In this document: positions 1-64,000 of the stretch, one piece after another
Numbering within the stretch: position 1 is the stretch's first letter
Layout of the letters: the number at the start of each line of letters is the position of its first letter
Origin: Caldinitratiruptor microaerophilus
Lineage (GTDB): Bacteria > Bacillota > Sulfobacillia > Symbiobacteriales > ZC4RG38
DNA length: 64,000 bases
Assembly (NCBI RefSeq): GCF_025999835.1
Contig: NZ_AP025628.1
Location: 248,001 to 312,000, forward strand
Reading direction: 5' to 3'
Notes under the pieces: generated by a model
Seen by the model: the letters and a program-made list of their open reading frames with translations, nothing else
Told to the model about the DNA's origin: nothing
Databases searched by the model: none
Translations under genes and position numbers: made by a program

Positions 1-620
1 GCACCACGTTCGACCTCGTCACCCCGGCCGGAGTGCGCACCTGCCGGGTGCAGGCCCCCGGCCTGTACAACGTCTACAACGCCGTGGGTGCCGCAGCGGC
101 GGCCTACGCGCTGGGGGTCGACCTGGACGTCATCGCCGCAGGCCTCAGCGAGACGTCCGCCGCCTTCGGGCGCATGGAGCGGCTGAAGGCCGAGGGGCGG
201 GAGGTCCTGGTGGCGCTGGTGAAGAACCCGGCGGGGTACAACCAGGTCCTCCGGACGGTACTTGGCGTGGAAGGGCCCAAGAACCTCCTGCTGCTCCTGA
301 ACGACCTGGCGGCCGACGGCACCGACGTGTCCTGGATCTGGGACGTCGACTTCGAGGTCCTGGCCGCGCGGGACGGGGAACTGAACCTCGTCATCTGCTC
401 CGGGCGGCGGGCCGAGGACCTAGCCGTCCGCATGAAGTACGCCGGGGTGAGCCCGGCGCGCATCGTGGTGGAGGCGGACCCCTCCCGGGCCCTCGAGCAG
501 GGGCTGCGCTTCACCCGGCCCGGGGAGGTCCTGTACGTCCTGCCGACGTACACCGCCATGCTGGAGCTACGGACGGTGCTGCAGCAGCGCGGCTACCTGC
601 GGGGCGCCTGGGACATCTGA
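1..620 (+). CDS. murT: Lipid II isoglutaminyl synthase, MurT subunit (5'-truncated)
   Basis: Only the C-terminal ~206 residues are present; the frame is open to the left edge (first whole codon at position 3), so the gene starts outside the window. MurT is a Mur-ligase-like subunit that, with GatD, amidates the alpha-carboxyl of D-glutamate in lipid II to D-isoglutamine at the cytoplasmic membrane. The visible part contains the GRME motif and the LVKNPAGYNQVL stretch typical of the MurT C-terminal (DUF1727) domain. gatD follows after a 27-bp gap on the same strand, the conserved two-gene arrangement. Identification is firm from the motif plus the GatD neighbour; the ATP-binding and zinc-ribbon parts cannot be judged because they lie upstream. 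Confidence 0.9.
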   Translation, partial: TTFDLVTPAGVRTCRVQAPGLYNVYNAVGAAAAAYALGVDLDVIAAGLSETSAAFGRMERLKAEGREVLVALVKNPAGYNQVLRTVLGVEGPKNLLLLLNDLAADGTDVSWIWDVDFEVLAARDGELNLVICSGRRAEDLAVRMKYAGVSPARIVVEADPSRALEQGLRFTRPGEVLYVLPTYTAMLELRTVLQQRGYLRGAWDI

Positions 621-647
621 GCCGTGCCCACGGGGGCGGGGGATCGA

Positions 648-1388
648 ATGCGCGCGGAGATCCGCATCCTGAGCCTGTACCCGGAGATCCTGAACATCTA
701 CGGCGACCGCGGCAACCTCATCACCCTGGTGCAGCGGGCCCGCTGGCACGGGCTGGAGCCCGTGGTCACCGAGGCGTCCATCGGAGACCCGGTCGACTTC
801 CGGCGGTACGACCTGGTCGCCATCGGCGGCGGGCAGGACAGGGAGCAGAAGCTGATCGCGGCGGACTTCAAGGACGAAAAGGGCCCCTCCCTGGCCGAGG
901 CCGTCCGGGAGGGGGTCGCTGTCCTGGCGGTCTGCGGGGCGTACCAGCTGATGGGCAAGTACTACCGCACGGCCCAGGGCGAGGAGATCCCGGGGCTCGG
1001 GATCTTCGACGCCTGGACCGAGGCCGGGTCCCGCCGGATGATCGGCGACGTCGTGGTGGAGACCGACCTCCTGGGCGGCACCCGCACGCTCGTGGGGTTC
1101 GAGAACCACTCGGGCCGCACGTTCCTGGGCCCGTCGGCGCGCCCCCTTGGCCGGGTCCTGCGGGGTCACGGGAACAACGGCGAGGACGGGCACGAGGGCA
1201 TCGTCCACCGCAGCGCGGTCGGCACCTACCTGCACGGGAGCCTCCTGCCCAAGAACCCCCACCTGGCCGACTGGCTCCTGCAGCGTGCCCTCGACTACCG
1301 GTACGGCGGCTCCGTGCGTCTGGGCCGGCTGGACGACGAGTTCGAGGAGCGGGCCCACGCCGCGATGGTCAGGCGCCTCCTGGGCTAG
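648..1388 (+). CDS. gatD: Lipid II isoglutaminyl synthase, glutaminase subunit GatD
   Basis: 246-residue class I glutamine amidotransferase of the CobB/CobQ type. It hydrolyses glutamine and passes ammonia to MurT for amidation of the peptidoglycan stem peptide. The N-terminus shows the GatD signature LYPEILNIYGDRGN (about residues 10-23). Cys96 in AVCGAYQLMG is the likely nucleophile and His196 in VGTYLHGS the likely catalytic His, close to the positions known for staphylococcal GatD. A GTG eight codons upstream (624) is possible, but the ATG at 648 follows a G-rich ribosome site and fits the family N-terminus. The stop overlaps the stop of the convergent YybS-like gene through a shared CTAG. 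Confidence 0.92.
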   Translation: MRAEIRILSLYPEILNIYGDRGNLITLVQRARWHGLEPVVTEASIGDPVDFRRYDLVAIGGGQDREQKLIAADFKDEKGPSLAEAVREGVAVLAVCGAYQLMGKYYRTAQGEEIPGLGIFDAWTEAGSRRMIGDVVVETDLLGGTRTLVGFENHSGRTFLGPSARPLGRVLRGHGNNGEDGHEGIVHRSAVGTYLHGSLLPKNPHLADWLLQRALDYRYGGSVRLGRLDDEFEERAHAAMVRRLLG

Positions 1389-2329
1389 CCGGTCCTCGCC
1401 GTGGGCCCCGGGCGCAGCCGCCGGAAGTCGAGGGCGAGGTCCAGGACGCCCAGGAAGCCGGCGGCGGGGCCCAGGTACGGCAAGAACAGGAGGAGGATCG
1501 CCATCCCGGTGGCCGCCCGGGGGGAGAAGGCCTGTCGCTCCTGGAGCCACCACGAGGCGACCGCGGCCCCCTGCAGGGCGAAGAGGAACTGCATCCCCAG
1601 GGCGACGTTGGTCACGACGGTCACCGCCCAGGCGGGCAGGTGGCGCTGCAGGAGCAGCGCCGGGGTCATGACCAGCACGTAGGCCCAGACGGACCAGACC
1701 GGCAGCGCCCAGCGGGCGAAGGGCGGCAGCGGCTCCACCGCGTGGCCGAGCCGCGGGAAGAGCCAGTGGACCAGGTAGTAGGTCAGGAGCGCCATCAGGG
1801 CCGCGTTGAGGACGAGCGCCAGAGGCAGGAGGGTCCGCATGAGGGTGGGGAGGGCGTCGAGCAGGGGCCGGTAGAGCTCCTGCTGCGCGGCCGGCAGGCG
1901 TGCCACCGCCTGCCGCATCGCGTCGGCGAAGGTCTGGATCTGGATGTCGAGCGGGTTCTGGCCCATGATGAGGAGGCTCAGGGCCACGGTGAGGAGGAGC
2001 CCCGCCAGGCCCGCGAGTGCGGTGAACGCCCCGGTGGTGGCCGGACTCTTGCGGGTGTGCAGCGCCCAGCCCAGGACCAGCCCCGGGAGGAGCCCCAGGG
2101 GGATCAGCACCAGCGCGACGTTCACCCACCCGAAGAGGAGCGCGGCCAGGAGGCTGGCCACGATCCCGGAGAGGACCCCGTACCGGAGCCCGTGTCGCAG
2201 GGTGACCAGCGCCACCGGGAGCGGCAGGTGCACGGTCAGGGGGAGGACCATCGCTCCCCCCACGAAGACGACGGTCAGGGCGGCCATCAGCGCTCCGAAG
2301 ACGAGGCCGCGGGTGGTGCGGGAAGGCAT
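1385..2329 (-). CDS. YybS-like polytopic membrane protein (DUF2232)
   Basis: 314-residue integral membrane protein with about eight hydrophobic segments. The pattern matches the YybS/DUF2232 family of Firmicutes: a short basic N-terminus, paired helices with LPLPVALVTLRHGLRYG in the first third, a long loop rich in Gln and Ala, then further helices ending in a basic tail. The biochemical function is unknown; YybS-like proteins resemble the transmembrane subunits of ECF-type importers, but nothing here identifies a substrate. The ATG at 2329 is preceded by a GGTAGGAGG ribosome site; an open frame continues upstream without a better start. It is transcribed toward gatD and shares the CTAG stop overlap with it, so it is not in that operon. 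Confidence 0.72.
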   Translation of the reverse strand: MPSRTTRGLVFGALMAALTVVFVGGAMVLPLTVHLPLPVALVTLRHGLRYGVLSGIVASLLAALLFGWVNVALVLIPLGLLPGLVLGWALHTRKSPATTGAFTALAGLAGLLLTVALSLLIMGQNPLDIQIQTFADAMRQAVARLPAAQQELYRPLLDALPTLMRTLLPLALVLNAALMALLTYYLVHWLFPRLGHAVEPLPPFARWALPVWSVWAYVLVMTPALLLQRHLPAWAVTVVTNVALGMQFLFALQGAAVASWWLQERQAFSPRAATGMAILLLFLPYLGPAAGFLGVLDLALDFRRLRPGPTARTG

Positions 2330-2502
2330 GCTCGCCGGACGCCTCCTACCTGCCATGCCGGTTCGGACCGTTCGACCAACATGGAACCACACCTTGTCCC
2401 CGCCGGCAAGGCTTCCCGCGGGGCCGGACGTATCGGGTGCGCACCGTGGTACCCGCTCTGACGTACTTCCCCGGGTTTCACCGGGCGCCGCGGGAGACCG
2501 GG

Positions 2503-2532
2503 TTGCGCATACCACCCGGGGTATGGTACGAT
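2503..2532 (+). promoter_or_regulatory. trxB promoter with CsoR-like palindrome between -35 and -10
   Basis: TTGCGC (2503-2508) and TACGAT (2527-2532) are separated by 18 bp and form a plausible sigma-A promoter about 200 bp upstream of trxB. The spacer holds ATACCACCCGGGGTAT (2509-2524), an imperfect palindrome with 5-bp arms ATACC/GGTAT around a C/G core, the style of sites bound by CsoR-family repressors. A csoR gene lies at 17421-17762. A repressor bound here would block polymerase. Control by CsoR is inferred; CstR- or FrmR-type relatives elsewhere in the genome bind similar sites. Confidence 0.5.
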
Positions 2533-2581
2533 ATCCCCCGACTGGCGCGCCCTGGCCGCGACGGGTGTGCCGGGTGGCAGT

Positions 2582-2607
2582 GGGGGCCGGGGCGCGAACC
2601 GGCCCCC
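2582..2607 (+). other. Stable hairpin in the trxB leader
   Basis: GGGGGCCGG (2582-2590) pairs perfectly with CCGGCCCCC (2599-2607) around an 8-nt loop. It lies downstream of the proposed trxB promoter, so it would be in the 5' leader. There is no U-run, so it is not an obvious terminator. The rest of 2330-2734 shows no gene. Confidence 0.35.
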
Positions 2608-2703
2608 CGCTGTGGTATCATTTGGAGCGAATCGGTCACGATAAGCCCGATCCCCCTGTCCCCATCCCGTCGCGGGCCATCCAGCAGCCGAAAGGAGGCG
2701 AAG

Positions 2704-2722
2704 GCCTGGCGCACGGCCAGGC
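2704..2722 (+). other. Hairpin between an upstream SD-like sequence and the trxB start
   Basis: GCCTGGC (2704-2710) and GCCAGGC (2716-2722) form a perfect 7-bp stem with a GCACG loop. It separates a strong AAAGGAGG at 2691-2698 from the ATG at 2735, whose own weaker site is GAGGG at 2723-2727. The hairpin abuts that weaker site and could modulate initiation. Confidence 0.35.
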
Positions 2723-2734
2723 GAGGGAATAGCC

Positions 2735-3697
2735 ATGCGCGACGTCGTCATTCTCGGCACCGGGCCGGCGGGTCTGACCGCCGCCCTGTACACGGCACGG
2801 GCGAACCTGAAGCCGCTGGTCGTCGAGGGGAACGAGCCGGGCGGGCAGCTGACCCTGACGACGACGGTGGAGAACTTCCCCGGGTTCCCGGACGGCATCC
2901 TGGGCCCCGACCTCATGGACAACATGCGCCGCCAGGCGGAGAAGTTCGGCGCGGAGTTCCAGTGGGGCGCGGCCACCCGGGTCGACTTCTCGAACCCCGA
3001 GGTCAAGAAGGTGTGGCTCGATGACGGCACGGAGATCGAGGCCCGCGCCGTGATCATCTCCACCGGGGCCTCGGCCCGGCTGCTGGGCCTCGAGCGGGAG
3101 AAGGAGCTGATCGGCCACGGCGTGTCCACCTGCGCGACCTGCGACGGCTTCTTCTTCACCGACAAGAAGATCGCCGTGGTCGGCGGCGGGGACAGCGCGA
3201 TGGAGGAGGCCCTGTTCCTCACCCGGTACGCCCGCGAGGTGCACGTGATCCACCGCCGGGACCAGCTCCGGGCGTCGAAGATCATGCAGGACCGGGCGAA
3301 GGCCAATCCCAAGATCCATTTCATCTGGAACACGGTCGTGGAGGCGCTCCTGGGCGACAAGCAGCTGGAGGGCGTCCGGCTCCGCAACGTGAAGACCGGC
3401 GAGGTCACGGAGTTCCCCCTGGAAGGCCTCTTCATCGCGATCGGCCACCAGCCGAACACCGGTTTCCTGGAGGGTCAGCTGGAGCTGCGGCCGGACGGCT
3501 ACATCAAGACCCGCGACAACGTGTTCACGAGCGTTCCCGGCGTCTTCGCGTGCGGTGACGTGATGGACTCCCGCTACCGCCAGGCCATCACGGCCGCGGG
3601 CACGGGCGCCATGGCCGCCCTGGAGACGGAGAAGTACCTGGAGGGGTCGATGACTCTGGGTTACCACTACGCCGACACCGCCGGCACCGGCGCGTGA
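2735..3697 (+). CDS. trxB: Thioredoxin reductase
   Basis: 320-residue low-molecular-weight thioredoxin reductase: a FAD flavoprotein that transfers electrons from NADPH to thioredoxin in the cytoplasm. Visible features are the N-terminal FAD-binding GTGPAG at residues 8-13, the redox-active Cys133-Ala-Thr-Cys136 before DGFF, the NADPH-binding GGGDSAMEE near 150-158 and the C-terminal ACGDV FAD motif. Length is normal. The ATG at 2735 places the Rossmann motif at the usual distance from the N-terminus although the frame is open further upstream. It appears monocistronic: a long hairpin follows, and selB has its own ribosome site. Its promoter carries a CsoR-like palindrome, which would tie thiol redox capacity to metal or sulfur stress. 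Confidence 0.96.
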
Positions 3698-3714
3698 CCG
3701 GCCGCCGATCCCGT

Positions 3715-3737
3715 GAGGGGGCCCACCGGGCCCCCTC
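3715..3737 (+). terminator. Terminator-like hairpin after trxB
   Basis: GAGGGGGCCC (3715-3724) and GGGCCCCCTC (3728-3737) form a perfect 10-bp stem with an ACC loop, 18 bp after the trxB stop. No U-tract follows, as with most hairpins in this GC-rich sequence, so termination may be partial. Confidence 0.5.
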
Positions 3738-3784
3738 GCCGCGCCTGGCGGTGTGGTAAGGTAGGGAGGAGGAGGTCGGGGGCG

Positions 3785-5683
3785 GTGAAGCACCTCATCA
3801 TCGGCACCGCGGGGCACGTCGACCACGGCAAGACGGCGCTGATCCGCGCCCTCACCGGCCAGGACACCGACCGGCTCCCGGAGGAGAAGGCCCGCGGCAT
3901 CTCGATCGACCTCGGGTTCGCCCAGTTCCGCCTGCCGAGCGGCCGGCGGGCGTCGATCATTGACGTGCCCGGCCACGAGCGGTTCATCCGCAACATGCTG
4001 GCCGGGATCACCGGCATCGACCTGGTCCTTCTGGTCGTGGCGGCCGACGAAGGGGTGATGCCCCAGACCCGGGAGCACCTCGACATCCTGCAGCTCCTCG
4101 GCATCAAGCAGGGGGTCGTGGTGCTCACGAAGGTCGACCTCGTCGACGCGGAGCTGCTGGACCTCGTCCGGGAGGACGTCGCCGCCGCCGTGAAGGGGAC
4201 CTTCCTGGAAGGCGCGCCGGTCGTCCCGGTGTCGTCGGTCACCGGCGAGGGGCTGGACCGCCTGGTGCAGATCGTGGACGGCCTGCTGGAGGTCACCGAG
4301 CCCAAGGACGTCACCTCCTTCGCCCGCATGCCGGTCGACCAGGCCTTCGTGCGGCCCGGGTTCGGCACCGTGGTGCGGGGCACCCTGGTGAGCGGCCGGA
4401 TCCGGACGGGAGACCGGCTGGAGCTGCTGCCGCAGGGCCTCGAGGTGCGGGTCCGGGGCCTGCAGGTGCACGGGGAGAAGGTGGAGGTGGCCGAGGCCGG
4501 GCAGCGCGTCGGGGTGAACCTCTCGGGCGTGGAGCGGGCCGAGGTGCGCCGCGGCGATGTCCTCGCCGAGCCCGGCGTGCTGCGGCCGACCGACACCTTC
4601 GCCGGCCGGCTGCACCTGCTCGCCTCCGTCCCGCGCCCCCTGCGGCACGGCGCCCGGGTGCACCTCCACACGGGCGCCAGCGAGGTGACCGGCCGGGTGC
4701 TCCTCCTGGACCGGGACGAGCTGGAGCCGGGCGATTCCGCCTTCATCCAGTTCCGCAGCGAGGCGCCGCTCGTGGTGGGGCGGGGCGACCGCTTCATCAT
4801 CCGCAGCTACTCCCCCGTGCACACGATCGGCGGCGGCGGGGTGATCGAGCCGCACGCCCGTTACCGGCGCCACCACGCGCCCCACCTGGAGGAACTGCGG
4901 GCCAAGGAGACCGGCGGGCGGACGGGGGTCATCGCCGAGACCCTGGCGCGCCGCGGCCCCGTCCCCCTGGCGGAGGCGGAACTCGCACGCCTCATCGGCG
5001 CCCCCGCCGACGTGCTCGCCCCGGACCTTCGCGCGCTCGAGGAGGCCGGCGAGATCCTCGCCCTGGAGGGGGGGTACTGGGTCCACCGGCGCGGGTACGC
5101 GGCTTTCGTGGAGGCCGCGCGGTCGGCCCTCGAGGCGTTCTACCGCCAGTGGCCGCTGCGCCCCGGCCTGCCGAAGGAGGAGCTGCGCCGCAAGGCGGTC
5201 CCCCAGGCGGACGCCCGGGCCTTCGCCGCCGTCCTGGGACGGGCGGTGGCGGCCGGCGAGCTCGTCCTGGACCGGGACCGCGTCCTGCTGCCGGGGCGCG
5301 AGGTGCGTCTCACGCCGGCGCAGGAGTCGCTGGCCCGGTCGCTCGAGGCCGCCGTCCGGGCGGCGGGCTTCAGCCCGCCCTCCGTGGCCGAGCTCAGAGA
5401 CCGCTTCCCCGACGCGCTCACCGAGGAGCTCATCCTCCACCTCCAGGAGGAGGGGCGGGTGGTGCGCCTCCCCGGCGACCTCATCCTCCACGCCGACCAC
5501 CTGCGCGAAGCCCGGGAACGGACCCGGCAGTTCCTGCGTACGCACCCGACCCTCACGGTCGCGGACTTCCGCGATCTGCTCGGGACCACCCGCAAGTACG
5601 CCCTGCCGATCCTCGACCACTTCGACACCCAGCGGTGGACCCGGCGGACGGGCGACGAGCGGGTCGCCGGGCCGCTTCTCTAG
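3785..5683 (+). CDS. selB: Selenocysteine-specific translation elongation factor SelB
   Basis: 632-residue GTPase that delivers selenocysteyl-tRNA(Sec) to ribosomes paused at a UGA followed by a SECIS hairpin. The EF-Tu-like N-terminal half contains the G1 motif GHVDHGKT (residues 10-17), the G3 motif DVPGHE and TKVD as G4, and starts with the family signature IIGTAGHVDHGKT. The last ~180 residues are the winged-helix repeats that bind the mRNA hairpin. The GTG at 3785 sits directly after a GGGAGGAGGAGG site; an upstream extension is open but lacks homology. selA, selD and tRNA(Sec) are not in the window. Its presence means the genome decodes UGA as selenocysteine, which matters for the interrupted AhpD-like frame at 62562-63095. 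Confidence 0.95.
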   Translation: MKHLIIGTAGHVDHGKTALIRALTGQDTDRLPEEKARGISIDLGFAQFRLPSGRRASIIDVPGHERFIRNMLAGITGIDLVLLVVAADEGVMPQTREHLDILQLLGIKQGVVVLTKVDLVDAELLDLVREDVAAAVKGTFLEGAPVVPVSSVTGEGLDRLVQIVDGLLEVTEPKDVTSFARMPVDQAFVRPGFGTVVRGTLVSGRIRTGDRLELLPQGLEVRVRGLQVHGEKVEVAEAGQRVGVNLSGVERAEVRRGDVLAEPGVLRPTDTFAGRLHLLASVPRPLRHGARVHLHTGASEVTGRVLLLDRDELEPGDSAFIQFRSEAPLVVGRGDRFIIRSYSPVHTIGGGGVIEPHARYRRHHAPHLEELRAKETGGRTGVIAETLARRGPVPLAEAELARLIGAPADVLAPDLRALEEAGEILALEGGYWVHRRGYAAFVEAARSALEAFYRQWPLRPGLPKEELRRKAVPQADARAFAAVLGRAVAAGELVLDRDRVLLPGREVRLTPAQESLARSLEAAVRAAGFSPPSVAELRDRFPDALTEELILHLQEEGRVVRLPGDLILHADHLREARERTRQFLRTHPTLTVADFRDLLGTTRKYALPILDHFDTQRWTRRTGDERVAGPLL

Positions 5684-5798
5684 CGTCTCCGGAGCGCTCC
5701 TGGCAGCCGGCAGGGAAACCCGCGGCTGGGGCCGAAGCTCCCTTTAGGCGGGGCGCCGCTCCGCGCGGCAGCCCCTCCGGTGAAGGGGGGCGGGTGCC

Positions 5799-6602
5799 GT
5801 GGCGCGCATCCTCGTGCTGGAGCCGGCGCCGGTCGACCGGGCTCGCATCGCGGGGCTCCTGGAGGCTGCCGGCCACTCGGTGGTCGTCGCGGAGACCGCC
5901 CGCGCCGCCGAGGACCGCCTGGCACGCGAGCCCGCCGGCAGCTTCCAGCTTCTCGTCACGGAGCTGAACCTGCCGGACCGGTCCGGCCTGGAGCTGATCC
6001 GCGCGCTCAAGTCCGCTCCCGCCACGGCGGGGGTGCCCGTACTCGTGGTCACCCCGCAGCCGCCGCGGGAGCTCGTCATCGACCTGATCCTGGCCGGGGC
6101 GGAGAACGTCGTCTCCAAGCCGTTCGCCAGCGAGGTCCTCCTGCGGCGGGTGACCGAGATCCTGGCCGGCCAGCGGCCCTTGCGCCAGTCCCGGCAGGGC
6201 GAGATCTCCTGGTCCCTGCCGGAGTACCTGGAACGGGAGATGAAACGCTCCCTGCGGAGCGGGCTCCCGCTCTCCGTCGTGGTCGCCCTGGCCCGCACGG
6301 CGGACGGCCGCCCGGTACCGGATCTGCTGGCGCTCCTGGTGCAGGCGCTGCGCGTGCGCGACACGGACCTCGTGTTCGGACTCGAAACCGGAGAGGTCGT
6401 GTTCCTTCTCCCGGACACGGACCGGGCAGGCGCACAGGTGGTGGAGGAGCGCATCGCCCGGGCGCTGGCCGGAGGGGGGACGGAGGCCGGATCGGGCGGC
6501 TTGCGCCTCTTCACGGGGACAGCGTCGGCCCCGGCCGACGCCACCACGGCCGGACGGCTGCTGGACATCGCGCTCGAGCGGGCGCGGTCCCGGGCAGGCT
6601 AA
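5799..6602 (+). CDS. Receiver-domain protein with degenerate GGDEF-like C-terminus
   Basis: 267 residues. Residues 1-125 have the response-regulator receiver fold, including the conserved Lys in SKPF near 109. The phosphoacceptor position aligns with Glu55 (TELNLPDRSG), not Asp, and the usual acidic pair is reduced to Glu8, so the domain is probably phosphorylation-independent or mimics the phosphorylated state. Residues ~150-260 have the spacing of a diguanylate-cyclase domain (DTDLVFGLETGEVVFLLPDTD) but lack GGDEF, so cyclase activity is unlikely. The GTG start follows a GAAGGGGGG site. No histidine kinase adjoins it; it sits between selB and the M42 cluster. The 115-bp gap after selB contains GC-rich inverted segments but no recognisable RNA gene. 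Confidence 0.7.
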   Translation: MARILVLEPAPVDRARIAGLLEAAGHSVVVAETARAAEDRLAREPAGSFQLLVTELNLPDRSGLELIRALKSAPATAGVPVLVVTPQPPRELVIDLILAGAENVVSKPFASEVLLRRVTEILAGQRPLRQSRQGEISWSLPEYLEREMKRSLRSGLPLSVVVALARTADGRPVPDLLALLVQALRVRDTDLVFGLETGEVVFLLPDTDRAGAQVVEERIARALAGGGTEAGSGGLRLFTGTASAPADATTAGRLLDIALERARSRAG

Positions 6603-6662
6603 CAGGGGCGGGGACGGCGGACTGCCCGGTGGCCGGGGCGGAACCCGCAGGGGGGTGCAAGG

Positions 6663-7721
6663 TTGGAACTGGCGGACGAGCTGGCCCGGCTTGTGGAGCT
6701 GCCCAGCGTCACGGGCCGGGAGGATGACGTCACGCACTTTCTGCTCGAGGCGTGGGCCGACCGGGTCGACAGCGCCCGGGTGGACCGCGCCGGCAACTAC
6801 GTGGGCCTGCGGCGGGGGAGCCTGCCGGAGGGGTCGCTGCGCGTCCTGGTGGCTGCCCACGTGGACTCGATCGGGATGATGGTGGCGGCGATCGAGCCGG
6901 GCGGGTTCCTGCGCGCCGTGCCGGTCGGGGGCGTGGACGGCCGCTACCTCCTGGGCCTGGAGGTGGTGGTCCACGGCAGGCGGCCGGTGCCGGGGGTGGT
7001 GGGGGCGCGTCCGCCCCACATCACCCGTCCGGAGGAGCGCCGGTCGATCCCCCCGGTCGCCGAGCTGTTCGTCGACACGGGCCTCCCGGAGGGCGAGGTG
7101 CGCGAGCTCGTCGCCCCCGGCGACCCGGTCACCTGGCGCCGGCCGCTCCTGCGGCTCCGGAACGGGCGGGTGGCCGGGCGCAGCCTCGACAACCGGGCGG
7201 GCGTGGCCGCGCTCGGGGTGGTGCTGCGGGAGCTCCGCCACCTGGACCAGGCAGCGGACGTGTACGCGGTGGGGACCGTCGGCGAGGAGTTCGGCGGCAT
7301 GCCCGGCGCCCGGGCGGCGGCGCAGGCCATCCGGCCGCACGTGGCGATCGCCCTGGACGTCACCTTCGGCAGCCACCACGGGGTGACGGACGACCACTTT
7401 CCCCTCGACGGCGGGCCGACCATCATGGTGGGGCCGAACTGCCACCCGGGCCTTGCCCGCTTCCTGCGGGAGGTCGCGTCGGCCGAAGGCATCCCGTACG
7501 CGATGGAGGTCTCTGGCGGCAGCTCGGGTACCGACGCCTGGGTGATGCAGGTGGCGGCGGAGGGGTCGGTGACGGGGGTCGTCTCGATCCCGCTGCGGTA
7601 CATGCACACGCCCGTGGAGGTCGTGAGCCTCTCCGACATCCGGCTGGCCGGGCGCCTGGTGGCGGCCGCCGTGGCCCGGCTCGACGAAGGGATGGTGCGC
7701 GAGTGGACGTCGCTCTCCTGA
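6663..7721 (+). CDS. M42 family aminopeptidase (first of three)
   Basis: 352-residue cocatalytic zinc aminopeptidase/endoglucanase-like protein of the M42 family. These cytosolic enzymes form large tetrahedral (TET-type) assemblies that trim peptides. All expected metal ligands and the general base are visible: His66 and Asp68 (AAHVDS), Asp176 (SLDNRAG), Glu208/Glu209 (GEEFG), Asp232 (ALDVT) and His315 (YMHTPVE). The TTG at 6663 is preceded by a G-rich ribosome site. The gene overlaps the next M42 gene by 19 bp, so the two are translationally coupled. Substrate preference (glutamyl, leucyl or other) cannot be read from the sequence. Confidence 0.88.
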   Translation: MELADELARLVELPSVTGREDDVTHFLLEAWADRVDSARVDRAGNYVGLRRGSLPEGSLRVLVAAHVDSIGMMVAAIEPGGFLRAVPVGGVDGRYLLGLEVVVHGRRPVPGVVGARPPHITRPEERRSIPPVAELFVDTGLPEGEVRELVAPGDPVTWRRPLLRLRNGRVAGRSLDNRAGVAALGVVLRELRHLDQAADVYAVGTVGEEFGGMPGARAAAQAIRPHVAIALDVTFGSHHGVTDDHFPLDGGPTIMVGPNCHPGLARFLREVASAEGIPYAMEVSGGSSGTDAWVMQVAAEGSVTGVVSIPLRYMHTPVEVVSLSDIRLAGRLVAAAVARLDEGMVREWTSLS

Positions 7722-8737
7722 GGGCCCTCTCCGAGGCGCCGGGGGTCTCGGGGCGCGAGGAGGCGGTGCGCGCCGTCCTGCGGGCGTACCTGGAGGGCCA
7801 CGCCGACGAGGTGGCCACCGACCCCCTCGGCAACCTCCTGGTGCGCAAGGGCCGGGGCCCGGTGCGCGTGCTCCTGGACGCCCACATCGACGAGGTGGGC
7901 TTCCTGGTGAGCGGCTTCACCGAGGACGGCCTCCTCCGGTTCAAGACCGTGGGCGGCATCGACGACCGGGTGGTGCCGGGCCGCGCCGTCTGGATCGGGC
8001 CGAACCGGGTCCCGGGGGTGATCGGCCTCAAGGCGATCCATCTGACGGGCGGGGAGCGGGACAAGGCGGTACCGGTCCGGGACCTCTTCATCGACATCGG
8101 GGCCCGCTCCCGGGACGAGGCGGAGTCGGTGGTCGACTACGGCGATCCCGTGGTCTGGGCGACGGAGTTCGAGGAGTGGGGCGGGGCGGTCGTCAAGGGC
8201 AAGGCCCTGGACGATCGCGCCGGCTGCGCCCTCCTGGCCGAGGCGGTGCGGGACTGGTCCGGGGGCTCCCGGGTGACCCTCCTGGCAAGCTTCTCCGCGC
8301 AGGAGGAGATCGGCCTGCGCGGCGCCCGGGTGGCGGCCGAGCGGCTGAAGCCCCACGTGGCCCTGGCGCTCGAGGCCACCTCGTGTGCCGACGTCCCCGG
8401 CGTGCCCCCCGAGGAGTCCGTGACGCGCTTCGGACAGGGGCCGGCGCTCTCGTGGCTCGACGGCACGAACATCGTGCCCGAGCGGCTGCGCGCGCACCTG
8501 GAGGCGCTCGCCTCCCGGGCGGGCATCCCGCTGCAGCACCGCCGCCTGGCCACGGCCGGGACCGACGCCGGGGCGATCCACCTCACCGGGGCCGGCGTGC
8601 CCACCGCGGTGATGGCGTTGCCGGCGCGCTACATCCACAGCGCCGCTTCCCTCGTGCACAAGAGCGACTACGATCACGCGCTCGCGCTGGTCCGGCTGTT
8701 CCTCGACAGCCTGGAGAGAGGAGAGTTCAAGCCTTGA
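7703..8737 (+). CDS. M42 family aminopeptidase (second of three)
   Basis: 344-residue M42 metallopeptidase, paralogous to its upstream neighbour. The ligand set is intact: His61 and Asp63 (DAHIDE), Asp170 (ALDDRAG), Glu201/Glu202 (QEEIG), Glu224 in the ALEATS stretch and a C-terminal His in RYIHSAAS. It starts with GTG at 7703 inside the preceding gene and ends in a TTGA overlap with the third paralogue. The three genes form a tight operon, compatible with hetero-oligomeric TET particles as known for archaeal and thermophile M42 paralogues. Confidence 0.88.
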   Translation: MDVALLRALSEAPGVSGREEAVRAVLRAYLEGHADEVATDPLGNLLVRKGRGPVRVLLDAHIDEVGFLVSGFTEDGLLRFKTVGGIDDRVVPGRAVWIGPNRVPGVIGLKAIHLTGGERDKAVPVRDLFIDIGARSRDEAESVVDYGDPVVWATEFEEWGGAVVKGKALDDRAGCALLAEAVRDWSGGSRVTLLASFSAQEEIGLRGARVAAERLKPHVALALEATSCADVPGVPPEESVTRFGQGPALSWLDGTNIVPERLRAHLEALASRAGIPLQHRRLATAGTDAGAIHLTGAGVPTAVMALPARYIHSAASLVHKSDYDHALALVRLFLDSLERGEFKP

Positions 8738-9753
8738 AGGACCTGCTGGGACAGCTTTCCGGCCTCTGGGGCCCGCCGGGGCGGGAGGAGGCGGTGGCGA
8801 AGGCGCTGGCCGACCTCGTGCGGCCGCACGTGGACGAGGTGCGGACGGACGCGCTCGGCAACGTGCTGGCCGTCCGCCGCGCCGGCAGCGCGCCGGCCCG
8901 GCGGCTCCTCTTGCTGGCCGGGATGGACGGCCCCGGCGGCGTGGTGCTCGACGGCACGGCGGAGGGCTACCTCCGCTTCGCCCCGGTGGGCGGTCTCAGC
9001 CTGGTGGCGGCCCGCGGACAGCGCGTGCGGTTCGCCGACGGGACCGCCGGGGTCGTGGGCGGCGAGCCGGTGGAAGATCCCAAGGACCTGAAGGTGCAGA
9101 ACTCCTGGATCGACATCGGGGCCCGGGACCGGGACGACGCCCTGGCCCGGGTGGCGCCGGGCTCGTTCTTCGCCCTCGACCAGCCGCTCACGGCGATCGG
9201 GGACTGGGTCGCCGGCCCGAACCTGGCGGGCCGGGCCGGCTGCGCGGTGCTCGTCGCCCTGGCCGGGCGGCTCGCCCGGAATCCCGGCCACCGGAACGAG
9301 GTCCACCTGGCGTTCACCGTCCAGGGGACCGTGGCGCCCCGCGGGGCCCGCACCGCGGCCTTCCAGGTACAGCCGGACCTGGCGGTCGTCGTCACGGCCG
9401 CGCCGGACGAGCCCGGCGCCGGGCGGGCGAGAGTCGGACAGGGGCCGGTGCTCCGCCTCCGGGAGGCGGGGTGGGTCCTGCGGGCACCGGCGCGGCGAGA
9501 GCTCGAGGAGGCGGCCCGGACGGCAGGGGTCCGCTGGCAGCCCGAGGTGGCGGAGAAGGGCGCGTCGGACGCGCCCGGCGCCGAGGCGGCCGCCGGGGGT
9601 GTCCCGGTAGCGGTGGCCGGCTACCCCGTCCGGTACCGGGGCACGCCGGCGGAGGTCGTCGCGCCGGCCGACCTGGAGGCGCTGGTCGACTGGCTGGCGG
9701 CCCTGGCGACGGGGACGGCAGGCGCCGCGGCGAGCGCGGCCGCTTCGGCTTGA
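8734..9753 (+). CDS. M42-family pseudoenzyme (third of three, metal ligands lost)
   Basis: 339 residues, collinear with the two upstream M42 peptidases over the whole length (shared DALGNVLAVR, SWIDIGARDRDDA and RAGCAV landmarks). Almost every catalytic residue is replaced: AHxDE has become AGMDG (His to Gly63), LDDRAG has become LAGRAG (Asp to Ala165), the QEE pair is QGT (198-199), the next acidic ligand is Thr221, and the final His aligns with Gly in RYRGTPAE. Only Asp65 remains. The frame is intact, with a GAGAGGAG ribosome site and a TTGA overlap, so this looks like a maintained noncatalytic paralogue rather than a decaying pseudogene. A structural or regulatory subunit of the M42 particle is the simplest inference. 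Confidence 0.8.
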   Translation: MKDLLGQLSGLWGPPGREEAVAKALADLVRPHVDEVRTDALGNVLAVRRAGSAPARRLLLLAGMDGPGGVVLDGTAEGYLRFAPVGGLSLVAARGQRVRFADGTAGVVGGEPVEDPKDLKVQNSWIDIGARDRDDALARVAPGSFFALDQPLTAIGDWVAGPNLAGRAGCAVLVALAGRLARNPGHRNEVHLAFTVQGTVAPRGARTAAFQVQPDLAVVVTAAPDEPGAGRARVGQGPVLRLREAGWVLRAPARRELEEAARTAGVRWQPEVAEKGASDAPGAEAAAGGVPVAVAGYPVRYRGTPAEVVAPADLEALVDWLAALATGTAGAAASAAASA

Positions 9754-9766
9754 GGGGGCGCAGCGG

Positions 9767-10552
9767 GTGGCAGACGTTCGGGGCCGGGAGGGCCCGGCCG
9801 GGGGTGAACCGGAGGAGCACGCCGCCGCGGCGCCCGGAGACCGGCCGGCCCCCGTCATGGAGCACCTGGAGGAGCTCAGGCGGCGGATCATCTGGAGCCT
9901 GGTGGCGGTGGCGATCGGCGTCGCCGTGGGGTGGGTGTTCGTGGGCGACGTCTTCCGCCTCCTGATGCGGCAGGCGCCGCTGCCGCTTCAGTCCTTCGGG
10001 CCGGCCGAGGTCTTCGTGGTGCAGTTCCGCATGGGGGCGCTGGCGGGCCTCGTCCTGGCCTCGCCGGTCGTGCTCTACCAGATCATCGCCTTCGTCCTCC
10101 CCGCCCTCACCCCCACGGAGAAGCGCTGGCTGTTCTCCCTGCTCCCGGCCACGCTGATCCTGTTCGTCCTCGGGGTGCTGTTCGGGTACCTCGTGCTGCT
10201 CCCGATGAGCCTCCGGTTCTTCCTGTACGTGGCCGAGACTGCCGGGACCCCGGTCATCTTCACGGTCCGGCAGTACTTCGACCTGATCATCAAGCTCACG
10301 GTGCCGCTGGGCGTGGTGTTCGAGCTACCGGTGGTGGTCTGGCTCCTGGCGCAGATCGGGCTGGTCAGCTCCGCCATGCTGGGCCGGCTTCGGAAGTACG
10401 CGGTCGTGGGCATCTTCGTCGTGGCGGCGGTCATCTCGCCTGGTACAGACGTCGTCTCCCAGGTGATCATGGCCGTCCCGCTGCTGGCCCTGTACGAGGC
10501 CGGCATCTGGATCGCTTACCTCGTGGAGCGCCGCAAGCGGGCGAGGGGGTGA
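9767..10552 (+). CDS. tatC: Sec-independent protein translocase subunit TatC
   Basis: 261-residue polytopic membrane protein with six predicted membrane segments. It is the receptor subunit of the twin-arginine translocase, binding twin-arginine signal peptides of folded proteins. Diagnostic features are the MEHLEELRRRIIWSL start of the conserved region and the FALTPTEKRW-like loop (here VLPALTPTEKRW). The GTG at 9767 gives a hydrophilic ~30-residue N-terminal tail; the alternative ATG at 9857 would remove it, but the ribosome site TGAGGGGG lies before 9767. No tatA/tatB gene is adjacent. It is close behind the M42 cluster and 7 bp before the ROK kinase, probably cotranscribed. Confidence 0.93.
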   Translation: MADVRGREGPAGGEPEEHAAAAPGDRPAPVMEHLEELRRRIIWSLVAVAIGVAVGWVFVGDVFRLLMRQAPLPLQSFGPAEVFVVQFRMGALAGLVLASPVVLYQIIAFVLPALTPTEKRWLFSLLPATLILFVLGVLFGYLVLLPMSLRFFLYVAETAGTPVIFTVRQYFDLIIKLTVPLGVVFELPVVVWLLAQIGLVSSAMLGRLRKYAVVGIFVVAAVISPGTDVVSQVIMAVPLLALYEAGIWIAYLVERRKRARG

Positions 10553-10559
10553 GAGCCGC

Positions 10560-11504
10560 ATGGAGTACGTGGCGGCAGTCGACCTGGGCGGGACGAAGAT
10601 CGCGGCGGCGATCGCCGGCCTGGACGGGCGCGTGCTCGGGCGCGGGGTCCGCCCCACCGCCGCGGGGGAAGGGCCCGGGCCGGTGCTGGGCCGCATGGTC
10701 GAGGCGGTGCAGGAAGCGGCGCACGCGGCCGGGCTCGACCTCGGCGGGGCGCGGGCCATGGCCGTCGGGGCCCCGGGGCCCCTCGACCCGGAGGCCGGGG
10801 TGGTGCTGGAGTCGCCGAACCTCGGCTGGCGGGACGTGCCGCTGCGGGACATCCTGGCGGAGCGGCTCGGCATACCCGTCCGGGTGGAGAACGACGCCAA
10901 CCTGGCCGCCTACGGGGAGTACCGGTACGGGGCCGGGCAGGGCGCCCGGTACATGGTGTACCTCGGGATCGGCACGGGGATCGGCTTCGGCCTGGTCGTC
11001 CTCGGCCGCATCTACCACGGCGCCACCGGCAACACGGAGTTCGGCCACATGACGGTCGACCTCGACGGCCCGCTGTGCGGATGCGGACGGCACGGGTGCC
11101 TGGAGGCGATCGCCTCCGGGACCGCCCTGGCCCGGGAGGCCCGGGCGATCGTCGCGCGCCGGCCCGACCGGCTGCAGCCGGGCGAGACGCCGGCGGCGCC
11201 GCTCGTGTTCCGGTTGGCCCGGGAGGGGGATGGAGAGGCGCAGCAGGTGCTCGACCGGTTCGTCGAAGCCCTCGGCGCCGGGGTGGCGAACCTCGTGAAC
11301 GGGCTCAGCCCGGACCGGGTCGTGCTGGGCGGCGGGGTGATGGCGGCCGGCGACTGGCTCCTGGAGCGCGTCCGGGAAGAGGCCCGACGCCGCGCCTTCG
11401 GGGCGCAGTGGCGGGCGACGGAGGTCGTCCGGGCCGGCCTTGGCGGTGACTCGGGCCTCTACGGCGCCGTCGCCCTGGCGCTGGACACCGTGCAGGGTCG
11501 CTGA
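10560..11504 (+). CDS. glcK: ROK family glucokinase
   Basis: 314-residue sugar kinase, probably ATP-dependent glucokinase forming glucose 6-phosphate in the cytoplasm. The N-terminal phosphate-binding motif DLGGTKI (residues 9-15), the catalytic region ENDANLAA and the zinc-binding CGCGRHGCLE loop are all present and diagnostic of ROK proteins. No N-terminal helix-turn-helix exists, so it is a kinase and not a ROK repressor. It begins with ATG after a GGGGTGAG site, 7 bp downstream of tatC, and the thioesterase gene follows after 12 bp, suggesting one transcript. Other hexoses or N-acylmannosamine are possible substrates. Confidence 0.85.
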   Translation: MEYVAAVDLGGTKIAAAIAGLDGRVLGRGVRPTAAGEGPGPVLGRMVEAVQEAAHAAGLDLGGARAMAVGAPGPLDPEAGVVLESPNLGWRDVPLRDILAERLGIPVRVENDANLAAYGEYRYGAGQGARYMVYLGIGTGIGFGLVVLGRIYHGATGNTEFGHMTVDLDGPLCGCGRHGCLEAIASGTALAREARAIVARRPDRLQPGETPAAPLVFRLAREGDGEAQQVLDRFVEALGAGVANLVNGLSPDRVVLGGGVMAAGDWLLERVREEARRRAFGAQWRATEVVRAGLGGDSGLYGAVALALDTVQGR

Positions 11505-11516
11505 CGGGAGGGTCGA

Positions 11517-11963
11517 GTGCTGGAGATGCCGCGCAATCCGTTCCGGGAGCTCATCGGCGCACAGGTGCTCCGGGTGGAGCGGGGCCGGGCGGTGGTGCGC
11601 ATGCCCGCGGACGACCGCCTGCACAACAGCGCCGCGACGGTGCACGGGGGAGCCATCTGCACCCTGGCCGACGCGGCCATCGCTACCGCGCTGCGCAGCG
11701 CCCTCATGCCGGGCGACCTCGCCTCGACGATCGAGATGAAGGTCAACTTCCTCGCTCCGGCGCGGGGCGACCTGGACGCCCACGCGCGGGCGATCCACGT
11801 CGGCGGGGCGACGGCCGTGGGCGAGGCGGACGTGCTCGACGCCGAGGGCCGCCTCGTCGCCAAGGCCATCGCCACCTTTCACGTGCGCCGCGGGGCGGGC
11901 CCTGTCCGCCCCGGTGCCCGGACCGCCATGGACCCGGACGTGGACGGCCCCGAGCCGGCGTAG
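11517..11963 (+). CDS. PaaI-type hotdog-fold thioesterase
   Basis: 148 residues, single hotdog domain. The motif NSAATVHGGAICTLAD contains the HGG..LAD signature of the PaaI/YdiI-type acyl-CoA thioesterases, with the catalytic acidic residue expected in the TLAD segment. The protein would hydrolyse an aromatic or medium-chain acyl-CoA; the substrate cannot be inferred. The last ~25 residues form an Arg/Pro/Asp-rich tail beyond the domain. Starts with GTG at 11517 after GGGAGGGTCGA. Its 3' end overlaps the convergent transglutaminase gene by 85 bp, and that overlap accounts for the extra tail. Confidence 0.8.
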   Translation: MLEMPRNPFRELIGAQVLRVERGRAVVRMPADDRLHNSAATVHGGAICTLADAAIATALRSALMPGDLASTIEMKVNFLAPARGDLDAHARAIHVGGATAVGEADVLDAEGRLVAKAIATFHVRRGAGPVRPGARTAMDPDVDGPEPA

Positions 11964-14260
11964 CGCCGCGGGCTGAGCGGCGGCACCAGGAGCCGCCACA
12001 GGTAGCCCCAGCGGCCGTAGCGGGCCCGGAGGGCGCGCTGGGCCGCCCGGATGGCCTCGGGACCGGCCTGCACGTCCACCGGGCCGGGCAGCGGCCCCGG
12101 CGGGCCGTAGCGCGCGCGCTCGTAAGCCCGGGCGAGGCGCTCCACGGGTCCGGCCAGTTCGGGCCAGACCGGCCCCAGGCTGCGGGCGTACTCCAGGGGC
12201 GTCTCCTCCGGTCGCGGCCCGGAACCGAAGCGGTCCATGAGCCGGCCCAGGTACACGAACTGCTCCTGCACGGCCTGCGGGCCGGAGCCGCCCGCCGGAG
12301 GGCGGAGTAGGCCGTGCGCCCTCGCCAGGAGGGCCGCGGCGCCGAGACCCATGACCCCCAGGGCCATGGCCAGCGCACGAGCCAACCGGCGGCCTCCGGC
12401 TCCCCCGGTGCCGGCGGCTGGCGCCGGGGTTTCGTCGGGCTGCTCGGGCGCCGGTTCGTTCGGCTCGGGCTGCGGACGGGGGTTCAGGCGCCCGTCCTCG
12501 GCGTCCGGCGCCTCCACGGCCGCAGGCCGGGCCGAGCGGTCGGGGAGAGGGACATCCGGGCGCGGGGTCGGATCGAAGGGCACCCAGCCGTAGCCGGGGA
12601 AGAACGCCTCCACCCACGCGTGGGCCTGGCTGTTGAGGACGTCGACCCGGGTATCCCCGTCGGGCAGGGCGACGAAGCCCTGCACCCACCGCGCCGGGAT
12701 GCCGAGCCCCCGGAGCATGACGGTCATGGCGGTGGAGAAGGACGTGCAGTAGCCCTGGCCCACGTCGAAAAGGAAGTAGGCGGCAAAGTCCCGTCCGCGC
12801 GGGGTCGCCGGGGTGTTGAGGCTGTAGCGGTACATGGTGCGCAGGTACCGCTCGATCGCTTCCGCCGCCTCGTAAGGGCGGGTGGCGCCGGCCTCCTCCG
12901 CGATCCGGCGGGCCAGCCGCAGCACGCGCCGCAGGTCCCGGGAATCCCCCGGGAGCTGGAGGTAGGGGCCCAGCGCCGGGTCGTCCGGGGACGCGGGGCG
13001 GCCCAGGTTCCGGACCTGGTCGGCGGAGATGCGGGCCACGCGGCTTTCGACCGTGTACGGCTGAAGCGGGATGCGCGGGCCGGCCGCGATCAGGTTCTGG
13101 TCGCGGTCCGCCCGGTACAGGGGCACGCCCTCCACCCGGACGGGCTCCAGTGCGTGGAAGAGCGTGTCCGTGCGCACGGTCACGGGCTGCACCGTGACCC
13201 GCACGACGTCCCGGGGAACCTCCAGGGAATACGCGGTGGGGAGCACGGACGCCGGGCCGAGAACGTCGGTCTCGCCTTCCGGCACCTTCCAGCCCCGGCC
13301 CGTGTAGGTGGTGTGCACGCTGCCGCGCAGGTAGAGGGGCGCCTCCAGCGGGCGGTCGAGCTCGAGCCGCAGGGCGACGGTGTCGTCGAGGACTGCCGGC
13401 CCCCCTAGCTCCTCCGTGCTGCCTCCCCATCCCACCAGGCGAAGGCTGAAGCGGAGTGCCTCGCCCGTCCCGAGGCCGGCCCCCCGCAGCCGCTGCAGGG
13501 CAGGGAAGAGTCCCCGGAGCTGCTCGCCGGCGGCTCCCAGGCTCACGGGCGGGATGTCCGACGGCAGCGCCAGGGCGAGGGAGGTGACGGCGAGGATGGC
13601 CAGGGAGCCGGCCATCCAGTCCGGTGGGCGCAGCGCCCGGCGCCCGGCCGACCGCCACGCCAGGGCCTGGTGGGACGAGCGGGCGACCGCCCACAGGAGC
13701 AGGCCCAGAGCGAGATAGAGCACGAGGTACCCCTCTGCGTCGTCCCAGAACAGGACCCACTGGAACCCGAACAGGGCGGCGCCAAGGGTGAGCGACCAGA
13801 ACGAGTTCCCCCGGCCCAGGGCCTCCCGCAGGATGAAGAGGGCCAGACCGCCAGCGATCAGCGTCAGGAAGAACCAGGCCACCGACGGGTGAAGTGTCTC
13901 GAAGTGTCCCACCCGGACCTGACCGGCCAGGTAAGCCAGGCGCAGCAGGAGGACCTCGACCCGGGCGGCCAGGCCGCCCAGCCAGGAGAGGCGGATGTCC
14001 CAGCGCCGGGAGAGCAGGGCGTTCAGGAGCGGTGTGCAGGCGAGAAAAGCCAGGACGAGCACGCCGCTGCCGAGGAGCCGGACCGGCCGCCGCCAGCCGG
14101 CCCAGGCCAGGCCGGTCGCCACCACCGCCAGGCCGGCGAGTCTCGGGGCCGGGATCTCCTGCCGCCAGAAGCCGGCCAGCGAGACCAGGAGCGCGGCAAC
14201 CATGCCCGCCGTCAGGAGCGCAACCGGGACCTCGGCGATCCACGGACGTCGCTGCGTCAC
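11879..14260 (-). CDS. Transglutaminase-like membrane protein (TgpA type)
   Basis: 793 residues. The N-terminal third has several membrane helices (DUF3488/TgpA-N type); a periplasmic transglutaminase core follows with Cys505 in GQGYCTS, His547 in QAHAWVE and Asp563 in PFDPT forming the expected triad; then a Pro/Glu-rich linker, one more membrane helix and a C-terminal DUF4129-type domain. Such proteins occur in moxR-DUF58-transglutaminase operons and may process or cross-link envelope proteins; the substrate is unknown. GTG at 14260 overlaps the DUF58 stop as GTGA. The 3' end runs 85 bp into the convergent thioesterase gene. Confidence 0.87.
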   Translation of the reverse strand: MTQRRPWIAEVPVALLTAGMVAALLVSLAGFWRQEIPAPRLAGLAVVATGLAWAGWRRPVRLLGSGVLVLAFLACTPLLNALLSRRWDIRLSWLGGLAARVEVLLLRLAYLAGQVRVGHFETLHPSVAWFFLTLIAGGLALFILREALGRGNSFWSLTLGAALFGFQWVLFWDDAEGYLVLYLALGLLLWAVARSSHQALAWRSAGRRALRPPDWMAGSLAILAVTSLALALPSDIPPVSLGAAGEQLRGLFPALQRLRGAGLGTGEALRFSLRLVGWGGSTEELGGPAVLDDTVALRLELDRPLEAPLYLRGSVHTTYTGRGWKVPEGETDVLGPASVLPTAYSLEVPRDVVRVTVQPVTVRTDTLFHALEPVRVEGVPLYRADRDQNLIAAGPRIPLQPYTVESRVARISADQVRNLGRPASPDDPALGPYLQLPGDSRDLRRVLRLARRIAEEAGATRPYEAAEAIERYLRTMYRYSLNTPATPRGRDFAAYFLFDVGQGYCTSFSTAMTVMLRGLGIPARWVQGFVALPDGDTRVDVLNSQAHAWVEAFFPGYGWVPFDPTPRPDVPLPDRSARPAAVEAPDAEDGRLNPRPQPEPNEPAPEQPDETPAPAAGTGGAGGRRLARALAMALGVMGLGAAALLARAHGLLRPPAGGSGPQAVQEQFVYLGRLMDRFGSGPRPEETPLEYARSLGPVWPELAGPVERLARAYERARYGPPGPLPGPVDVQAGPEAIRAAQRALRARYGRWGYLWRLLVPPLSPRRYAGSGPSTSGSMAVRAPGRTGPAPRRT

Positions 14261-15510
14261 GGAACCACCCTCTCCACCGGCGAGGGGCCCTGCACCTGAT
14301 AGGCCGGGAGGCTCCGCAGGTCGTCGCCGACCCCCAGGAGGTAGACCGGGATGCGTCTGTCGGCCAGCGCCCGGGCCAGCCGGTCGCGCTCCGGGCGCGC
14401 CCGGCCTCTTCCGGGCGCCACGCTCTCCGACCGCACCACCGCCAGCAGCAGCCGGTAGGGTCCCTGCAGCCGGAGCAGGGTGGCGGCCAGGGAAGGGGTC
14501 AGGTCGGGCGTGATCACGGCGAGCGCGGAGCGCGCGGGCAACGAGGGCGTCTCTGCCCGGAGCACCTCCGCCAGGGGCCGGTCCCCGTCCGCCTCGACGC
14601 CGGCAAGCAGCTCCAGGATCCCGCGCAGCGCCCGGGCGCCGCGAGCGGGGGGCAGGAGCACCCGCTGCGCCCCTCGGGCGAGGAGGCCGGCCGCGAAGCC
14701 CTGCCGGACGGCCAGGTCCGCCAGGGCCGCGGCCAGCTCCACCGCAAGCTCCACGGTCTCTCCCGCCGGTCCTGCCACGTGGGCCCGGCGGTCCAGGTCG
14801 AGCACCACGAGCAGCTGGGTGGTGGCCGTGCGGTCGAACTCCTTGAGGTAGAGGCTGCCCTGGTGGCGGGCAGAGGACCGCCAGTGGATGTGCCGGGGGC
14901 TGTCCCCGGGGCGGTACGGACGGATCTCCGCGAGGCGGGCGGGATCCGCCACGCCGTGCCGTGGGTCCTGGAGACGCCCCAGCGGCTGGGCCAGCGGGAG
15001 CGGCAGGTCCTCGATGCGGACGACCCGCGGGTAGACGGTCAGGTAGCGGCCCGTGGCGAACTCGCGGCGGACCACGAAGAGCCCGAGCCCATCCCCCGCC
15101 ACGATCCGGAACGGGCCCAGCGGCAGCCGGCCCCGCCGCCTGGCCGTCAGCCGGAACTCCAGGAGCTGCGTGCCGTACGGGCCGAGGGCCCCGCCCTGCG
15201 CGGGGGCGTCGACGGAGGCCACCTTCCCGGGGATCGGCAGGTCCACCTCGACCCACGGGACGGGAACGGCACCCGTGTTCTCGACGCGCATGCGGACGTG
15301 GACGACCTCGCCCGCGGACAGCCGGTCCCGGTCGACGGTGACCTCGTGGCGGAGGTGGCGCCCGAGCCAGAGGGTCCACAGCAGGGCGGCCGTCACGGAG
15401 CCGGCGGCGGCGTAGAAGAGGAACCACGGCAGCGTGCCCCCGGCGAGCCGGGCGAACGCCAGCGCGGCCGCCGCCAGGACCAGGAGCCGCCCGTCACGGA
15501 TTGCGGGCAT
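14257..15510 (-). CDS. DUF58 (VWA-like) domain protein
   Basis: 417 residues. Two membrane segments at the N-terminus (about residues 8-45) are followed by a beta-rich region and the DUF58 core with the signature RPYRPGDSPRHIHWRSSARHQ (about 190-210) and a von Willebrand A-like segment LLVVLDLDRR. DUF58 proteins are the usual partners of MoxR ATPases, possibly presenting substrates for MoxR remodelling. The gene lies between moxR (17-bp overlap) and the transglutaminase gene (4-bp overlap), so the three are translationally coupled. Confidence 0.88.
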   Translation of the reverse strand: MPAIRDGRLLVLAAAALAFARLAGGTLPWFLFYAAAGSVTAALLWTLWLGRHLRHEVTVDRDRLSAGEVVHVRMRVENTGAVPVPWVEVDLPIPGKVASVDAPAQGGALGPYGTQLLEFRLTARRRGRLPLGPFRIVAGDGLGLFVVRREFATGRYLTVYPRVVRIEDLPLPLAQPLGRLQDPRHGVADPARLAEIRPYRPGDSPRHIHWRSSARHQGSLYLKEFDRTATTQLLVVLDLDRRAHVAGPAGETVELAVELAAALADLAVRQGFAAGLLARGAQRVLLPPARGARALRGILELLAGVEADGDRPLAEVLRAETPSLPARSALAVITPDLTPSLAATLLRLQGPYRLLLAVVRSESVAPGRGRARPERDRLARALADRRIPVYLLGVGDDLRSLPAYQVQGPSPVERVVP

Positions 15511-16450
15511 GGCGCCGCACCCCCGTGGGGACGCGCACGGTGCCGAGGAGTTCGGCCAGGACGGACAGGGCCGTCTTTCCCTGCAGCTGCGCCTCCGGCC
15601 GGATGATCAGCCGGTGCCCGAGGGTGAGCGGCGCCATCTCCTTGACGTCGTCGGGCGTGACGAAGTCCCGGCCGCGCACGAGCGCCAGGGCCTGGGAAGC
15701 CTTGTAGAGGGCGATGGTTCCCCGGGGGCTTCCGCCCAGGTACACGTCCGGGTGCTCCCGCGTGCGGTGGACGACCGTGACGATGTACTCCTCGAGGGAC
15801 GGGTCCACGTGGACCGCCCGGACCTGCTCCTGGGCCGTCAGGATGTCCTCCGGCGAGACCACCGGCTCCAGCGACTCCACGGGCGAACCGTGCGACAGCC
15901 GCAGGATCTCCCGCTCTTCCGCGGGGGTCGGATACCCGAGCTGGAGCCGGATGAAGAACCGGTCGAGCTGCGCCTCCGGCAGGGGGAAGGTCCCCTCGTA
16001 CTCGATCGGGTTCTGGGTGGCCAGCACGAGGAAAGGTTGCGGCAGCGGGTACGTCACCCCGTCGACCGTCACCTGCCGCTCTTCCATGGCCTCCAGGAGG
16101 GCCGACTGCGTGCGGGGCGACGTCCGGTTGATCTCGTCGGCCAGCACGACCTGGGCGAGGAGCGGTCCCGGCCGGAACTCGAAGGTTCCGGTGGCCTGGT
16201 TCCACACGCTCACCCCGGTGATGTCGGATGGCAGGAGGTCGGGCGTGAACTGGATCCGGCGGAACTGGCAGCCGAGCGACCGCGCCATCGCCCGCACGAG
16301 GGTGGTCTTGCCCACGCCGGGCACGTCCTCGATGAGGACGTGGCCCTGGCACAGGAGCGCGACCAGGACGTACTCGAGTTCCCGGCGCTTCCCCACCACC
16401 ACGCGCTCGACGTTGGCGACCACCTGCTCCACCAGCGTTCGGGTCTGCAT
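15494..16450 (-). CDS. moxR: MoxR family AAA+ ATPase
   Basis: 318-residue AAA+ ATPase of the MoxR/RavA class, a chaperone-like ATPase often needed for maturation of metal-containing or surface proteins. Walker A is VPGVGKTT (residues 43-50), Walker B is in VLADEINRTSP, the sensor region is LATQNPIEYEGTFPLPEAQLDRF (split here as ATQNP and EAQLDRF motifs), and the C-terminal lid domain is complete. ATG at 16450 follows a GGGGGAC site. First gene of the moxR-DUF58-transglutaminase operon; the 320-bp region upstream is shared with the divergent YpjA-like gene and contains a CsoR-like palindrome. Confidence 0.93.
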   Translation of the reverse strand: MQTRTLVEQVVANVERVVVGKRRELEYVLVALLCQGHVLIEDVPGVGKTTLVRAMARSLGCQFRRIQFTPDLLPSDITGVSVWNQATGTFEFRPGPLLAQVVLADEINRTSPRTQSALLEAMEERQVTVDGVTYPLPQPFLVLATQNPIEYEGTFPLPEAQLDRFFIRLQLGYPTPAEEREILRLSHGSPVESLEPVVSPEDILTAQEQVRAVHVDPSLEEYIVTVVHRTREHPDVYLGGSPRGTIALYKASQALALVRGRDFVTPDDVKEMAPLTLGHRLIIRPEAQLQGKTALSVLAELLGTVRVPTGVRRHARNP

Positions 16451-16648
16451 GGGCGTCCCCCGCTCTCCCGTCCTGACGACGAACGGCGCGCCGCGAGCGT
16501 GAAGAGCTGCGGGGTTCGCGCCGTGAGCACATATCCTTCTCCGGGGGGGAGGGGTGTCCCTTCCGGGTTCGTACGGGTGCATGTTCGGAACGCCCGGGGC
16601 AGGCGGCACTCGGGCACGCGGTTCGCCACGCCGGGACCCCGGAAGCCG

Positions 16649-16670
16649 CATACTACAGTAGGGTAGTGTG
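16649..16670. promoter_or_regulatory. 22-bp imperfect palindrome in the moxR / ypjA-like intergenic region
   Basis: CATACTAC (16649-16656) and GTAGTGTG (16663-16670) are inverted around AGTAGG with one non-Watson-Crick position in the arms. It shares the ATACYAC half-site with the palindrome in the trxB promoter. It lies about 100 bp upstream of the DUF1405-csoR operon and on the other side of the moxR start, so autoregulation of csoR is the natural hypothesis. Nothing else gene-like is seen in 16451-16771. Confidence 0.45.
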
Positions 16671-16771
16671 CCCGCCTGTCCTGCTCGCCTGTCCGGGCGC
16701 TCCGCCCGTGCCGGCGATGCCGGGTGGCCGGGACGAGGAATCGGGCACCCCATTCCCGAAGTGAATCCACC

Positions 16772-17437
16772 ATGAACAACGTTGTGGTTCCCCGCACGGC
16801 GGTCTTCCTCGATGCGGTCGCGACGGATCGGCGGTGGTGGTGGACCCTCTTCGGGATCAACGCCGTGGGGTCGGCGTACGGCTTCTGGTGGTACCGCGAT
16901 CAGCTCGCCTCGACGCCGGCGCGGTACTGGCTGGTGGTACCGGACAGCCCGGGGTCGACCCTGCTGCTGACCGTCTTCCTCGCCGCCCTGCTGGCGCGCG
17001 CGGTCCCCGGCGCCCGACCGGGGCAGCCGGTCCGGGTCCGGGGGGCCTGGGGCACACTCCTGGCCGTGGCGCTGGCGTCCAACATCAAGTACGGGCTCTG
17101 GACGGCCGTCGTGCTCCCGCTCCACGCCATCGCGTCCGGTACGTGGACGCCGCCCGACGTCTACCTGTCGCTTTCGCACCTGGGCATGTGGGCGCAGGCC
17201 CTCGTGTTCCTCCGGCTACACCGGCCGGCGCGCGGCGCTGCGCTGGCGGCGCTCGGATGGCTTCTCTTCCAGGACTACGTCGACTACTGGGCGCTCCACA
17301 CCCACCCGTACCTGCCGGATGAGGCCCTGGAACCCGCCGCCCGGGCCGTCGCCCTGGTGCTCACGGCCGTCGGGGCCGGCACGGTGATCTGGAGCGCTTG
17401 GCAGCCGCTCCGAGGAGGTGATGGTGGTGGCAGATGA
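16772..17437 (+). CDS. YpjA-like membrane protein (DUF1405)
   Basis: 221-residue polytopic membrane protein with about six hydrophobic segments. The signature YGFWWYRDQLASTPARYW followed by VPDSPGST early in the protein and SNIKYGLWTAVV in the middle are characteristic of DUF1405/YpjA of Bacillus and relatives; molecular function unknown. The ATG at 16772 lacks a clear ribosome site. It overlaps csoR by 17 bp, so the two are probably one operon. The overlap suggests a possible link to copper or envelope stress, but copper-binding Met/His clusters are not evident. Confidence 0.78.
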   Translation: MNNVVVPRTAVFLDAVATDRRWWWTLFGINAVGSAYGFWWYRDQLASTPARYWLVVPDSPGSTLLLTVFLAALLARAVPGARPGQPVRVRGAWGTLLAVALASNIKYGLWTAVVLPLHAIASGTWTPPDVYLSLSHLGMWAQALVFLRLHRPARGAALAALGWLLFQDYVDYWALHTHPYLPDEALEPAARAVALVLTAVGAGTVIWSAWQPLRGGDGGGR

Positions 17438-17762
17438 GCAGGAGTCGCTGCAATCCCTACCGGTGATCCTGCGCACCGAAGGCATCGGCCTGCGCGACAA
17501 GGCGGACCTCCTCGAGCGCCTGCGCAAGATCGAGGGTCAGGTCCGGGGCCTCCAGCGGATGGTCGAGGAGGACCGGTACTGCGTCGACATCCTCGTGCAG
17601 CTGGCGGCGGTGCGGGCGGCCCTGAACCGCGTGGCCTTCCTGCTGCTGGAGAGCCACACCCGCGGCTGCGTCGCGGCGGCGCTGCGGCGGGGGGACGGCG
17701 AGGCGGCCGTTCAGGAGCTGCTGGCCGTGATGGACAAGCTGCTGAAAGGCGGCGGGCTCTAG
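17421..17762 (+). CDS. csoR: Copper-sensing transcriptional repressor, CsoR type
   Basis: 113-residue all-helical DUF156 repressor. Cys54, His79 and Cys83 have exactly the 25- and 4-residue spacings of the Cys36-His61-Cys65 Cu(I) ligands of mycobacterial CsoR, which separates it from CstR and RcnR-type relatives. The helix KADLLERLRKIEGQVRGLQRM (cited by its KIEGQVRG core, ~37-44) is the family signature. The start is ambiguous: GTG 17418, ATG 17421 and GTGs at 17424 and 17427 all follow GAGGAGG; spacing favours the later ones. No copA or copZ is adjacent, unusual for csoR. Its stop shares CTAG with the convergent methyltransferase. Candidate operators occur at 2509, 16649 and 20444. Confidence 0.9.
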   Translation: MVVADEQESLQSLPVILRTEGIGLRDKADLLERLRKIEGQVRGLQRMVEEDRYCVDILVQLAAVRAALNRVAFLLLESHTRGCVAAALRRGDGEAAVQELLAVMDKLLKGGGL

Positions 17763-18586
17763 CCCGCGACCTTGGTCCCGACGGTCTCCACCGCCGTCCA
17801 GGTCACCGTGAAGCCCTCCGGCGCGGCCCGGCGCATGGCCCGTGCTGCCTCGGCCTCGACGGCCCGCCGGGTTTCGGGGGAGAGGCCCGCCGCCCAGTTC
17901 GGGGCAACCGTGGCCATGAGCCGGACGAAGCGCTCGGGGTCGTAGACGTATACTCGCTCCGCGATCGGGCGGAAGAACGGCAGGGCGAACCCGGCCGCCT
18001 GGAGGCTGCAGGCCACCTCCTGGGCGCTGGGCAGGTCGGGGAACGCTTCCGGGGCATGAGGGCCCAGGAGGTGGGTCAGGACCGACTGGAGAAGGGCCCG
18101 CCACTCGCCGAAGCCCGGGGCCGTCGCGCAGGCCAGCACCAGCTGGCCCCCCGCGCGCAGCACCCGGGCGAACTCGCGCGCAGCCCGGGGGCGGTCCCGG
18201 ACCCAGTGGTACATGCTGTTCGCCACGACGAGGTCGAAGGTGCCGTCGGGGTACGGGATGTCCTCGGCGTCCCCTTCCTGCAGGACGGCCACGACGCCGG
18301 CCATCCCCGCCTTGGCGCCGGCCACGGCTACCATGCCGGGGGACAGGTCGATGCCCACCAGGAGCCGGCATGGTCCGAACACGCGCGCCAGTTCGAGCAG
18401 GTTGATCCCGGTCCCCGAACCGACGTCGAGGATGGCGGGCTGCGGCGGTACCCGCACCAGCGGCAACAGGCGCCTCAGCCCCATCAGGTAGGCGTGCCCG
18501 GCGACGGCGTCGTACTCGAGCGCGGTCTGGCTGTAGCCCGCGGCCACGCGGGTCTTGAGCTCCAGGGCTGCCACCCCCCGGAGCAC
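17759..18586 (-). CDS. SAM-dependent class I methyltransferase
   Basis: 275 residues. The Rossmann-type SAM site is visible as ILDVGSGTGINLLEL (motif I, about residues 51-65), the acidic GIDLSP motif follows, then GDAEDIPYPDGTFDLVVANS (motifs II/III region) and RVLRAGGQLVLA. This layout matches methyltransferase-11/UbiE-type enzymes acting on small molecules; the substrate is unknown. The GTG at 18586 lacks a good ribosome site; a second GTG five codons in (18571) follows CCGGGGGG and may be the true start. It converges on csoR with a shared CTAG. Confidence 0.8.
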   Translation of the reverse strand: MLRGVAALELKTRVAAGYSQTALEYDAVAGHAYLMGLRRLLPLVRVPPQPAILDVGSGTGINLLELARVFGPCRLLVGIDLSPGMVAVAGAKAGMAGVVAVLQEGDAEDIPYPDGTFDLVVANSMYHWVRDRPRAAREFARVLRAGGQLVLACATAPGFGEWRALLQSVLTHLLGPHAPEAFPDLPSAQEVACSLQAAGFALPFFRPIAERVYVYDPERFVRLMATVAPNWAAGLSPETRRAVEAEAARAMRRAAPEGFTVTWTAVETVGTKVAG

Positions 18587-18691
18587 GTTATGCCGGGGTG
18601 GCGGCCGCGGTCACGCCCATCGGAACCGGTGGCGGACAACGGCGGATTCTCATACCCTGCAACCGAGAAGGACGCCGGGGAGGTGAGCTTG

Positions 18692-18868
18692 GTGCCCTTC
18701 GGCTTCCCGTTCACGTTCCCCTTTGCGTTCCTCTTTGGGTTCCCCGCGGGTTTCCCCTTCGCGTTCCCGTTCGGGTTCCCGTTCGGGTTCCCGGCGACCA
18801 TCGCCGGCACGAGCGCGGCGGCGATACCCGCCACCACGGTGGCGACGACGCCCTTCCCGTTCATCTGA
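18692..18868 (+). CDS. Small Phe/Pro repeat protein
   Basis: 58 residues; not a recognised family. Residues 3-34 are built from alternating Phe with Pro/Gly/Ala units (FGFPF, FAFPF type), encoded partly by a tandem 12-bp unit GTTCCCGTTCGG at 18763-18798; the tail is Ala/Thr-rich and ends PFPFI. A strong GGGGAGGTGA site (18677-18686) precedes TTG 18689 and GTG 18692. The next small gene downstream also has a strong ribosome site, supporting expression of both. The opposite strand of this stretch is also open, from an ATG at 18864, and encodes a signal-like segment plus Asn-Pro-Gly repeats, but with a weak ribosome site and a 3' end running into the methyltransferase gene. Plus strand is favoured, not proven. 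Confidence 0.45.
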   Translation: MPFGFPFTFPFAFLFGFPAGFPFAFPFGFPFGFPATIAGTSAAAIPATTVATTPFPFI

Positions 18869-18885
18869 TCCCGGCCCTGCGGCCT

Positions 18886-18912
18886 CCGGCCGGGGTGCTG
18901 TGCCCCGGCCGG
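18886..18912 (+). terminator. Hairpin between the two small Phe/Pro-rich genes
   Basis: CCGGCCGGGG (18886-18895) pairs perfectly with CCCCGGCCGG (18903-18912) around a 7-nt loop. No U-tract, so it may be an attenuator or transcript stabiliser rather than a terminator. Confidence 0.35.
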
Positions 18913-18944
18913 CCCGTACATCCACCCGCCGAGGAGGGAACCAC

Positions 18945-19220
18945 GTGCACCGGATCCGGATTCAGGCTCCGCCCTTCCTTCCCCCGAGACTCCCGTGGTT
19001 CCCCGCGGGCCCGCCGCCGATGCCGCCGCTGCCCCTGAACATGCCCCGGATGCCATGGCCGGAGGGCGGGTTCGCGCCGCCGGCCGCGGGGAACACCGGC
19101 CCGGGGAGCGCCGGCGCCGCGGGCGGCTGGCAGGGGAATCCGTGGGCCCGGGCCCCGATCGCCGGCACGGGCGTCACGGGCGGGGCGCTGGCCGCCAGGG
19201 GTGCGCCGCCCGGCTGGTGA
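18945..19220 (+). CDS. Small Pro/Met/Gly-rich protein
   Basis: 91 residues, no recognised family. The first half is Pro-rich with hydrophobic and Met residues (PPPMPPLPLNMPRMPWP, about residues 26-42); the second half is Gly/Ala-rich. No signal peptide or membrane segment is seen. GTG at 18945 has an excellent GAGGAGGG site (18931-18938) at 6-nt spacing, the main argument that it is real. Composition suggests an unstructured surface, spore-coat or matrix-type protein, but this is speculation. The 3' end overlaps the convergent glycerate kinase by 47 bp. Confidence 0.45.
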   Translation: MHRIRIQAPPFLPPRLPWFPAGPPPMPPLPLNMPRMPWPEGGFAPPAAGNTGPGSAGAAGGWQGNPWARAPIAGTGVTGGALAARGAPPGW

Positions 19221-20355
19221 GGTCGGCGCCCAGCCGGACGAGCCGGAGGGCCCTGGCGGTCGCCTCGGTCACGAACTCGGCGGCCCGGGCCATCGCCTCC
19301 GCCTCGGGGATCGGGCCCGGGACGATGCTCAGGAGGGCGCTCACCCCGCGGTCCAGGAGGGCCTCGGCGCCGGGGCCCAGGCTCCCGGAGATCACGACCA
19401 CCGGCACGCCGCGGCGCACCGCCGCGCGCGCGACGCCGAGGGGCACCTTCCCGTGCAGGGTCTGCGCGTCGGTCCGGCCCTCGCCGGTCAGGACGAGCCA
19501 GGCATCCTCCAGGCGCCGTTCGAAGCCCACCGTGTCCATGACGAGGTCGATCCCCCGCTCGAGCCGGGCGCCTGCGACGGCCAGGAGCCCGGCACCGAGC
19601 CCGCCTGCCGCGCCCGCTCCCGGCACGCCGCTCACCTCGCGACCCAGGTCCCGGGCGAGGATCTCGCCCCAGCGGCCGAGGGCGGCGTCGAGCTCGGCGA
19701 TCATCTCCGGCGTGGCGCCCTTCTGGGGTCCATACACCGCCGAGGCGCCCCGGGGGCCGGTGAGCGGGTTGTCGACGTCGCAGGCGACCCGGATCCGCAC
19801 GTCCCGCAGCCGGGGGTCCAGGCCGGAGACGTCGATCCGCTCCAGGCGGGCGAGCTCGGCCCCGCCGGGCCCGATCTCGCGCCCGGCGCGGTCGAGGAGG
19901 CGGGCCCCGAGCGCCTGGGCCATGCCCGCTCCGCCGTCGTTGGTGGCGCTGCCGCCGATCCCGAGGACGATCTCCCGGCAGCCCCGGTCCAGGGCGGCCC
20001 GGATGAGTTCCCCGGTACCTCGGGTGGTGGTCCGCCGCGGGTCGCGGCGCTCCGGCGGCACCAGGGTCAGGCCGGAGGCGGCCGCCATCTCGATCACCGC
20101 CGTGCGCCCCCCGCCGACGATGCCGAAGAAGGCGTCCACCGGGTCTCCCAGCGGTCCGGTGACGGTGACCCGGATCCGCTCGCCCCCGGTCGCGGCCAGG
20201 ATGGCGTCGACCGTCCCCTCTCCCCCGTCGGCGAGGGGGGTCAGCACCGTTTCCGCCTCGGGGAACACGCGGCGGACTCCGGCGGCCATCGCCTCCGCGG
20301 CCGCGATCGCGCTCAGGCTGCCCTTGAAGGAGTCGGGGGCGATGACCACCCGCAT
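19174..20355 (-). CDS. Glycerate 2-kinase (GlxK/GarK family)
   Basis: 393 residues. Phosphorylates D-glycerate, feeding glyoxylate- or serine-derived carbon into glycolysis. The N-terminal IAPDSFKGSLSA motif, TPLADGGEGT, IVLGIGGSATNDGG and the C-terminal LTGEGRTDAQTLHGKVP block are diagnostic of the family. Two ATGs (20361 and 20355) are in frame; the GGGAGA ribosome site fits 20355. No glyoxylate-pathway gene is adjacent. The gene diverges from icd; the 340-bp region between them contains a CsoR-like site and an icd -10 candidate. Confidence 0.92.
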   Translation of the reverse strand: MRVVIAPDSFKGSLSAIAAAEAMAAGVRRVFPEAETVLTPLADGGEGTVDAILAATGGERIRVTVTGPLGDPVDAFFGIVGGGRTAVIEMAAASGLTLVPPERRDPRRTTTRGTGELIRAALDRGCREIVLGIGGSATNDGGAGMAQALGARLLDRAGREIGPGGAELARLERIDVSGLDPRLRDVRIRVACDVDNPLTGPRGASAVYGPQKGATPEMIAELDAALGRWGEILARDLGREVSGVPGAGAAGGLGAGLLAVAGARLERGIDLVMDTVGFERRLEDAWLVLTGEGRTDAQTLHGKVPLGVARAAVRRGVPVVVISGSLGPGAEALLDRGVSALLSIVPGPIPEAEAMARAAEFVTEATARALRLVRLGADLTSRAAHPWRPAPRP

Positions 20356-20443
20356 GCCCATCTCTCCCTGAACGTGTCTCCCTGAAGGTGTTGGTAGCTT
20401 TCGTATTCCGCGCCGGGCGCCCCGGTTCCCTGCCGGAGGCTGT

Positions 20444-20459
20444 ATACCCCCCGGGGTCT
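20444..20459. promoter_or_regulatory. CsoR-like palindrome upstream of icd
   Basis: ATACCCC (20444-20450) and GGGGTCT (20453-20459) are inverted with one mismatch around CC. This resembles known CsoR/CstR operators and the trxB site at 2509. It is about 240 bp from the icd start and 90 bp from the glycerate kinase start; which gene it serves is unclear. Confidence 0.4.
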
Positions 20460-20543
20460 ACGGCGGGTCTATGCGTCGGGGAGCACCTTTTTCCAACACG
20501 TGTGCCCGAAAGGGGACTGGTACCGCACCGTGCAACTTGCTAC

Positions 20544-20549
20544 TATAAC
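20544..20549 (+). promoter_or_regulatory. Candidate -10 element of icd
   Basis: TATAAC in an AT-richer patch 147 bp upstream of the icd GTG. No convincing -35 hexamer is seen at 17-18 bp, so an activator or other sigma factor may be used. The leader between it and icd shows no recognised riboswitch. Confidence 0.35.
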
Positions 20550-20695
20550 GAGGGGATTGGTACGAAAGCCACCGGGTGTGTGGATGTTTCTGTCTATTCC
20601 GGCCGCGATTTTGGAACGCGGTTCCGAAACTGTCCCGCCCCGGGGGCGTTCCGTCCCACCACGGCAATTCGACACAGGAAGAGGTGCTGGAAGGA

Positions 20696-21949
20696 GTGGC
20701 CAGGTTCCAGAAACTGACCCCGCCCGCTCAGGGTGAGCCGATCCGCTTCGAGGGCGGCAAGCTGCAGGTACCCGATCATCCGATCATCCCGTTCATCGAG
20801 GGCGACGGCACCGGCCCGGACATCTGGCGGGCGGCGCAGCCCGTTCTGGACGCCGCGGTGGAGAAGGCGTACGGCGGCCGGCGCAAGATCGTCTGGTTCG
20901 AAGTGTACGCCGGGGAGAAGTGCCTGAACAAGTTCGGCGAGTGGCTGATCGAGGATACGCTCACCGCGATGCGCGAGTACCGGGTCGGGATCAAGGGCCC
21001 GCTCACCACACCCGTCGGCGGCGGGATCCGTTCCCTGAACGTGGCGCTCCGGCAACTCCTGGACCTCTACGCCTGTGTGCGGCCCGTGCGCTGGTTCCCC
21101 GGCGTACCGTCCCCGCTCCGGGAGCCCTGGAAGACGGACGTCGTGATCTTCCGGGAGAATTCCGAGGACATCTACATGGGGATCGAGTGGAAGGCCGGCA
21201 GCCCCGAGGCCAACCGGGTGATCGAGCTCGTCAAGGAGCTCGGCAAGGAGATCCGCCCGGGGAGCGGAATCGGCATCAAGCCGGTCTCCGAGTTCGGCAC
21301 CAAGCGGCTCGTGCGCGCGGCGATCGAGTACGCCCTGCGTTACGGCCGCAAGAGCGTGACGCTGGTGCACAAAGGCAACATCATGAAGTTCACCGAGGGC
21401 GCCTTCCGGGAGTGGGGCTACGAGGTCGCCCGGCAGGAGTTCGGCGACGTCACCATCACCGAGGAGGAGCTCTGGGACAAGTACGGCGGGCAGCAGCCGG
21501 CCGGCAAGATCGTGATCAAGGACCGGATCGCCGACATCACCTTCCAGCAGCTGCTCCTCCGCCCCACCGAGTTCGACGTGATCGCCACCCTGAACCTGAA
21601 CGGCGACTACCTGTCGGACGCCGTGGCGGCGCACGTGGGCGGCATCGGGATCGCGCCCGGGGCCAACATCTCGTACAGCGACGGGTACGGCCTGTTCGAG
21701 GCGACCCACGGCACCGCGCCGAAATACGCCGGCCTTGACAAGGTCAACCCCAGCTCGGTCATCCTCTCCGGCGAGATGATGTTCCGGTACATGGGCTGGG
21801 ACGAGGCGGCCGACCTCATCATCAAGGGCATCGAGCGGACGATCGCGAACAAGACCGTGACGTACGACTTCGCCCGGCTCATGGAGGGCGCCACCGAGGT
21901 CAAGTGCTCGGAGTTCGGGCAGCTGATCATCAAGAACATGGACGGCTGA
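20696..21949 (+). CDS. icd: Isocitrate dehydrogenase, NADP-dependent
   Basis: 417 residues. Oxidatively decarboxylates isocitrate to 2-oxoglutarate. Substrate-binding Ser113 and Asn115 (RSLNVALRQ) carry the same numbers as in the E. coli enzyme, and HGTAPKYAG contains the Lys-Tyr pair that marks NADP specificity. GTG at 20696 follows AGGAAGAGG; upstream in-frame sequence lacks homology. It heads an icd-mdh-citrate synthase group, with a terminator-like hairpin between icd and mdh suggesting partly independent expression. Confidence 0.96.
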
Positions 21950-21976
21950 GAAAGGGGCGTCGCGCCCCTTCTCGAG

Positions 21977-22008
21977 GGGCCCGCGGCATCCGGCGGCGGG
22001 CCCTTCTT
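21977..22008 (+). terminator. Terminator-like hairpin between icd and mdh
   Basis: GGGCCCGC (21977-21984) pairs with GCGGGCCC (21996-22003), followed by TTCTT. A smaller GGGGCG/CGCCCC hairpin lies just before it. It would reduce read-through from icd into mdh. Confidence 0.55.
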
Positions 22009-22042
22009 CACCCCAACAACTTCGTAGCAGGGGGCCTGAGCC

Positions 22043-22993
22043 ATGGCCGTGAGGCGTCCCAAGATCAGCGTCATCGGCGCCGGCTTCACCGGAGCCAGCA
22101 CCGCCGTGTTCGCGGCGGCGAAGGGTCTCGGCGACATCGTGCTGCTGGACATCCCGCAGCGGGAGAACTACGCCAAGGGCGTGGCGCTCGACCTGGTGGA
22201 GTCCACGCCGATCCTGAACACCGACGTGACCATCACCGGGACGGCGGACTACGCGGACACCGCGGGTTCCGACCTCGTGATCATCACCGCCGGCGTTCCC
22301 CGCAAGCCGGGGATGAGCCGCGAGGACCTCATCAGCACCAACGCCGGCATCGTGAAGTCGGTCACCGAGCAGGTGGTGAAGTATTCCCCGAACGCGTTCA
22401 TCATCGTGCTGACCAACCCGGTCGACAGCATGACCTACGTCGCCTACCGGGTCTCCGGCTTCCCCAAGAACCGCGTCTTCGGCCAGTCCGGCGTGCTCGA
22501 CACGGCCCGGTACCGCACCTTCCTGGCGCACGAGCTGCGGGTGTCCGTTTCCGACATCACCGCCTTCGTCCTGGGCGGCCACGGGGACGACATGGTGCCG
22601 CTGGTCCGCTACACCTACGCGGGCGGCATCCCGGTCGCGAAGCTGCTGCCGAAGGAGACCATCGACCGGATCGTGGAGCGCACCCGCAAGGGCGGCGGGG
22701 AGATCGTCAACCTCATGGGGACCAGCGCCGGGTACGCGCCGGGCGCCTCGCTGGTCGAAATGGCGGAGGCCGTCCTCAAGAACCGCCGGCGCATCCTGCC
22801 GGCGATCGCGTACCTCGACGGCGAGTACGGCTATCGGGACATCTACATGGGCGTCCCGACCATCATCGGCGGCGACGGACTGGAGTCGGTCATCGAGGTC
22901 GACCTGACGCCGGAGGAGAAGGCGGCCCTCGACAAGAGCGCGGAGGGCGTGGCCAGGACCATCGCGTTCGTCAAGGAGAACGTCCTGAAGTAG
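22043..22993 (+). CDS. mdh: Malate dehydrogenase, NAD-dependent
   Basis: 316 residues of the LDH-like MDH type 3 class. Interconverts malate and oxaloacetate. The N-terminal [10 protein letters not shown] binds NAD, and Asp in LLDIPQ (about residue 36) indicates NAD rather than NADP. The mobile loop carries [10 protein letters not shown] with substrate-binding Arg, and catalytic His is in GGHGDDMVP. Catalytic-loop Arg instead of Gln supports malate over lactate. ATG follows an AGGGGGCC site. Citrate synthase follows 50 bp downstream on the same strand. Confidence 0.95.
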
Positions 22994-23043
22994 GCCGCTC
23001 ATGGTCTGCCGGGTCAGCTCGCTTCCGGAAGGGAGGCTCCATC

Positions 23044-24387
23044 ATGTCGACGGTGAAAGAGACGGTCACGTCGAGCCTCAAGGAGACCCTGAAACAGAAG
23101 ATCGAAGCGTGGCGCCCCCGCACCACCCGGCTGCTGAAGGAGTTCGGCAAGGTCGTCATCGACCAGGTCACCATCGAGCAGGCGATCGGCGGTGCCCGTG
23201 ACGTCCGGTGCCTGGTCACCGACATCTCCTACCTGGACCCCTACGAGGGAATCCGGTTCCGCGGCAAGACGATCCCCGAAGTCTTCGCGGAGCTGCCCAA
23301 GGCCCGCGGCTCCGAGTACCCGACCGTCGAGGCGTTCTGGTACTTCCTGCTCACCGGCGACATCCCGACCCAGGCGCAGGTCGAGGAGGTCATGGCCGAG
23401 TGGAAGCAGCGCCAGAACGTGCCCTCCTACGTGTTCGACGTGATCCGGGCCCTGCCCAAGGACAGCCACCCGATGGTCATGCTCTCGGCCGGCGTCCTGT
23501 CGATGCAGCGGGAGTCCAAGTTCACGGCGTACTACCACTCCGGCAGATACAACAAGCTGCAGGCGTGGGAGTACATGTACGAGGACGCCTTTGACCTCGT
23601 CGCCCGCATCCCCATCATCGCTGCGTTCATCTACCGGTACAAGTACAAGAACGATCAACACATCCCCATCGACCCGAACCTCGACATGGGCGCCAACTTC
23701 GCCCACATGATGGGGATCCCCAAGCCCTACGACGACGTCTCCCGCATGTATTTCATCCTCCACTCCGACCACGAGTCCGGCAACGTTTCCGCCCACACCA
23801 CCCACCTGGTCGCCTCGGCGCTGTCGGATGCGTACTACGCCTACTCCGCCGGCCTGAACGGTCTTGCCGGCCCGCTCCACGGCCTCGCCAACCAGGAAGT
23901 GCTGTCCTGGATCATGGAGTTCCAGAAGAAGCTTGGCGGTGCCGAGCCGAACAAGGAGAACGTCAGCAAGGCGCTGTGGGACACCCTCAACGCCGGTCAG
24001 GTCATCCCGGGTTACGGCCACGCCGTGCTCCGCAAGACGGACCCGCGTTACACGGCGCAGCGCGAGTTCTGCCTCAAGCACATGCCGGACGACCCGCTCT
24101 TCAAGCTGGTCAGCCTGATCTACGAGGTGGCCCCGGGCATCCTCATGGAGCATGGCAAGGCGAAGAACCCCTGGCCGAACGTCGATGCCCAGTCCGGCGT
24201 GATCCAGTGGCACTACGGCGTGCGCGAGTGGGACTTCTACACCGTGCTCTTCGGCGTGGGCCGCGCCCTGGGCACCATGGCGAACATCACCTGGGACCGT
24301 GCGCTCGGCTATCCCATCGAGCGTCCGAAGTCGGTCACGACCGAGATGCTCGAGCAGTGGGCTGCCGAGGGTGGCCGGAAGTCCTGA
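23044..24387 (+). CDS. Citrate synthase, eukaryote-like type
   Basis: 447 residues; condenses acetyl-CoA with oxaloacetate. The active site region HESGNVSAHTTHL, followed by NGLAGPLHGLANQEVL, is strikingly like mitochondrial citrate synthases rather than the common GltA/CitZ proteins of Firmicutes. The second His is in PGYGHAVL and the catalytic Asp in NVDAQSGV. The N-terminal ~40 residues form a charged helix (KETLKQKIEAWR). ATG at 23044 has a GGAAGGGAGG site. Eukaryote-like bacterial citrate synthases are known, for instance in Geobacter, so this is unusual but not unprecedented. Confidence 0.94.
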   Translation: MSTVKETVTSSLKETLKQKIEAWRPRTTRLLKEFGKVVIDQVTIEQAIGGARDVRCLVTDISYLDPYEGIRFRGKTIPEVFAELPKARGSEYPTVEAFWYFLLTGDIPTQAQVEEVMAEWKQRQNVPSYVFDVIRALPKDSHPMVMLSAGVLSMQRESKFTAYYHSGRYNKLQAWEYMYEDAFDLVARIPIIAAFIYRYKYKNDQHIPIDPNLDMGANFAHMMGIPKPYDDVSRMYFILHSDHESGNVSAHTTHLVASALSDAYYAYSAGLNGLAGPLHGLANQEVLSWIMEFQKKLGGAEPNKENVSKALWDTLNAGQVIPGYGHAVLRKTDPRYTAQREFCLKHMPDDPLFKLVSLIYEVAPGILMEHGKAKNPWPNVDAQSGVIQWHYGVREWDFYTVLFGVGRALGTMANITWDRALGYPIERPKSVTTEMLEQWAAEGGRKS

Positions 24388-24427
24388 ACAGGCCGTCCAC
24401 CCGAGGGTTCCAGAACATACGACGCCG

Positions 24428-24459
24428 CGACGCCGCCCCCCCGTGCGGGGGCGGCGTCG
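24428..24459 (+). terminator. Long hairpin after the citrate synthase gene
   Basis: A perfect 13-bp stem, CGACGCCGCCCCC with GGGGGCGGCGTCG, and a 6-nt loop, 41 bp after the stop. No U-tract, but its strength and position make it a likely terminator of the mdh-citrate synthase transcript. Confidence 0.55.
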
Positions 24460-24467
24460 CCGTGCCG

Positions 24468-24497
24468 GTGACAGGCGATTGCCCCATCGGTTAGAAT
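24468..24497 (+). promoter_or_regulatory. ftsH promoter
   Basis: GTGACA (24468-24473) and TAGAAT (24492-24497) with an 18-bp spacer, 34 bp upstream of the ftsH GTG and directly after the preceding terminator. No heat-shock CIRCE element is seen. Confidence 0.55.
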
Positions 24498-24530
24498 GGG
24501 ATCACCGAAGGTCAAGGGGGGGAGAGTCCG

Positions 24531-26315
24531 GTGGCTCCGGGTGGCCGTGCGATGGCCCTCGCCTTCATGATCGGGCTCCTTCTCCTCATGTTCGCCGGTC
24601 CTGCCCTCTACGCCGTCGACCCCGGCGCGACCGAGGTGTCGTACAGCCAGTTCCTCAAGGACGTGGACGCCGGCCGGATCCGGGCGGCGCAGATCGCCGG
24701 CGAGACGGTCACCGCCGAGCGGCAGGACGGGCAGCGGGTGCAGGTCCACGTCCTCGACGTGAACTACGTGCTCGACAGGCTGGAGGCGCAGGGCGTCCCG
24801 GTCGAGTACGCCCGGCCGCCCCGGCGGCCCTGGTGGGCGGGGCTGGTGTCCGGGCTCATCCCGACAGCGCTCCTCATCGCCTTCTTCTGGCTGATGACCC
24901 GCCAGGCCAGTCCGGGGGGCCAGATCTTCCAGTTCAGCCGCTCCCGGGCCCGGCTCTACCGCCGGGAGGAGAACAACGTCACGATGAAGGACGTGGCCGG
25001 GGTCCCCGAGGCGAAGGAGGACCTGGCCGAGATCATCGACTTCCTGAAGGCGCCCGACCGCTACCTCGAGATGGGCGCCCGCATCCCCCGGGGGGTCCTC
25101 CTCGAGGGCCCGCCGGGCACCGGGAAGACCCTGCTGGCGCGGGCGGTGGCCGGCGAGGCGGGCGTGCCCTTCTTCTCCGTGTCGGGCTCCGAGTTCGTCG
25201 AGCTCTTCGCCGGCGTCGGGGCCGCGCGGGTCCGCGACCTGTTCCAGCGGGCCCGCCAGAACGCGCCGTGCATCATCTTCGTCGACGAGATCGACGCCGT
25301 CGGGCGCCACCGCGGCGTGGGCCTCGGCGGGGCGAACGACGAGCGGGAGCAGACGCTCAACCAGCTGCTGGTCGAGATGGACGGGTTCGGCCCGGCCGAG
25401 GGGATCATCGTCATGGCGGCCACCAACCGCATCGACGTCCTCGACCCCGCGCTCCTGCGCCCGGGCCGCTTCGACCGCATCATCCACGTCGACCCCCCGG
25501 ACCGCCGCGGCCGGGAGGAGATCCTCAAGATCCACGCCCGCAACAAGCGGCTGGCGCCCGGGGTCGACCTGGCCCAGGTGGCGGCGCTCACCGTGGGCTT
25601 CACGGGCGCCGACCTGGCCAACCTCCTCAACGAGGCAGCCCTCCTGACCGCCCGCCGGCGGAAGCCGGCCATCGGGCCGGAGGAGATCGAGGCGGCCTTC
25701 GAGCGGATCGTCACCGGCGGCCCGGAGAAGAAGCGGGTGATCAGCCCGGACGAGAAGCGCCGGGTCGCCTTCCACGAGGCCGGCCACGCCGTGGCCGCCC
25801 GCAAGTTGGAGCACTCCGAGCCGGTGCAGAAGGTCACGATCGTGCCCCGGGGCCGGGCCGGCGGCTACACGCTCTTCCGGCAGGAGGAGGACCGCCACCT
25901 GCAGTCCCGGCGGGAGATGCTCGACTTCCTCACCGGCATCCTGGCCGGACGGGCGGCCGAGGAGGTCGTCCTCGGCGACGTCTCGACCGGTGCAGCGAAC
26001 GACCTGGAGCGGGCCACGGAGCTGGCCCGCCGCATGGTGACCCAGTGGGGCATGGACCCGGAGGTGGGTCCGATTCACATGGTCGACCCGGGCGTGCCCG
26101 TGCCGCTCTTCGGTCTGCCCATCGACCGCGGCTTCTCCGAGCGGACGGCGTCGCATGTGGATGCGGCGGTCCGCCGGCTGGTCGGCGGCGCGTACCAGCG
26201 GGCGAAGGAGCTCCTCCAGCGCCACCGGGAGGGCCTGGAGCGGGTCGCCCACGCGCTGCTCGAGCGCGAGACCCTGTCCGGCGCCGAACTCGACCAGCTC
26301 CTGCAGGGAGCGTGA
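24531..26315 (+). CDS. ftsH: ATP-dependent membrane zinc protease FtsH
   Basis: 594 residues. Membrane-anchored AAA+ protease degrading misfolded and regulatory membrane proteins. Two membrane segments (about 9-28 and 103-121) flank a short extracytoplasmic domain. Walker A is GPPGTGKT (193-200), Walker B IIFVDEID (249-256), the SRH ends with RPGRFDR, and the zinc site is HEAGH (415-419) with the third ligand expected in [10 protein letters not shown]. It is slightly shorter than typical FtsH (about 610-650), mainly at the C-terminus. GTG at 24531 is preceded by GGGGGGAGAG. Monocistronic between its own promoter and the proBA T-box promoter. Confidence 0.96.
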
Positions 26316-26355
26316 GCGGTCGCGCCGGGCCGCATTCCTGCCGCCTGCCAGGATC

Positions 26356-26385
26356 TTGACACCGCTGGCTCCGGGCTGGTACGAT
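26356..26385 (+). promoter_or_regulatory. proBA promoter
   Basis: TTGACA (26356-26361), a perfect -35 consensus, and TACGAT (26380-26385) with an 18-bp spacer, just upstream of the T-box leader. Confidence 0.65.
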
Positions 26386-26399
26386 GCCCACATACAAGC

Positions 26400-26712
26400 A
26401 CATGCAAGGCGGAACAGGCGGTGAAGGGGACCAGTAGGCGCCCGAGCGGGTGCCCAGAGAGCCGGCCGCCGCGCGGGCCTGCAGAGGGTTCGGGCGGAGC
26501 TGCGAGGCCGGTCGCCGGCAGGTGCCGAACCCACCCCGGAGCCGGAGGCGTCGCTGCCCGCTCTGACGTGGGTAGCCAAGCCATCCCGGGCCTCCCCGGC
26601 CGTTACCAGCGGGGGCGCGTTCCGGCCATGCCGGTGCGCGTGAGAGCGGCCCGCTCGCGCGGGCAATGAAGGTGGTACCGCGGCCCCCCGTCCTTCGGGA
26701 CGGGGGGCCTTT
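26400..26712 (+). ncRNA. T-box riboswitch controlling proBA (proline-type specifier)
   Basis: A ~310-nt leader with T-box landmarks in order: AGTA-containing base of stem I (about 26433), the AGAGAG motif (26456-26461), the specifier region GAACCCACC (26527-26535) before CCGGAGCC, and the conserved T-box AAGGTGGTACCGCGG (26669-26683). A perfect 12-bp terminator stem with a TTCG loop (26682-26709) and TTT follows. The specifier reads as CCC followed by A, the overlapping CCA being the alternative; both are proline codons. Uncharged tRNA(Pro) would favour the antiterminator and turn on proline synthesis. Exact stem limits were not folded. Confidence 0.88.
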
Positions 26713-26730
26713 CGACGTGGGGGGAACGCC

Positions 26731-27549
26731 GTGTACGCTGAGGAACTGCGCCGCGCCCGCCGGGTGGTCGTCAAGGTGGGCACGTCCCTGGTCACCCACC
26801 CGAACGGACGGCTGCACCAGGGCCGGCTGGAGATGCTCGTCCGCCAGCTCTCCGACCTGCACGCGGCGGGCCTCGAGCCCGTCCTCGTGACCTCCGGCGC
26901 GGTGGGGGCGGGCATCGGCCGGCTCGGCGCCGAGGGGCGGCCGGCCTCCCTGACGGAGAAGCAGGCGTTCGCCGCGGTCGGCCAGGGGCTCCTCATGCAC
27001 AGCTACGAGAAGCTCTTCGCGGAGTACGGGGTCACCGTCGCCCAGATCCTCCTCACCCGGGAGGACCTCGAGCACCCCGAGCGCCGTGCGAACGCCCGGG
27101 CCACGATGCAGCTCCTGCTCGAGTGGCGCGTCTTGCCCATCGTGAACGAGAACGACACGGTGACCAGCGAGGAGATCCGCGTGGGCGACAACGACACCCT
27201 GTCCGCGCGGGTGGCCGTCCTGGTCGACGCCGATCTCCTCATCATCCTCAGCGACGTGGACGGTCTCTTCCCCGCCGACCCCCGGAGCCGGCCCGACCTG
27301 GAGGTCCTGTCGGTGGTGGAGGAGCTCTCGGAGGAGCTGTGGTCGGCCGCCGGCGGGGCCGGCACGCCGGGCGGGACCGGCGGGATGCGCACCAAGCTGG
27401 AGGCGGCGGCCATCTGCCAGGAGCGGGGCATCCCGATGGTCATCGCCAGCGGCCACCGCCAGGGGGTGCTGACCGAGATCCTCTCGGGCGAGGTTCCCGG
27501 CACCCTGTTCCGCTGGCCGCACGGGACGGCGAGAAGGCGAGGCGGGTGA
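26731..27549 (+). CDS. proB: Glutamate 5-kinase, PUA-less
   Basis: 272 residues; phosphorylates glutamate in the first step of proline synthesis. The amino-acid-kinase fold shows VVVKVGTSLVT near the N-terminus, VTSGAVGAG, NENDTVTSEEIRVGDNDTLSA and a GTGGMRTKLEAA block. The C-terminal PUA domain found in the 367-residue E. coli enzyme is absent, as in several short ProB proteins; its loss often affects regulation rather than catalysis. GTG start 19 nt after the T-box terminator; overlaps proA as GTGA. Synthesis should respond to tRNA(Pro) charging. Confidence 0.95.
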   Translation: MYAEELRRARRVVVKVGTSLVTHPNGRLHQGRLEMLVRQLSDLHAAGLEPVLVTSGAVGAGIGRLGAEGRPASLTEKQAFAAVGQGLLMHSYEKLFAEYGVTVAQILLTREDLEHPERRANARATMQLLLEWRVLPIVNENDTVTSEEIRVGDNDTLSARVAVLVDADLLIILSDVDGLFPADPRSRPDLEVLSVVEELSEELWSAAGGAGTPGGTGGMRTKLEAAAICQERGIPMVIASGHRQGVLTEILSGEVPGTLFRWPHGTARRRGG

Positions 27550-28811
27550 GCACGGTGGGCAGCGTGGAGGCGAAGGTGCGGGAGCAGGCGGCGCGCGCGC
27601 GGGCAGCCGCCCGGGCGCTGAGCGTGGCCACGGCTGCGCAGCGCGAGCGGGCCCTCGAATCGATCGCGGCGGCGCTCCGGGATGCGGAGGGCGAGATCCG
27701 GATCGCCAACGAGGCGGACCTCGCCGCAGCGCGGGAGGCCGGGCTGCCGGCCCCGCTCGTCAACCGGCTGGGTCTGGCGGGCCGGCGCTTCGAGGCCATG
27801 GTCCGCGGGGTGGAAGAGGTGCGGGCGCTGCCCGACCCCCTGGGCGAGGTCATCGAGGCCTGGGAGCGGCCGAACGGCTTGCGGATCGAGAAGGTACGGG
27901 TGCCGATGGGGGTCATCGGGGTCATCTACGAGGCCCGGCCCAACGTCACGGTGGACGCGGCGGTGCTGTGCCTGAAGGCGGGCAGCGCCGTGCTGCTCAA
28001 GGGCGGCAAGGAGGCCGACCGGACGAACGCCGCCCTGGTCGCCGCGCTGCGGCGGGGGCTGGAGGCCGCCGGCCTGCCCGCCGACGCCGTGCAGTACGTG
28101 GGGGGCGGCCGGGAGGGCGCCCGGGCGCTCATGGGGGCGACAGGCCTCGTGGACGTCCTGATCCCGCGGGGCGGGGCCGGGCTCATCCGCGCGGTCGTGG
28201 AGGAAGCCCGGGTTCCGGTGATCGAGACCGGCACCGGCGTCTGCCACGTGTACGTGGACGGGGCGGCCGACCCCGACATGGCCGAGGCCATCGTGGTGAA
28301 CGCGAAGTGCTCGAACCCCGCGGTCTGCAACGCCGCCGAGACGCTCCTGGTCGATGCCGCCGCCGCCCCGGCCCTGCTGCCCCGGCTCGCCGCGGCCCTG
28401 CGCGAGGCGGGCGTGACCCTGCGCGGCTGCGAGCGCACCCGGGAGCTCGTGCCCTGGGCGGAGCCGGCGACCGAGGAGGACTGGGCGGCCGAGTACCTGG
28501 ATCTCATCCTGGCGGTGCGGGTGGTCGACGGCCTGGACGCCGCCCTGGAGCACATCGCCCGCTACGGCACGCGCCATTCGGAGGCCATCGTCACGGAGGA
28601 CCCCGCCCGGGCGGAGCGCTTCCTCCGGGAGGTCGACGCGGCGGCGGTGTACTGGAACGCCTCGACCCGGTTCACGGACGGGGGCGAGTTCGGTTTCGGC
28701 GCGGAGATCGGCATCAGCACCCAGAAGCTCCACGCCCGGGGCCCGATGGGCCTGCGGGAGATCACGACATACAAGTACGTTATCCGTGGCACCGGGCAGG
28801 TCCGGGGTTGA
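27546..28811 (+). CDS. proA: Gamma-glutamyl phosphate reductase
   Basis: 421 residues of the aldehyde-dehydrogenase superfamily; reduces gamma-glutamyl phosphate to glutamate semialdehyde with NADPH. The signature VPMGVIGVIYEARPNVT (about 119-135) and catalytic Cys261 in NPAVCNAAETLLV are present. GTG at 27546 overlaps the proB stop by four bases, so translation is coupled. proC is not in the window. Confidence 0.96.
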   Translation: MSTVGSVEAKVREQAARARAAARALSVATAAQRERALESIAAALRDAEGEIRIANEADLAAAREAGLPAPLVNRLGLAGRRFEAMVRGVEEVRALPDPLGEVIEAWERPNGLRIEKVRVPMGVIGVIYEARPNVTVDAAVLCLKAGSAVLLKGGKEADRTNAALVAALRRGLEAAGLPADAVQYVGGGREGARALMGATGLVDVLIPRGGAGLIRAVVEEARVPVIETGTGVCHVYVDGAADPDMAEAIVVNAKCSNPAVCNAAETLLVDAAAAPALLPRLAAALREAGVTLRGCERTRELVPWAEPATEEDWAAEYLDLILAVRVVDGLDAALEHIARYGTRHSEAIVTEDPARAERFLREVDAAAVYWNASTRFTDGGEFGFGAEIGISTQKLHARGPMGLREITTYKYVIRGTGQVRG

Positions 28812-28845
28812 GGGGCCGGCCGCCGGTTTCCGCCGCGGCCTTGGG

Positions 28846-28875
28846 ACCGGGCCGGGGATGCGCCCCCGGCCCGGT
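28846..28875 (+). terminator. Hairpin after proA
   Basis: ACCGGGCCGGGG (28846-28857) pairs perfectly with CCCCGGCCCGGT (28864-28875) across a 6-nt loop, 35 bp after the proA stop. No U-tract. Confidence 0.5.
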
Positions 28876-28893
28876 GGCCGCGCGCCGTCCGGA

Positions 28894-28940
28894 ACGGTGT
28901 TCGCGAGAACGGAACACCGTGCCGGGCACCGTGCTATAAT
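28894..28940 (+). promoter_or_regulatory. iclR-like gene promoter and 27-bp operator palindrome
   Basis: ACGGTGTTC (28894-28902) and GAACACCGT (28912-28920) are perfect 9-bp inverted arms; a nested GTTCGCGAGAAC lies at the left arm. TATAAT (28935-28940) is a consensus -10 whose expected -35 position falls inside the right arm (28912-28917). This is well placed for autoregulation by the IclR-type product. Confidence 0.6.
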
Positions 28941-28973
28941 GGACCCTGGGCAAGCACGAGAGGAGGGTGCGCT

Positions 28974-29738
28974 GTGGCCGTGGACCGGCAACTCACGATC
29001 CAGGCCGTGGACCGGGCTCTTGCGGTGCTCCTCCTCTTCGCGGAGCCCCCGGTGGCCTCCGGTGACGGCCGGGGGCTCGGGGTGACGCAGATCGCCGAGC
29101 GGCTGAACCTGGCGAAGTCGACCGCGCACCGCATCCTGTCGACCCTGGAGGCGCGCGGCTTCCTCCGCCAGGACCCGGCGACGGGCCGGTACCACCTGGG
29201 GCTGAAGGCGCTCGAGCTGGCCGGCGCCTACCTGGCCCAGAGCGACCTGCCCACCGTGGCGTACCCGGAGATGGTGCACCTCCGGGACGAGGTGGAGGAG
29301 ACCGTCAGCCTGTACGTGCGGGACCGGGGCGACCGGGTGCGGGTGCAGAAGGCCGAGGGGCGTCACGGCGTGCGGCGGGTGGTCGGCCTCGGGCAGCGCC
29401 TGCCGCTCCACCTGGGAGCCTCCGGGAAGGTCCTCCTGGCCTTCACGCCGGAGCCGGAGCGCAGCCGGCTGCTGGAGGCGCTGGAGCGCCAGCACGGGAT
29501 CGACATCATCGCGTTCCGGCAGATGCTGGACAAGGTCCGGGAGCAGGGCTACGCCGTGAGCGCCGAGGAGCGGGAGCAGGGCGTCGCATCGGTCGCTGCC
29601 CCCATCTTCGACCGGTCTGGACAGCTGGTCGCGGCGCTGGCGGTGTCGGGGCCTGTGCAGCGCTTCGACGAGGCCGCCATCGTCCGGTACAGCCAGGCGG
29701 TGCGGGAGGCGGCGCACCGGATCGGCGTGCTGCTGTGA
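28974..29738 (+). CDS. IclR family transcriptional regulator
   Basis: 254 residues. An N-terminal winged helix (about residues 8-75) has the recognition region LGVTQIAERLNLAKSTAHRI-type sequence (cited by its NLAKSTAHRI core), followed by the IclR ligand domain with GVRRVVGLGQRLPLHLGASGKVLLA-type landmarks (GASGKVLLA core). These regulators sense small organic acids. GTG at 28974 follows GAGAGGAGG. The convergent neighbour is fumC, separated by a bidirectional hairpin, so the regulated target is not obvious; the strong palindrome in its own promoter suggests autorepression. Confidence 0.9.
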   Translation: MAVDRQLTIQAVDRALAVLLLFAEPPVASGDGRGLGVTQIAERLNLAKSTAHRILSTLEARGFLRQDPATGRYHLGLKALELAGAYLAQSDLPTVAYPEMVHLRDEVEETVSLYVRDRGDRVRVQKAEGRHGVRRVVGLGQRLPLHLGASGKVLLAFTPEPERSRLLEALERQHGIDIIAFRQMLDKVREQGYAVSAEEREQGVASVAAPIFDRSGQLVAALAVSGPVQRFDEAAIVRYSQAVREAAHRIGVLL

Positions 29739-29779
29739 CGGGCGCGCGGGGGAGCGAGCGGAAGCGGTCGGGCGGGGGC

Positions 29780-31192
<1,413 letters not shown>

Positions 31193-31211
31193 GGGAGGCT
31201 CCCCCCAGTTG

Positions 31212-31228
31212 TGAACAGCAAGTGTTCA
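31212..31228. promoter_or_regulatory. Palindrome and AT-rich promoter region of fumC
   Basis: TGAACA (31212-31217) and TGTTCA (31223-31228) are inverted around GCAAG, 20 bp upstream of the fumC start. A TAAAAT -10 candidate for the minus strand lies immediately upstream (about 31227-31232). A regulator bound here would occlude initiation. Confidence 0.4.
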
Positions 31229-31349
31229 TTTTAACAGAAGGATATATGAATCCCCTTCTCTTTCCCACACCGATTTGCTACCGGGCCTCGTCCCACCTGG
31301 ATGCACTCCGGTGCGGGAAGATGAGCAGGCGCCGGGCTGGGGCGCCATG

Positions 31350-32252
31350 CTATGTCACCCTGCTCTGGACAAACATCGGATGAGAGCGCACGGCGCTCAC
31401 GAACCGTACCACCGCCGAAGGCTTGATGCGCCTGTTTGCCTGGACCAGAACCACATCGCGGTGAATGGACACCCCGCTGATCCGTATCGGTTTGAGCACT
31501 CCGGCCTGTATCTCGTACTGGACCGCCTCGCGGCTCAATACAGTCAGGCCAATCTGGGACTCCACCGCCCGTTTCATCGCCTCCGTGGTGCTCAATCCCG
31601 CCACGACCCGGGGGATGATCCCGGCCTCTCGCAACTTTGCCTCCACGAAGTTCCGTGTGGCCGTTCCTTCTGCGCCCAGCACGAAGGGGTACTGGCTCAG
31701 GCGCTCGGGGGACACTTCGTCCGTTTCAGCTAGCTCGTGGTCACACGGAACGATCACGCAAAACTCTGTTCGAGCCACCACCTCGCACTCCAGCCGGTCG
31801 TCGGCCACAGGCCCCCACACCAGGCCGATGTCATGCGTTCCCCGGGCGACGTCCTCACGTACGCGATCCGAATTCGCAGAGTGCAGAGTGATCTCAACGC
31901 CGGGAACGGCTTTCCGATACTGCTTGAGGAAGGGCGGTAACAGATAGAGCACACCCGTGGCCACCCCCAGAAGGATGCGGCCGTGGTACCCGTGGCGATA
32001 CTGCTCCAAGCTGGACTGGGCAACGGTATGCAGATCGCGAATCGCGCTGGCATAACGGTAAAGGATCTCGCCAGCAGGTGTCGGCACCATCGACCCCGCC
32101 CGGTGCTCGAAAAGCTTCACCCCGAGTGAGCGCTCCAGGGCTCTGATCTGGAGGCTGACGGCCGGCTGTGTCATGAACAGCGCGTCCGCCGCACGGGTGA
32201 CGCCCCTACACTCAAACACCTTACAAAACACCTCAAGCTGACGAAGTTTCAC
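31350..32252 (-). CDS. LysR family transcriptional regulator
   Basis: 300 residues. The N-terminal winged helix begins KLRQLEVFCKVFECRGVTRAADALF-type (core VTRAADALFMTQPAVS), followed by the effector-binding domain (about 90-300) with GVATGVLYLLPPFLKQYRK-like substrate-domain start. The start is set at GTG 32252, preceded by an excellent GGGGAGGA at 8-nt spacing; an upstream ATG in frame (32312) would add 20 nonhomologous residues. Transcribed divergently from the YeiH-like gene and thus the likely activator of the carboxylate catabolic cluster to its right. Base composition drops here relative to the flanking genes. Confidence 0.9.
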   Translation of the reverse strand: MKLRQLEVFCKVFECRGVTRAADALFMTQPAVSLQIRALERSLGVKLFEHRAGSMVPTPAGEILYRYASAIRDLHTVAQSSLEQYRHGYHGRILLGVATGVLYLLPPFLKQYRKAVPGVEITLHSANSDRVREDVARGTHDIGLVWGPVADDRLECEVVARTEFCVIVPCDHELAETDEVSPERLSQYPFVLGAEGTATRNFVEAKLREAGIIPRVVAGLSTTEAMKRAVESQIGLTVLSREAVQYEIQAGVLKPIRISGVSIHRDVVLVQANRRIKPSAVVRFVSAVRSHPMFVQSRVT

Positions 32253-32544
32253 AATTTTAATCCTCCCCGGGCAAGCTCCGCCATAAGCGATCCGATATCT
32301 ATTGTCGACCATTTATATATTTGATTTCACACTCGGATTCCCTCTAAGCTTGACTTGGGTCCCACAACAAAGTTGGGGAGCGTCGAAGGAACTCACAGCG
32401 CGTCCTTCCACCCGGGTTTTCTCTTTGGTTTTAGAATACCAGCCGATTAGAAGGAAGTAGGATTTCGAAATGCGCGCCAAGTATGGTTCGGGACACCGTC
32501 GTCAGCCAGGATTTCGCAGAAGCCTACTCGGGAAGTGACGGATC
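32253..32544. promoter_or_regulatory. AT-rich divergent intergenic region, LysR / catabolic cluster
   Basis: 292 bp, clearly more AT-rich than the surroundings, with TTATATATTT near 32315 and a TAGAAT -10 candidate at 32432-32437 for the rightward cluster, lacking a good -35 as expected for LysR-activated promoters. Several T-N11-A spaced elements occur but none is unique enough to call as the LysR site. Confidence 0.4.
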
Positions 32545-33561
32545 GTGCACGATGTAGTCGCACCAGCAAACAAACCTCGAACGGGACTACACGGTTATAT
32601 ACCGGGACTTGCGTTGGCCCTCTCGCTTGGTGTTCCTGCATACTGGATGGGTACCCTCGTTCCTGTCATCGGTGGGCCCATCTTCGCCCTGGTCATGGGG
32701 ATTGCACTGCGCCTCGTCCGGGCTCCCGCCGCTTACTTCCAGCCCGGACTGACGTTCGGTCAGAAGACGCTGTTGCAGGCGGCCGTCGTGATGTCGGGGT
32801 CGGCCCTCACCATCCGCCAGATCTGGTCTGCGGGCACGCTGGCCACGCCGCTGATCCTGATCACCATCCTGGCTGGCCTCGTTCTCATTCCCTACCTCGG
32901 CCGCAGCTTCGGGCTAGGGGGGAAGGTCACCCACCTGGTCGCGGTGGGCACCGCGATCTGCGGGGCGACGGCCATCGGCGCCGTCACGCCGGTGATCGCG
33001 GCGACTGCCGCGGAGATGGCCTACGCGATCTCGACGATCTTCGTCTTCAACACACTGGCCGTGGTGGTCTACCCCCTGCTGGGGCACCTCTCCGGGTTCA
33101 CGGACTGGATGTTCGGCCTCTGGACCGGAACGGCGATACACGATACGTCCTCTGTGCTGGCGGCGGCCTACTCGTTCAGCGAGCAGGCAGGCCAATATGC
33201 CACGGTGGTCAAGATGGCGCGGACTACGATGCTGCTGCCGGTAATCGTGGGTTACGGACTGCTGGCCGGTGGCGACCAGAAGCTCTCCCTCTCCGCCACC
33301 CTCAGGAAGTTCCCCCAGTTCGTCCTATGGTTTGCCGTCGCCGCGGCAATGAACAGCCTCGGGTGGATTCCGGCTTCCGTTGCACCTGTCGCCAGATTTC
33401 TCAGCAAGTTTCTGATGGTCGCCGCCCTCGCCGCCGTCGGGTTGAACACTGATTTCAAGGCGGTCACACGCATCGGCCCCCGGCCCATGCTTCTCGGCCT
33501 AGCGGCATCGTTGTTGATCGGGGGCGTCAGCTGGGCGATCATCCGACTCTTCTACGCCTAG
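32545..33561 (+). CDS. YeiH/UPF0324 family membrane transporter
   Basis: 338 residues with about ten membrane segments. Family landmarks are the LLQAAVVMSGSALT region, GTAICGATAIGAVTPVI and the TGTAIHDTSSVLAAA loop. The family is annotated as putative sulfate exporters and relatives occur beside sulfonate-degradation genes, but biochemical proof is limited. GTG at 32545 has a GGAAGTGA site. First gene of the rightward cluster next to the LysR regulator; MmgE/PrpD follows after 18 bp. Confidence 0.82.
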   Translation: MHDVVAPANKPRTGLHGYIPGLALALSLGVPAYWMGTLVPVIGGPIFALVMGIALRLVRAPAAYFQPGLTFGQKTLLQAAVVMSGSALTIRQIWSAGTLATPLILITILAGLVLIPYLGRSFGLGGKVTHLVAVGTAICGATAIGAVTPVIAATAAEMAYAISTIFVFNTLAVVVYPLLGHLSGFTDWMFGLWTGTAIHDTSSVLAAAYSFSEQAGQYATVVKMARTTMLLPVIVGYGLLAGGDQKLSLSATLRKFPQFVLWFAVAAAMNSLGWIPASVAPVARFLSKFLMVAALAAVGLNTDFKAVTRIGPRPMLLGLAASLLIGGVSWAIIRLFYA

Positions 33562-33579
33562 TCGCCGGAGGGAAAGGCC

Positions 33580-34944
33580 GTGGGAATCACCAGGGATCTG
33601 GCCTCGTACCTGGCTGACGTTCGGTTCGAGACGCTTCCCGAACAGGTCCGGGCGAAGGCCTGCCTGGCCCTGCTGGACACCCTGGGAGCGGCCTACGCCG
33701 GCGCCGCTTACTCGTCATCCCCTCGGATGGTCCGGGACATGGTCCGGGGATTGGGGGCGGGGGGTAGCGCAACCGTCATCGGGTTTGGCGATCAAGTCCA
33801 GGTACCCTGGGCAGCCCTCTGCAACGCCGTCTCCGCCCATGCTCTGGACATCGACGACTCCCACCGTTACGCCACCGGCTACCACCCCGGCGCCACCGTC
33901 GTCCCCGCATGCCTTGCAGTCGCCGAGAGTCAGGGCAGTTCCGTCCGGCAACTACTGGAAGCGATGGCGGCAGGCTACGAGGCCGGCGGGAGGATCGGAC
34001 GAGCGATCAACCCGTCCCACCGGTATCGGGGTTTCCACAGTACCGGCACGGTGGGAGTCTTCGGCGCCGCCGTGGGGGCGGGCAAGCTCCTGGGATTCGG
34101 CCCGGATCGGATGGAGTGGGTGCTCGGGGTGGCCGGGGCCATGGCGGGCGGCGTCTTCCAGTTCCTGAGCGGGCTTGCCCCTACCAAGCACCTGCACGCC
34201 GGGCATGCCGCACACGCGGGAGTCATGGCCGCGTTGTTGGTCCAGGAAGGTTACACAGGCCCCGAAGAGTTCCTGGAAGGCGAAAACGGGTTCTGCAAGG
34301 CGTACTCGGACGAGTACCGCCTCGACGAGATCGTCGCCGGGCTGGGCGAGCGCTGGGAACTGGACGTCACCTATTTCAAGCTCCACGCTGCGTGCGGCCA
34401 CGCCTTCGGAGCGATCGAGGCGGCCCTGGACCTGCGGGCGCGAGGCCTCCGCCTGGGGGAGGTCGAGCGGTTGGAGGTCAGGACGTACAGGGCCGGAGCG
34501 GTCCTGCGGGATCGACACCCGACGACCTTTCAACAGGGTGAGTTCAGCATCCCCTTCCTGGTCTCCCTGGCTCTGGTCCGAGGGGAAGTGTCCATCGAGA
34601 GTATCCTGGCCGGGCTCAAGGATCGGACCGTGATGGAGCTGGCGGTTCGCACGGAGTGTGCGGAGGACGCGGAGATGACGGCCAGTTTCCCCCGCATTCG
34701 CCCGGCCCGGGTGACGGCTTGGTTGAAAGACGGGTCCACGGCGGAAAGCCGGGTGGAGATTCCAGCGGGGATGCCGGACAGGCCCCTGAGGGCGGAAGAC
34801 ATTACCACGAAGTTTCGGAACCTAACCGGACCGCTTATCGGGGAGGAGGGAGCGCATGTGATCGAGACAGCCGTGATGACAGGCGAGGGAAGTATTCGGG
34901 ACCTTGTGGGTTGGCCCTTGCAGATGCGGAGGGAGATCCTTTGA
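33580..34944 (+). CDS. MmgE/PrpD family protein (2-methylcitrate dehydratase-like)
   Basis: 454 residues matching the MmgE/PrpD fold across its length: the N-terminal helical part with LALLDTLGAAYAGA, then HALDIDDSHRYATGYHPGA (substrate-site His and Asp), and GLAPTKHLHAGHAAHAG. Family members dehydrate 2-methylcitrate, decarboxylate cis-aconitate or isomerise related acids, so substrate is uncertain; no prpB or prpC accompanies it. GTG start after GGAGGGAAAGG. Overlaps the next gene as TTGA, so it is coupled to the dehydrogenases. Confidence 0.85.
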   Translation: MGITRDLASYLADVRFETLPEQVRAKACLALLDTLGAAYAGAAYSSSPRMVRDMVRGLGAGGSATVIGFGDQVQVPWAALCNAVSAHALDIDDSHRYATGYHPGATVVPACLAVAESQGSSVRQLLEAMAAGYEAGGRIGRAINPSHRYRGFHSTGTVGVFGAAVGAGKLLGFGPDRMEWVLGVAGAMAGGVFQFLSGLAPTKHLHAGHAAHAGVMAALLVQEGYTGPEEFLEGENGFCKAYSDEYRLDEIVAGLGERWELDVTYFKLHAACGHAFGAIEAALDLRARGLRLGEVERLEVRTYRAGAVLRDRHPTTFQQGEFSIPFLVSLALVRGEVSIESILAGLKDRTVMELAVRTECAEDAEMTASFPRIRPARVTAWLKDGSTAESRVEIPAGMPDRPLRAEDITTKFRNLTGPLIGEEGAHVIETAVMTGEGSIRDLVGWPLQMRREIL

Positions 34945-35840
34945 GGAACCTGGTTGTGGGTTTCCTAGGATTCGGTGAGGTGGGGTTCCAGTTCTCCAGA
35001 GGGTTCCGCAAGAGTTGCGACGGTCCGATCCTGGCATACGACAGGGCGCAGAACTCGGCCGGCTACGGGGAACTGATCCGCCGCCGGGCAGAGGAGGTCC
35101 GCGTCGCACTCGTCGAGAGCCCGAGGCAACTGGCGGAGGACTGCGACATCTTACTAGCAGCCGTACCGGCCCAGTTTGCGGCCGATGCGGCTAGAGAGAT
35201 CTGTCCCTATCTGAGCCCCCGACATACCTACCTGGACGTGAGCGCCTCCGCCCCTGACAAGAAGCAGGAGATGGCAGACTTGATCAGGCCTACGGGGGCC
35301 GCCTTTGCGGACCTGGCCATCATCGGGCCGGTTAAGGTGCTCGGTCACCAGGTTCCCATCCTCGCGAGCGGTCGCGTCCCGGACGAGGTATATGCCACCC
35401 TGACGTCCTTGGGGATGCAGATCGAGCGGATCTCGGATAGACCCGGGGAGGCGTCGGCTATCAAACTGTGCCGCTCCGTCTTCACCAAGGGGCTAGAAGC
35501 CCTTCTGGTGGAGTGCGCCATGACGGCTCGCAAGGCGAAGGTGGACCGCAAGGTGCTGGAATCGATCCAGCACACTCTCTCCCAGCAGTCCTTCCTGGAC
35601 ACTGCGAACCGGTACATCACGGGCAATTCTATCCACGCTGACCGCCGGGTCCACGAGGTGGAGGAAGCCATGGCCATGATGGAGGCCATGGGGGTGGAAC
35701 CATTGGTGACTCGGGGCGTGTTGGAGCGCATGCGGTGGTGCCGGGCGGCCGGCGGAAGAGAGCATTTTGGGGGGGAGCAACCCGCTCGTTATGAGGATGT
35801 GGTCGATTTCTACCTGACAAAGGGGCCTGGGGGCAGATGA
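34941..35840 (+). CDS. 6-phosphogluconate dehydrogenase-like NAD(P)-binding protein (DUF1932 type)
   Basis: 299 residues. An N-terminal Rossmann domain with GFLGFGEVG (about 7-15) and a C-terminal helical DUF1932-like domain containing SAIKLCRSVFTKGLEALL with the conserved Lys near 177. The class belongs to the beta-hydroxyacid dehydrogenase superfamily; substrate unknown. TTG start with GGAGGGAGA just upstream, overlapping the PrpD stop; its own stop overlaps the Ldh2-type gene as ATGA. Confidence 0.78.
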   Translation: MRNLVVGFLGFGEVGFQFSRGFRKSCDGPILAYDRAQNSAGYGELIRRRAEEVRVALVESPRQLAEDCDILLAAVPAQFAADAAREICPYLSPRHTYLDVSASAPDKKQEMADLIRPTGAAFADLAIIGPVKVLGHQVPILASGRVPDEVYATLTSLGMQIERISDRPGEASAIKLCRSVFTKGLEALLVECAMTARKAKVDRKVLESIQHTLSQQSFLDTANRYITGNSIHADRRVHEVEEAMAMMEAMGVEPLVTRGVLERMRWCRAAGGREHFGGEQPARYEDVVDFYLTKGPGGR

Positions 35841-36883
35841 ACGTCGCACCCCACGAGTTGCAGGCATATGTGAGGGTCCTCTTCACCGCGGCAGGTCTAC
35901 CGGAGAACGACGCCGCCGTAGTCGCGGAGAACTTGGTCTTTGCGGACCTGCGGGGGGTTGAGTCCCATGGCGTATCCCGGGTACCGGTCTACCTGAGGCG
36001 ACTCCAAGAGGGAGCGATCAACCCGAGACCGTCGATCAAGGTCAGCGGTGTTCACGCCCTCTGTGCCGTAGACGGTGATGGCGGGATGGGGGCCGTCGTG
36101 GCCAGCCAAGCGATGCGGACGGTGTTGGAACAGGCCCGGCGCTTTGGCATCGGGGCTGCCTTCGTCCGCAATTCCAACCACTTCGGGATGGCGTCCTACT
36201 ACACTCTTATGGCCGCCCGAGAAGGAATGATCGGTATCGCCACCACGAACGCACCTCCAGCCATGGCGGCGTGGGGCGGAGTGGAGCCGGTGCTGGGTAC
36301 AAACCCGCTCTCCATCGCTTTTCCTGCCCCCGATGGAGGAGACCCAATCGTACTGGACATGGCAACAAGCACTGTGGCCCGAGGGAAGATCCGCCTCGCG
36401 GCGGACAGAGGGGAGCCGATTCCCCAGGGTTGGGCTCTGGATGCCTCAGGGAAGCCGACCACAGACCCTGCCGCAGCCCTGCAGGGCACCCTTTTCCCAC
36501 TCGGCGGGGTCAAGGGTTACTGTTTGGCGGTGGCGGTCGACCTGCTCTCCGGGGTCTTTGCTGGGGCGGGTTACGCCAACCGTTTGAAACAGATGTATGG
36601 ACGTGGAAGGGGGGTATGCGTACGAAGCCGGGTCGGGCATTTTCTCCTCGCCATCGACCCGGGGCAGGTTCAGCCACAGTCGGCAAGCGCCGACGCGCTA
36701 CGAGACTTCCGGGCTCGACTGCAGGGTGGCCCGAGGGCCGGGTCTGCGGAGATCCTCCTCCCGGGAGAACTGGAGGCCCGGTTTGAGCGGGTTCGTCGCC
36801 GAGACGGCATTCCGCTGAGCGAGCACACGCGGCGAGCGTTGGCCGAGGTCGCCCATGAACTTGGTATCAGCGCAAGGCTATGA
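35837..36883 (+). CDS. Ldh2/malate-lactate-sulfolactate dehydrogenase family oxidoreductase
   Basis: 348 residues of the NAD(P)-dependent Ldh2 (ComC/YlbC/AllD) family. Landmarks are the N-terminal ADLRGVESHGVSR with its catalytic-site residues, RNSNHFGMASYYT with the conserved His, GTNPLSIAFP and GGVKGYCLAVAVDLLSG. Known members oxidise 2-hydroxy acids such as malate, (R)-sulfolactate and ureidoglycolate; the sequence does not settle which. ATGA overlap with the upstream gene; the downstream lipoprotein gene starts 31 bp later. Confidence 0.86.
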   Translation: MNVAPHELQAYVRVLFTAAGLPENDAAVVAENLVFADLRGVESHGVSRVPVYLRRLQEGAINPRPSIKVSGVHALCAVDGDGGMGAVVASQAMRTVLEQARRFGIGAAFVRNSNHFGMASYYTLMAAREGMIGIATTNAPPAMAAWGGVEPVLGTNPLSIAFPAPDGGDPIVLDMATSTVARGKIRLAADRGEPIPQGWALDASGKPTTDPAAALQGTLFPLGGVKGYCLAVAVDLLSGVFAGAGYANRLKQMYGRGRGVCVRSRVGHFLLAIDPGQVQPQSASADALRDFRARLQGGPRAGSAEILLPGELEARFERVRRRDGIPLSEHTRRALAEVAHELGISARL

Positions 36884-36914
36884 TCTCATGGCAAGACAAG
36901 GAGGCGGAAAGTCG

Positions 36915-37952
36915 ATGCGGTCTCTGGGCAGGATGGCAGCTCTTGTCCTTTGCCTGCTCCTGGTCCTGACTACGATGGGCTGTGGGACCAAGAAGTCCGA
37001 GGCGCCGGCGAGTAGCGACCGGAGCGCTCCGGCGGGACACAGCGGTGCAGCCACCGACTTCCCCACCAAGGCTATCACCTTCATCATCCCCTATGACGCC
37101 GGCGGTGGCTCCGATGTGACTGCCCGGCTCCTGGCTGGCCTGATGGAGCAGGAGCTGAAGCAGCCCGTTGTCCCCGTCAATCGGCCGGGGGGCTCAGGTG
37201 CCGTCGGCCTCTCCGAACTGAAGAAGGCCGAGCCCGACGGGTACACCATCATGATCATCACGTCGTCGCTCTCCGCCCTTAAACCCATGGGCCGTTCGCC
37301 GTACGGCTCGGAGGACTTCGAGGTCATCGCTACGGTCCAGGCGGAGCCGTACGGCATTGCTGTGAAGACCGACTCGCCTTACAAGAGTTTCCAAGACCTG
37401 CTGAACGCTTCGAGAGCTAAGAAGCTAAACGTCGGCACCACAGCCATCGGTGGCAACAACTTCCTCGCTGCTACCCTTGTCAATAAGGTGACCAAGGCCA
37501 ACTTCAACCTTGTCCCATACGGTGGGGGCGCTGCCCCGGCGGTGGCGGACCTTGCGGGCGGTGTTTTGGATGCTACCTTCGGGTCGCCGACAGAGTTCCG
37601 GGCCCAGCTGGAGGCGGGAAACATCCGCGTCCTGGCCCTGACGGCCGCCAAGCGGATGCCAGCGCTGAAAGATGTGCCCACGTTCAAGGAGCTGGGGTAT
37701 GACGTCGAATTCGAGACCGTTCGAGTTGTACTTGCTCCCAAGGGTACACCCAAGGAGCGGATCGCTGTCCTGGAGAAGGCACTGGAAAAGGCGGCCAACT
37801 CACCGAAGTTTGTGGAGTTCATGGATAAGACTGGGTCCTACGTCCGCTTCCTGAATTCGATGGACACCCGGGAGTTCGTGAAGCAGCAGGACAAGGTGTA
37901 CTACGAGCTCCTCAAGGATTCCAACCTGCTGGCGGAGCAGCAGAAGAAGTAG
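36915..37952 (+). CDS. tctC: Tripartite tricarboxylate transporter substrate-binding lipoprotein (TctC/Bug)
   Basis: 345 residues. A signal peptide with a lipobox ending TTMGC (Cys at about residue 23) anchors it outside the membrane. The binding domain has the Bug-family start FPTKAITFIIPYDAGGGSD, NRPGGSGAVG and a C-terminal RVVLAPKGTP region. These proteins bind carboxylates (citrate, malate, tartrate, sulfolactate and others) for TctAB. ATG 36915 follows AAGGAGG; earlier in-frame ATGs at 36855 and 36888 lack such a site. TctB and TctA follow. Confidence 0.92.
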   Translation: MRSLGRMAALVLCLLLVLTTMGCGTKKSEAPASSDRSAPAGHSGAATDFPTKAITFIIPYDAGGGSDVTARLLAGLMEQELKQPVVPVNRPGGSGAVGLSELKKAEPDGYTIMIITSSLSALKPMGRSPYGSEDFEVIATVQAEPYGIAVKTDSPYKSFQDLLNASRAKKLNVGTTAIGGNNFLAATLVNKVTKANFNLVPYGGGAAPAVADLAGGVLDATFGSPTEFRAQLEAGNIRVLALTAAKRMPALKDVPTFKELGYDVEFETVRVVLAPKGTPKERIAVLEKALEKAANSPKFVEFMDKTGSYVRFLNSMDTREFVKQQDKVYYELLKDSNLLAEQQKK

Positions 37953-38080
37953 CCGGAGCAGGACGGGCACCGGATAGGGGCCGAACGACCAGCCAAGGCG
38001 GCCAGAAGCAGACGAGTCACAGTCCTCCAGCTGGCGGTTTCCGAAGTCCTGTGCGGGTTCTGGAGGGTGGGTGAACAGGC

Positions 38081-38506
38081 TTGCGAACAGGGGAGATCGT
38101 GATCAGCTTGGTTCTGGCCGGCTTTGGTCTGACGTTTTTCGCACTCGCTGATTTCGCCCGGACGGCGTACAACTCGGCGGACCTCGGTCCGAACTTCTAC
38201 CCCAGGCTGATCAGCCTCTTGCTGCTGTCCTTCAGCGTCATGCAGCTGATCATCTCGATTCGCAGAAAGGGTAAGGAAGAGTTCGAAGCGATCGCCTGGA
38301 GGTTGGTGGGAGGGGTTTTTCTCCTGATCTTCGGCTACGTCCTCCTCTGGGAAACCGGGTACGTCTGGCTCAACACGGTGTTCATCCTGATCCTGATGAT
38401 CATGGGCGGGGCACGGAAATGGTGGGTGCTCCTGACGACCAGCGCTGGCTATACGGCTCTGAGCTACTACGTCTTCGCCCGCATCCTCAACGTTCCCCTG
38501 CCGTAG
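38081..38506 (+). CDS. tctB: Tripartite tricarboxylate transporter small membrane subunit TctB
   Basis: 141 residues with four membrane segments, the size and topology of TctB. The motif DLGPNFYPRLIS after the first helix is typical of the family (GP..FP). TTG start at 38081 after a GGAGGG site. It lies between tctC and tctA in the standard order; the 128 bp after tctC hold no strong terminator. Confidence 0.85.
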   Translation: MRTGEIVISLVLAGFGLTFFALADFARTAYNSADLGPNFYPRLISLLLLSFSVMQLIISIRRKGKEEFEAIAWRLVGGVFLLIFGYVLLWETGYVWLNTVFILILMIMGGARKWWVLLTTSAGYTALSYYVFARILNVPLP

Positions 38507-38527
38507 GCTGCCGCTGGGGGTGTAAAC

Positions 38528-40045
38528 GTGCTTGAAAACTTGTTAAGCGGGTTTGTGCTCGTCGCACAGTGGCAAAACCTCCTGGCCATCCTGGTCGGGG
38601 CCCTTCTTGGCTACTTCGTGGGCGCCTTGCCGGGGCTGGGGCCGGCTGTATCCGTCGCTCTGCTCCTACCCTTTACCTACGACCTGTCCCCGCTGACGAG
38701 TTTGGCCTTGCTCACCGCGCTTTACGGAGCCGCCGAGTACGCGGGTTCCATCACCGCCGTCACGATCAACGTTCCGGGCGAGGCCTCCGCCACGCCCACC
38801 ACGTTCGACGGTTATCAGTTGACCCTCAAGGGGATGCCCGCCAAGGCCTTGGGCATCTCAATGATGGCCTCCTTCTACGCAGGGACCGTCAGTACTCTCG
38901 CGCTCTTCGCCCTCTCCGTGCCCCTGGCCAACGTCGCCCTGAAGTTCGGGCCGCCGGAGTATTTCGCGCTGGGCCTCTTCGGGTTGACGGTGGTGGCGAG
39001 CTTGGCCGGCAAGTCCTGGGTGAAGGGGACCATCTCCGTGCTGCTGGGCCTGCTGATCACCTCCGTGGGCCTCGACCCCATCACGGGCATGGCCCGCTAC
39101 GCCTACGTCCCCGAGTTGTACGAGGGTATCCCGCTGATCCCGGCACTGGTCGGGCTCTTCGCCATTTCGGAAGTGCTGGTCACCATGGAGGAAGTCACGA
39201 AGGGGAATGTGACCTATCGGAAGATCTCAGGTGCGCTGCCGACCCTGAAGGAATACCTAAGCACCCACATGGCGATGCTCAGGGGCACCATCATCGGCTT
39301 CCTGATCGGCGTGATTCCGGGGGCCGGAAAGGCCATCGCCTCCTTCATCGCCTACAACGAGGAAAAGAGAGTCTCGAAGCACCCGGAGAAGTTCGGCACC
39401 GGCGTGCTGGAGGGCGTCGCGGCCCCCGAAGCGGCCAACAACGCGGTGGTGAGCGGAGCCTTGGTACCGCTCCTCGCCCTCGGGATCCCGGGCTCCGCCA
39501 CCGCCGCGGTGCTAATCGGTGCCTTCATGATCCACGGCCTCCTGCCCGGGCCCATGCTATTCGTGAAGAATCCTGACCTGGTCTACGGCCTCTTCGCCGC
39601 CCTCCTGGTGGGCAACGTCTTCATGCTGGCCATAGGCCTGCTTGGCACGCAGCTCTGGGCCAGAGTCCTCACCATTCCCAAGTACGTCCTGATGCCCATC
39701 GTCCTTGCCGTCAGCCTGTTCGCGGCGTACGCCGAGTCCAACGACCGCTTCACCATGTGGCTGGCTGTTGGCTTCGGTGTGGTGGGCTATTTCATGCGCC
39801 GATTCGAATTCCCGGTCTCTCCGGTCGTACTGGCGATGGTACTTGGGGACATGATGGAAAGCTCCCTCCGCCGCACCCTGATCATCTCCGGCGGGAAATT
39901 GACCCTCCTGTTCACCCGCCCGGTGGCCCTTTCGATTCTGCTGCTCACGGCACTCTCGGTGGGTTACCAGGTTTACCGGGCCTTTCGCACCCGGAAGACT
40001 GAGACAGCGGTAGCCGAGCCTGTCCTTAGGCAGGCCGCCGAGTAA
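38528..40045 (+). CDS. tctA: Tripartite tricarboxylate transporter large membrane subunit TctA
   Basis: 505 residues with about twelve membrane segments. Both TctA signatures are seen: GALPGLGPAVSVALLLP with FTYDLSP near the N-terminus and the second-half repeat GVIPGAGKAIASFIAYNEEKR, plus GIPGSATAAVLIGAFMIHGL. With TctB and TctC it forms an ion-driven carboxylate importer. GTG start; an IorA-like gene follows after 15 bp. Confidence 0.94.
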   Translation: MLENLLSGFVLVAQWQNLLAILVGALLGYFVGALPGLGPAVSVALLLPFTYDLSPLTSLALLTALYGAAEYAGSITAVTINVPGEASATPTTFDGYQLTLKGMPAKALGISMMASFYAGTVSTLALFALSVPLANVALKFGPPEYFALGLFGLTVVASLAGKSWVKGTISVLLGLLITSVGLDPITGMARYAYVPELYEGIPLIPALVGLFAISEVLVTMEEVTKGNVTYRKISGALPTLKEYLSTHMAMLRGTIIGFLIGVIPGAGKAIASFIAYNEEKRVSKHPEKFGTGVLEGVAAPEAANNAVVSGALVPLLALGIPGSATAAVLIGAFMIHGLLPGPMLFVKNPDLVYGLFAALLVGNVFMLAIGLLGTQLWARVLTIPKYVLMPIVLAVSLFAAYAESNDRFTMWLAVGFGVVGYFMRRFEFPVSPVVLAMVLGDMMESSLRRTLIISGGKLTLLFTRPVALSILLLTALSVGYQVYRAFRTRKTETAVAEPVLRQAAE

Positions 40046-40060
40046 AGAGGAGGAAGCCAG

Positions 40061-41884
40061 ATGACGGCTGCCATGCGCCGACTGCTGACAGGCAACGAGG
40101 CCATCGCGCATGGAGCATTCCACGCCGGCGTCGGCTACGGGGGATGCTTTCCCGGCGGCCCCACCACGGAGGTGACGTACACCCTCCGGGACCTGGCAGC
40201 CGCCGCCGGGGGCAAGCCATACCTGGAGTGGGCCATTAACGAAAAAGTGGCCTTGGAGGCCGCATCGGGGGCCGCCATGAGCGGGGTCCGCTCGATCTCC
40301 GTCATGAAGCATTTCGGCGTCAACAACGCAGCCGACCAACTCTTCGCCGTGGCGCTGATGGGGGTACCTGGGCTGGTGCTGGTGGTTGGCGACGACCCCG
40401 GCGGCCACAGTTCCCACAGCGAGCAGGACACCAGGAACTACGCCTTCGCCGCGGAGCTGCCTCTCATCGAGCCTGCCAACCCTCAGGAGGCATATGACCT
40501 CATCCAGGCGGCCTTTGTCCTCTCGGAGCAGGCGAAGCTGCCGGTGTACTTCCGGACCGTCAAGTGGCTTTCCCACTGGGCGGCCCCGGTGGCCCTGACC
40601 AGTAGCCCCCGCACCCCGGTGGCCCGACCCGCCTGGGACGCCACCCAATACGAGACCCGCCCAGTGGTAGACAGGCACAGGGCCCTGCACGAAAAGCTGG
40701 TTGCAGTCGGCGACCTCGTCCGTTCCTGGACCTGCAACCGGACCGAGGGGCCCGAAGGCTCGGCCAGGATCGGCGTCGTCGCCGCAGGGTTCGCCTATAC
40801 CTACGTGCGGGAGGCCCTGGAGGTCCTTGGCCTTCGTGCGAGTGTGCCGCTATGCAAGGTCGCCACGCTCAACCCCCTCCCTGAGTGGGTCCTGGTCCCG
40901 TTCTTGAGCCGCTGCCAGCAGGTGCTGGTGGTAGAAGAGGGCGAGCCACTGGTACTCGACCGGCTGAAGCAACTCGCCCACACAGCCGGGCTGAATTGTC
41001 GCCTCACCCGGGGCACCGTCCCCACCGTGGGGGAGTTGACCCCGGATTCAGTTCTGGAGGCCATCGCCTCCCTGGCCGGGGTGGGCGTGGCTTCGCCTGC
41101 CCCACCGGCGTCGCTGAAGGCCCTGGCCGCCACCCTTCCCGAGCGCCAACCCGCTCCTCGTGCCGGCAACCCCCACCGTGCCACGTTCTACGCGGTGCGA
41201 CGCTTCATCAGGGAAGCCCCCCGACAGGTGATCTTCATGGGGGATGTCGGGGAAGCCCCGGTGGTGGCCCGGCGGTGGATGAAAAGCCACGCCACCATGG
41301 GGGGCGGGATCGGCATGGCCATCGGCGCCGCCGGGGCTGACCCCGATGTCATCGCCCTGACCACTTGCGGCGACGGCACCCTGTTAGGCTTCGCCCTCGG
41401 CGGGCTCGCCAGTGCCGTCTACAACCGGAACCGGGTGATCACTCTCATCTGCGACAACGGCACGATGGAGTCCACCGGCTGGCAGGAGACGGCCACCACC
41501 GGCCGGAACCTTACGGGTCCCGCTCCGGTGCTGGACATCCCCGGTACCTTGCGGGCGCTAGGGCTGGACCGGGTGGAGGAGGTCGATGCCCGGGACGCCG
41601 GTGCGGTGCTCGCTGCCCTGAACCGGTGCGCCGCCGAGAACGGCCCGACGGCAGTGGTGGCAGTGGGACGTTACACCGATGACTACCCGTATGTCTCGGT
41701 CGAGATCGACGAGGTCCAGGCCCCCGGCCTAAAGTCCTTCGTGGAGGACTTTGCCTGCCCTGCCCTGGGTTGGGACGGCCAGCGTGCCTATATCGACAAG
41801 GCGGCCTGCGTGTGCTGCGGCGATTGCGCCAGGGCCGCCCCGACTGGAGCGATCCGGGCCATTCCGAAGGGGGTGGCGAGATGA
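40061..41884 (+). CDS. Indolepyruvate ferredoxin oxidoreductase alpha-like protein, divergent
   Basis: 607 residues arranged like IorA: pyrimidine-binding part with LLTGNEAIAHGAFHAG and FPGGPTTE (usually YPGTPSSE), the MKHFGVNNAADQ block, a middle transketolase-like domain, and a thiamine-diphosphate part with CGDGTLLGF ending ICDNGTME. It would oxidise a 2-oxo acid to an acyl-CoA with ferredoxin. The C-terminal iron-sulfur region is reduced to one motif with three Cys (CVCCGDC) and Ala where the fourth Cys should precede Pro, whereas canonical IorA has two full clusters. It overlaps the beta-like gene as ATGA. Confidence 0.85.
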   Translation: MTAAMRRLLTGNEAIAHGAFHAGVGYGGCFPGGPTTEVTYTLRDLAAAAGGKPYLEWAINEKVALEAASGAAMSGVRSISVMKHFGVNNAADQLFAVALMGVPGLVLVVGDDPGGHSSHSEQDTRNYAFAAELPLIEPANPQEAYDLIQAAFVLSEQAKLPVYFRTVKWLSHWAAPVALTSSPRTPVARPAWDATQYETRPVVDRHRALHEKLVAVGDLVRSWTCNRTEGPEGSARIGVVAAGFAYTYVREALEVLGLRASVPLCKVATLNPLPEWVLVPFLSRCQQVLVVEEGEPLVLDRLKQLAHTAGLNCRLTRGTVPTVGELTPDSVLEAIASLAGVGVASPAPPASLKALAATLPERQPAPRAGNPHRATFYAVRRFIREAPRQVIFMGDVGEAPVVARRWMKSHATMGGGIGMAIGAAGADPDVIALTTCGDGTLLGFALGGLASAVYNRNRVITLICDNGTMESTGWQETATTGRNLTGPAPVLDIPGTLRALGLDRVEEVDARDAGAVLAALNRCAAENGPTAVVAVGRYTDDYPYVSVEIDEVQAPGLKSFVEDFACPALGWDGQRAYIDKAACVCCGDCARAAPTGAIRAIPKGVAR

Positions 41885-42348
41885 AGAGCGTTCAGATCGT
41901 GGTGGCCGGAGTGGCGGACCAGCCGGTGTACGAAATTGCCTCACGGCTGGCTGAGAAGGCGATGGGGCGTGGGTTGGATGTCGCCGTCTCTGGCTCGCCG
42001 GAGGCTCGGGCGGGCAAGGGCGTCACGGCTGTGGTGAGATGGGGCCAGGGAGCTCTGTCCCCTCTGGTTGGCAGAGGCAGGTGCACGGCCGTGATCGGCC
42101 TGGAAGCCCTGGAGGGCGTCCGACAGGCCGTAGCCCACTACTCGCCCGGGCTGACGTTGATACTGAGTACCCGACAGATCCCGCCCACCAGTGTGCTCCA
42201 CAAGGGGAAACGCTACCCCGACATGCGGGAGGCCACGAGAGAGCTGGAGACTGCAGGGATAAGGGTGATTTCGATAGACGCCGCAGGTAGGAGCGACATG
42301 GAGTTGGTACCGGAGATCGTGGAAGTGGCCGTATCTGTCTTGTTATGA
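41881..42348 (+). CDS. Indolepyruvate ferredoxin oxidoreductase beta-like protein, short
   Basis: 155 residues, about 40 shorter than typical IorB. It starts with SVQIVVAGVADQPVYEIASRLAEKA, the position where IorB has a glycine-rich GVGGQG motif, here changed to GVADQP. The context (ATGA overlaps on both sides) and overall alpha/beta pattern support the assignment as partner of the preceding alpha-like protein, but the glycine motif change suggests altered CoA or partner binding. Moderate certainty. Confidence 0.65.
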   Translation: MKSVQIVVAGVADQPVYEIASRLAEKAMGRGLDVAVSGSPEARAGKGVTAVVRWGQGALSPLVGRGRCTAVIGLEALEGVRQAVAHYSPGLTLILSTRQIPPTSVLHKGKRYPDMREATRELETAGIRVISIDAAGRSDMELVPEIVEVAVSVLL

Positions 42349-43751
42349 ACCGCATGGAATCGCTCCGGCGGCATTCCGTCGATGTGCCCTTGCTTCTGGG
42401 CCCTCCGGCAGCGGTGGTGGCGGGCAGCCTTCTCCTCGCTATGGGATTCCCGTGGCCCCAGGCCGGTATCGGGTCCATCTTGGTGCTCTCCATCGGCCTT
42501 TGGTCCAGTAGCACCCTGGCGCCGCCCCTGGCGGGGCTCATGGTGATCGCCCTCCTGCCCGTGCTCCGGGTCACCAACTTCGAGGCCGCCGTGGCGGGCC
42601 TTGCTTCGGGCACCGTGTGGCTCTTCCTCTCTGTCTCCATCCTCGCCATCGCCCTGCGGAAGGTCGGCATCGTCGCCTGGGTGGCAGACTGGGTGGTCCG
42701 GCTGGGACGGGGGAACGCCTCCCGGACTCTGTTGGCGATGATGGGGGCGATACTGCTCCTGACCACTGCCGTTCCCACTGCCGTCGCCCGCTCGGGCCTT
42801 GTGGCCCTCCTTCTGGACGGGATCGTTGCCGCCTACGGTCGGGAGCGGGAGGACATTCCTCGGGCCTTCGCCCTGGGGGCGGCCATGTCGGTCTTCGCCT
42901 TCCAGCTCAGCGTGATGACGGGTACGAACGGGGCGCTGTACGCCGTTGCCTGGTTTGAGCTGCATGGCCCCGTATCCATCACGTTTGGACGCTGGCTGGC
43001 GCTCATGGCCCCCCTTGGCATCATCCAGGCCCTGCTGGTCTGGTGGGTGCTGAGGCGCGAGTACCGGCTGGACCGGGTCCGGGTGGACCGAGCGACCGGA
43101 GGGCAGAAGAAGCTCCTGCTTTCGGGACAACAGGCCCGAGTGTTGGCCGTCTTCGCCGTCCTGCTCCTGGTCTGGGTCCTGGGACCATGGGCCGGACTGC
43201 CGATCCACCCCTACACCCTCCTGTTCGCGACGCTACTCTGTGTGCCCAAGGTGGGAGTCCTGGTCTGGGAGGACCTCAAGGAGGGCATACCCTGGGGAAC
43301 GGCCTTATTGCTGGCCTCTGCCATCGCCGTGGGAGACGCCTTCAAGCAAACCGGCATGGGTACCGTGTTGGGTGCGTACCTGACAGAGGCGATGGGCGGC
43401 ATCCCTGACTGGTTGGTCACCTTTGCCGTCCTGCTGGCGTTTCTCGTGGGCCGAATCCTCTTTGTCAACTTGCTCTCCTTGCTGGTCACCCTCCTGCCCC
43501 TAGTGGCCTCGGTCGGGCAGGACCTGGGATTCAACCCGGTCTGGCTCGTTCTCCTCGGCCTCTATACCGGGAGCATGGGGTTCTTCCTGCCTGCCCAGTC
43601 TCCGGTGGCCGTGACCCTGGCTGCCCAGGGAGATCTCCCGCTCGTCGAACTGAGCCGCCTGGGAATGCGCTTGGCCCCTCTATGGGTCGCTGTCCTCCTG
43701 GTGTCAGCCTACACCTGGTGGCCACTGTTAGGACTCCGCCCGTTCCCGTAA
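42345..43751 (+). CDS. SLC13/DASS-type anion transporter
   Basis: 468 residues with about twelve membrane segments. Two re-entrant-type motifs typical of divalent anion:sodium symporters are visible, TAVPTAVARSG in the first half and LPAQSPVAVTLAAQ in the second. Likely substrates are dicarboxylates or sulfate-like anions. It is unusual that this cluster carries a second importer besides TctCBA. ATGA overlap with the IorB-like gene indicates coupling. Confidence 0.8.
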   Translation: MNRMESLRRHSVDVPLLLGPPAAVVAGSLLLAMGFPWPQAGIGSILVLSIGLWSSSTLAPPLAGLMVIALLPVLRVTNFEAAVAGLASGTVWLFLSVSILAIALRKVGIVAWVADWVVRLGRGNASRTLLAMMGAILLLTTAVPTAVARSGLVALLLDGIVAAYGREREDIPRAFALGAAMSVFAFQLSVMTGTNGALYAVAWFELHGPVSITFGRWLALMAPLGIIQALLVWWVLRREYRLDRVRVDRATGGQKKLLLSGQQARVLAVFAVLLLVWVLGPWAGLPIHPYTLLFATLLCVPKVGVLVWEDLKEGIPWGTALLLASAIAVGDAFKQTGMGTVLGAYLTEAMGGIPDWLVTFAVLLAFLVGRILFVNLLSLLVTLLPLVASVGQDLGFNPVWLVLLGLYTGSMGFFLPAQSPVAVTLAAQGDLPLVELSRLGMRLAPLWVAVLLVSAYTWWPLLGLRPFP

Positions 43752-43779
43752 TACGACTGATGAGGAGGATCCAGTGTAG

Positions 43780-44673
43780 ATGTGGAAGCGTATGGTCATC
43801 CGAGGAATCGGCGTCGTCGTGGCTACTCCGCTGCGCCCAGACGGTAGCATCAACGAGCAGGAATACCGGCGCCTCCTGCGCTGGCTGATCCAATCCGGCG
43901 TCGGCTACGTCCAGCCCTCGGCGGCCACCGGTCAAGTGATGCAGACCACCGACGAGGAGTACATGCGGCTCTTGGAGATCGCTGTGGAGGAGTGCAAGGG
44001 GACAGGGACCCTGGTGACCGCCTATCCGGGTCGCGCAGATACTGCTCACACGATCCGGTTAACGCAGTACGCACAGAAGGTGGGGGCGGACGCCTACTTC
44101 CTTGTCCAGCCCCTCTTCAGCCGTCCCGACGCTGAGGGACTCTACGCCCACTACAAGGCCGTGATACAGTCCGCCCCGGGCTTCCCGGTAGTGCTGTACA
44201 ACAACCCCGACCGCACCTGCGTCCAGCTTCCCCTGGAGGTGATCGAACGGCTTACCGACGAGTTCGAGGAGGTCGTGGGCCTGAAGCAGGCCGACCCGAA
44301 CCAACTTATTGAAAGCTGCCGCCGCCTCATGCACAAGATCCCGGTTTGGTCCAGAGGCGAATTTGACCTCCTCACCGTTCTGGCTTTAGGTGCCCCCGGA
44401 TCCATCAGCTTCTCGGGGAACATCATCGCCCCACAGCTGGTGCAGATCGTCAGGCTTTGGGAGGACGGGAAGATCAGCGAGGCCCGACAGCTCTTCTACA
44501 AGATGCTGCCCGTTATTCAGGCCTGCCACTGGGGTCCCATCCCAAGCACCATCAAGTACATGATGCGGCGCACCGGTTGGGATGTGGGCCTTCCCCGGCT
44601 TCCAATCCTGGACGTCTCCGAAGCGATGGCCAGGAAGCTGGACGCGGCCCTGGCGGAAGCCGGCGTGATCTGA
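43780..44673 (+). CDS. DapA/NAL superfamily lyase
   Basis: 297-residue TIM barrel of the dihydrodipicolinate synthase/N-acetylneuraminate lyase family. Schiff-base Lys169 in VVGLKQAD and catalytic Tyr140 in VVLYNNP are present. The GTTGE motif of true DapA is replaced by AATGQV (48-53), so a role in lysine synthesis is doubtful and aldolase or dehydratase action on a 2-oxo acid is more likely. ATG at 43780 after GAGGAGGA. It sits between the DASS carrier and the aldehyde oxidoreductase, which could oxidise an aldehyde product. Confidence 0.85.
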   Translation: MWKRMVIRGIGVVVATPLRPDGSINEQEYRRLLRWLIQSGVGYVQPSAATGQVMQTTDEEYMRLLEIAVEECKGTGTLVTAYPGRADTAHTIRLTQYAQKVGADAYFLVQPLFSRPDAEGLYAHYKAVIQSAPGFPVVLYNNPDRTCVQLPLEVIERLTDEFEEVVGLKQADPNQLIESCRRLMHKIPVWSRGEFDLLTVLALGAPGSISFSGNIIAPQLVQIVRLWEDGKISEARQLFYKMLPVIQACHWGPIPSTIKYMMRRTGWDVGLPRLPILDVSEAMARKLDAALAEAGVI

Positions 44674-44687
44674 GGGTGGTGGTTCGC

Positions 44688-46385
44688 GTGGACCGTATCT
44701 TGCGTGTGGACATGGCGGCGTTGGCGGCGCGGGTCGAACCGCTTCCGCAGGAGTATCGCCTACTCGGAGGTCGAGCCCTGACCAGTAGGATCGTAGCCGA
44801 CGAGGTGGATCCGCGCTGCGACCCTCTAGGGCCGAAGAACAAACTCGTCCTCGCCCCCGGCCTCCTCTCTGGGACCCCGCTCTCCAGTTCCAGCCGGATC
44901 TCCGCGGGCGCCAAGAGCCCCCTGACCGGGGGTATCAAGGAGTCCAACGGCGGCGGACAGACAGGTGCCCGGCTGGCACAACTTGGTTACCGGGCGGTGG
45001 TGATCGAGGGCGCCCCCTCCGGCAACGGCTGGTGGCTGATGGTGGTGGAGCCCAATGGCGCCCGCTTCGAGCCGGCGGATGACCTGCTCGGCCTGGGCAC
45101 TTTTGAGACGGCGCGGCGGCTCTTCGACCGGTTCGGTAAGAAGGCGGCCCTCATGGTGCTGGGCCCCGCGGGTGAGCAGATGATGAACATCGCCGGGATC
45201 TGCAACACGGACGTGGAGGGTCGCCCCAGCCGCCTCTGCGCTCGGGGCGGCCTGGGAGCGGTGATGGGTAGCAAGCGGTTGAAAGCGATCGTCATGCCCG
45301 ACTGCGGCTGGAAGCCGCCGGTACCCGTGGATGAGAGTCTCTGGAAGATAGCCTCCAAGGCCTACATCAAGGAACTCCGAACCCAGCCGGCCACCTCCGT
45401 GCGATATCCACAGTTCGGCACAGCCGCCACGCTGGAACTGGTGAACAAGCTGGGTGGGCTGCCGATTCGCAATTTCCGATACGGGCAGGACCCCCGGACG
45501 GATGCGATCAGCGGATTCAGGATGCGGGAGATCATCCTCAAGCGAGGGGGTCGCCCCACCCACTCGTGCATGACGGGTTGTGCCATTCAGTGCTCCAACG
45601 TGTATACCGACGAGGAAGGCAACGAGATCGCGTCCTCCATGGAGTTCGAAACCAACGGGCTCCTCGGTGCGAACCTCGAGGTGTTCGACTTCGATGCCAT
45701 CGCCCGGTTCACACGGGAATGCAACGACCTTGGAGTGGACACCATCGAGACCGGCGGGGCCATCGGGGTGGCCATGGAGGCCGGGCTGATCCCCTGGGGT
45801 GACGTGGACGGCATTTTCCGGCTGTTCCGGGAGATCCGGTCGGGAACCGTCCTGGGGAAACTCCTGGGCCAGGGGGCAGGAACCACGGGCAAAGTCCTGG
45901 GCGTACGTCGGGTGCCCGTGGTAAAGAACCAGACCTTATCTGCCTACGACCCGCGCGCCATCAAGGGGAACGGGGTCACGTACGTGACGACTCCGATGGG
46001 CGGGGATCACACGGCCGGGAACACCATTGCCCTACAGATCGACCACCTGGATCCAGCTGGCAAAGTGGCCATCTCCCGTCAGATCCAACTCCAGACCACA
46101 TTGTTGGACGTCCTCGGATTCTGCAGCTTTGCGCGAGGCGTGCTGAACGCGACCCCGCAGACCTTTGCCGACCTGTTCAATGCACGGATGGGCAGCAACC
46201 TAACCCCCGACGACATGATGGCCTACGCGCTGGACGTGATCCGCCGGGAGGTCCGGTTTAACGTGGCGGCGGGCCAGCCGGCGTATGAGCGGCTGCCGGA
46301 GTGGATGAGGGAGGAGCCGCTCCCACCGCACAACGCGGTGTTCGACGTTCCCGAGGAGGAGTATAGCCGGATCTGGGATCTGTGA
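44688..46385 (+). CDS. aor: Tungsten-type aldehyde ferredoxin oxidoreductase
   Basis: 565 residues. N-terminal pterin-binding domain with GGRALTSRI and SRISAGAKSPLTGGIKES-type substrate-loop sequence, then NIAGICNTDVEGRPSRLCARGGLGAVMGSK, characteristic of AOR. The iron-sulfur ligands are CMTGCAIQC (about residues 295-303) and a distal Cys in VLGFCSF. It would oxidise aldehydes to acids, reducing ferredoxin. Several GTGs (44676, 44679, 44688) are possible; 44688 best fits the GAGGG site. Slightly short compared with the ~600-residue archaeal enzymes. Last gene of the cluster, followed by a good terminator. Confidence 0.88.
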   Translation: MDRILRVDMAALAARVEPLPQEYRLLGGRALTSRIVADEVDPRCDPLGPKNKLVLAPGLLSGTPLSSSSRISAGAKSPLTGGIKESNGGGQTGARLAQLGYRAVVIEGAPSGNGWWLMVVEPNGARFEPADDLLGLGTFETARRLFDRFGKKAALMVLGPAGEQMMNIAGICNTDVEGRPSRLCARGGLGAVMGSKRLKAIVMPDCGWKPPVPVDESLWKIASKAYIKELRTQPATSVRYPQFGTAATLELVNKLGGLPIRNFRYGQDPRTDAISGFRMREIILKRGGRPTHSCMTGCAIQCSNVYTDEEGNEIASSMEFETNGLLGANLEVFDFDAIARFTRECNDLGVDTIETGGAIGVAMEAGLIPWGDVDGIFRLFREIRSGTVLGKLLGQGAGTTGKVLGVRRVPVVKNQTLSAYDPRAIKGNGVTYVTTPMGGDHTAGNTIALQIDHLDPAGKVAISRQIQLQTTLLDVLGFCSFARGVLNATPQTFADLFNARMGSNLTPDDMMAYALDVIRREVRFNVAAGQPAYERLPEWMREEPLPPHNAVFDVPEEEYSRIWDL

Positions 46386-46419
46386 TCCCGCTGGCGGGGC
46401 AATCCATGCCTCTAAGGAA

Positions 46420-46450
46420 GGGGGCCACCACGGCCCCCTGTTCGTTTTCT
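46420..46450 (+). terminator. Rho-independent terminator of the catabolic cluster
   Basis: GGGGGCC (46420-46426) pairs with GGCCCCC (46432-46438) around ACCAC and is followed by the T-rich TGTTCGTTTTCT, one of the few classical terminators in the window. Confidence 0.75.
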
Positions 46451-46487
46451 CCGTTCCCCCGACGGTCCAGCCATCGGGACAGGCCGG

Positions 46488-46526
46488 TTGACTACAGACA
46501 ACTCCTCTGTATATAATTAGGTTGTC
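46488..46526 (+). promoter_or_regulatory. opuC promoter overlapped by an inverted repeat
   Basis: TTGACT (46488-46493) and a consensus TATAAT (46512-46517) with an 18-bp spacer. GACAAC (46497-46502) and GTTGTC (46521-46526) are inverted arms spanning the -10, a layout expected for a repressor such as the GbsR/OpcR-type regulators of osmolyte uptake. No such regulator gene is in the window. Confidence 0.65.
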
Positions 46527-46636
46527 GCTTTCTCGGCGTGAGCTGACGCGGGACGCAGCGGCCGCGGGACCACCGGGGCCGCGCTTGTTTGGTCGGCTGC
46601 CTTTGCCAGCACGCCACGGGGAGGTGAGGAGGCAGG

Positions 46637-47776
46637 ATGATTCGCTTCGAGGACGTGACAAAGGAGTACCCGGACGGCACCCGGGCCGTGAACCGGCTGA
46701 ACCTCACCGTGAACCGGGGTGAGTTCGTCTGCCTGATCGGCCCGAGCGGCTGCGGCAAGACGACGACCCTGAAGATGGTGAACCGCCTGGTCGAGCCGAC
46801 GAGCGGCCGGATCTACGTCGACGGCAAGGACGTGATGCACCAGGACCCGGTGAGGCTGCGGCGGAGCATCGCCTACGTCATCCAGCAGATCGGCCTCTTT
46901 CCGCACATGACGATCGCCGAGAACATCGCCCTGGTGCCGCGCCTTCTGGGCTGGGATGCGGAGCGGCGCCGGCGCCGGGTCGACGAGCTGCTCGCGCTTG
47001 TGGACCTCGACCCGGAGGTGTACCGCAACCGCTACCCCCGCGAGCTCTCCGGCGGTCAGCAGCAGCGGGTCGGGGTGCTGCGGGCGCTGGCCGCGGAGCC
47101 CGACCTGATTCTCATGGACGAGCCGTTCGGTGCCCTCGATCCCATCACCCGGGAGTCCCTGCAGGACGAGCTCAAGAAGCTGCAGGCCCGGCTCCACAAG
47201 ACGATCCTCTTCGTCACCCACGACATGGACGAGGCGCTGAAGCTGGCCGACCGGATCGTCCTGATGAAGGACGGGGAGATCGTCCAGGACGGGTCCCCCG
47301 AGGACCTGCTGCGAAGCCCGGCCAATGACTTCGTCGCGACCTTCATCGGGCGGGACCGGCTGGCCGCGGCGGCCAGCAGCTTGCCGGTGTCCGACCTGAT
47401 GATCCGCCGGCCCGTGACCGCCGGGCCGGAGCGCGGCCTGGCCGAGGCCATCCAGCTGATGCGCCAGAAGCGCGTGGACTCGGTGGTCGTGGTGGACGGG
47501 GACAACCGCCTCCTGGGCGTCGTGACGGCCCGGGACATCCAGCAGGCACCGCGTGAGGCCCGCACCCTGGAGGAGCTCATGCGCGCCGAGCCGGCGTGGG
47601 TCGACCCCGGTGCGCCGGTCTCGGAGGCCCTGCAGCGGATGTTTGTCGAGCGGCTCGACCACCTGCCGGTCGTCGACCCCGACGGGCGGCTCGTGGGGCT
47701 CATCACCCGGACCACGCTGGTGGACCTGCTCTCCCGTGGGGGCTGGCCCCAGAGCGGTCAGGGGGGAGCCGCATGA
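46637..47776 (+). CDS. opuCA: Glycine betaine/carnitine/choline ABC transporter ATP-binding protein
   Basis: 379 residues. ABC domain with Walker A GPSGCGKTT (about 34-42), the signature LSGGQQQRVG and Walker B LILMDEPFGALD, then two CBS domains (about 250-370) that sense ionic strength or nucleotides in OpuA/OpuC-type importers. ATG follows GGGGAGGTGAGGAGG. Overlaps the permease gene as ATGA. Powers uptake of compatible solutes under osmotic stress. Confidence 0.94.
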   Translation: MIRFEDVTKEYPDGTRAVNRLNLTVNRGEFVCLIGPSGCGKTTTLKMVNRLVEPTSGRIYVDGKDVMHQDPVRLRRSIAYVIQQIGLFPHMTIAENIALVPRLLGWDAERRRRRVDELLALVDLDPEVYRNRYPRELSGGQQQRVGVLRALAAEPDLILMDEPFGALDPITRESLQDELKKLQARLHKTILFVTHDMDEALKLADRIVLMKDGEIVQDGSPEDLLRSPANDFVATFIGRDRLAAAASSLPVSDLMIRRPVTAGPERGLAEAIQLMRQKRVDSVVVVDGDNRLLGVVTARDIQQAPREARTLEELMRAEPAWVDPGAPVSEALQRMFVERLDHLPVVDPDGRLVGLITRTTLVDLLSRGGWPQSGQGGAA

Positions 47777-48429
47777 ACGAGTGGGAGCGCATCCTGGAAG
47801 TCCTGAGCGACCCGGAGATTCACCGCGCGATCGTCGTGCAGGTCGGCAAGCACATCTACCTGTCAGTGGTCCCGGTGCTCGCGGCGGTCGTGGTGGCGGT
47901 GCCGCTGGGCATCTACCTCACCCGGACGCGCCGGATCGCCGAGCCGGTCATGAACGTGGTCGGGGTCCTGCAGACCCTGCCCAGCCTGGCGCTTTTGGCG
48001 CTGATGATCCCGCTCCTGGGCATCGGCGACCGGCCGGCCATGACGGCCCTGTTCCTCTACGCGTTACTCCCGATCCTGCGCAACACCTACACCGGCATCC
48101 GGGGAGTCGACCCGGCCCTCATCGAGGCGGGCAGGGGGATGGGCATGACGCCGACACAGCTCCTGCTGCGGGTGGAGCTGCCCCTGGCTTTCCGGGTGAT
48201 CATGAGCGGGATCCGCGTCTCGACGGTACTGATCATCGGCTGGGCGACCCTCGCGGCGTACATCGGGGCCGGCGGGCTCGGCGACCTGATCGTCACCGGC
48301 TTCGCCACCGTGTCGAGCGGCCACATCCTCGCCGGCGGCATCCCGGTGACCCTGCTGGCGCTCCTCGCCGACTGGGCGCTGGGCCGGCTCGAGCACGCCG
48401 TCACGCCCCGGGGCATCCGGATCGGGTGA
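47773..48429 (+). CDS. opuCB: Osmolyte ABC transporter permease OpuCB
   Basis: 218-residue membrane permease with about six helices. The EAA-type loop that docks to the ATPase is seen as LIEAGRGMGMTPTQLLLRVELP, with TLPSLALLALMIPLLGIG earlier, both typical of the OpuC/YehW family. Coupled to the ATPase gene by ATGA; the next permease starts 33 bp after. Confidence 0.92.
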   Translation: MNEWERILEVLSDPEIHRAIVVQVGKHIYLSVVPVLAAVVVAVPLGIYLTRTRRIAEPVMNVVGVLQTLPSLALLALMIPLLGIGDRPAMTALFLYALLPILRNTYTGIRGVDPALIEAGRGMGMTPTQLLLRVELPLAFRVIMSGIRVSTVLIIGWATLAAYIGAGGLGDLIVTGFATVSSGHILAGGIPVTLLALLADWALGRLEHAVTPRGIRIG

Positions 48430-48461
48430 CCGCTGCCGGCGGGACCGGGGAGGTGGGGATC

Positions 48462-49127
48462 GTGGAGTTCCTGTCCGACTTCGCGCGTTACCTCGGGAGC
48501 AACTCCGGGCGTCTCCTGGAACTCACGTGGGAGCACCTGCAGATGTCCCTCGCGGCGGTGTTCTTCGGTCTGCTCGTCGGGGTCCCGGTGGGCATCCTGA
48601 TCGTCCGCTACCGGAAGCTCGTCCACCCGGTGCTGTGGGTTGCCAACGCCTTGCAGACCATCCCGGCCCTGGCATTTGTCGGGTTCCTGATGGTCCTGTT
48701 CGGACTCGGGCGGGACACGGGCATCGCCGTGCTCTTCTTCTACACGCTGATGCCCATCATCCGGGCGACGTACACGGGAATCACGTCCGTGGACCCGTCG
48801 ATGGTGGAGGCGGCCCGGGGCATGGGGATGACCCGCTGGCAGATCCTTCGCATGGTGCAGCTGCCCATGGCCTTCTCGGTGCTCCTGGTCGGCGTGCGGG
48901 TGGCCACGGTGATCGCCATCGGCACGGCCACCATCATGTCGCTGGCCGGCGCCGGGGGTCTGGGTTACGAGATCTTCTCCGGGATCCAGCGGGTGAACGA
49001 CGTGCGGATTGTCGGCGGGGCCATCCCCGCCGCGCTCCTGGCGGTGCTGACGGACGCGGTGATCGCCTGGCTGGAGCGCCGGCTCACTTCGCCGGGGCTC
49101 CGCATCCGGGCCGAGGCGGTGCGCTGA
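48462..49127 (+). CDS. opuCD: Osmolyte ABC transporter permease OpuCD
   Basis: 221-residue permease, paralogous to OpuCB, with the docking loop MVEAARGMGMTRWQILRMVQLP and TIPALAFVGFLMVLFGLG. The start is taken as GTG 48462, which follows CGGGGAGG at good spacing; a GTG at 48426 overlapping the previous stop is the alternative. The binding protein gene comes next, in opuCA-CB-CD-CC order. In B. subtilis OpuC the binding protein lies between the permeases, so the order differs here. Confidence 0.9.
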   Translation: MEFLSDFARYLGSNSGRLLELTWEHLQMSLAAVFFGLLVGVPVGILIVRYRKLVHPVLWVANALQTIPALAFVGFLMVLFGLGRDTGIAVLFFYTLMPIIRATYTGITSVDPSMVEAARGMGMTRWQILRMVQLPMAFSVLLVGVRVATVIAIGTATIMSLAGAGGLGYEIFSGIQRVNDVRIVGGAIPAALLAVLTDAVIAWLERRLTSPGLRIRAEAVR

Positions 49128-49203
49128 GCGGGCGCCTGTCCGCTCGCGGCCACCGTCCTGGCGAAACCCGATCAAGGAAACCAGGTCAAAGGGGGTTCGA
49201 CCG

Positions 49204-50109
49204 TTGCGGAGGACGCTTGTGACCCTTCTCCTCGCGGCCCTGGGCGTCACGGCCCTGGCCGGCTGCGGCGGTGGCGGCAGCGGTGGCGGCAAGACGCTCG
49301 TGGTGGGTTCCAAGAACTTCACGGAGAACATCATCATGGGCGAGATGCTCGCCCAGCTCATCGAGGCGAAGACCAACTACAAGGTGGAGCGCAAGCTCAA
49401 CCTGGGTGGCACGGACGTGAACTTCAAGGGCCTGAAAAGCGGCGATCTCGACCTCTACCTCGACTACGACGGCACCGCCTACGCCTTTCACCTCGGCATG
49501 AAGGACCCCATCACCGACCCGACAAAGGTATACGACCTCGTCAACGAGCGGCTCCAGAAGGAACTGGGGATGAAGTTCACGAAGCCGCTGGGCTTCAACA
49601 ACACGTACACCCTGGCCCTGCCGAAGGAACTCGCGGAGAAGCACAACGTCAAGACATACTCCGACCTCGCCCGGGTCTCGGACCAGTTCGTCCTCGGCGT
49701 GGAGCACGAGTTCCTGAACCGGGAGCAGGACGGCTGGCCGGGCCTGCAGAAGGCCTACCCGTTCAAGTTCAAGAAGGTCGTGCCGATGGATACCGGCCTG
49801 AAGTACAAGGCCATCGAGCAGGGTGAGGTCCAGGTCATCAACGCCTTCGCCACCGACGGCATGCTAAAGAAGTTCAATCTCGTGATCCTCGAGGACGACA
49901 AGCACTTCTTCCCGCCGTACAACGCCGCTCCGCTGGTGCGCCTGGACACGCTCAAGGAATTCCCGGAGCTGGAGAACGTGCTGAACCTCCTGGCCGGGAA
50001 GATTTCCGACGCGGAGATGCAGGAGCTGAACTACCTGGTCGACAGCGAGGGGAAGTCGGAGGCCGAGGTTGCTCGGGATTACCTGAAGCAGAAGGGGCTC
50101 ATCGACTGA
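49204..50109 (+). CDS. opuCC: Osmolyte-binding lipoprotein OpuCC
   Basis: 301 residues. A signal peptide with lipobox ALAGC (Cys about residue 21) and a Gly/Ser linker precede the OpuAC-type domain, which begins KTLVVGSKNFTENIIMGEM and contains DLYLDYDGTAY. Aromatic residues that cage quaternary ammonium groups are plausible (several Tyr/Phe) but cannot be assigned. TTG start after AAAGGGGG. Ends with a strong terminator at 50116. Confidence 0.93.
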   Translation: MRRTLVTLLLAALGVTALAGCGGGGSGGGKTLVVGSKNFTENIIMGEMLAQLIEAKTNYKVERKLNLGGTDVNFKGLKSGDLDLYLDYDGTAYAFHLGMKDPITDPTKVYDLVNERLQKELGMKFTKPLGFNNTYTLALPKELAEKHNVKTYSDLARVSDQFVLGVEHEFLNREQDGWPGLQKAYPFKFKKVVPMDTGLKYKAIEQGEVQVINAFATDGMLKKFNLVILEDDKHFFPPYNAAPLVRLDTLKEFPELENVLNLLAGKISDAEMQELNYLVDSEGKSEAEVARDYLKQKGLID

Positions 50110-50115
50110 AGCCGT

Positions 50116-50153
50116 AGCGACAGAGGGGGCCGCCCCGCCCCCTCTGTCGCTTT
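50116..50153 (+). terminator. Terminator of the opuC operon
   Basis: A 15-bp perfect stem (50116-50130 with 50137-50151), a 6-nt loop and TTT. Strong hairpin 7 bp after the opuCC stop. Confidence 0.7.
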
Positions 50154-50245
50154 GGTGGCGCCCACCCGGCCGGCGTCCCCGGCGGCCGCACGCCGCTGGT
50201 CCACGTGCCGGCACGGCTGGCCGTCGAACGGGACAACTTGCACTG

Positions 50246-50338
50246 ACTGCACCCCAGGTGGGGGCCAAGAAACGCGCTTTGACCCCCGTGGAGCGCCTCA
50301 AACGCCGCCGCACAGGGGTCAAGGTGCAGTTTCTGCAC
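50246..50338. repeat. Nested inverted repeats of unknown function
   Basis: GGGGTCAAGGTGCAGT (50315-50330) has its two halves matched upstream as inverted copies: TTGACCCC (50279-50286) and ACTGCACC (50246-50253). Overlapping its end, GTGCAGTTTCTGCAC (50324-50338) is itself a palindrome. It occupies the gap between opuCC and the LysE-type gene and contains no gene. It could be a small mobile-element remnant or a structured RNA. Confidence 0.4.
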
Positions 50339-50397
50339 AACTACGCCGCCGTCCCACTGGCCCATCTCACCGTACCGCGGTGACGGCCGGGCCCCGA

Positions 50398-50988
50398 TCA
50401 CGCGATCCGCCCCATCTGCCCGAGGCCGTAATAGATGAAGTAGCTGGCGAGGGCGATCAGGAACACCCCGCTTCCTGCCAGGAGCCAGGCATGGGCGCGG
50501 GCGCCGAGCACCCGCCGGCCGGCGGCGACGCCGTACCCGACGGCACCGAACCAGATCACGTCGGCCAGGTAGTGGCCGATGTAGAACAGCGCGACGCCCA
50601 GGACACCGTGGCGCAGCCCCGCCACGACGTAGGCCGTACCCACCGTGGCCCACCACAACACCCAGTAGGGGTTGGAGACGCTGGCGATGGCGCCGCCCAG
50701 AACCAGGCTACCCGCGGGGGGGCTTCCTCTCGTCTCCGCCCCTGCGGCGACGAGGTCAGCCGGAGCGCGCAGGAGGCCCCACCCCATCCAGGCGAGCATC
50801 AGGCCGCCTCCGATGCCGATGGCCGCCGTCACGCCCGGCAGGGCGAGGAAGCGCGTCAGGCCGAAAGCGAGCCCCACCACCAGGGGTGCCTCCACGAGGC
50901 CGTGGCCCAGGGCCGTCAGGAGCCCCGCCCGGCCGCCGATCCGGGTGGCACCCGCCACGGTCATGGTGAAGAGCGGCCCCGGCACCAC
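50398..50988 (-). CDS. LysE/RhtB family exporter (N-terminus probably longer)
   Basis: 196 residues from the first conventional start (GTG 50988), with five or six membrane segments; an amino-acid or small-metabolite exporter of the LysE superfamily (VVPGPLFTMTVAGATR, SNPYWVLWWATVG). The family's first helix normally precedes the PGP motif by about 20 residues. Exactly such a hydrophobic segment (LELVLLAVTAFVVGLSG) is encoded in frame upstream, without ATG, GTG or TTG. An ATC at 51054 follows GGGAGGGGG at ideal spacing, so a non-canonical start giving 218 residues is likely, or the start has been mutated. Confidence 0.75.
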   Translation of the reverse strand: MVPGPLFTMTVAGATRIGGRAGLLTALGHGLVEAPLVVGLAFGLTRFLALPGVTAAIGIGGGLMLAWMGWGLLRAPADLVAAGAETRGSPPAGSLVLGGAIASVSNPYWVLWWATVGTAYVVAGLRHGVLGVALFYIGHYLADVIWFGAVGYGVAAGRRVLGARAHAWLLAGSGVFLIALASYFIYYGLGQMGRIA

Positions 50989-51225
50989 CGCCCCCGACAG
51001 GCCTACGACGAAGGCCGTGACGGCCAGGAGGACGAGTTCCAGTCCCTCTGCGATGGTGTCCCCCTCCCGCCCTGAAAAAGGCTTGTCCAGAGTCGCAAGA
51101 GGATTCGACGGGCCGGCGCACTTCCCCTACCGGGGGCAAACGGCTGCGCACTTCCCTTGCCGGTTGAGGCCATGGTTGCGTTTCCCGCCCCCCACCGGCA
51201 CAATTGGGGGAAGGAGGGAGGTTCG

Positions 51226-51987
51226 ATGTTCAATCAAAAACTGAAGCAACACGTGGTCATCGCTCTCGGGGCGGTCCTGATCGCCGTGCTGGCCGGCTGT
51301 AGCCGGGGCACGGCGCCCGCGGCCCAGCCGGCGACCCAGGACCAGACGCACGGCTCCGCCGGCTCCGGCCACGACGCGTCCGGTCCGGCGCAGACCGGCG
51401 GGAGCGGCCAGACCAGCGGCGCCACAGGGGGCGGCCAGGGAGCGGATCAGGCGGCCGGGCAGCGGCTGCGGATCATCGGGGACCGGTCGGAGGCCGCCTA
51501 CCACGTCGACGAGACCTTCCTGCAGCGCCAGCAGTTCAACACGGCGGTCGGCCGGACGCAGGCCATCGAGGGCGAGCTGGTCGTCGACCTGCAGAAGGGG
51601 CTCGTGCTGCCGTCCTCGGTTCGCGTCGACCTGAGCACGCTCAAGAGTGACCAGGAGCGGCGGGACCGGGCCGTCCAGCGGGCGCTCGGGGTGGCGGAGT
51701 TCCGCTACGCCACCTTCCACATCGAGTCCGCCGGCGGCGCGCCGACGTTCCGCCCCGGACAGGAGGAAACCTTCACGCTCAGCGGGACCATGGAACTGCA
51801 CGGGGTGAAGAAGCCCGTCACCTTCGAGGTCCGGTCCCGGCGCGAGGGCGAGACGCTGAACTGGGTTGCCTCCACCACGCTGAAGATGACCGACTTCGGG
51901 ATCGAGCCCCCGAGCGTCGCCGGCATCGTTTCGGTTGAGGACGAAGTCCGGATCGAGGTGAAGATCACCGCACAGCCGGTTGGCTGA
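51226..51987 (+). CDS. YceI-like lipoprotein
   Basis: 253 residues. A signal peptide with lipobox VLAGC (Cys about 24) is followed by a ~50-residue Gly/Ser/Thr/Gln-rich linker and a YceI domain: AAYHVDETFL, SSVRVDLSTLKSDQERRDRAVQ, TFTLSGTMELHGVKKPVTF and TDFGIEPPSVAGIVSVEDEV. YceI proteins are lipocalin-like carriers of isoprenoid or similar lipids; exact ligand unknown. ATG 51226 follows AAGGAGGGAGG; upstream in-frame starts lack this. Monocistronic. Confidence 0.88.
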   Translation: MFNQKLKQHVVIALGAVLIAVLAGCSRGTAPAAQPATQDQTHGSAGSGHDASGPAQTGGSGQTSGATGGGQGADQAAGQRLRIIGDRSEAAYHVDETFLQRQQFNTAVGRTQAIEGELVVDLQKGLVLPSSVRVDLSTLKSDQERRDRAVQRALGVAEFRYATFHIESAGGAPTFRPGQEETFTLSGTMELHGVKKPVTFEVRSRREGETLNWVASTTLKMTDFGIEPPSVAGIVSVEDEVRIEVKITAQPVG

Positions 51988-52160
51988 ACCGGCCGATGGC
52001 CACGCAGACCGCCGGCCCTTCCGCCGGGTCGGCGGTCTGCTGGTCCCCCGGGGCCTGGCTCCCCGGACGAAGGAGTTGGGGGGCACCGGTGGGAATTCGA
52101 CTTGCAGGCCCGTGAGACCCGCGGTTCCCGGTCGGGTCACGAATGGGGGAGGGACGGCCC

Positions 52161-52616
52161 GTGCCCGAAGCCCGGCTCTACTTCGCCTACGGCAGCAACC
52201 TGGACCGGGCGCAGATGGTCCGGCGGTGCCCCACCGCCCGTCCGCGCGAGCCGGCCGTGCTGCGGGATTACCGCCTCACCTTCCGGGCGAGGTCGGGCCG
52301 CCACGGCGTGGCCGACATCGAGCCGTGGTCCGGCGGGGCGGTTCCCGGCGGCCTGTGGGACGTGTTCCCGGCCGACCTCAAGGCCCTCGACATCTACGAA
52401 GGGGTCCCGTACCTCTACCGGCGGGAGACGGTCACCGTGGAGACAGCCATGGGGGCGACGGAGGCCCTGGTCTACGTGATGCAGCCCGGGCACGGGTACG
52501 CGGCGCCTCACCCCCGGTACCTCGAGGTCATCCAGCGGGGATACCGCGACTGGGGTCTGGACCCGACCCCGCTCCGGGAGGCCGTGAGACGGGTGGGCGG
52601 ACCTGCGGTTGGGTGA
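52161..52616 (+). CDS. Gamma-glutamylcyclotransferase-like (AIG2/GGCT) protein
   Basis: 151 residues. FAYGSNLDRAQM near the N-terminus is the substrate-binding YGSN motif, and Glu in DIYEGVPYLY aligns with the catalytic Glu of the GGCT fold. Family members release 5-oxoproline from gamma-glutamyl compounds, but many bacterial members are uncharacterised. Start is placed at GTG 52161 behind GGGGGAGGGA; ATG 52143 lies before that site. Confidence 0.8.
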   Translation: MPEARLYFAYGSNLDRAQMVRRCPTARPREPAVLRDYRLTFRARSGRHGVADIEPWSGGAVPGGLWDVFPADLKALDIYEGVPYLYRRETVTVETAMGATEALVYVMQPGHGYAAPHPRYLEVIQRGYRDWGLDPTPLREAVRRVGGPAVG

Positions 52617-52795
52617 CGGAGCCCCCAGACCGGGTGAGCCCCCTGCTGCGCCAGCACGTGCCGATCCGCCGGCCCGGCGGCTACTTCCGCACCGCGAGCG
52701 GCGGCCTGGGCTGGGCGCTGCCGGCGGCCGTGGGGATCAAGCTGGCGTGGCAGGGCCGCCCGGTCGTGGCGGTGGTGGGGGACGGTTCGGACGTG
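52617..52795 (+). pseudogene. Remnant of a thiamine-diphosphate decarboxylase (benzoylformate decarboxylase-like)
   Basis: One frame encodes about 55 residues closely resembling the start of the C-terminal domain of MdlC-type enzymes: VPIRRPGGYF, ASGGLGWALPAAVGIKLA and VVAVVGDGS. The ThDP motif begins with GDGS, but homology stops right after it, before the downstream Asn-rich part, and there is no upstream domain. The piece is sandwiched between the GGCT-like gene and a membrane-protein gene whose ribosome site lies inside its tail. It looks like a deletion remnant; a stray GTG (52634) could give a short peptide. Confidence 0.65.
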
Positions 52796-52842
52796 ACGGT
52801 TCTGATGGACGGCCGCACACCCACCGGAAGGGGGGCTTGGCG

Positions 52843-53679
52843 GTGCGGCAGCGGGTGGCCGGGTACCTGACCCTTGCCGGCCTCATGTCGTTGAGCGGAG
52901 GGCTACTCTACCTGCCCGTCGGCCACCCGTTCGCCCGACTCCTGGCGCTGTACGCACTGGCCGGCGGGGGGATCGGCCTCTACGGAGCGGCCCTCCTTCA
53001 TGCCGACCCTCCGAGCGGTGCCCGGCGCCGCGCCCTGCAGCACCTGACGGCGCTGTCCGGCCTTGCGCTGTACGCGCTGGGCCAGCTACCGCCTCTCGTC
53101 GTCTATGCCGGTTTGCTTCGCCGTCACCCCCAGGCGACGCTTCCGATGATCGGCCATGGGGCGCTGTTCCTGGTCGCGTTGGCGGCGTTGCTCCCGGCCG
53201 CCCGGCTCGTGCTGGCCGAGCGTGTGAGGCGGTCCCTGTGGGTGACCGCACTCGCCGGCGTGACCGCGATCACGGTGTCGCCGTTCGCCATGCTGTGGCT
53301 GTGGAGTTCGGTGTGGAGCGTTACAGCCGATCCTCCCCCCGGCTCCGAGGTTCCACTCGACGCCGTGTTCCGTTTCACCTGGCCGGCCTGGCAGGGGGTC
53401 GGGACGACCGGTTACGTGGCATACGTGGATGCTACGGGGGCGCGGGAATACGTCGAGAGCGTCACGCGGGCCGGGTTCGGTCGTCTGATCGTCACGCCGG
53501 AACCGTTGGCTCCGGGCCGTGAGCTCGAGGTCATGGTCTGCAGTGGCCTGCGGTGCCGCCAGTTTCGCTACCGTACCGTGCCGGCTGTAACAGGTCGTGC
53601 CGCTCCGTCGGGGAGGTCCCGGGGGCCCGAAGAGACGCCCGTGCGAACGGCCGGCTGGCGTGTGAAAGATCGCTTGTGA
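52843..53679 (+). CDS. Membrane protein with C-terminal extracytoplasmic domain, unknown function
   Basis: 278 residues; not recognised. Four to five hydrophobic segments fill residues ~8-155, followed by a soluble beta-rich part (about 160-250) that resembles a bacterial Ig-like fold (PPPGSEVPLDAVFRFTWP), with two Cys near CSGLRC, and an Arg/Pro-rich tail. GTG at 52843 follows AGGGGGG at 7-nt spacing. No conserved partner is adjacent. Confidence 0.6.
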   Translation: MRQRVAGYLTLAGLMSLSGGLLYLPVGHPFARLLALYALAGGGIGLYGAALLHADPPSGARRRALQHLTALSGLALYALGQLPPLVVYAGLLRRHPQATLPMIGHGALFLVALAALLPAARLVLAERVRRSLWVTALAGVTAITVSPFAMLWLWSSVWSVTADPPPGSEVPLDAVFRFTWPAWQGVGTTGYVAYVDATGAREYVESVTRAGFGRLIVTPEPLAPGRELEVMVCSGLRCRQFRYRTVPAVTGRAAPSGRSRGPEETPVRTAGWRVKDRL

Positions 53680-53741
53680 ACGCGCGCGGCGAGGCGAGGC
53701 CTGCGCCCCGCCTGTCGCATCCGACGAGGGCCTCCGGCCAG

Positions 53742-54371
53742 CTACGCCGTCACCCCCGCACCTCTCCCGGCCAGGATCCACCCGGCGACGGTGGCCAGGC
53801 GCTTGCCCTGGAAGCGGGCCGCCTGGAGCACGGGGGCGGGAATCTGGCCATCCGGGCCCTCCGGTACCGTCGCGCTCACCCCGTAGGGGTTGCCGCCGGC
53901 CTGGAACTGGATCGGGTCGGTGTAGCCGGGCGGTACGATGATGCAGCCCCAGTGCGCCAGGGTATGGTACAGGGCCAGGATCGTAGCCTCCTGGCCGCCG
54001 TGCGAGTTCTGGGCGCTGGTGAAGCAGGTGGCCGCCTTGTTCATGAGCTTGCCCTGTGCCCACAGGGGGCCCGTGGTGTCCAGGAACTGCTTGAGCTGGG
54101 CGGCGACGTTCCCGTACCGGGTGGGTGTCCCGAACGCGTAGGCGTCCGCCCACTCGAGGTCGGACAGGGTGGCCTCCGGGATGTTCGCCGTCTCGTCCAG
54201 GTGCCGCTTCCAGTCCGGGCGGCTGTTGATCGCCTCCGGCGGGGCGAGCTCCTTCACCTTGCAGAGCTTCACCACGGCCCCGGTCTCCTGAGCGCCTGCC
54301 ACAACTTCCTGCGCCAGACGGTAGATCGTGCCGGTGGAGCTGTAGTAGATCACGGCAACCTTCGGTTTCAC
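53742..54371 (-). CDS. WrbA-like NAD(P)H:quinone oxidoreductase (flavodoxin fold)
   Basis: 209 residues. The FMN phosphate loop YYSSTGTIYRLAQ near the N-terminus and the GTPTRYGNVAAQLKQFLD block (about 80-100) are hallmarks of WrbA. The enzyme reduces quinones by two electrons, protecting against redox cycling. GTG at 54371 after GGTGAGGG. Convergent with the preceding membrane protein; the 54372-54756 gap upstream separates it from the divergent cupin gene. Confidence 0.88.
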   Translation of the reverse strand: MKPKVAVIYYSSTGTIYRLAQEVVAGAQETGAVVKLCKVKELAPPEAINSRPDWKRHLDETANIPEATLSDLEWADAYAFGTPTRYGNVAAQLKQFLDTTGPLWAQGKLMNKAATCFTSAQNSHGGQEATILALYHTLAHWGCIIVPPGYTDPIQFQAGGNPYGVSATVPEGPDGQIPAPVLQAARFQGKRLATVAGWILAGRGAGVTA

Positions 54372-54756
54372 GCCCTCACCCCACCCCTTCCTGAAGTGAA
54401 CCGGCGTTAGGGTGTGGCGCCAGGCGTGCGGGCATGCAAGGCGGCCAAGTCATGAGCTCCATCCCGGAGGCCTTCGGAACGATCCCCCCTCCTCGTAGAT
54501 CGGTCTTCCGACAGGGGTGGCTTGCAGCCAGACCCGCCCGACGCGCCTTCCTGGGGAGGCGGGTCCATTCTACCCGGATGCCGCCGCCAGTCCCCGCCCA
54601 CGCCACTCGGGACTGGTGTCTGCACCCTGTAGCGCAAAATGGCGGGGTGCGGGGACACCGACGGGCTCCGTGCGGGGCAGGGGACGGGCCGAAGTAGGAG
54701 ATCGGTTCCCTCGGGTGGAAGTCGACACGGGAGCGAGAGGACCGGAGGTGCCAGCC
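54372..54756. other. Intergenic region without identified gene
   Basis: 385 bp between the divergent wrbA-like and cupin genes. Short open frames lack ribosome sites or recognisable similarity, and no clear promoter hexamers, riboswitch or repeat was found. Confidence 0.5.
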
Positions 54757-55101
54757 GTGGGCGGCAACATCGATTGGAGTGCGCAGGCGGCCCGGGAGCC
54801 GTATCCCGGCGTCGTCGCCCGGCGCTGGGACGGCGCCAACATGACGGTGGTGCGGTACGAGTTTGCTCCGGGCGCCGTCTTTCCAGACCACCACCACCCG
54901 GAGGAACAGCTGGCGATCGTGCTCCAGGGGACCATCGAGTTTCACGTGGGCGCCCGGACGATCCTCCTCGGCCGGGGGGACGAGGCGTTCGTGCCCGGCG
55001 GGGTGCCACACAGCGCGAGGGCCGGCCCTACCGGGGCGGTCATGCTCAACATCGTCGCTCCCCGCCGGGGCGGCGAAAGCTTCCCGTATGCCGGCACGTA
55101 G
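54757..55101 (+). CDS. Single-domain cupin protein
   Basis: 114-residue cupin. Metal-binding residues are in the first motif PDHHHPEEQLAIVLQG (two to three His and Glu) and the second motif PGGVPHSA contains the last His. Such small cupins bind Fe, Mn or Zn and may act as dioxygenases, isomerases or sensors; specificity unknown. GTG 54757 is chosen because GGAGG lies 8 nt before; GTG 54748 overlaps that site. Confidence 0.8.
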   Translation: MGGNIDWSAQAAREPYPGVVARRWDGANMTVVRYEFAPGAVFPDHHHPEEQLAIVLQGTIEFHVGARTILLGRGDEAFVPGGVPHSARAGPTGAVMLNIVAPRRGGESFPYAGT

Positions 55102-55159
55102 CCGGGGAGAGGACGAGCAGCGCGCCGTGCACTCCCTGCCGACCGAGCCGACGACAAGA

Positions 55160-55179
55160 CCGGGGGTGACATCCCCCGG
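55160..55179. terminator. Bidirectional hairpin between cupin and amidase genes
   Basis: CCGGGGG (55160-55166) and CCCCCGG (55173-55179) around TGACAT, between two convergent genes. No U-tract on either side. Confidence 0.5.
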
Positions 55180-55262
55180 CCACCGTCACGGCTTGCCCCG
55201 GCACCGCCCTTCATCCCCTTGCTCCATGCCCCGTCTACTTGAGCGGTCGGACTACCCGGTCA

Positions 55263-56771
55263 CTACGCGCTCTGTTCGAAGGCGTGAGCGGCCCGAAGAA
55301 TCGTTTCTTCCTCGAAGTGGCGGCCCACGAGCATCATCCCGACGGGCAGCCCGCCCGAGTCTCCGCAGGGGACGTTCATGGCCGGGTGACCGCTCACGTC
55401 GAACGGGCACGTGTTGTGAATCATGTGGAGGGCCATGGTCAGGTACTCTGCCAGATCGGGTGACGCGTTGAGGCGCATGGCCTTCTGCGGCGTGGTGGGC
55501 ATCACGAGAAGGTCCACGTGCCGCAGAGCCTCGTCGTAGGCGGCCGTCAAGGCGCGCCGGAGGTTCTGTGCCCGGGCGTAGTACCGCCCGTGGTAGCGGT
55601 CACTCATGTAGTGGCCGAGCAGGGTGACAATCTTCACCGTGTGCGAGAAGTCGTTCGCCCGTACCCGTCGGGACCGGCCGTAGAACTCCATCACGTGGGT
55701 GTCGTAGTACCCGATCCAACCGTGCCCCATCCCCTCGTCACGCACCATGATGCTCCAGGCGCCCTCGACCGCGATGGCGTTCCAGATGTGGATGCCTTCG
55801 TGGTGGAGGGGGATCGAGACCTCCTCCACGCTTGCCCCCAGATTCTCGAACCGGGCCGCGGCCTCCCGCACGGCCTCGTCGACGTCGGGCTCGGAGGCGT
55901 TCGGCCAGGCGAAGCCCTCCCGCACGACCCCGATGCGAAGACCCCGGACGCCCTGTTCCAGCGCTCGCGTGTAGCGCGGCAAGTCGGTGGGTGTACGCGC
56001 CTGGCGGGGGTCGAGCCCGTCCCGTCCGGCGATGACCTCCAGGAGCAGCGCGACGTCCCGCACGGTTGCGGCCATGGGGCCGGTGTGGTCGAGGGAGAGT
56101 TCGATCGGGAAGACGCCGGTGTAGGGGACGAGGCCGTAAGTGGGCTTGAGGCCGAAGATGCCGCACCACGAGCTGGGGATGCGGATCGACCCGCCCTGGT
56201 CCCCGCCGATCGCCATGTCGCACTCCCCTGCCGCCACCAGAGCGGCGCTGCCGCTGGACGATCCGCCGGCCATGTACTCGGGATTGCGGGGATTGCGGAC
56301 GGGCCAGGGGTGGGAGGTGTGGGACCCGCCGGAAAAGCACAGGTCCTCGCACGTGGCCTTGCCGACGATCTCGCCGCCGGCGTCCAGGATCCTGCGGACG
56401 ATCACGGCGTCGACGTCCGGGATGAAGCCCTCCAGCAGCGCGGAGCCGTTCATCATCGGTACGCCGGCCACCGCGACGTTGTCCTTGATGGCGATCCGCT
56501 TGCCTGACAGGGGTCCTCCCTCGCGCCCCTTGATGGAGCACCGCCACGCCCAGCCGCCCGTGGGATTCTCCTCCGGCGCCGGGCGGCGGCCGGGATCGCG
56601 CGGGTAGGCGACCGGCAGCTTGGGTTCGGCGAACTGGTCCAGCCGGTCGTACGACTGGAGCGTTGCGTCGATGGCCGCCCGGTACACCTCCGCCTCCTCC
56701 GGCGTGATCTCGAAGTGGTACAGCCGCGCGATGCGCTCCAGTTCCTCCGCTGTAGGTCGGCGCACGGGCAT
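55263..56771 (-). CDS. Amidase, enantioselective nitrile-pathway type
   Basis: 502 residues of the amidase-signature family, strongly resembling the Rhodococcus enantiomer-selective amidases that act after nitrile hydratase. The catalytic Ser-cisSer-Lys triad is represented by Lys in IAIKDNVAVAGVPMMNGS and the two Ser in AGGSSSGSAALVAAG; IGGDQGGSIRIPSSWCG and DVSGHPAMNVPCG follow. It hydrolyses amides to acids. No nitrile hydratase is adjacent. ATG 56771 follows AAGGGGGAA. A 15-bp tandem repeat lies about 95 bp upstream. Confidence 0.9.
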   Translation of the reverse strand: MPVRRPTAEELERIARLYHFEITPEEAEVYRAAIDATLQSYDRLDQFAEPKLPVAYPRDPGRRPAPEENPTGGWAWRCSIKGREGGPLSGKRIAIKDNVAVAGVPMMNGSALLEGFIPDVDAVIVRRILDAGGEIVGKATCEDLCFSGGSHTSHPWPVRNPRNPEYMAGGSSSGSAALVAAGECDMAIGGDQGGSIRIPSSWCGIFGLKPTYGLVPYTGVFPIELSLDHTGPMAATVRDVALLLEVIAGRDGLDPRQARTPTDLPRYTRALEQGVRGLRIGVVREGFAWPNASEPDVDEAVREAAARFENLGASVEEVSIPLHHEGIHIWNAIAVEGAWSIMVRDEGMGHGWIGYYDTHVMEFYGRSRRVRANDFSHTVKIVTLLGHYMSDRYHGRYYARAQNLRRALTAAYDEALRHVDLLVMPTTPQKAMRLNASPDLAEYLTMALHMIHNTCPFDVSGHPAMNVPCGDSGGLPVGMMLVGRHFEEETILRAAHAFEQSA

Positions 56772-56866
56772 CCCGCATTCCCCCTTGTGACTCGCACATG
56801 GGGCTCGTCCGGAAAGGACGGGCCCAGCGCCTCTTAGCGTACTATGAAATCGGTATTCATGCAATA

Positions 56867-56896
56867 GAATGGTAATTGTATGAATGGTAATTGTAT
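56867..56896. repeat. Perfect tandem 15-bp repeat upstream of the amidase gene
   Basis: GAATGGTAATTGTAT occurs twice head to tail (56867-56881, 56882-56896) in a conspicuously AT-rich patch. It lies 96 bp upstream of the amidase start and about 280 bp from the class I fumarase genes, the place for an activator or repressor bound in tandem. Apart from the downstream promoter, the 56772-57173 region shows no gene. Confidence 0.55.
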
Positions 56897-57090
56897 AGAC
56901 ACACGTGGGCACACTCGGGTACCCAGGAGTGTGGGAGGCCTTCCGAGCCTCGGTGAACTTGTTGCGCGGGTGAGGTGCAGTTCCCGCGGTTCGATCGGGC
57001 GCGGCCGGCCCCCACATGGATGTTCGCGGCAACCGCGTCAGGTCGACGGCGGTACCCCGCGTCGATCACGTCACACCCTGCGCGGAGCCC

Positions 57091-57119
57091 ATGACACGCC
57101 GCGAACGGTTTGATACGCT
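57091..57119 (+). promoter_or_regulatory. Promoter of the class I fumarase genes
   Basis: ATGACA (57091-57096) and TACGCT (57114-57119) with a 17-bp spacer, 55 bp upstream of the alpha-subunit TTG start. Confidence 0.45.
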
Positions 57120-57173
57120 AGGGTCTGGACCTTGACCATCCCACCATGTCCTGATCCGGAGGAGGCGGAAGCG

Positions 57174-58022
57174 TTGGCCGTTCGGGAGCTGCACGTGGAC
57201 CAGATCACCGACGCCGTCGCCCGCCTGGTCCAGGAGGCGAACTTCGTCCTCTCCGAGGACGTCAAGCTCGCCCTGGCCCAGGCCCGGCAGCGCGAGGAGT
57301 CGGCCGTGGGCCGGGCGATCCTCGAGGAGCTCGTCGAGAACTACACGATCGCCGAGACCGAGTCGGTGCCCATGTGCCAGGACACGGGCGCTGCCGTGGT
57401 CTTCATCGAGGTCGGCCAGGACGTGCACCTGGTGGGCGGCGACCTGAAGGAAGCCATCAACCGGGGTGTCGCCAAGGGGTACACGGAGGGCTACCTGCGG
57501 AAGTCCATGCTCGACGACCCCCTGCGCCGGAAGAACACGGGGGACAACACGCCGGCGATGATCCACATTGACCTGGTGCCCGGCGACAAGGTCCACATCG
57601 CCGTCGACTGCAAGGGCGGCGGCTCGGAGAACATGAGCCGGCTGGCGATGCTGAAGCCGTCCGACGGGTGGGAGGGCGTGAAGAAGTTCGTCATCGACAC
57701 GGTGGCGAACGCCGGCCCCAACGCCTGTCCGCCTCTCATCGTCGGCGTGGGGGTGGGCGGCACGTTCGACAAGGTGGGCTACCTCGCCAAGCGCTCGCTC
57801 CTGCGCCCCGTGGGGCAGCCCAGCCCCGACCCCGAGTGGGCCGCCCGGGAGCAGGAGCTCTTGACCGAGATCAACAAGCTCGGCGTGGGCCCCATGGGCC
57901 TGGGCGGCCGGGTCACGGCGCTGGCGGTCCACATCGAGACCATGGGCTGCCACATCACGGCCCTGCCGGTCGCGGTGAACATCGAGTGCCACAGCCACCG
58001 GCACAAGCACACCGTCCTGTGA
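57174..58022 (+). CDS. Class I fumarase / L-tartrate dehydratase alpha subunit
   Basis: 282 residues; iron-sulfur hydro-lyase alpha subunit. Likely [4Fe-4S] ligands are Cys68 in PMCQDTG, Cys185 in NACPP and Cys272 in NIECHSHR; GGGSEN (about 148-153) binds substrate. With the beta subunit it hydrates fumarate to malate; L-tartrate dehydratase has the same architecture, but adjacency to sucCD and the window's TCA content favour fumarase. TTG 57174 follows GGAGGAGGC; an upstream in-frame start at 57132 lacks a site. Oxygen-sensitive, in contrast to FumC. Confidence 0.9.
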   Translation: MAVRELHVDQITDAVARLVQEANFVLSEDVKLALAQARQREESAVGRAILEELVENYTIAETESVPMCQDTGAAVVFIEVGQDVHLVGGDLKEAINRGVAKGYTEGYLRKSMLDDPLRRKNTGDNTPAMIHIDLVPGDKVHIAVDCKGGGSENMSRLAMLKPSDGWEGVKKFVIDTVANAGPNACPPLIVGVGVGGTFDKVGYLAKRSLLRPVGQPSPDPEWAAREQELLTEINKLGVGPMGLGGRVTALAVHIETMGCHITALPVAVNIECHSHRHKHTVL

Positions 58023-58035
58023 GGAGGCTCCTGCC

Positions 58036-58599
58036 ATGGCAGAGCAGCGCGTGCACCGCGTGACCGCCCCCCTGAGCGACGAGGCCGTGGCGGCCATCCG
58101 TGCCGGGGACCGGGTGCTCATCACCGGCATCATCTACACCGCCCGCGACGCCGCCCACAAGCGGATGGTCGAGTCGCTGGAGCGCGGCGAGCCCCTGCCC
58201 TTCGACCCCAAGGGCGCGGTGATCTACTACGTGGGGCCGACGCCCCCCAAGCCCGGCCAGGTGATCGGCTCCGCCGGGCCCACCACCTCCGTCCGCATGG
58301 ACAAGTACACCCCGGCCGTCCTGGCGCAGGGTGTCAAGGCGGTGATCGGCAAGGGGTACCGGAGCGAGGAGGTCAAGAAGGCGCTCGTACAGTACAGGAG
58401 CCTGTACCTCGTGAGCACGGGCGGCGCGGGGGCACTCCTGGCCCGGCAGATCAAGGCGGCCCGGGTCATCGCCTACGAGGACCTGGGGCCGGAGGCGATC
58501 CGGGAGCTGCAGGTCGTCGACTTCCCCACCGTCTGCATCCACGACATCTACGGCGGCGACCAGTACGCCGAAGGGCAGAAGGCCTGGAAGCTGGCCTAG
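58036..58599 (+). CDS. Class I fumarase / L-tartrate dehydratase beta subunit
   Basis: 187 residues; the swivelling-domain subunit. Landmarks are GDRVLITGIIYTARDAAHKRM and GPTPPKPGQVIGSAGPTTSVRMD, with KGYRS and GGAGAL further on. Stands 13 bp after the alpha gene with a GAGGAGG site, so the two form one operon. Followed by a bidirectional hairpin and the convergent DASS carrier. Confidence 0.9.
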   Translation: MAEQRVHRVTAPLSDEAVAAIRAGDRVLITGIIYTARDAAHKRMVESLERGEPLPFDPKGAVIYYVGPTPPKPGQVIGSAGPTTSVRMDKYTPAVLAQGVKAVIGKGYRSEEVKKALVQYRSLYLVSTGGAGALLARQIKAARVIAYEDLGPEAIRELQVVDFPTVCIHDIYGGDQYAEGQKAWKLA

Positions 58600-58637
58600 G
58601 GCGCCGCCCTGTCCGTCAGGCCGGCGGCAAGAGGCGG

Positions 58638-58670
58638 GAGGCTGCCCGCCGCAGGTGCGGGGGCGGCCTC
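58638..58670. terminator. Bidirectional hairpin between fumarase beta and DASS carrier genes
   Basis: GAGGCTGCCC (58638-58647) pairs with GGGCGGCCTC (58661-58670) with one G-U pair, between convergent stops. Confidence 0.5.
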
Positions 58671-58684
58671 GCCGCGTCCGGAAC

Positions 58685-60136
58685 TCACCAGATCCCGATC
58701 ACCTTCCACCAGAGTCCGCCGAGCCCGACCCAGACGGCGAGGTTCACCAGCGACAGGAGGAAGCCATACTTCCACCACGTGGCCTGGTCCACGTACCCGG
58801 CGCCGAAGTAGATTGGTGCCGGACCGGTGCCGTAGTGCGTCAGCGAGGCGTTCAGGCTCGAGAACACGCCCAGGGAGATCGCCACGAGGTAGGCCGGCGC
58901 CCCGAGGGCGATGGCGACGGCCGCCAGCGGCACGAAGAAGGCCGTGACGTGCGCGGTCATGCTGGCGATGAAGTAGTGGAGGTAGAGGTAGAGCACGATG
59001 ACCAGGAAGAGCACCAGGACCCAGCTGCCGACGCTGCCGAGGCTGGCCTGGACCGAGCCGGCCAGCGCCTTGATCACGCCCCACTTGCTGAGGCCGTTCG
59101 CCAGCGAGACGAGCCCGCCGAACCAGACCAGGGCGTCCCAGCCGCCGGTCTCGCCCAGCACGTCCTTCCAGGTGATGACCCCGAGGACGATGAGGGCCGC
59201 GACGCCGCCCAGCGCGATGGCCGTCTCGTGGAGGCCGTTCCACTGGCCGGTCGCCCACAGCACGAGGGTGAGGAGGAAGACCGCCAGCATGGCCTTCTCG
59301 CCGCCGCTCATGGGCCCCATGCGCTCGAGTTCGATGGCCGCGGTACGCGGCGCGTCCGGCGACTGCTTCACCTCCGGGGGGTACAGGCGGTAGAGGAGGT
59401 AGGGGATCAAGAGCAGCGACACGAGGCCGGGGACGATGGCGGCTGCCGCCCAGCCGAGCCAGGTGATCTCGACGTTGAAGTTCTTCCGGGCCAGCTCGGC
59501 GACGAGCGGCGCCGGCGCGACCGAGGTCAGGAACATCGCCGACGTGACGAGGTTCACCTGGTACTCCGTCAGCATGAGGAAGGCGCCGGCCTTGCGGGCG
59601 GTCGGACCCGGTTCCGACCCGAAGCTGGCTGCCAGGCTGCGCACGATCGGGAAGAGGATGCCGCCCGCCCGGGCCGTGTTCGACGGCGTGGCCGGGGCGA
59701 TGATGAGGTCGCTGGCCGCGATGGCGTACGATAGGCCGAGCGTGCTCTTGCCGAAGGAACGGATCATCAGGTAGGCGATGCGCCGGCCGAGCCCGGTCTT
59801 GATGAAGCCCCGGGCGAACAGGAAGGCGGAGACGATGAGCCACACCGTGCTGTTGGCGAAGCCGTTCAGGGAGTCGCCGACGGACAGGGTACCCGTCAGG
59901 GCCGTCAGGGCGACGCCCAAGAGGACGACGGCGCCCTGTGGCAGGGGCTGCAGGATGAGACCCAGGATCGTGCCTACGAAGAGACCGATCATGTGCATGG
60001 CGCCGGGCTTGAGACCCCAGAAGGGGGGCAGGAACCAGAGGACGAGGGCGACGGCGACGGGGATCGCTGCCCTCCAGGCGGGCGACAGCCCGCTGCCGGC
60101 ACGCGGGGGCTCCTTCGGAACTGCCGGTGCTGCCAT
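58685..60136 (-). CDS. DASS family dicarboxylate/2-oxoglutarate:malate-type transporter
   Basis: 483 residues with about twelve membrane segments. The two symmetry-related motifs APATPSNTARAGGI and LTHYGTGPAPIYFG are those of SodiT1/CitT-type carriers exchanging di- or tricarboxylates. TCA-cycle dicarboxylates are the likely cargo given the flanking fumarase and sucCD genes. ATG at 60136 follows GAGGGAGGT. Distinct from the other DASS-like protein at 42345. Confidence 0.9.
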   Translation of the reverse strand: MAAPAVPKEPPRAGSGLSPAWRAAIPVAVALVLWFLPPFWGLKPGAMHMIGLFVGTILGLILQPLPQGAVVLLGVALTALTGTLSVGDSLNGFANSTVWLIVSAFLFARGFIKTGLGRRIAYLMIRSFGKSTLGLSYAIAASDLIIAPATPSNTARAGGILFPIVRSLAASFGSEPGPTARKAGAFLMLTEYQVNLVTSAMFLTSVAPAPLVAELARKNFNVEITWLGWAAAAIVPGLVSLLLIPYLLYRLYPPEVKQSPDAPRTAAIELERMGPMSGGEKAMLAVFLLTLVLWATGQWNGLHETAIALGGVAALIVLGVITWKDVLGETGGWDALVWFGGLVSLANGLSKWGVIKALAGSVQASLGSVGSWVLVLFLVIVLYLYLHYFIASMTAHVTAFFVPLAAVAIALGAPAYLVAISLGVFSSLNASLTHYGTGPAPIYFGAGYVDQATWWKYGFLLSLVNLAVWVGLGGLWWKVIGIW

Positions 60137-60200
60137 ACGTAGACCTCCCTCGGTCGTGCGTGGATTTGGAGGTGACCGCCTCCACCGTATCCTTCGCGTG

Positions 60201-60222
60201 TGTGAACGTGAACTCCTTCACA
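60201..60222. promoter_or_regulatory. Inverted repeat upstream of the DASS carrier gene
   Basis: TGTGAA (60201-60206) and TTCACA (60217-60222) are perfectly inverted across 10 bp, 65 bp upstream of the carrier start, a CRP/FNR- or GntR-like operator layout. The rest of 60137-60490 contains no gene apart from the sucC promoter. Confidence 0.4.
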
Positions 60223-60402
60223 TACCGACCGACGGTTTCCCGGCCGCGAGGGGCCGCCGCCCTGGGTGGCGAATCCTGAGAGGCAAGACGGACGGATGGC
60301 CACGGCGAAGGAGGGGGCGGGTTGCCGGGTCCGGTCCGGCCGACCACCGGAACGGCGTTCCGCATCGCGGCCCGGCACGGCCCGGGCCGCCCCCGGACAG
60401 GG

Positions 60403-60431
60403 TTTCACGCTCAGAGTCTGTCTGTTACAAT
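60403..60431 (+). promoter_or_regulatory. sucCD promoter
   Basis: TTTCAC (60403-60408) and TACAAT (60426-60431) with a 17-bp spacer, 60 bp upstream of the sucC ATG. Confidence 0.6.
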
Positions 60432-60490
60432 CGGAAAGGACGCGCCGCCCCCGGCCGGGGACGGGCGCCGCAGCAGCTGGAGGTGTAGGG

Positions 60491-61606
60491 ATGAAGCTCT
60501 ACGAGTACCTCGCCAAGTCCTTCCTGGCCGAGGCGGGTGTCCCGACCCCGAAGGGCAGGCTGGCGACCACGCCGGAGGAGGCCGAAGCCGCCGCCCGGGA
60601 GATCGGGCCGTGCGCGGTGAAGGCCCAGGTGCTGGTCGGCGGCCGGGGCAAGGCCGGGGGCATCAAGCTGGCCAGCACGCCCGAGGAGGCCCGGCAGCGC
60701 GCCGCCGAGATCCTCGGCATGAATCTGAAGGGCTACGTCGTGGAGAAGGTGTGGGTCGAGCAGCAACTCAACATCGACCGGGAGCTCTACCTCTCCATCA
60801 CCGTCGACGGCCAGACCCGGCAGCCCCTCGTCATCGCCTCCGCCCACGGTGGCGTGAACATCGAGGAGGTGCCGGAGGAGCACATCGTCAAGCGGAACGT
60901 CGACATCACGACGGGGCTCCTGCCCTTCCACGCCCGGGAGGTCGCCAGGCGGCTGGGGCTTTCCGGTAGCCTGGCGAAGCAGTTCGCCCAGATCCTCACG
61001 AACATGTACACGGTTTTCCGTCGCTATGACGCCGAGCTGGTGGAGATCAACCCGCTGGCGGTGGTCGGTGACCGGCTCGTCGCGGCGGACAGCCGCCTGA
61101 ACGTGGAAGACGATGCCCTCTTCCGCCACCCGGACCTGCCGAAGGTGGAGGAGGGCACTGAGCTGGAGCGGAAGGTGAAGGCGGCGGGCCTGGCCTTCGT
61201 GCAGCTCGACGGGGACATCGCCGTGATGGCCAACGGCGCCGGCATGGCGATGGGCACGCTCGATGTGCTCTCGCACTACGGCGGCCGGCCGGCCAACTTC
61301 CTCGACGCCGGCGGCGGGGCGAGCGTGGAGCCCACCGCCCAGGCGATCCGGTTCCTGCTGGAGACCCGGCCCAAGGCGATCCTGATCAACATCTTCGGCG
61401 GCATCACCCGCTGCGACGACGTCGCCCGGGCCATCATCCAGGTCAAGCAGAGCGAGGGCATCCCGGTGCCGCTGGTGGTCCGCCTCGTCGGCACGAACGA
61501 CGAGGAAGGGCGCCGCCTCCTGGCGGAGGCCGGGATCCACGCCTACACCGATATGGGCGAGGCCGCCCGTGCCGTGGTCGAGGCGGCCTACGGCAAGGGG
61601 GCTTGA
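60491..61606 (+). CDS. sucC: Succinyl-CoA ligase (ADP-forming) beta subunit
   Basis: 371 residues. ATP-grasp N-terminal domain beginning MKLYEYLAKSFLAEAGVPTPKG with KAQVLVGGRGKAGGIKLA, and the C-terminal CoA-ligase domain with ANFLDAGGGASVEP and FGGITRCDDVARA. Converts succinyl-CoA to succinate with ATP formation, or the reverse. Normal length. ATG follows GGAGGTGTAGGG; sucD follows after 6 bp. Malate-CoA ligase has the same architecture and cannot be excluded. Confidence 0.92.
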   Translation: MKLYEYLAKSFLAEAGVPTPKGRLATTPEEAEAAAREIGPCAVKAQVLVGGRGKAGGIKLASTPEEARQRAAEILGMNLKGYVVEKVWVEQQLNIDRELYLSITVDGQTRQPLVIASAHGGVNIEEVPEEHIVKRNVDITTGLLPFHAREVARRLGLSGSLAKQFAQILTNMYTVFRRYDAELVEINPLAVVGDRLVAADSRLNVEDDALFRHPDLPKVEEGTELERKVKAAGLAFVQLDGDIAVMANGAGMAMGTLDVLSHYGGRPANFLDAGGGASVEPTAQAIRFLLETRPKAILINIFGGITRCDDVARAIIQVKQSEGIPVPLVVRLVGTNDEEGRRLLAEAGIHAYTDMGEAARAVVEAAYGKGA

Positions 61607-61612
61607 GCGGGC

Positions 61613-62479
61613 ATGGCGGTGATCATCGACGAGAACACCCGGGTCGTCGTCCAGGGCATCACCGGGAACCAGGGGTCGTTCCACACCGGGCAGATGCTGG
61701 CCTTCGGCACCCGGGTCGTCGCCGGCGTCAACTTCGACAAGGCGGGGCAGGAAGTCCACGGGGTGCCCGTGGTCGCCACGGTGCACGAGGCCGTGGAGAA
61801 GTACGGCGCCAACGCCTCCGTGGTGTTCGTGCCGGCCCCGTTCGCCAAGGACGCCGCCTTCGAGGCCATCGACGCCGGGATCAAGGTCCTGGTCCTGATC
61901 CCGGAGCACATCCCGACCCAGGACGCCATGGAGATCATGGTGCTGGCCCAGCGCCACGGCGTCCGGGTGATCGGGCCGAACTGCTTCGGCATCATCTCGC
62001 CCGGCAAGTGCAAGATGGGCATCATGCCGAACCACATCTACAAGCCCGGGCCCGTCGGCATCGTCGCCCGCTCCGGCACCCTATCGTACGAGATCGCCTA
62101 CAACCTGACCCGGGCCGGCCTCGGCCAGACCACGGTGATCGGCATGGGCGGGGACCGGGTGATCGGCACGAACTTCGTCGAGGCCCTGAAGCTCTTCGAG
62201 GCTGACCCGGAGACGAAGGTCGTCGTCATGGTCGGCGAGATCGGCGGGATCCAGGAGGAAGTGGCCGCCGAGTACATCAAGACGATGTCCAAGCCCGTCG
62301 TCGCCTTCCTCGCCGGCAAGGCCGCCCCGCCCGGCAAGCGCATGGGGCACGCCGGGGCGATCATCGAGGGGAACCGGGGCACGTTCCAGTCGAAGGTCGA
62401 CGCCCTCACCGCCGCCGGCGCCAGCGTCGCCTCCCTGCCGTGGGAGGTGCCGGAGCTCGTGCGGCAGCGGCTGGGTTAG
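61613..62479 (+). CDS. sucD: Succinyl-CoA ligase (ADP-forming) alpha subunit
   Basis: 288 residues. CoA-binding start VVVQGITGNQGSFHTGQML, then GPNCFGIISPGKCKMGIMP, and the phosphorylated His in KRMGHAGAII. The family usually has NCPG where NCFG is seen, and a Pro-Trp-Glu segment replaces the usual end, so the protein is somewhat divergent. Coupled to sucC. A 12-bp hairpin follows. Confidence 0.91.
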   Translation: MAVIIDENTRVVVQGITGNQGSFHTGQMLAFGTRVVAGVNFDKAGQEVHGVPVVATVHEAVEKYGANASVVFVPAPFAKDAAFEAIDAGIKVLVLIPEHIPTQDAMEIMVLAQRHGVRVIGPNCFGIISPGKCKMGIMPNHIYKPGPVGIVARSGTLSYEIAYNLTRAGLGQTTVIGMGGDRVIGTNFVEALKLFEADPETKVVVMVGEIGGIQEEVAAEYIKTMSKPVVAFLAGKAAPPGKRMGHAGAIIEGNRGTFQSKVDALTAAGASVASLPWEVPELVRQRLG

Positions 62480-62512
62480 GCCAGCCGGGCCCAGGCCGGT
62501 CCGTGTGAATCC

Positions 62513-62549
62513 GCGAGGCGCCCAGGCCGGGGTGGCGTGGGCGCCTCGC
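62513..62549. terminator. Bidirectional terminator-like hairpin between sucD and the selenoprotein gene
   Basis: GCGAGGCGCCCA (62513-62524) and TGGGCGCCTCGC (62538-62549) form a perfect 12-bp stem between convergent genes. Confidence 0.6.
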
Positions 62550-62561
62550 TTCCTGAGCCGC

Positions 62562-63095
62562 TCAGCGGGTGACCTCCACCCGCAGGGCCACGGACATGCG
62601 GTTGAAGGCGTTGAAGGCCCCGACGGCCGCGACGAGCTCGATGATCTGCCCCTCGTCGAAGTGGGCGGTGAGGCGGCTCCACAGCTCGTCGTCGACGGGT
62701 TCGTTGCGGGTCATGCGCTCGGCCAGCTCGAGGGCCGTCTTCTCGCGGTCGGAGAAGGCCGGGCTGAGCTTCCAGAGCGCCAGGTCCGCCAGCCGTTCTT
62801 CGGAAGCTCCGGCGCGCCTTGCCAAGGCGCTGTGGGAGGCCTGTCAGTAGGCGCTGTCGTTGATCTGCGAGACCCGCAGGATGCACAGCTCCTTGAGCTG
62901 CACGTCCACCGTGCCCGTGTAGGTGACGGCGTGCAGCAGGTTGGCGTACGCCGTCATGATCTCGGGCCGCCGGGCCAGGGTGCGGAAGAGGTTGGGGATG
63001 TTGCCGCGCTCCTGCAGGAAGCGGTCGAAGACCGGGCGGGCGGCGGGGTCGACTTCCTCCGGGGCGAGCGCCCGCATCCGCGGGGGCAGGGACAT
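62562..63095 (-). CDS. AhpD-like (carboxymuconolactone decarboxylase family) selenoprotein
   Basis: 177 residues if the in-frame UGA at 62846-62844 is read as selenocysteine (residue 84). Both sides belong to one AhpD-like protein: PEEVDPAARPVFDRF and LKELCILRVSQIND before, SHSALARRAGASEERL and a helical C-terminus after. Glu69, Ser81, Sec84 and His88 match the spacing of Glu118, Cys130, Cys133 and His137 of mycobacterial AhpD, so Sec takes the place of the second redox Cys and Ser replaces the first. A SECIS-like hairpin follows the UGA, and SelB is encoded at 3785. AhpD-like selenoproteins are known from environmental surveys. ATG 63095 follows GAGGAGG. Probably a peroxide- or thiol-linked reductase, cotranscribed with the upstream methyltransferase. 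Confidence 0.88.
62807..62838 (-). promoter_or_regulatory. SECIS-like hairpin downstream of the in-frame UGA
   Basis: On the mRNA strand, GCGCCTT (62830-62824), loop GGC (62823-62821) and AAGGCGC (62820-62814) form a perfect 7-bp stem. Below an internal loop (CACA opposite GCC), CTCC (62838-62835) pairs with GGAG (62810-62807). Twenty nucleotides separate the UGA from the loop, and the loop begins with GG; both fit the known rules for bacterial SECIS elements recognised by SelB. Confidence 0.75.
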
Positions 63096-63174
63096 GGTGG
63101 GGCCTCCTCTCGATGGCGAACTGGCTCCCCACGGGGGTTCGACGGGTGGGGCAGCGGTTCCTGGCCGCCCCCGG

Positions 63175-63807
63175 TCACGCCCGGGCGGTGATCCGCTTCA
63201 CGAGGCGGCCGGACACGTTTTCCTCCTTGACGATCTCGAACCCGGCCCGGCGGATGTTCTCCACCGTCCGGCGGTTGATGTTCACCCCCGTGAGGCCGAC
63301 GCTGATCGGGTTGAGCAGGTCCATGAGCGTCCCGATGACGGGCGCGTCGATTCGGACGTGCTCCAGGAAGAAGGCCATGCCGCCCGGCTTCAGTACCCGG
63401 CGGATCTCCCGCAGGCCCAGGACGGGGTCGGGGACCGAGCAGAAGACGCACGTGGCGACGGCGGAGTCGAAGGTGTGATCCGGGAAGCCCATGCGCTGTG
63501 CGTCCATCTCCAGGAGGGTCACCGGCACCGGGCACAGGTGTGCGCGCCGGCGGGCCCGGGCGAGCATGGCCGGGCTGAAGTCGATGGCCGTCAGTTCGGT
63601 CACCCGGCCCGGGTCGTAGTAAGGCAGGTTCTTCCCCGTCCCCACGCCGACCTCCAGCACCTTGCCGAAAGCCTGGCCCACGACCGACCGGCGCCACTCC
63701 TCGCGGATCGCCCGGTCCATCGCGTCGTAGAAGATCGCGTTGCGGTTGTACCGGCGCCGGATCACCGCCGTGCGCCGCTCGTCCACGCTGCGGCCGGGCT
63801 CTGCCAA
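63175..63807 (-). CDS. SAM-dependent methyltransferase (UbiE / METTL7-like)
   Basis: 210 residues. Motif I is VLEVGVGTGKNLPYY (about residues 48-62), followed by TAIDFSPAMLARAR, then FDSAVATCVFCSVPDPVLGLREIRRVLKPGG (cited by its CVFCSVPDP core), typical of small UbiE-like and METTL7-like enzymes. The C-terminus has NPISVGLTGVNINRRTVENI. TTG 63807 follows GGGGAGGGA at ideal spacing. Lies 79 bp upstream of the selenoprotein gene on the same strand, suggesting an operon. Thiol or selenol methylation is an attractive but unproven role. Nothing is identified from 63808 to the window end. Confidence 0.85.
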   Translation of the reverse strand: MAEPGRSVDERRTAVIRRRYNRNAIFYDAMDRAIREEWRRSVVGQAFGKVLEVGVGTGKNLPYYDPGRVTELTAIDFSPAMLARARRRAHLCPVPVTLLEMDAQRMGFPDHTFDSAVATCVFCSVPDPVLGLREIRRVLKPGGMAFFLEHVRIDAPVIGTLMDLLNPISVGLTGVNINRRTVENIRRAGFEIVKEENVSGRLVKRITARA

Positions 63808-64000
63808 GGTGATCCCTCCCCGCGCTGCTCGGCGGTGTGAGCCACGCGCCTCTACGCCAAGTCTACCAGGGCCCGGGCGAGCCCGCAAAGGAAGGGCCGG
63901 CGCGGGTGGCGTAATGTAAGGGACAGGCCCTGCCGCCTGCGTAACCGGATCCGGCGGCCGGCCGTTACAAGGGTGGGCCGCCCACAGGGGGGATGGCCGT

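Follow-up and report, generated by a model that had tools for sequence, protein, structure and literature searches.

The window analysed here, a stretch of 64,000 nt, contains three consecutive M42 peptidase genes, and the third encodes a full-length homologue from which the residues used for catalysis have been lost. The locus raises the question of whether this gene is a decaying copy or encodes a protein that is still of use to the cell, and what a peptidase subunit without an active site might do. Mixed particles of M42 paralogues have been little tested in bacteria, and a dead subunit in a conserved operon would be a natural experiment that predicts an obligate heteromer and, for the genome of the window, a metal-independent assembly route. 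No earlier report of a dead M42 subunit was found in the openly available papers; two directly relevant papers lie outside that search.

Locus and gene structure

All coordinates are positions within the window, and all three clustered M42 genes lie on the plus strand. The genome (3.6 Mb, one contig) contains four M42 genes, the fourth of which stands alone. The genes of the cluster and the relevant codons of gene 3 are:

6663..7721, + strand: gene 1, M42 peptidase; PF05343 E 6.6e-73; ligands and catalytic Glu complete (HDEEDH); orthogroup 1
7703..8737, + strand: gene 2, M42 peptidase; PF05343 E 6.6e-84; ligands complete (HDEEEH), Glu replacing Asp220; orthogroup 2
8734..9753, + strand: gene 3, catalytically dead M42 homologue; 339 aa, TTG start; PF05343 E 4.1e-43
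8920..8922, + strand: codon 63, GGG, Gly; metal ligand His60 lost
9226..9228, + strand: codon 165, GCG, Ala; bridging ligand Asp168 lost
9325..9330, + strand: codons 198-199, GGG ACC, Gly-Thr; catalytic-base Glu197 and ligand Glu198 lost
9340..9363, + strand: codons 203-210 (RGARTAAF); dimer-dimer interface segment, by alignment equivalent to PhTET2 R217, R220 and F224
9394..9396, + strand: codon 221, ACG, Thr; ligand Asp220 lost
9640..9642, + strand: codon 303, GGC, Gly; ligand His307 lost

Genes 1, 2 and 3 match PF05343 over almost the entire profile, gene 3 with a single full-length match to profile positions 1-290 of 292. The GTG start of gene 2 is located within gene 1, giving an overlap of 19 bases, and a 4-base overlap joins the TTG start of gene 3 to the TGA stop of gene 2. 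An initial sequence-only reading had described a coupled three-gene cluster whose third member is a full-length M42 homologue with intact frame, start and overlap, and this head-to-tail arrangement and the profile match agree with it on each count. The C-terminal tail of gene 3 is alanine-rich and of low complexity. A promoter and terminator scan returned no match. Immediately upstream of the operon, positions 5799-6602 encode a response-regulator receiver domain with a weak GGDEF-like domain.

The window is rich in G and C and contains spurious antisense open reading frames of more than 1,000 aa. Very long overlapping frames without family evidence, which are expected at high GC content, occur at 5553-7607 (minus strand) and 6752-8737 (plus strand) and call for caution in ORF-based gene calling at this locus. 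Since a long open frame is by itself weak evidence in such DNA, the case for gene 3 rests on its orthologues and on selection.

Loss of the active site in gene 3

Ligands are numbered as in TmPep1050, the M42 leucine aminopeptidase of Thermotoga maritima. In gene 3, substitutions have removed the five metal ligands as well as the catalytic-base Glu (H60G, D168A, E197G, E198T, D220T and H307G); its product has G63, A165, G198, T199, T221 and G303 at sites occupied by His, Asp, Glu, Glu, Asp or Glu, and His in active M42 enzymes. The metal ligand set H-D-E-[ED]-H therefore reads G, A, T, T, G, and Gly198 takes the place of the general-base Glu (E212 of PhTET2), for which the catalytic requirement in the M42 family is established (PMC3511314, PMC8993905). 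The adjacent Asp65 (D62 in TmPep1050) is retained. The D220 site falls in a gap in one MAFFT alignment, and Thr221 was assigned by manual alignment with the orthologue of a relative from the same family (G001). Alignment and codons together confirm the residue list first proposed for gene 3, including Thr221. Sequencing error is excluded because the six sites require at least about 12 nucleotide changes; these multi-base codon changes, the matching partial losses in relatives and an omega below 1 likewise rule out a pseudogene.

Conservation of the cluster and distribution of the loss

Loci were sampled from relatives, from the entire class and from a sample of the phylum. Across the phylum, 91 complete gene 1-2-3 triples were collected, one of which comes from the Chloroflexota. 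Gene 2 and gene 3 overlap by exactly 4 bases in 51 of the 91 and lie no more than 30 bases apart in 79. A tree of all copies resolves three separate orthologue groups, one per gene, with TmPep1050 inside group 3; its few misplaced labels are due to broken contigs or stand-alone copies. The third genes, TmPep1050 included, form one group on a branch supported at 100/100 against the gene 2 outgroup. Among the T. maritima entries of the PDB, 1vho is the best hit for gene 1, 2fvg for gene 2 and 3isx for gene 3. The consecutively numbered TM1048, TM1049 and TM1050 of that organism (PMC4517919) appear to be their counterparts, in this order. A scan of a genome collection with short peptides returned a single locus, a triple in a member of the Caldilineaceae (Chloroflexota) with intact ligands. 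The residue at ligand 220 is Asp in genes 1 and 3 and Glu in gene 2 of almost every genome, a subunit-specific metal ligand signature; Glu for Asp220 is a known M42 variant (PMC7054444).

Ligand loss in the 91 triples is confined to gene 3, with none seen in gene 1 or gene 2 wherever the residues are readable. Thirteen gene 3 copies are dead. In each of the eight genomes that represent the window's order, gene 3 carries Glu197 to Gly and His307 to Gly, and within the window's family the copies of G001 and G002 add Glu198 to Gln. Two families neighbouring the order share the loss in part, and catalysis has been lost with different replacements in two further families. In the related genomes G050 and G149, position 197 is Gly, 198 is Ala and 307 is Gly or Arg. 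Three more families differ from one another at the catalytic Glu: G059 (locus L096) has Ala197 and Gln198, G019 (L085) has Lys197, Phe307 and Gly168, and G045 (L067) has Ser197, Glu220 and Leu307. The relatives within the order lack the catalytic Glu and the last His, and some also lack E198, but they keep H60, D168 and D220, which could retain one metal. An aminopeptidase or endoglucanase annotation of gene 3 is wrong for the whole order. The sequence-only reading had called for an alignment with orthologues to look for conserved loss: loss of catalysis does extend to the entire order, but loss of every ligand is peculiar to the window genome, the most extreme gene 3 of the set.

Losses were counted on a gene 3 tree from which the ligand columns had been removed. 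The window's order and G050/G149 form one clade (100/96), which G059 joins at 87/83, and G019 and G045 are placed elsewhere; parsimony yields three losses. A single origin is not rejected by AU tests with gene 3 (p=0.48) or with genes 1 and 2 (p=0.72). The number of losses is accordingly left unsettled, and three independent losses were dropped as a firm claim. Because replacements differ by genome, the dead copies can be arranged as a series from proteins that lack the base and possibly still bind metal to one without any ligand. The sequences show a stepwise loss, with the general-base Glu and the last His lost before Glu198 and then, in the window genome, every ligand. They also show that gene 3 descends from an active TmPep1050-type aminopeptidase that was already third in the conserved operon.

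Selection on gene 3

Pairwise comparisons indicate that gene 3 is under purifying selection. Two genera were compared by the NG86 method: omega of the dead gene 3 is 0.27-0.31 in the first, where genes 1 and 2 give 0.15-0.24, and 0.28 in the second, where they give 0.10. High third-position GC makes dS uncertain in these comparisons; maximum-likelihood and YN00 estimates are lower still where they converged, and some saturate. The full-length orthologues of the window and G001 are 64% identical for gene 3 and 66% and 67% for genes 1 and 2; since these values are nearly equal, constraint on gene 3 is only mildly relaxed. In same-genus pairs, dN of gene 3 reaches about three times that of its partners, and this faster evolution means that some relaxation is present. 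Conservation among 45 active gene 3 proteins reaches 90% or more at 84 positions; the window copy keeps 53 of these, and the positions lost include all of the ligands and neighbouring active-site positions.

The sequence-only reading had proposed dN/dS as a check on the gene and had named frameshifts or neutral decay in relatives as evidence that would speak against it. NG86 omega is well below 1 in every comparison, and no frameshift was found in the dead copies checked; the copy of G002 is split by a contig end only. A suspected frameshift in gene 3 of G050 was rejected, the difference being a loop insertion near residue 50 that contains a DRKAPA repeat and stays in frame (L072, about 1000-1250, minus strand).

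Dimer-dimer interface and predicted structure

The dimer-dimer interface of PhTET2 involves R217, R220, F224, H248 and I292 (PMC4220976). At these five positions, the gene 3 product of the window has three identical residues (Arg, Arg and Phe) and a conservative Val for Ile292, and H248 cannot be aligned. The equivalent of Arg217, which sits five residues past the lost catalytic Glu, is present in 13/13 dead copies, as are an aromatic residue at 224 and Val or Ile at 292.

An AlphaFold2 monomer model built from 60 sequences (pLDDT 93.9, pTM 0.93; an earlier model from 8 sequences reached pLDDT 74) predicts an M42 fold with the inserted dimerization domain. The model is closest to dodecameric TmPep1050 (4p6y; Z 45.1, rmsd 1.5, 320 aligned residues), and the dimeric and H60A/H307A crystal forms of TmPep1050 score Z of about 36-37. 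This likeness to the dodecamer is weak support for assembly, because prediction may favour a common conformation inherited from training data.

Proposed role and alternatives

The reading favoured here, and considered somewhat probable, is that the gene 3 product, itself non-catalytic, is a subunit of a mixed TET-type M42 particle that also contains the proteins of genes 1 and 2. Its dimers would be built into a tetrahedral particle alongside those of the two active paralogues, which would do the cutting; gene 3 would contribute structure, part of the wall or gate of the chamber, or a set number of silent positions. The full profile match and confident predicted fold, the fixed order 1-2-3, ligand loss in gene 3 only, the order-wide extent of that loss, selection, the kept interface and the existence of M42 heteromers all support such a particle, although a conserved operon does not prove a complex. 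In the window genome, unlike in its relatives, the gene 3 product may fold and assemble without metal, because four carboxylates and two histidines have become small uncharged residues. Metal cofactors reportedly drive the transition of TmPep1050 from dimer to dodecamer, as described by Dutoit in 2019. Assembly of PhTET2 and PhTET3 is likewise metal-dependent (PMC4220976). As the M42 assemblies studied are metal-driven, a subunit without ligands might stay dimeric; gene 3 may thus either assemble free of metal or remain a dimer that modulates assembly.

The known systems resemble this proposal in part. TmPep1050 shares its orthogroup and predicted fold with gene 3, but is an active enzyme with all ligands present (PMC3511314), of which gene 3 has none. 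PhTET2 and PhTET3 are M42 paralogues that form mixed tetrahedral heterododecamers, and the R217, R220 and F224 interface residues match gene 3; however, both archaeal subunits are active and the mixing was achieved in vitro (PMC4220976). YtoP and YsdC, two M42 paralogues of Bacillus subtilis, were crosslinked in one complex in bacterial cells, but the accessible parts of the source present a dimer model only and describe no dead subunit (PMC10090944; PDB 9a5r). ClpR of the ClpP-type proteases, a dead paralogue in a chambered protease (PMC6508832, PMC7966870), serves as a working analogy. It has an unrelated serine protease fold and its incorporation is proven, whereas that of gene 3 is a proposal. 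As expected of a ClpR-like subunit, gene 3 combines conserved catalytic loss with purifying selection and retains inter-dimer interface residues. M42 aminopeptidases of Symbiobacterium thermophilum were reportedly the subject of work by Kumaki in 2011. SthPep1079 and SthPep1080 of that species carry the conserved Glu (PMC3511314), and for this reason are probably genes 1 and 2. The same three-gene cluster is present in G003, whose gene 3 lacks the catalytic Glu.

Gene 3 might instead form its own metal-free dimer or oligomer with a new non-peptidase job, such as peptide or protein binding, without the other subunits. The absence of every ligand in the window copy leaves no peptidase function, the fold is under selection, and the small residues that replace the catalytic cluster might open up a pocket. 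Strict linkage, in overlapping frames, to genes 1 and 2, the kept dimer-dimer interface residues and the scarcity of clade-specific invariant residues besides Gly197, Gly307, Pro165 and Pro201 make this unlikely. Decay is less probable again. A dispensable, slowly decaying relic that persists only because it is the last in a series of overlapping genes would account for progressive active-site loss along the lineage, a dN above that of the partners and the alanine-rich tail, but not for an NG86 omega well below 1 throughout, the 53/84 conserved positions kept or the lack of frameshifts in dead relatives; as the last gene in the cluster, it could also have been lost without harm to genes 1 and 2.

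Metal-driven assembly raises the further prospect that gene 3 is an assembly brake, a locked dimer without metal that caps or titrates gene 1 and gene 2 dimers and holds the peptidase in a low-activity state. TmPep1050 proteins mutated to H60A, H307A or both resemble its dimeric crystal form (306-319 ordered residues versus 330-331 in 4p6y), gene 3 is a natural H60G/H307G double change, and metal-dependent M42 assembly is known (PMC4220976). The predicted model is nevertheless ordered and dodecamer-like, and H60, D168 and D220 persist in the order's remaining dead genes, so that metal may still bind there; a brake is considered improbable, slightly more so than a relic. Continued catalysis through an unusual active site is scarcely credible: Asp65, the D62 equivalent, and Gln197, which precedes the former Glu, are conserved and relatives keep H60, D168 and D220, but the general-base Glu (PMC3511314, PMC8993905) and all ligands are absent from the window copy, and the clade shows no conserved cluster of residues that could stand in as ligands.

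Changes in gene 1

In the window's order and G050/G149, gene 1 has Gln196 replaced with Gly, its Glu pair is followed by one additional residue, and its interface Arg (R217 of PhTET2) is replaced with Pro or Ala. These changes around the catalytic Glu pair are suggestive and may be a counterpart to the loss of activity in gene 3. A more specific and rather doubtful version of the mixed-particle reading would make gene 3 of this clade the metal-free, interface-keeping assembly subunit and gene 1 a catalytic subunit without the interface Arg; the mixed particle would then be obligate, and silent sites would make up a fixed share of it. Gene 1 of G019 also lacks the interface Arg, as does that of some lineages with an active gene 3.
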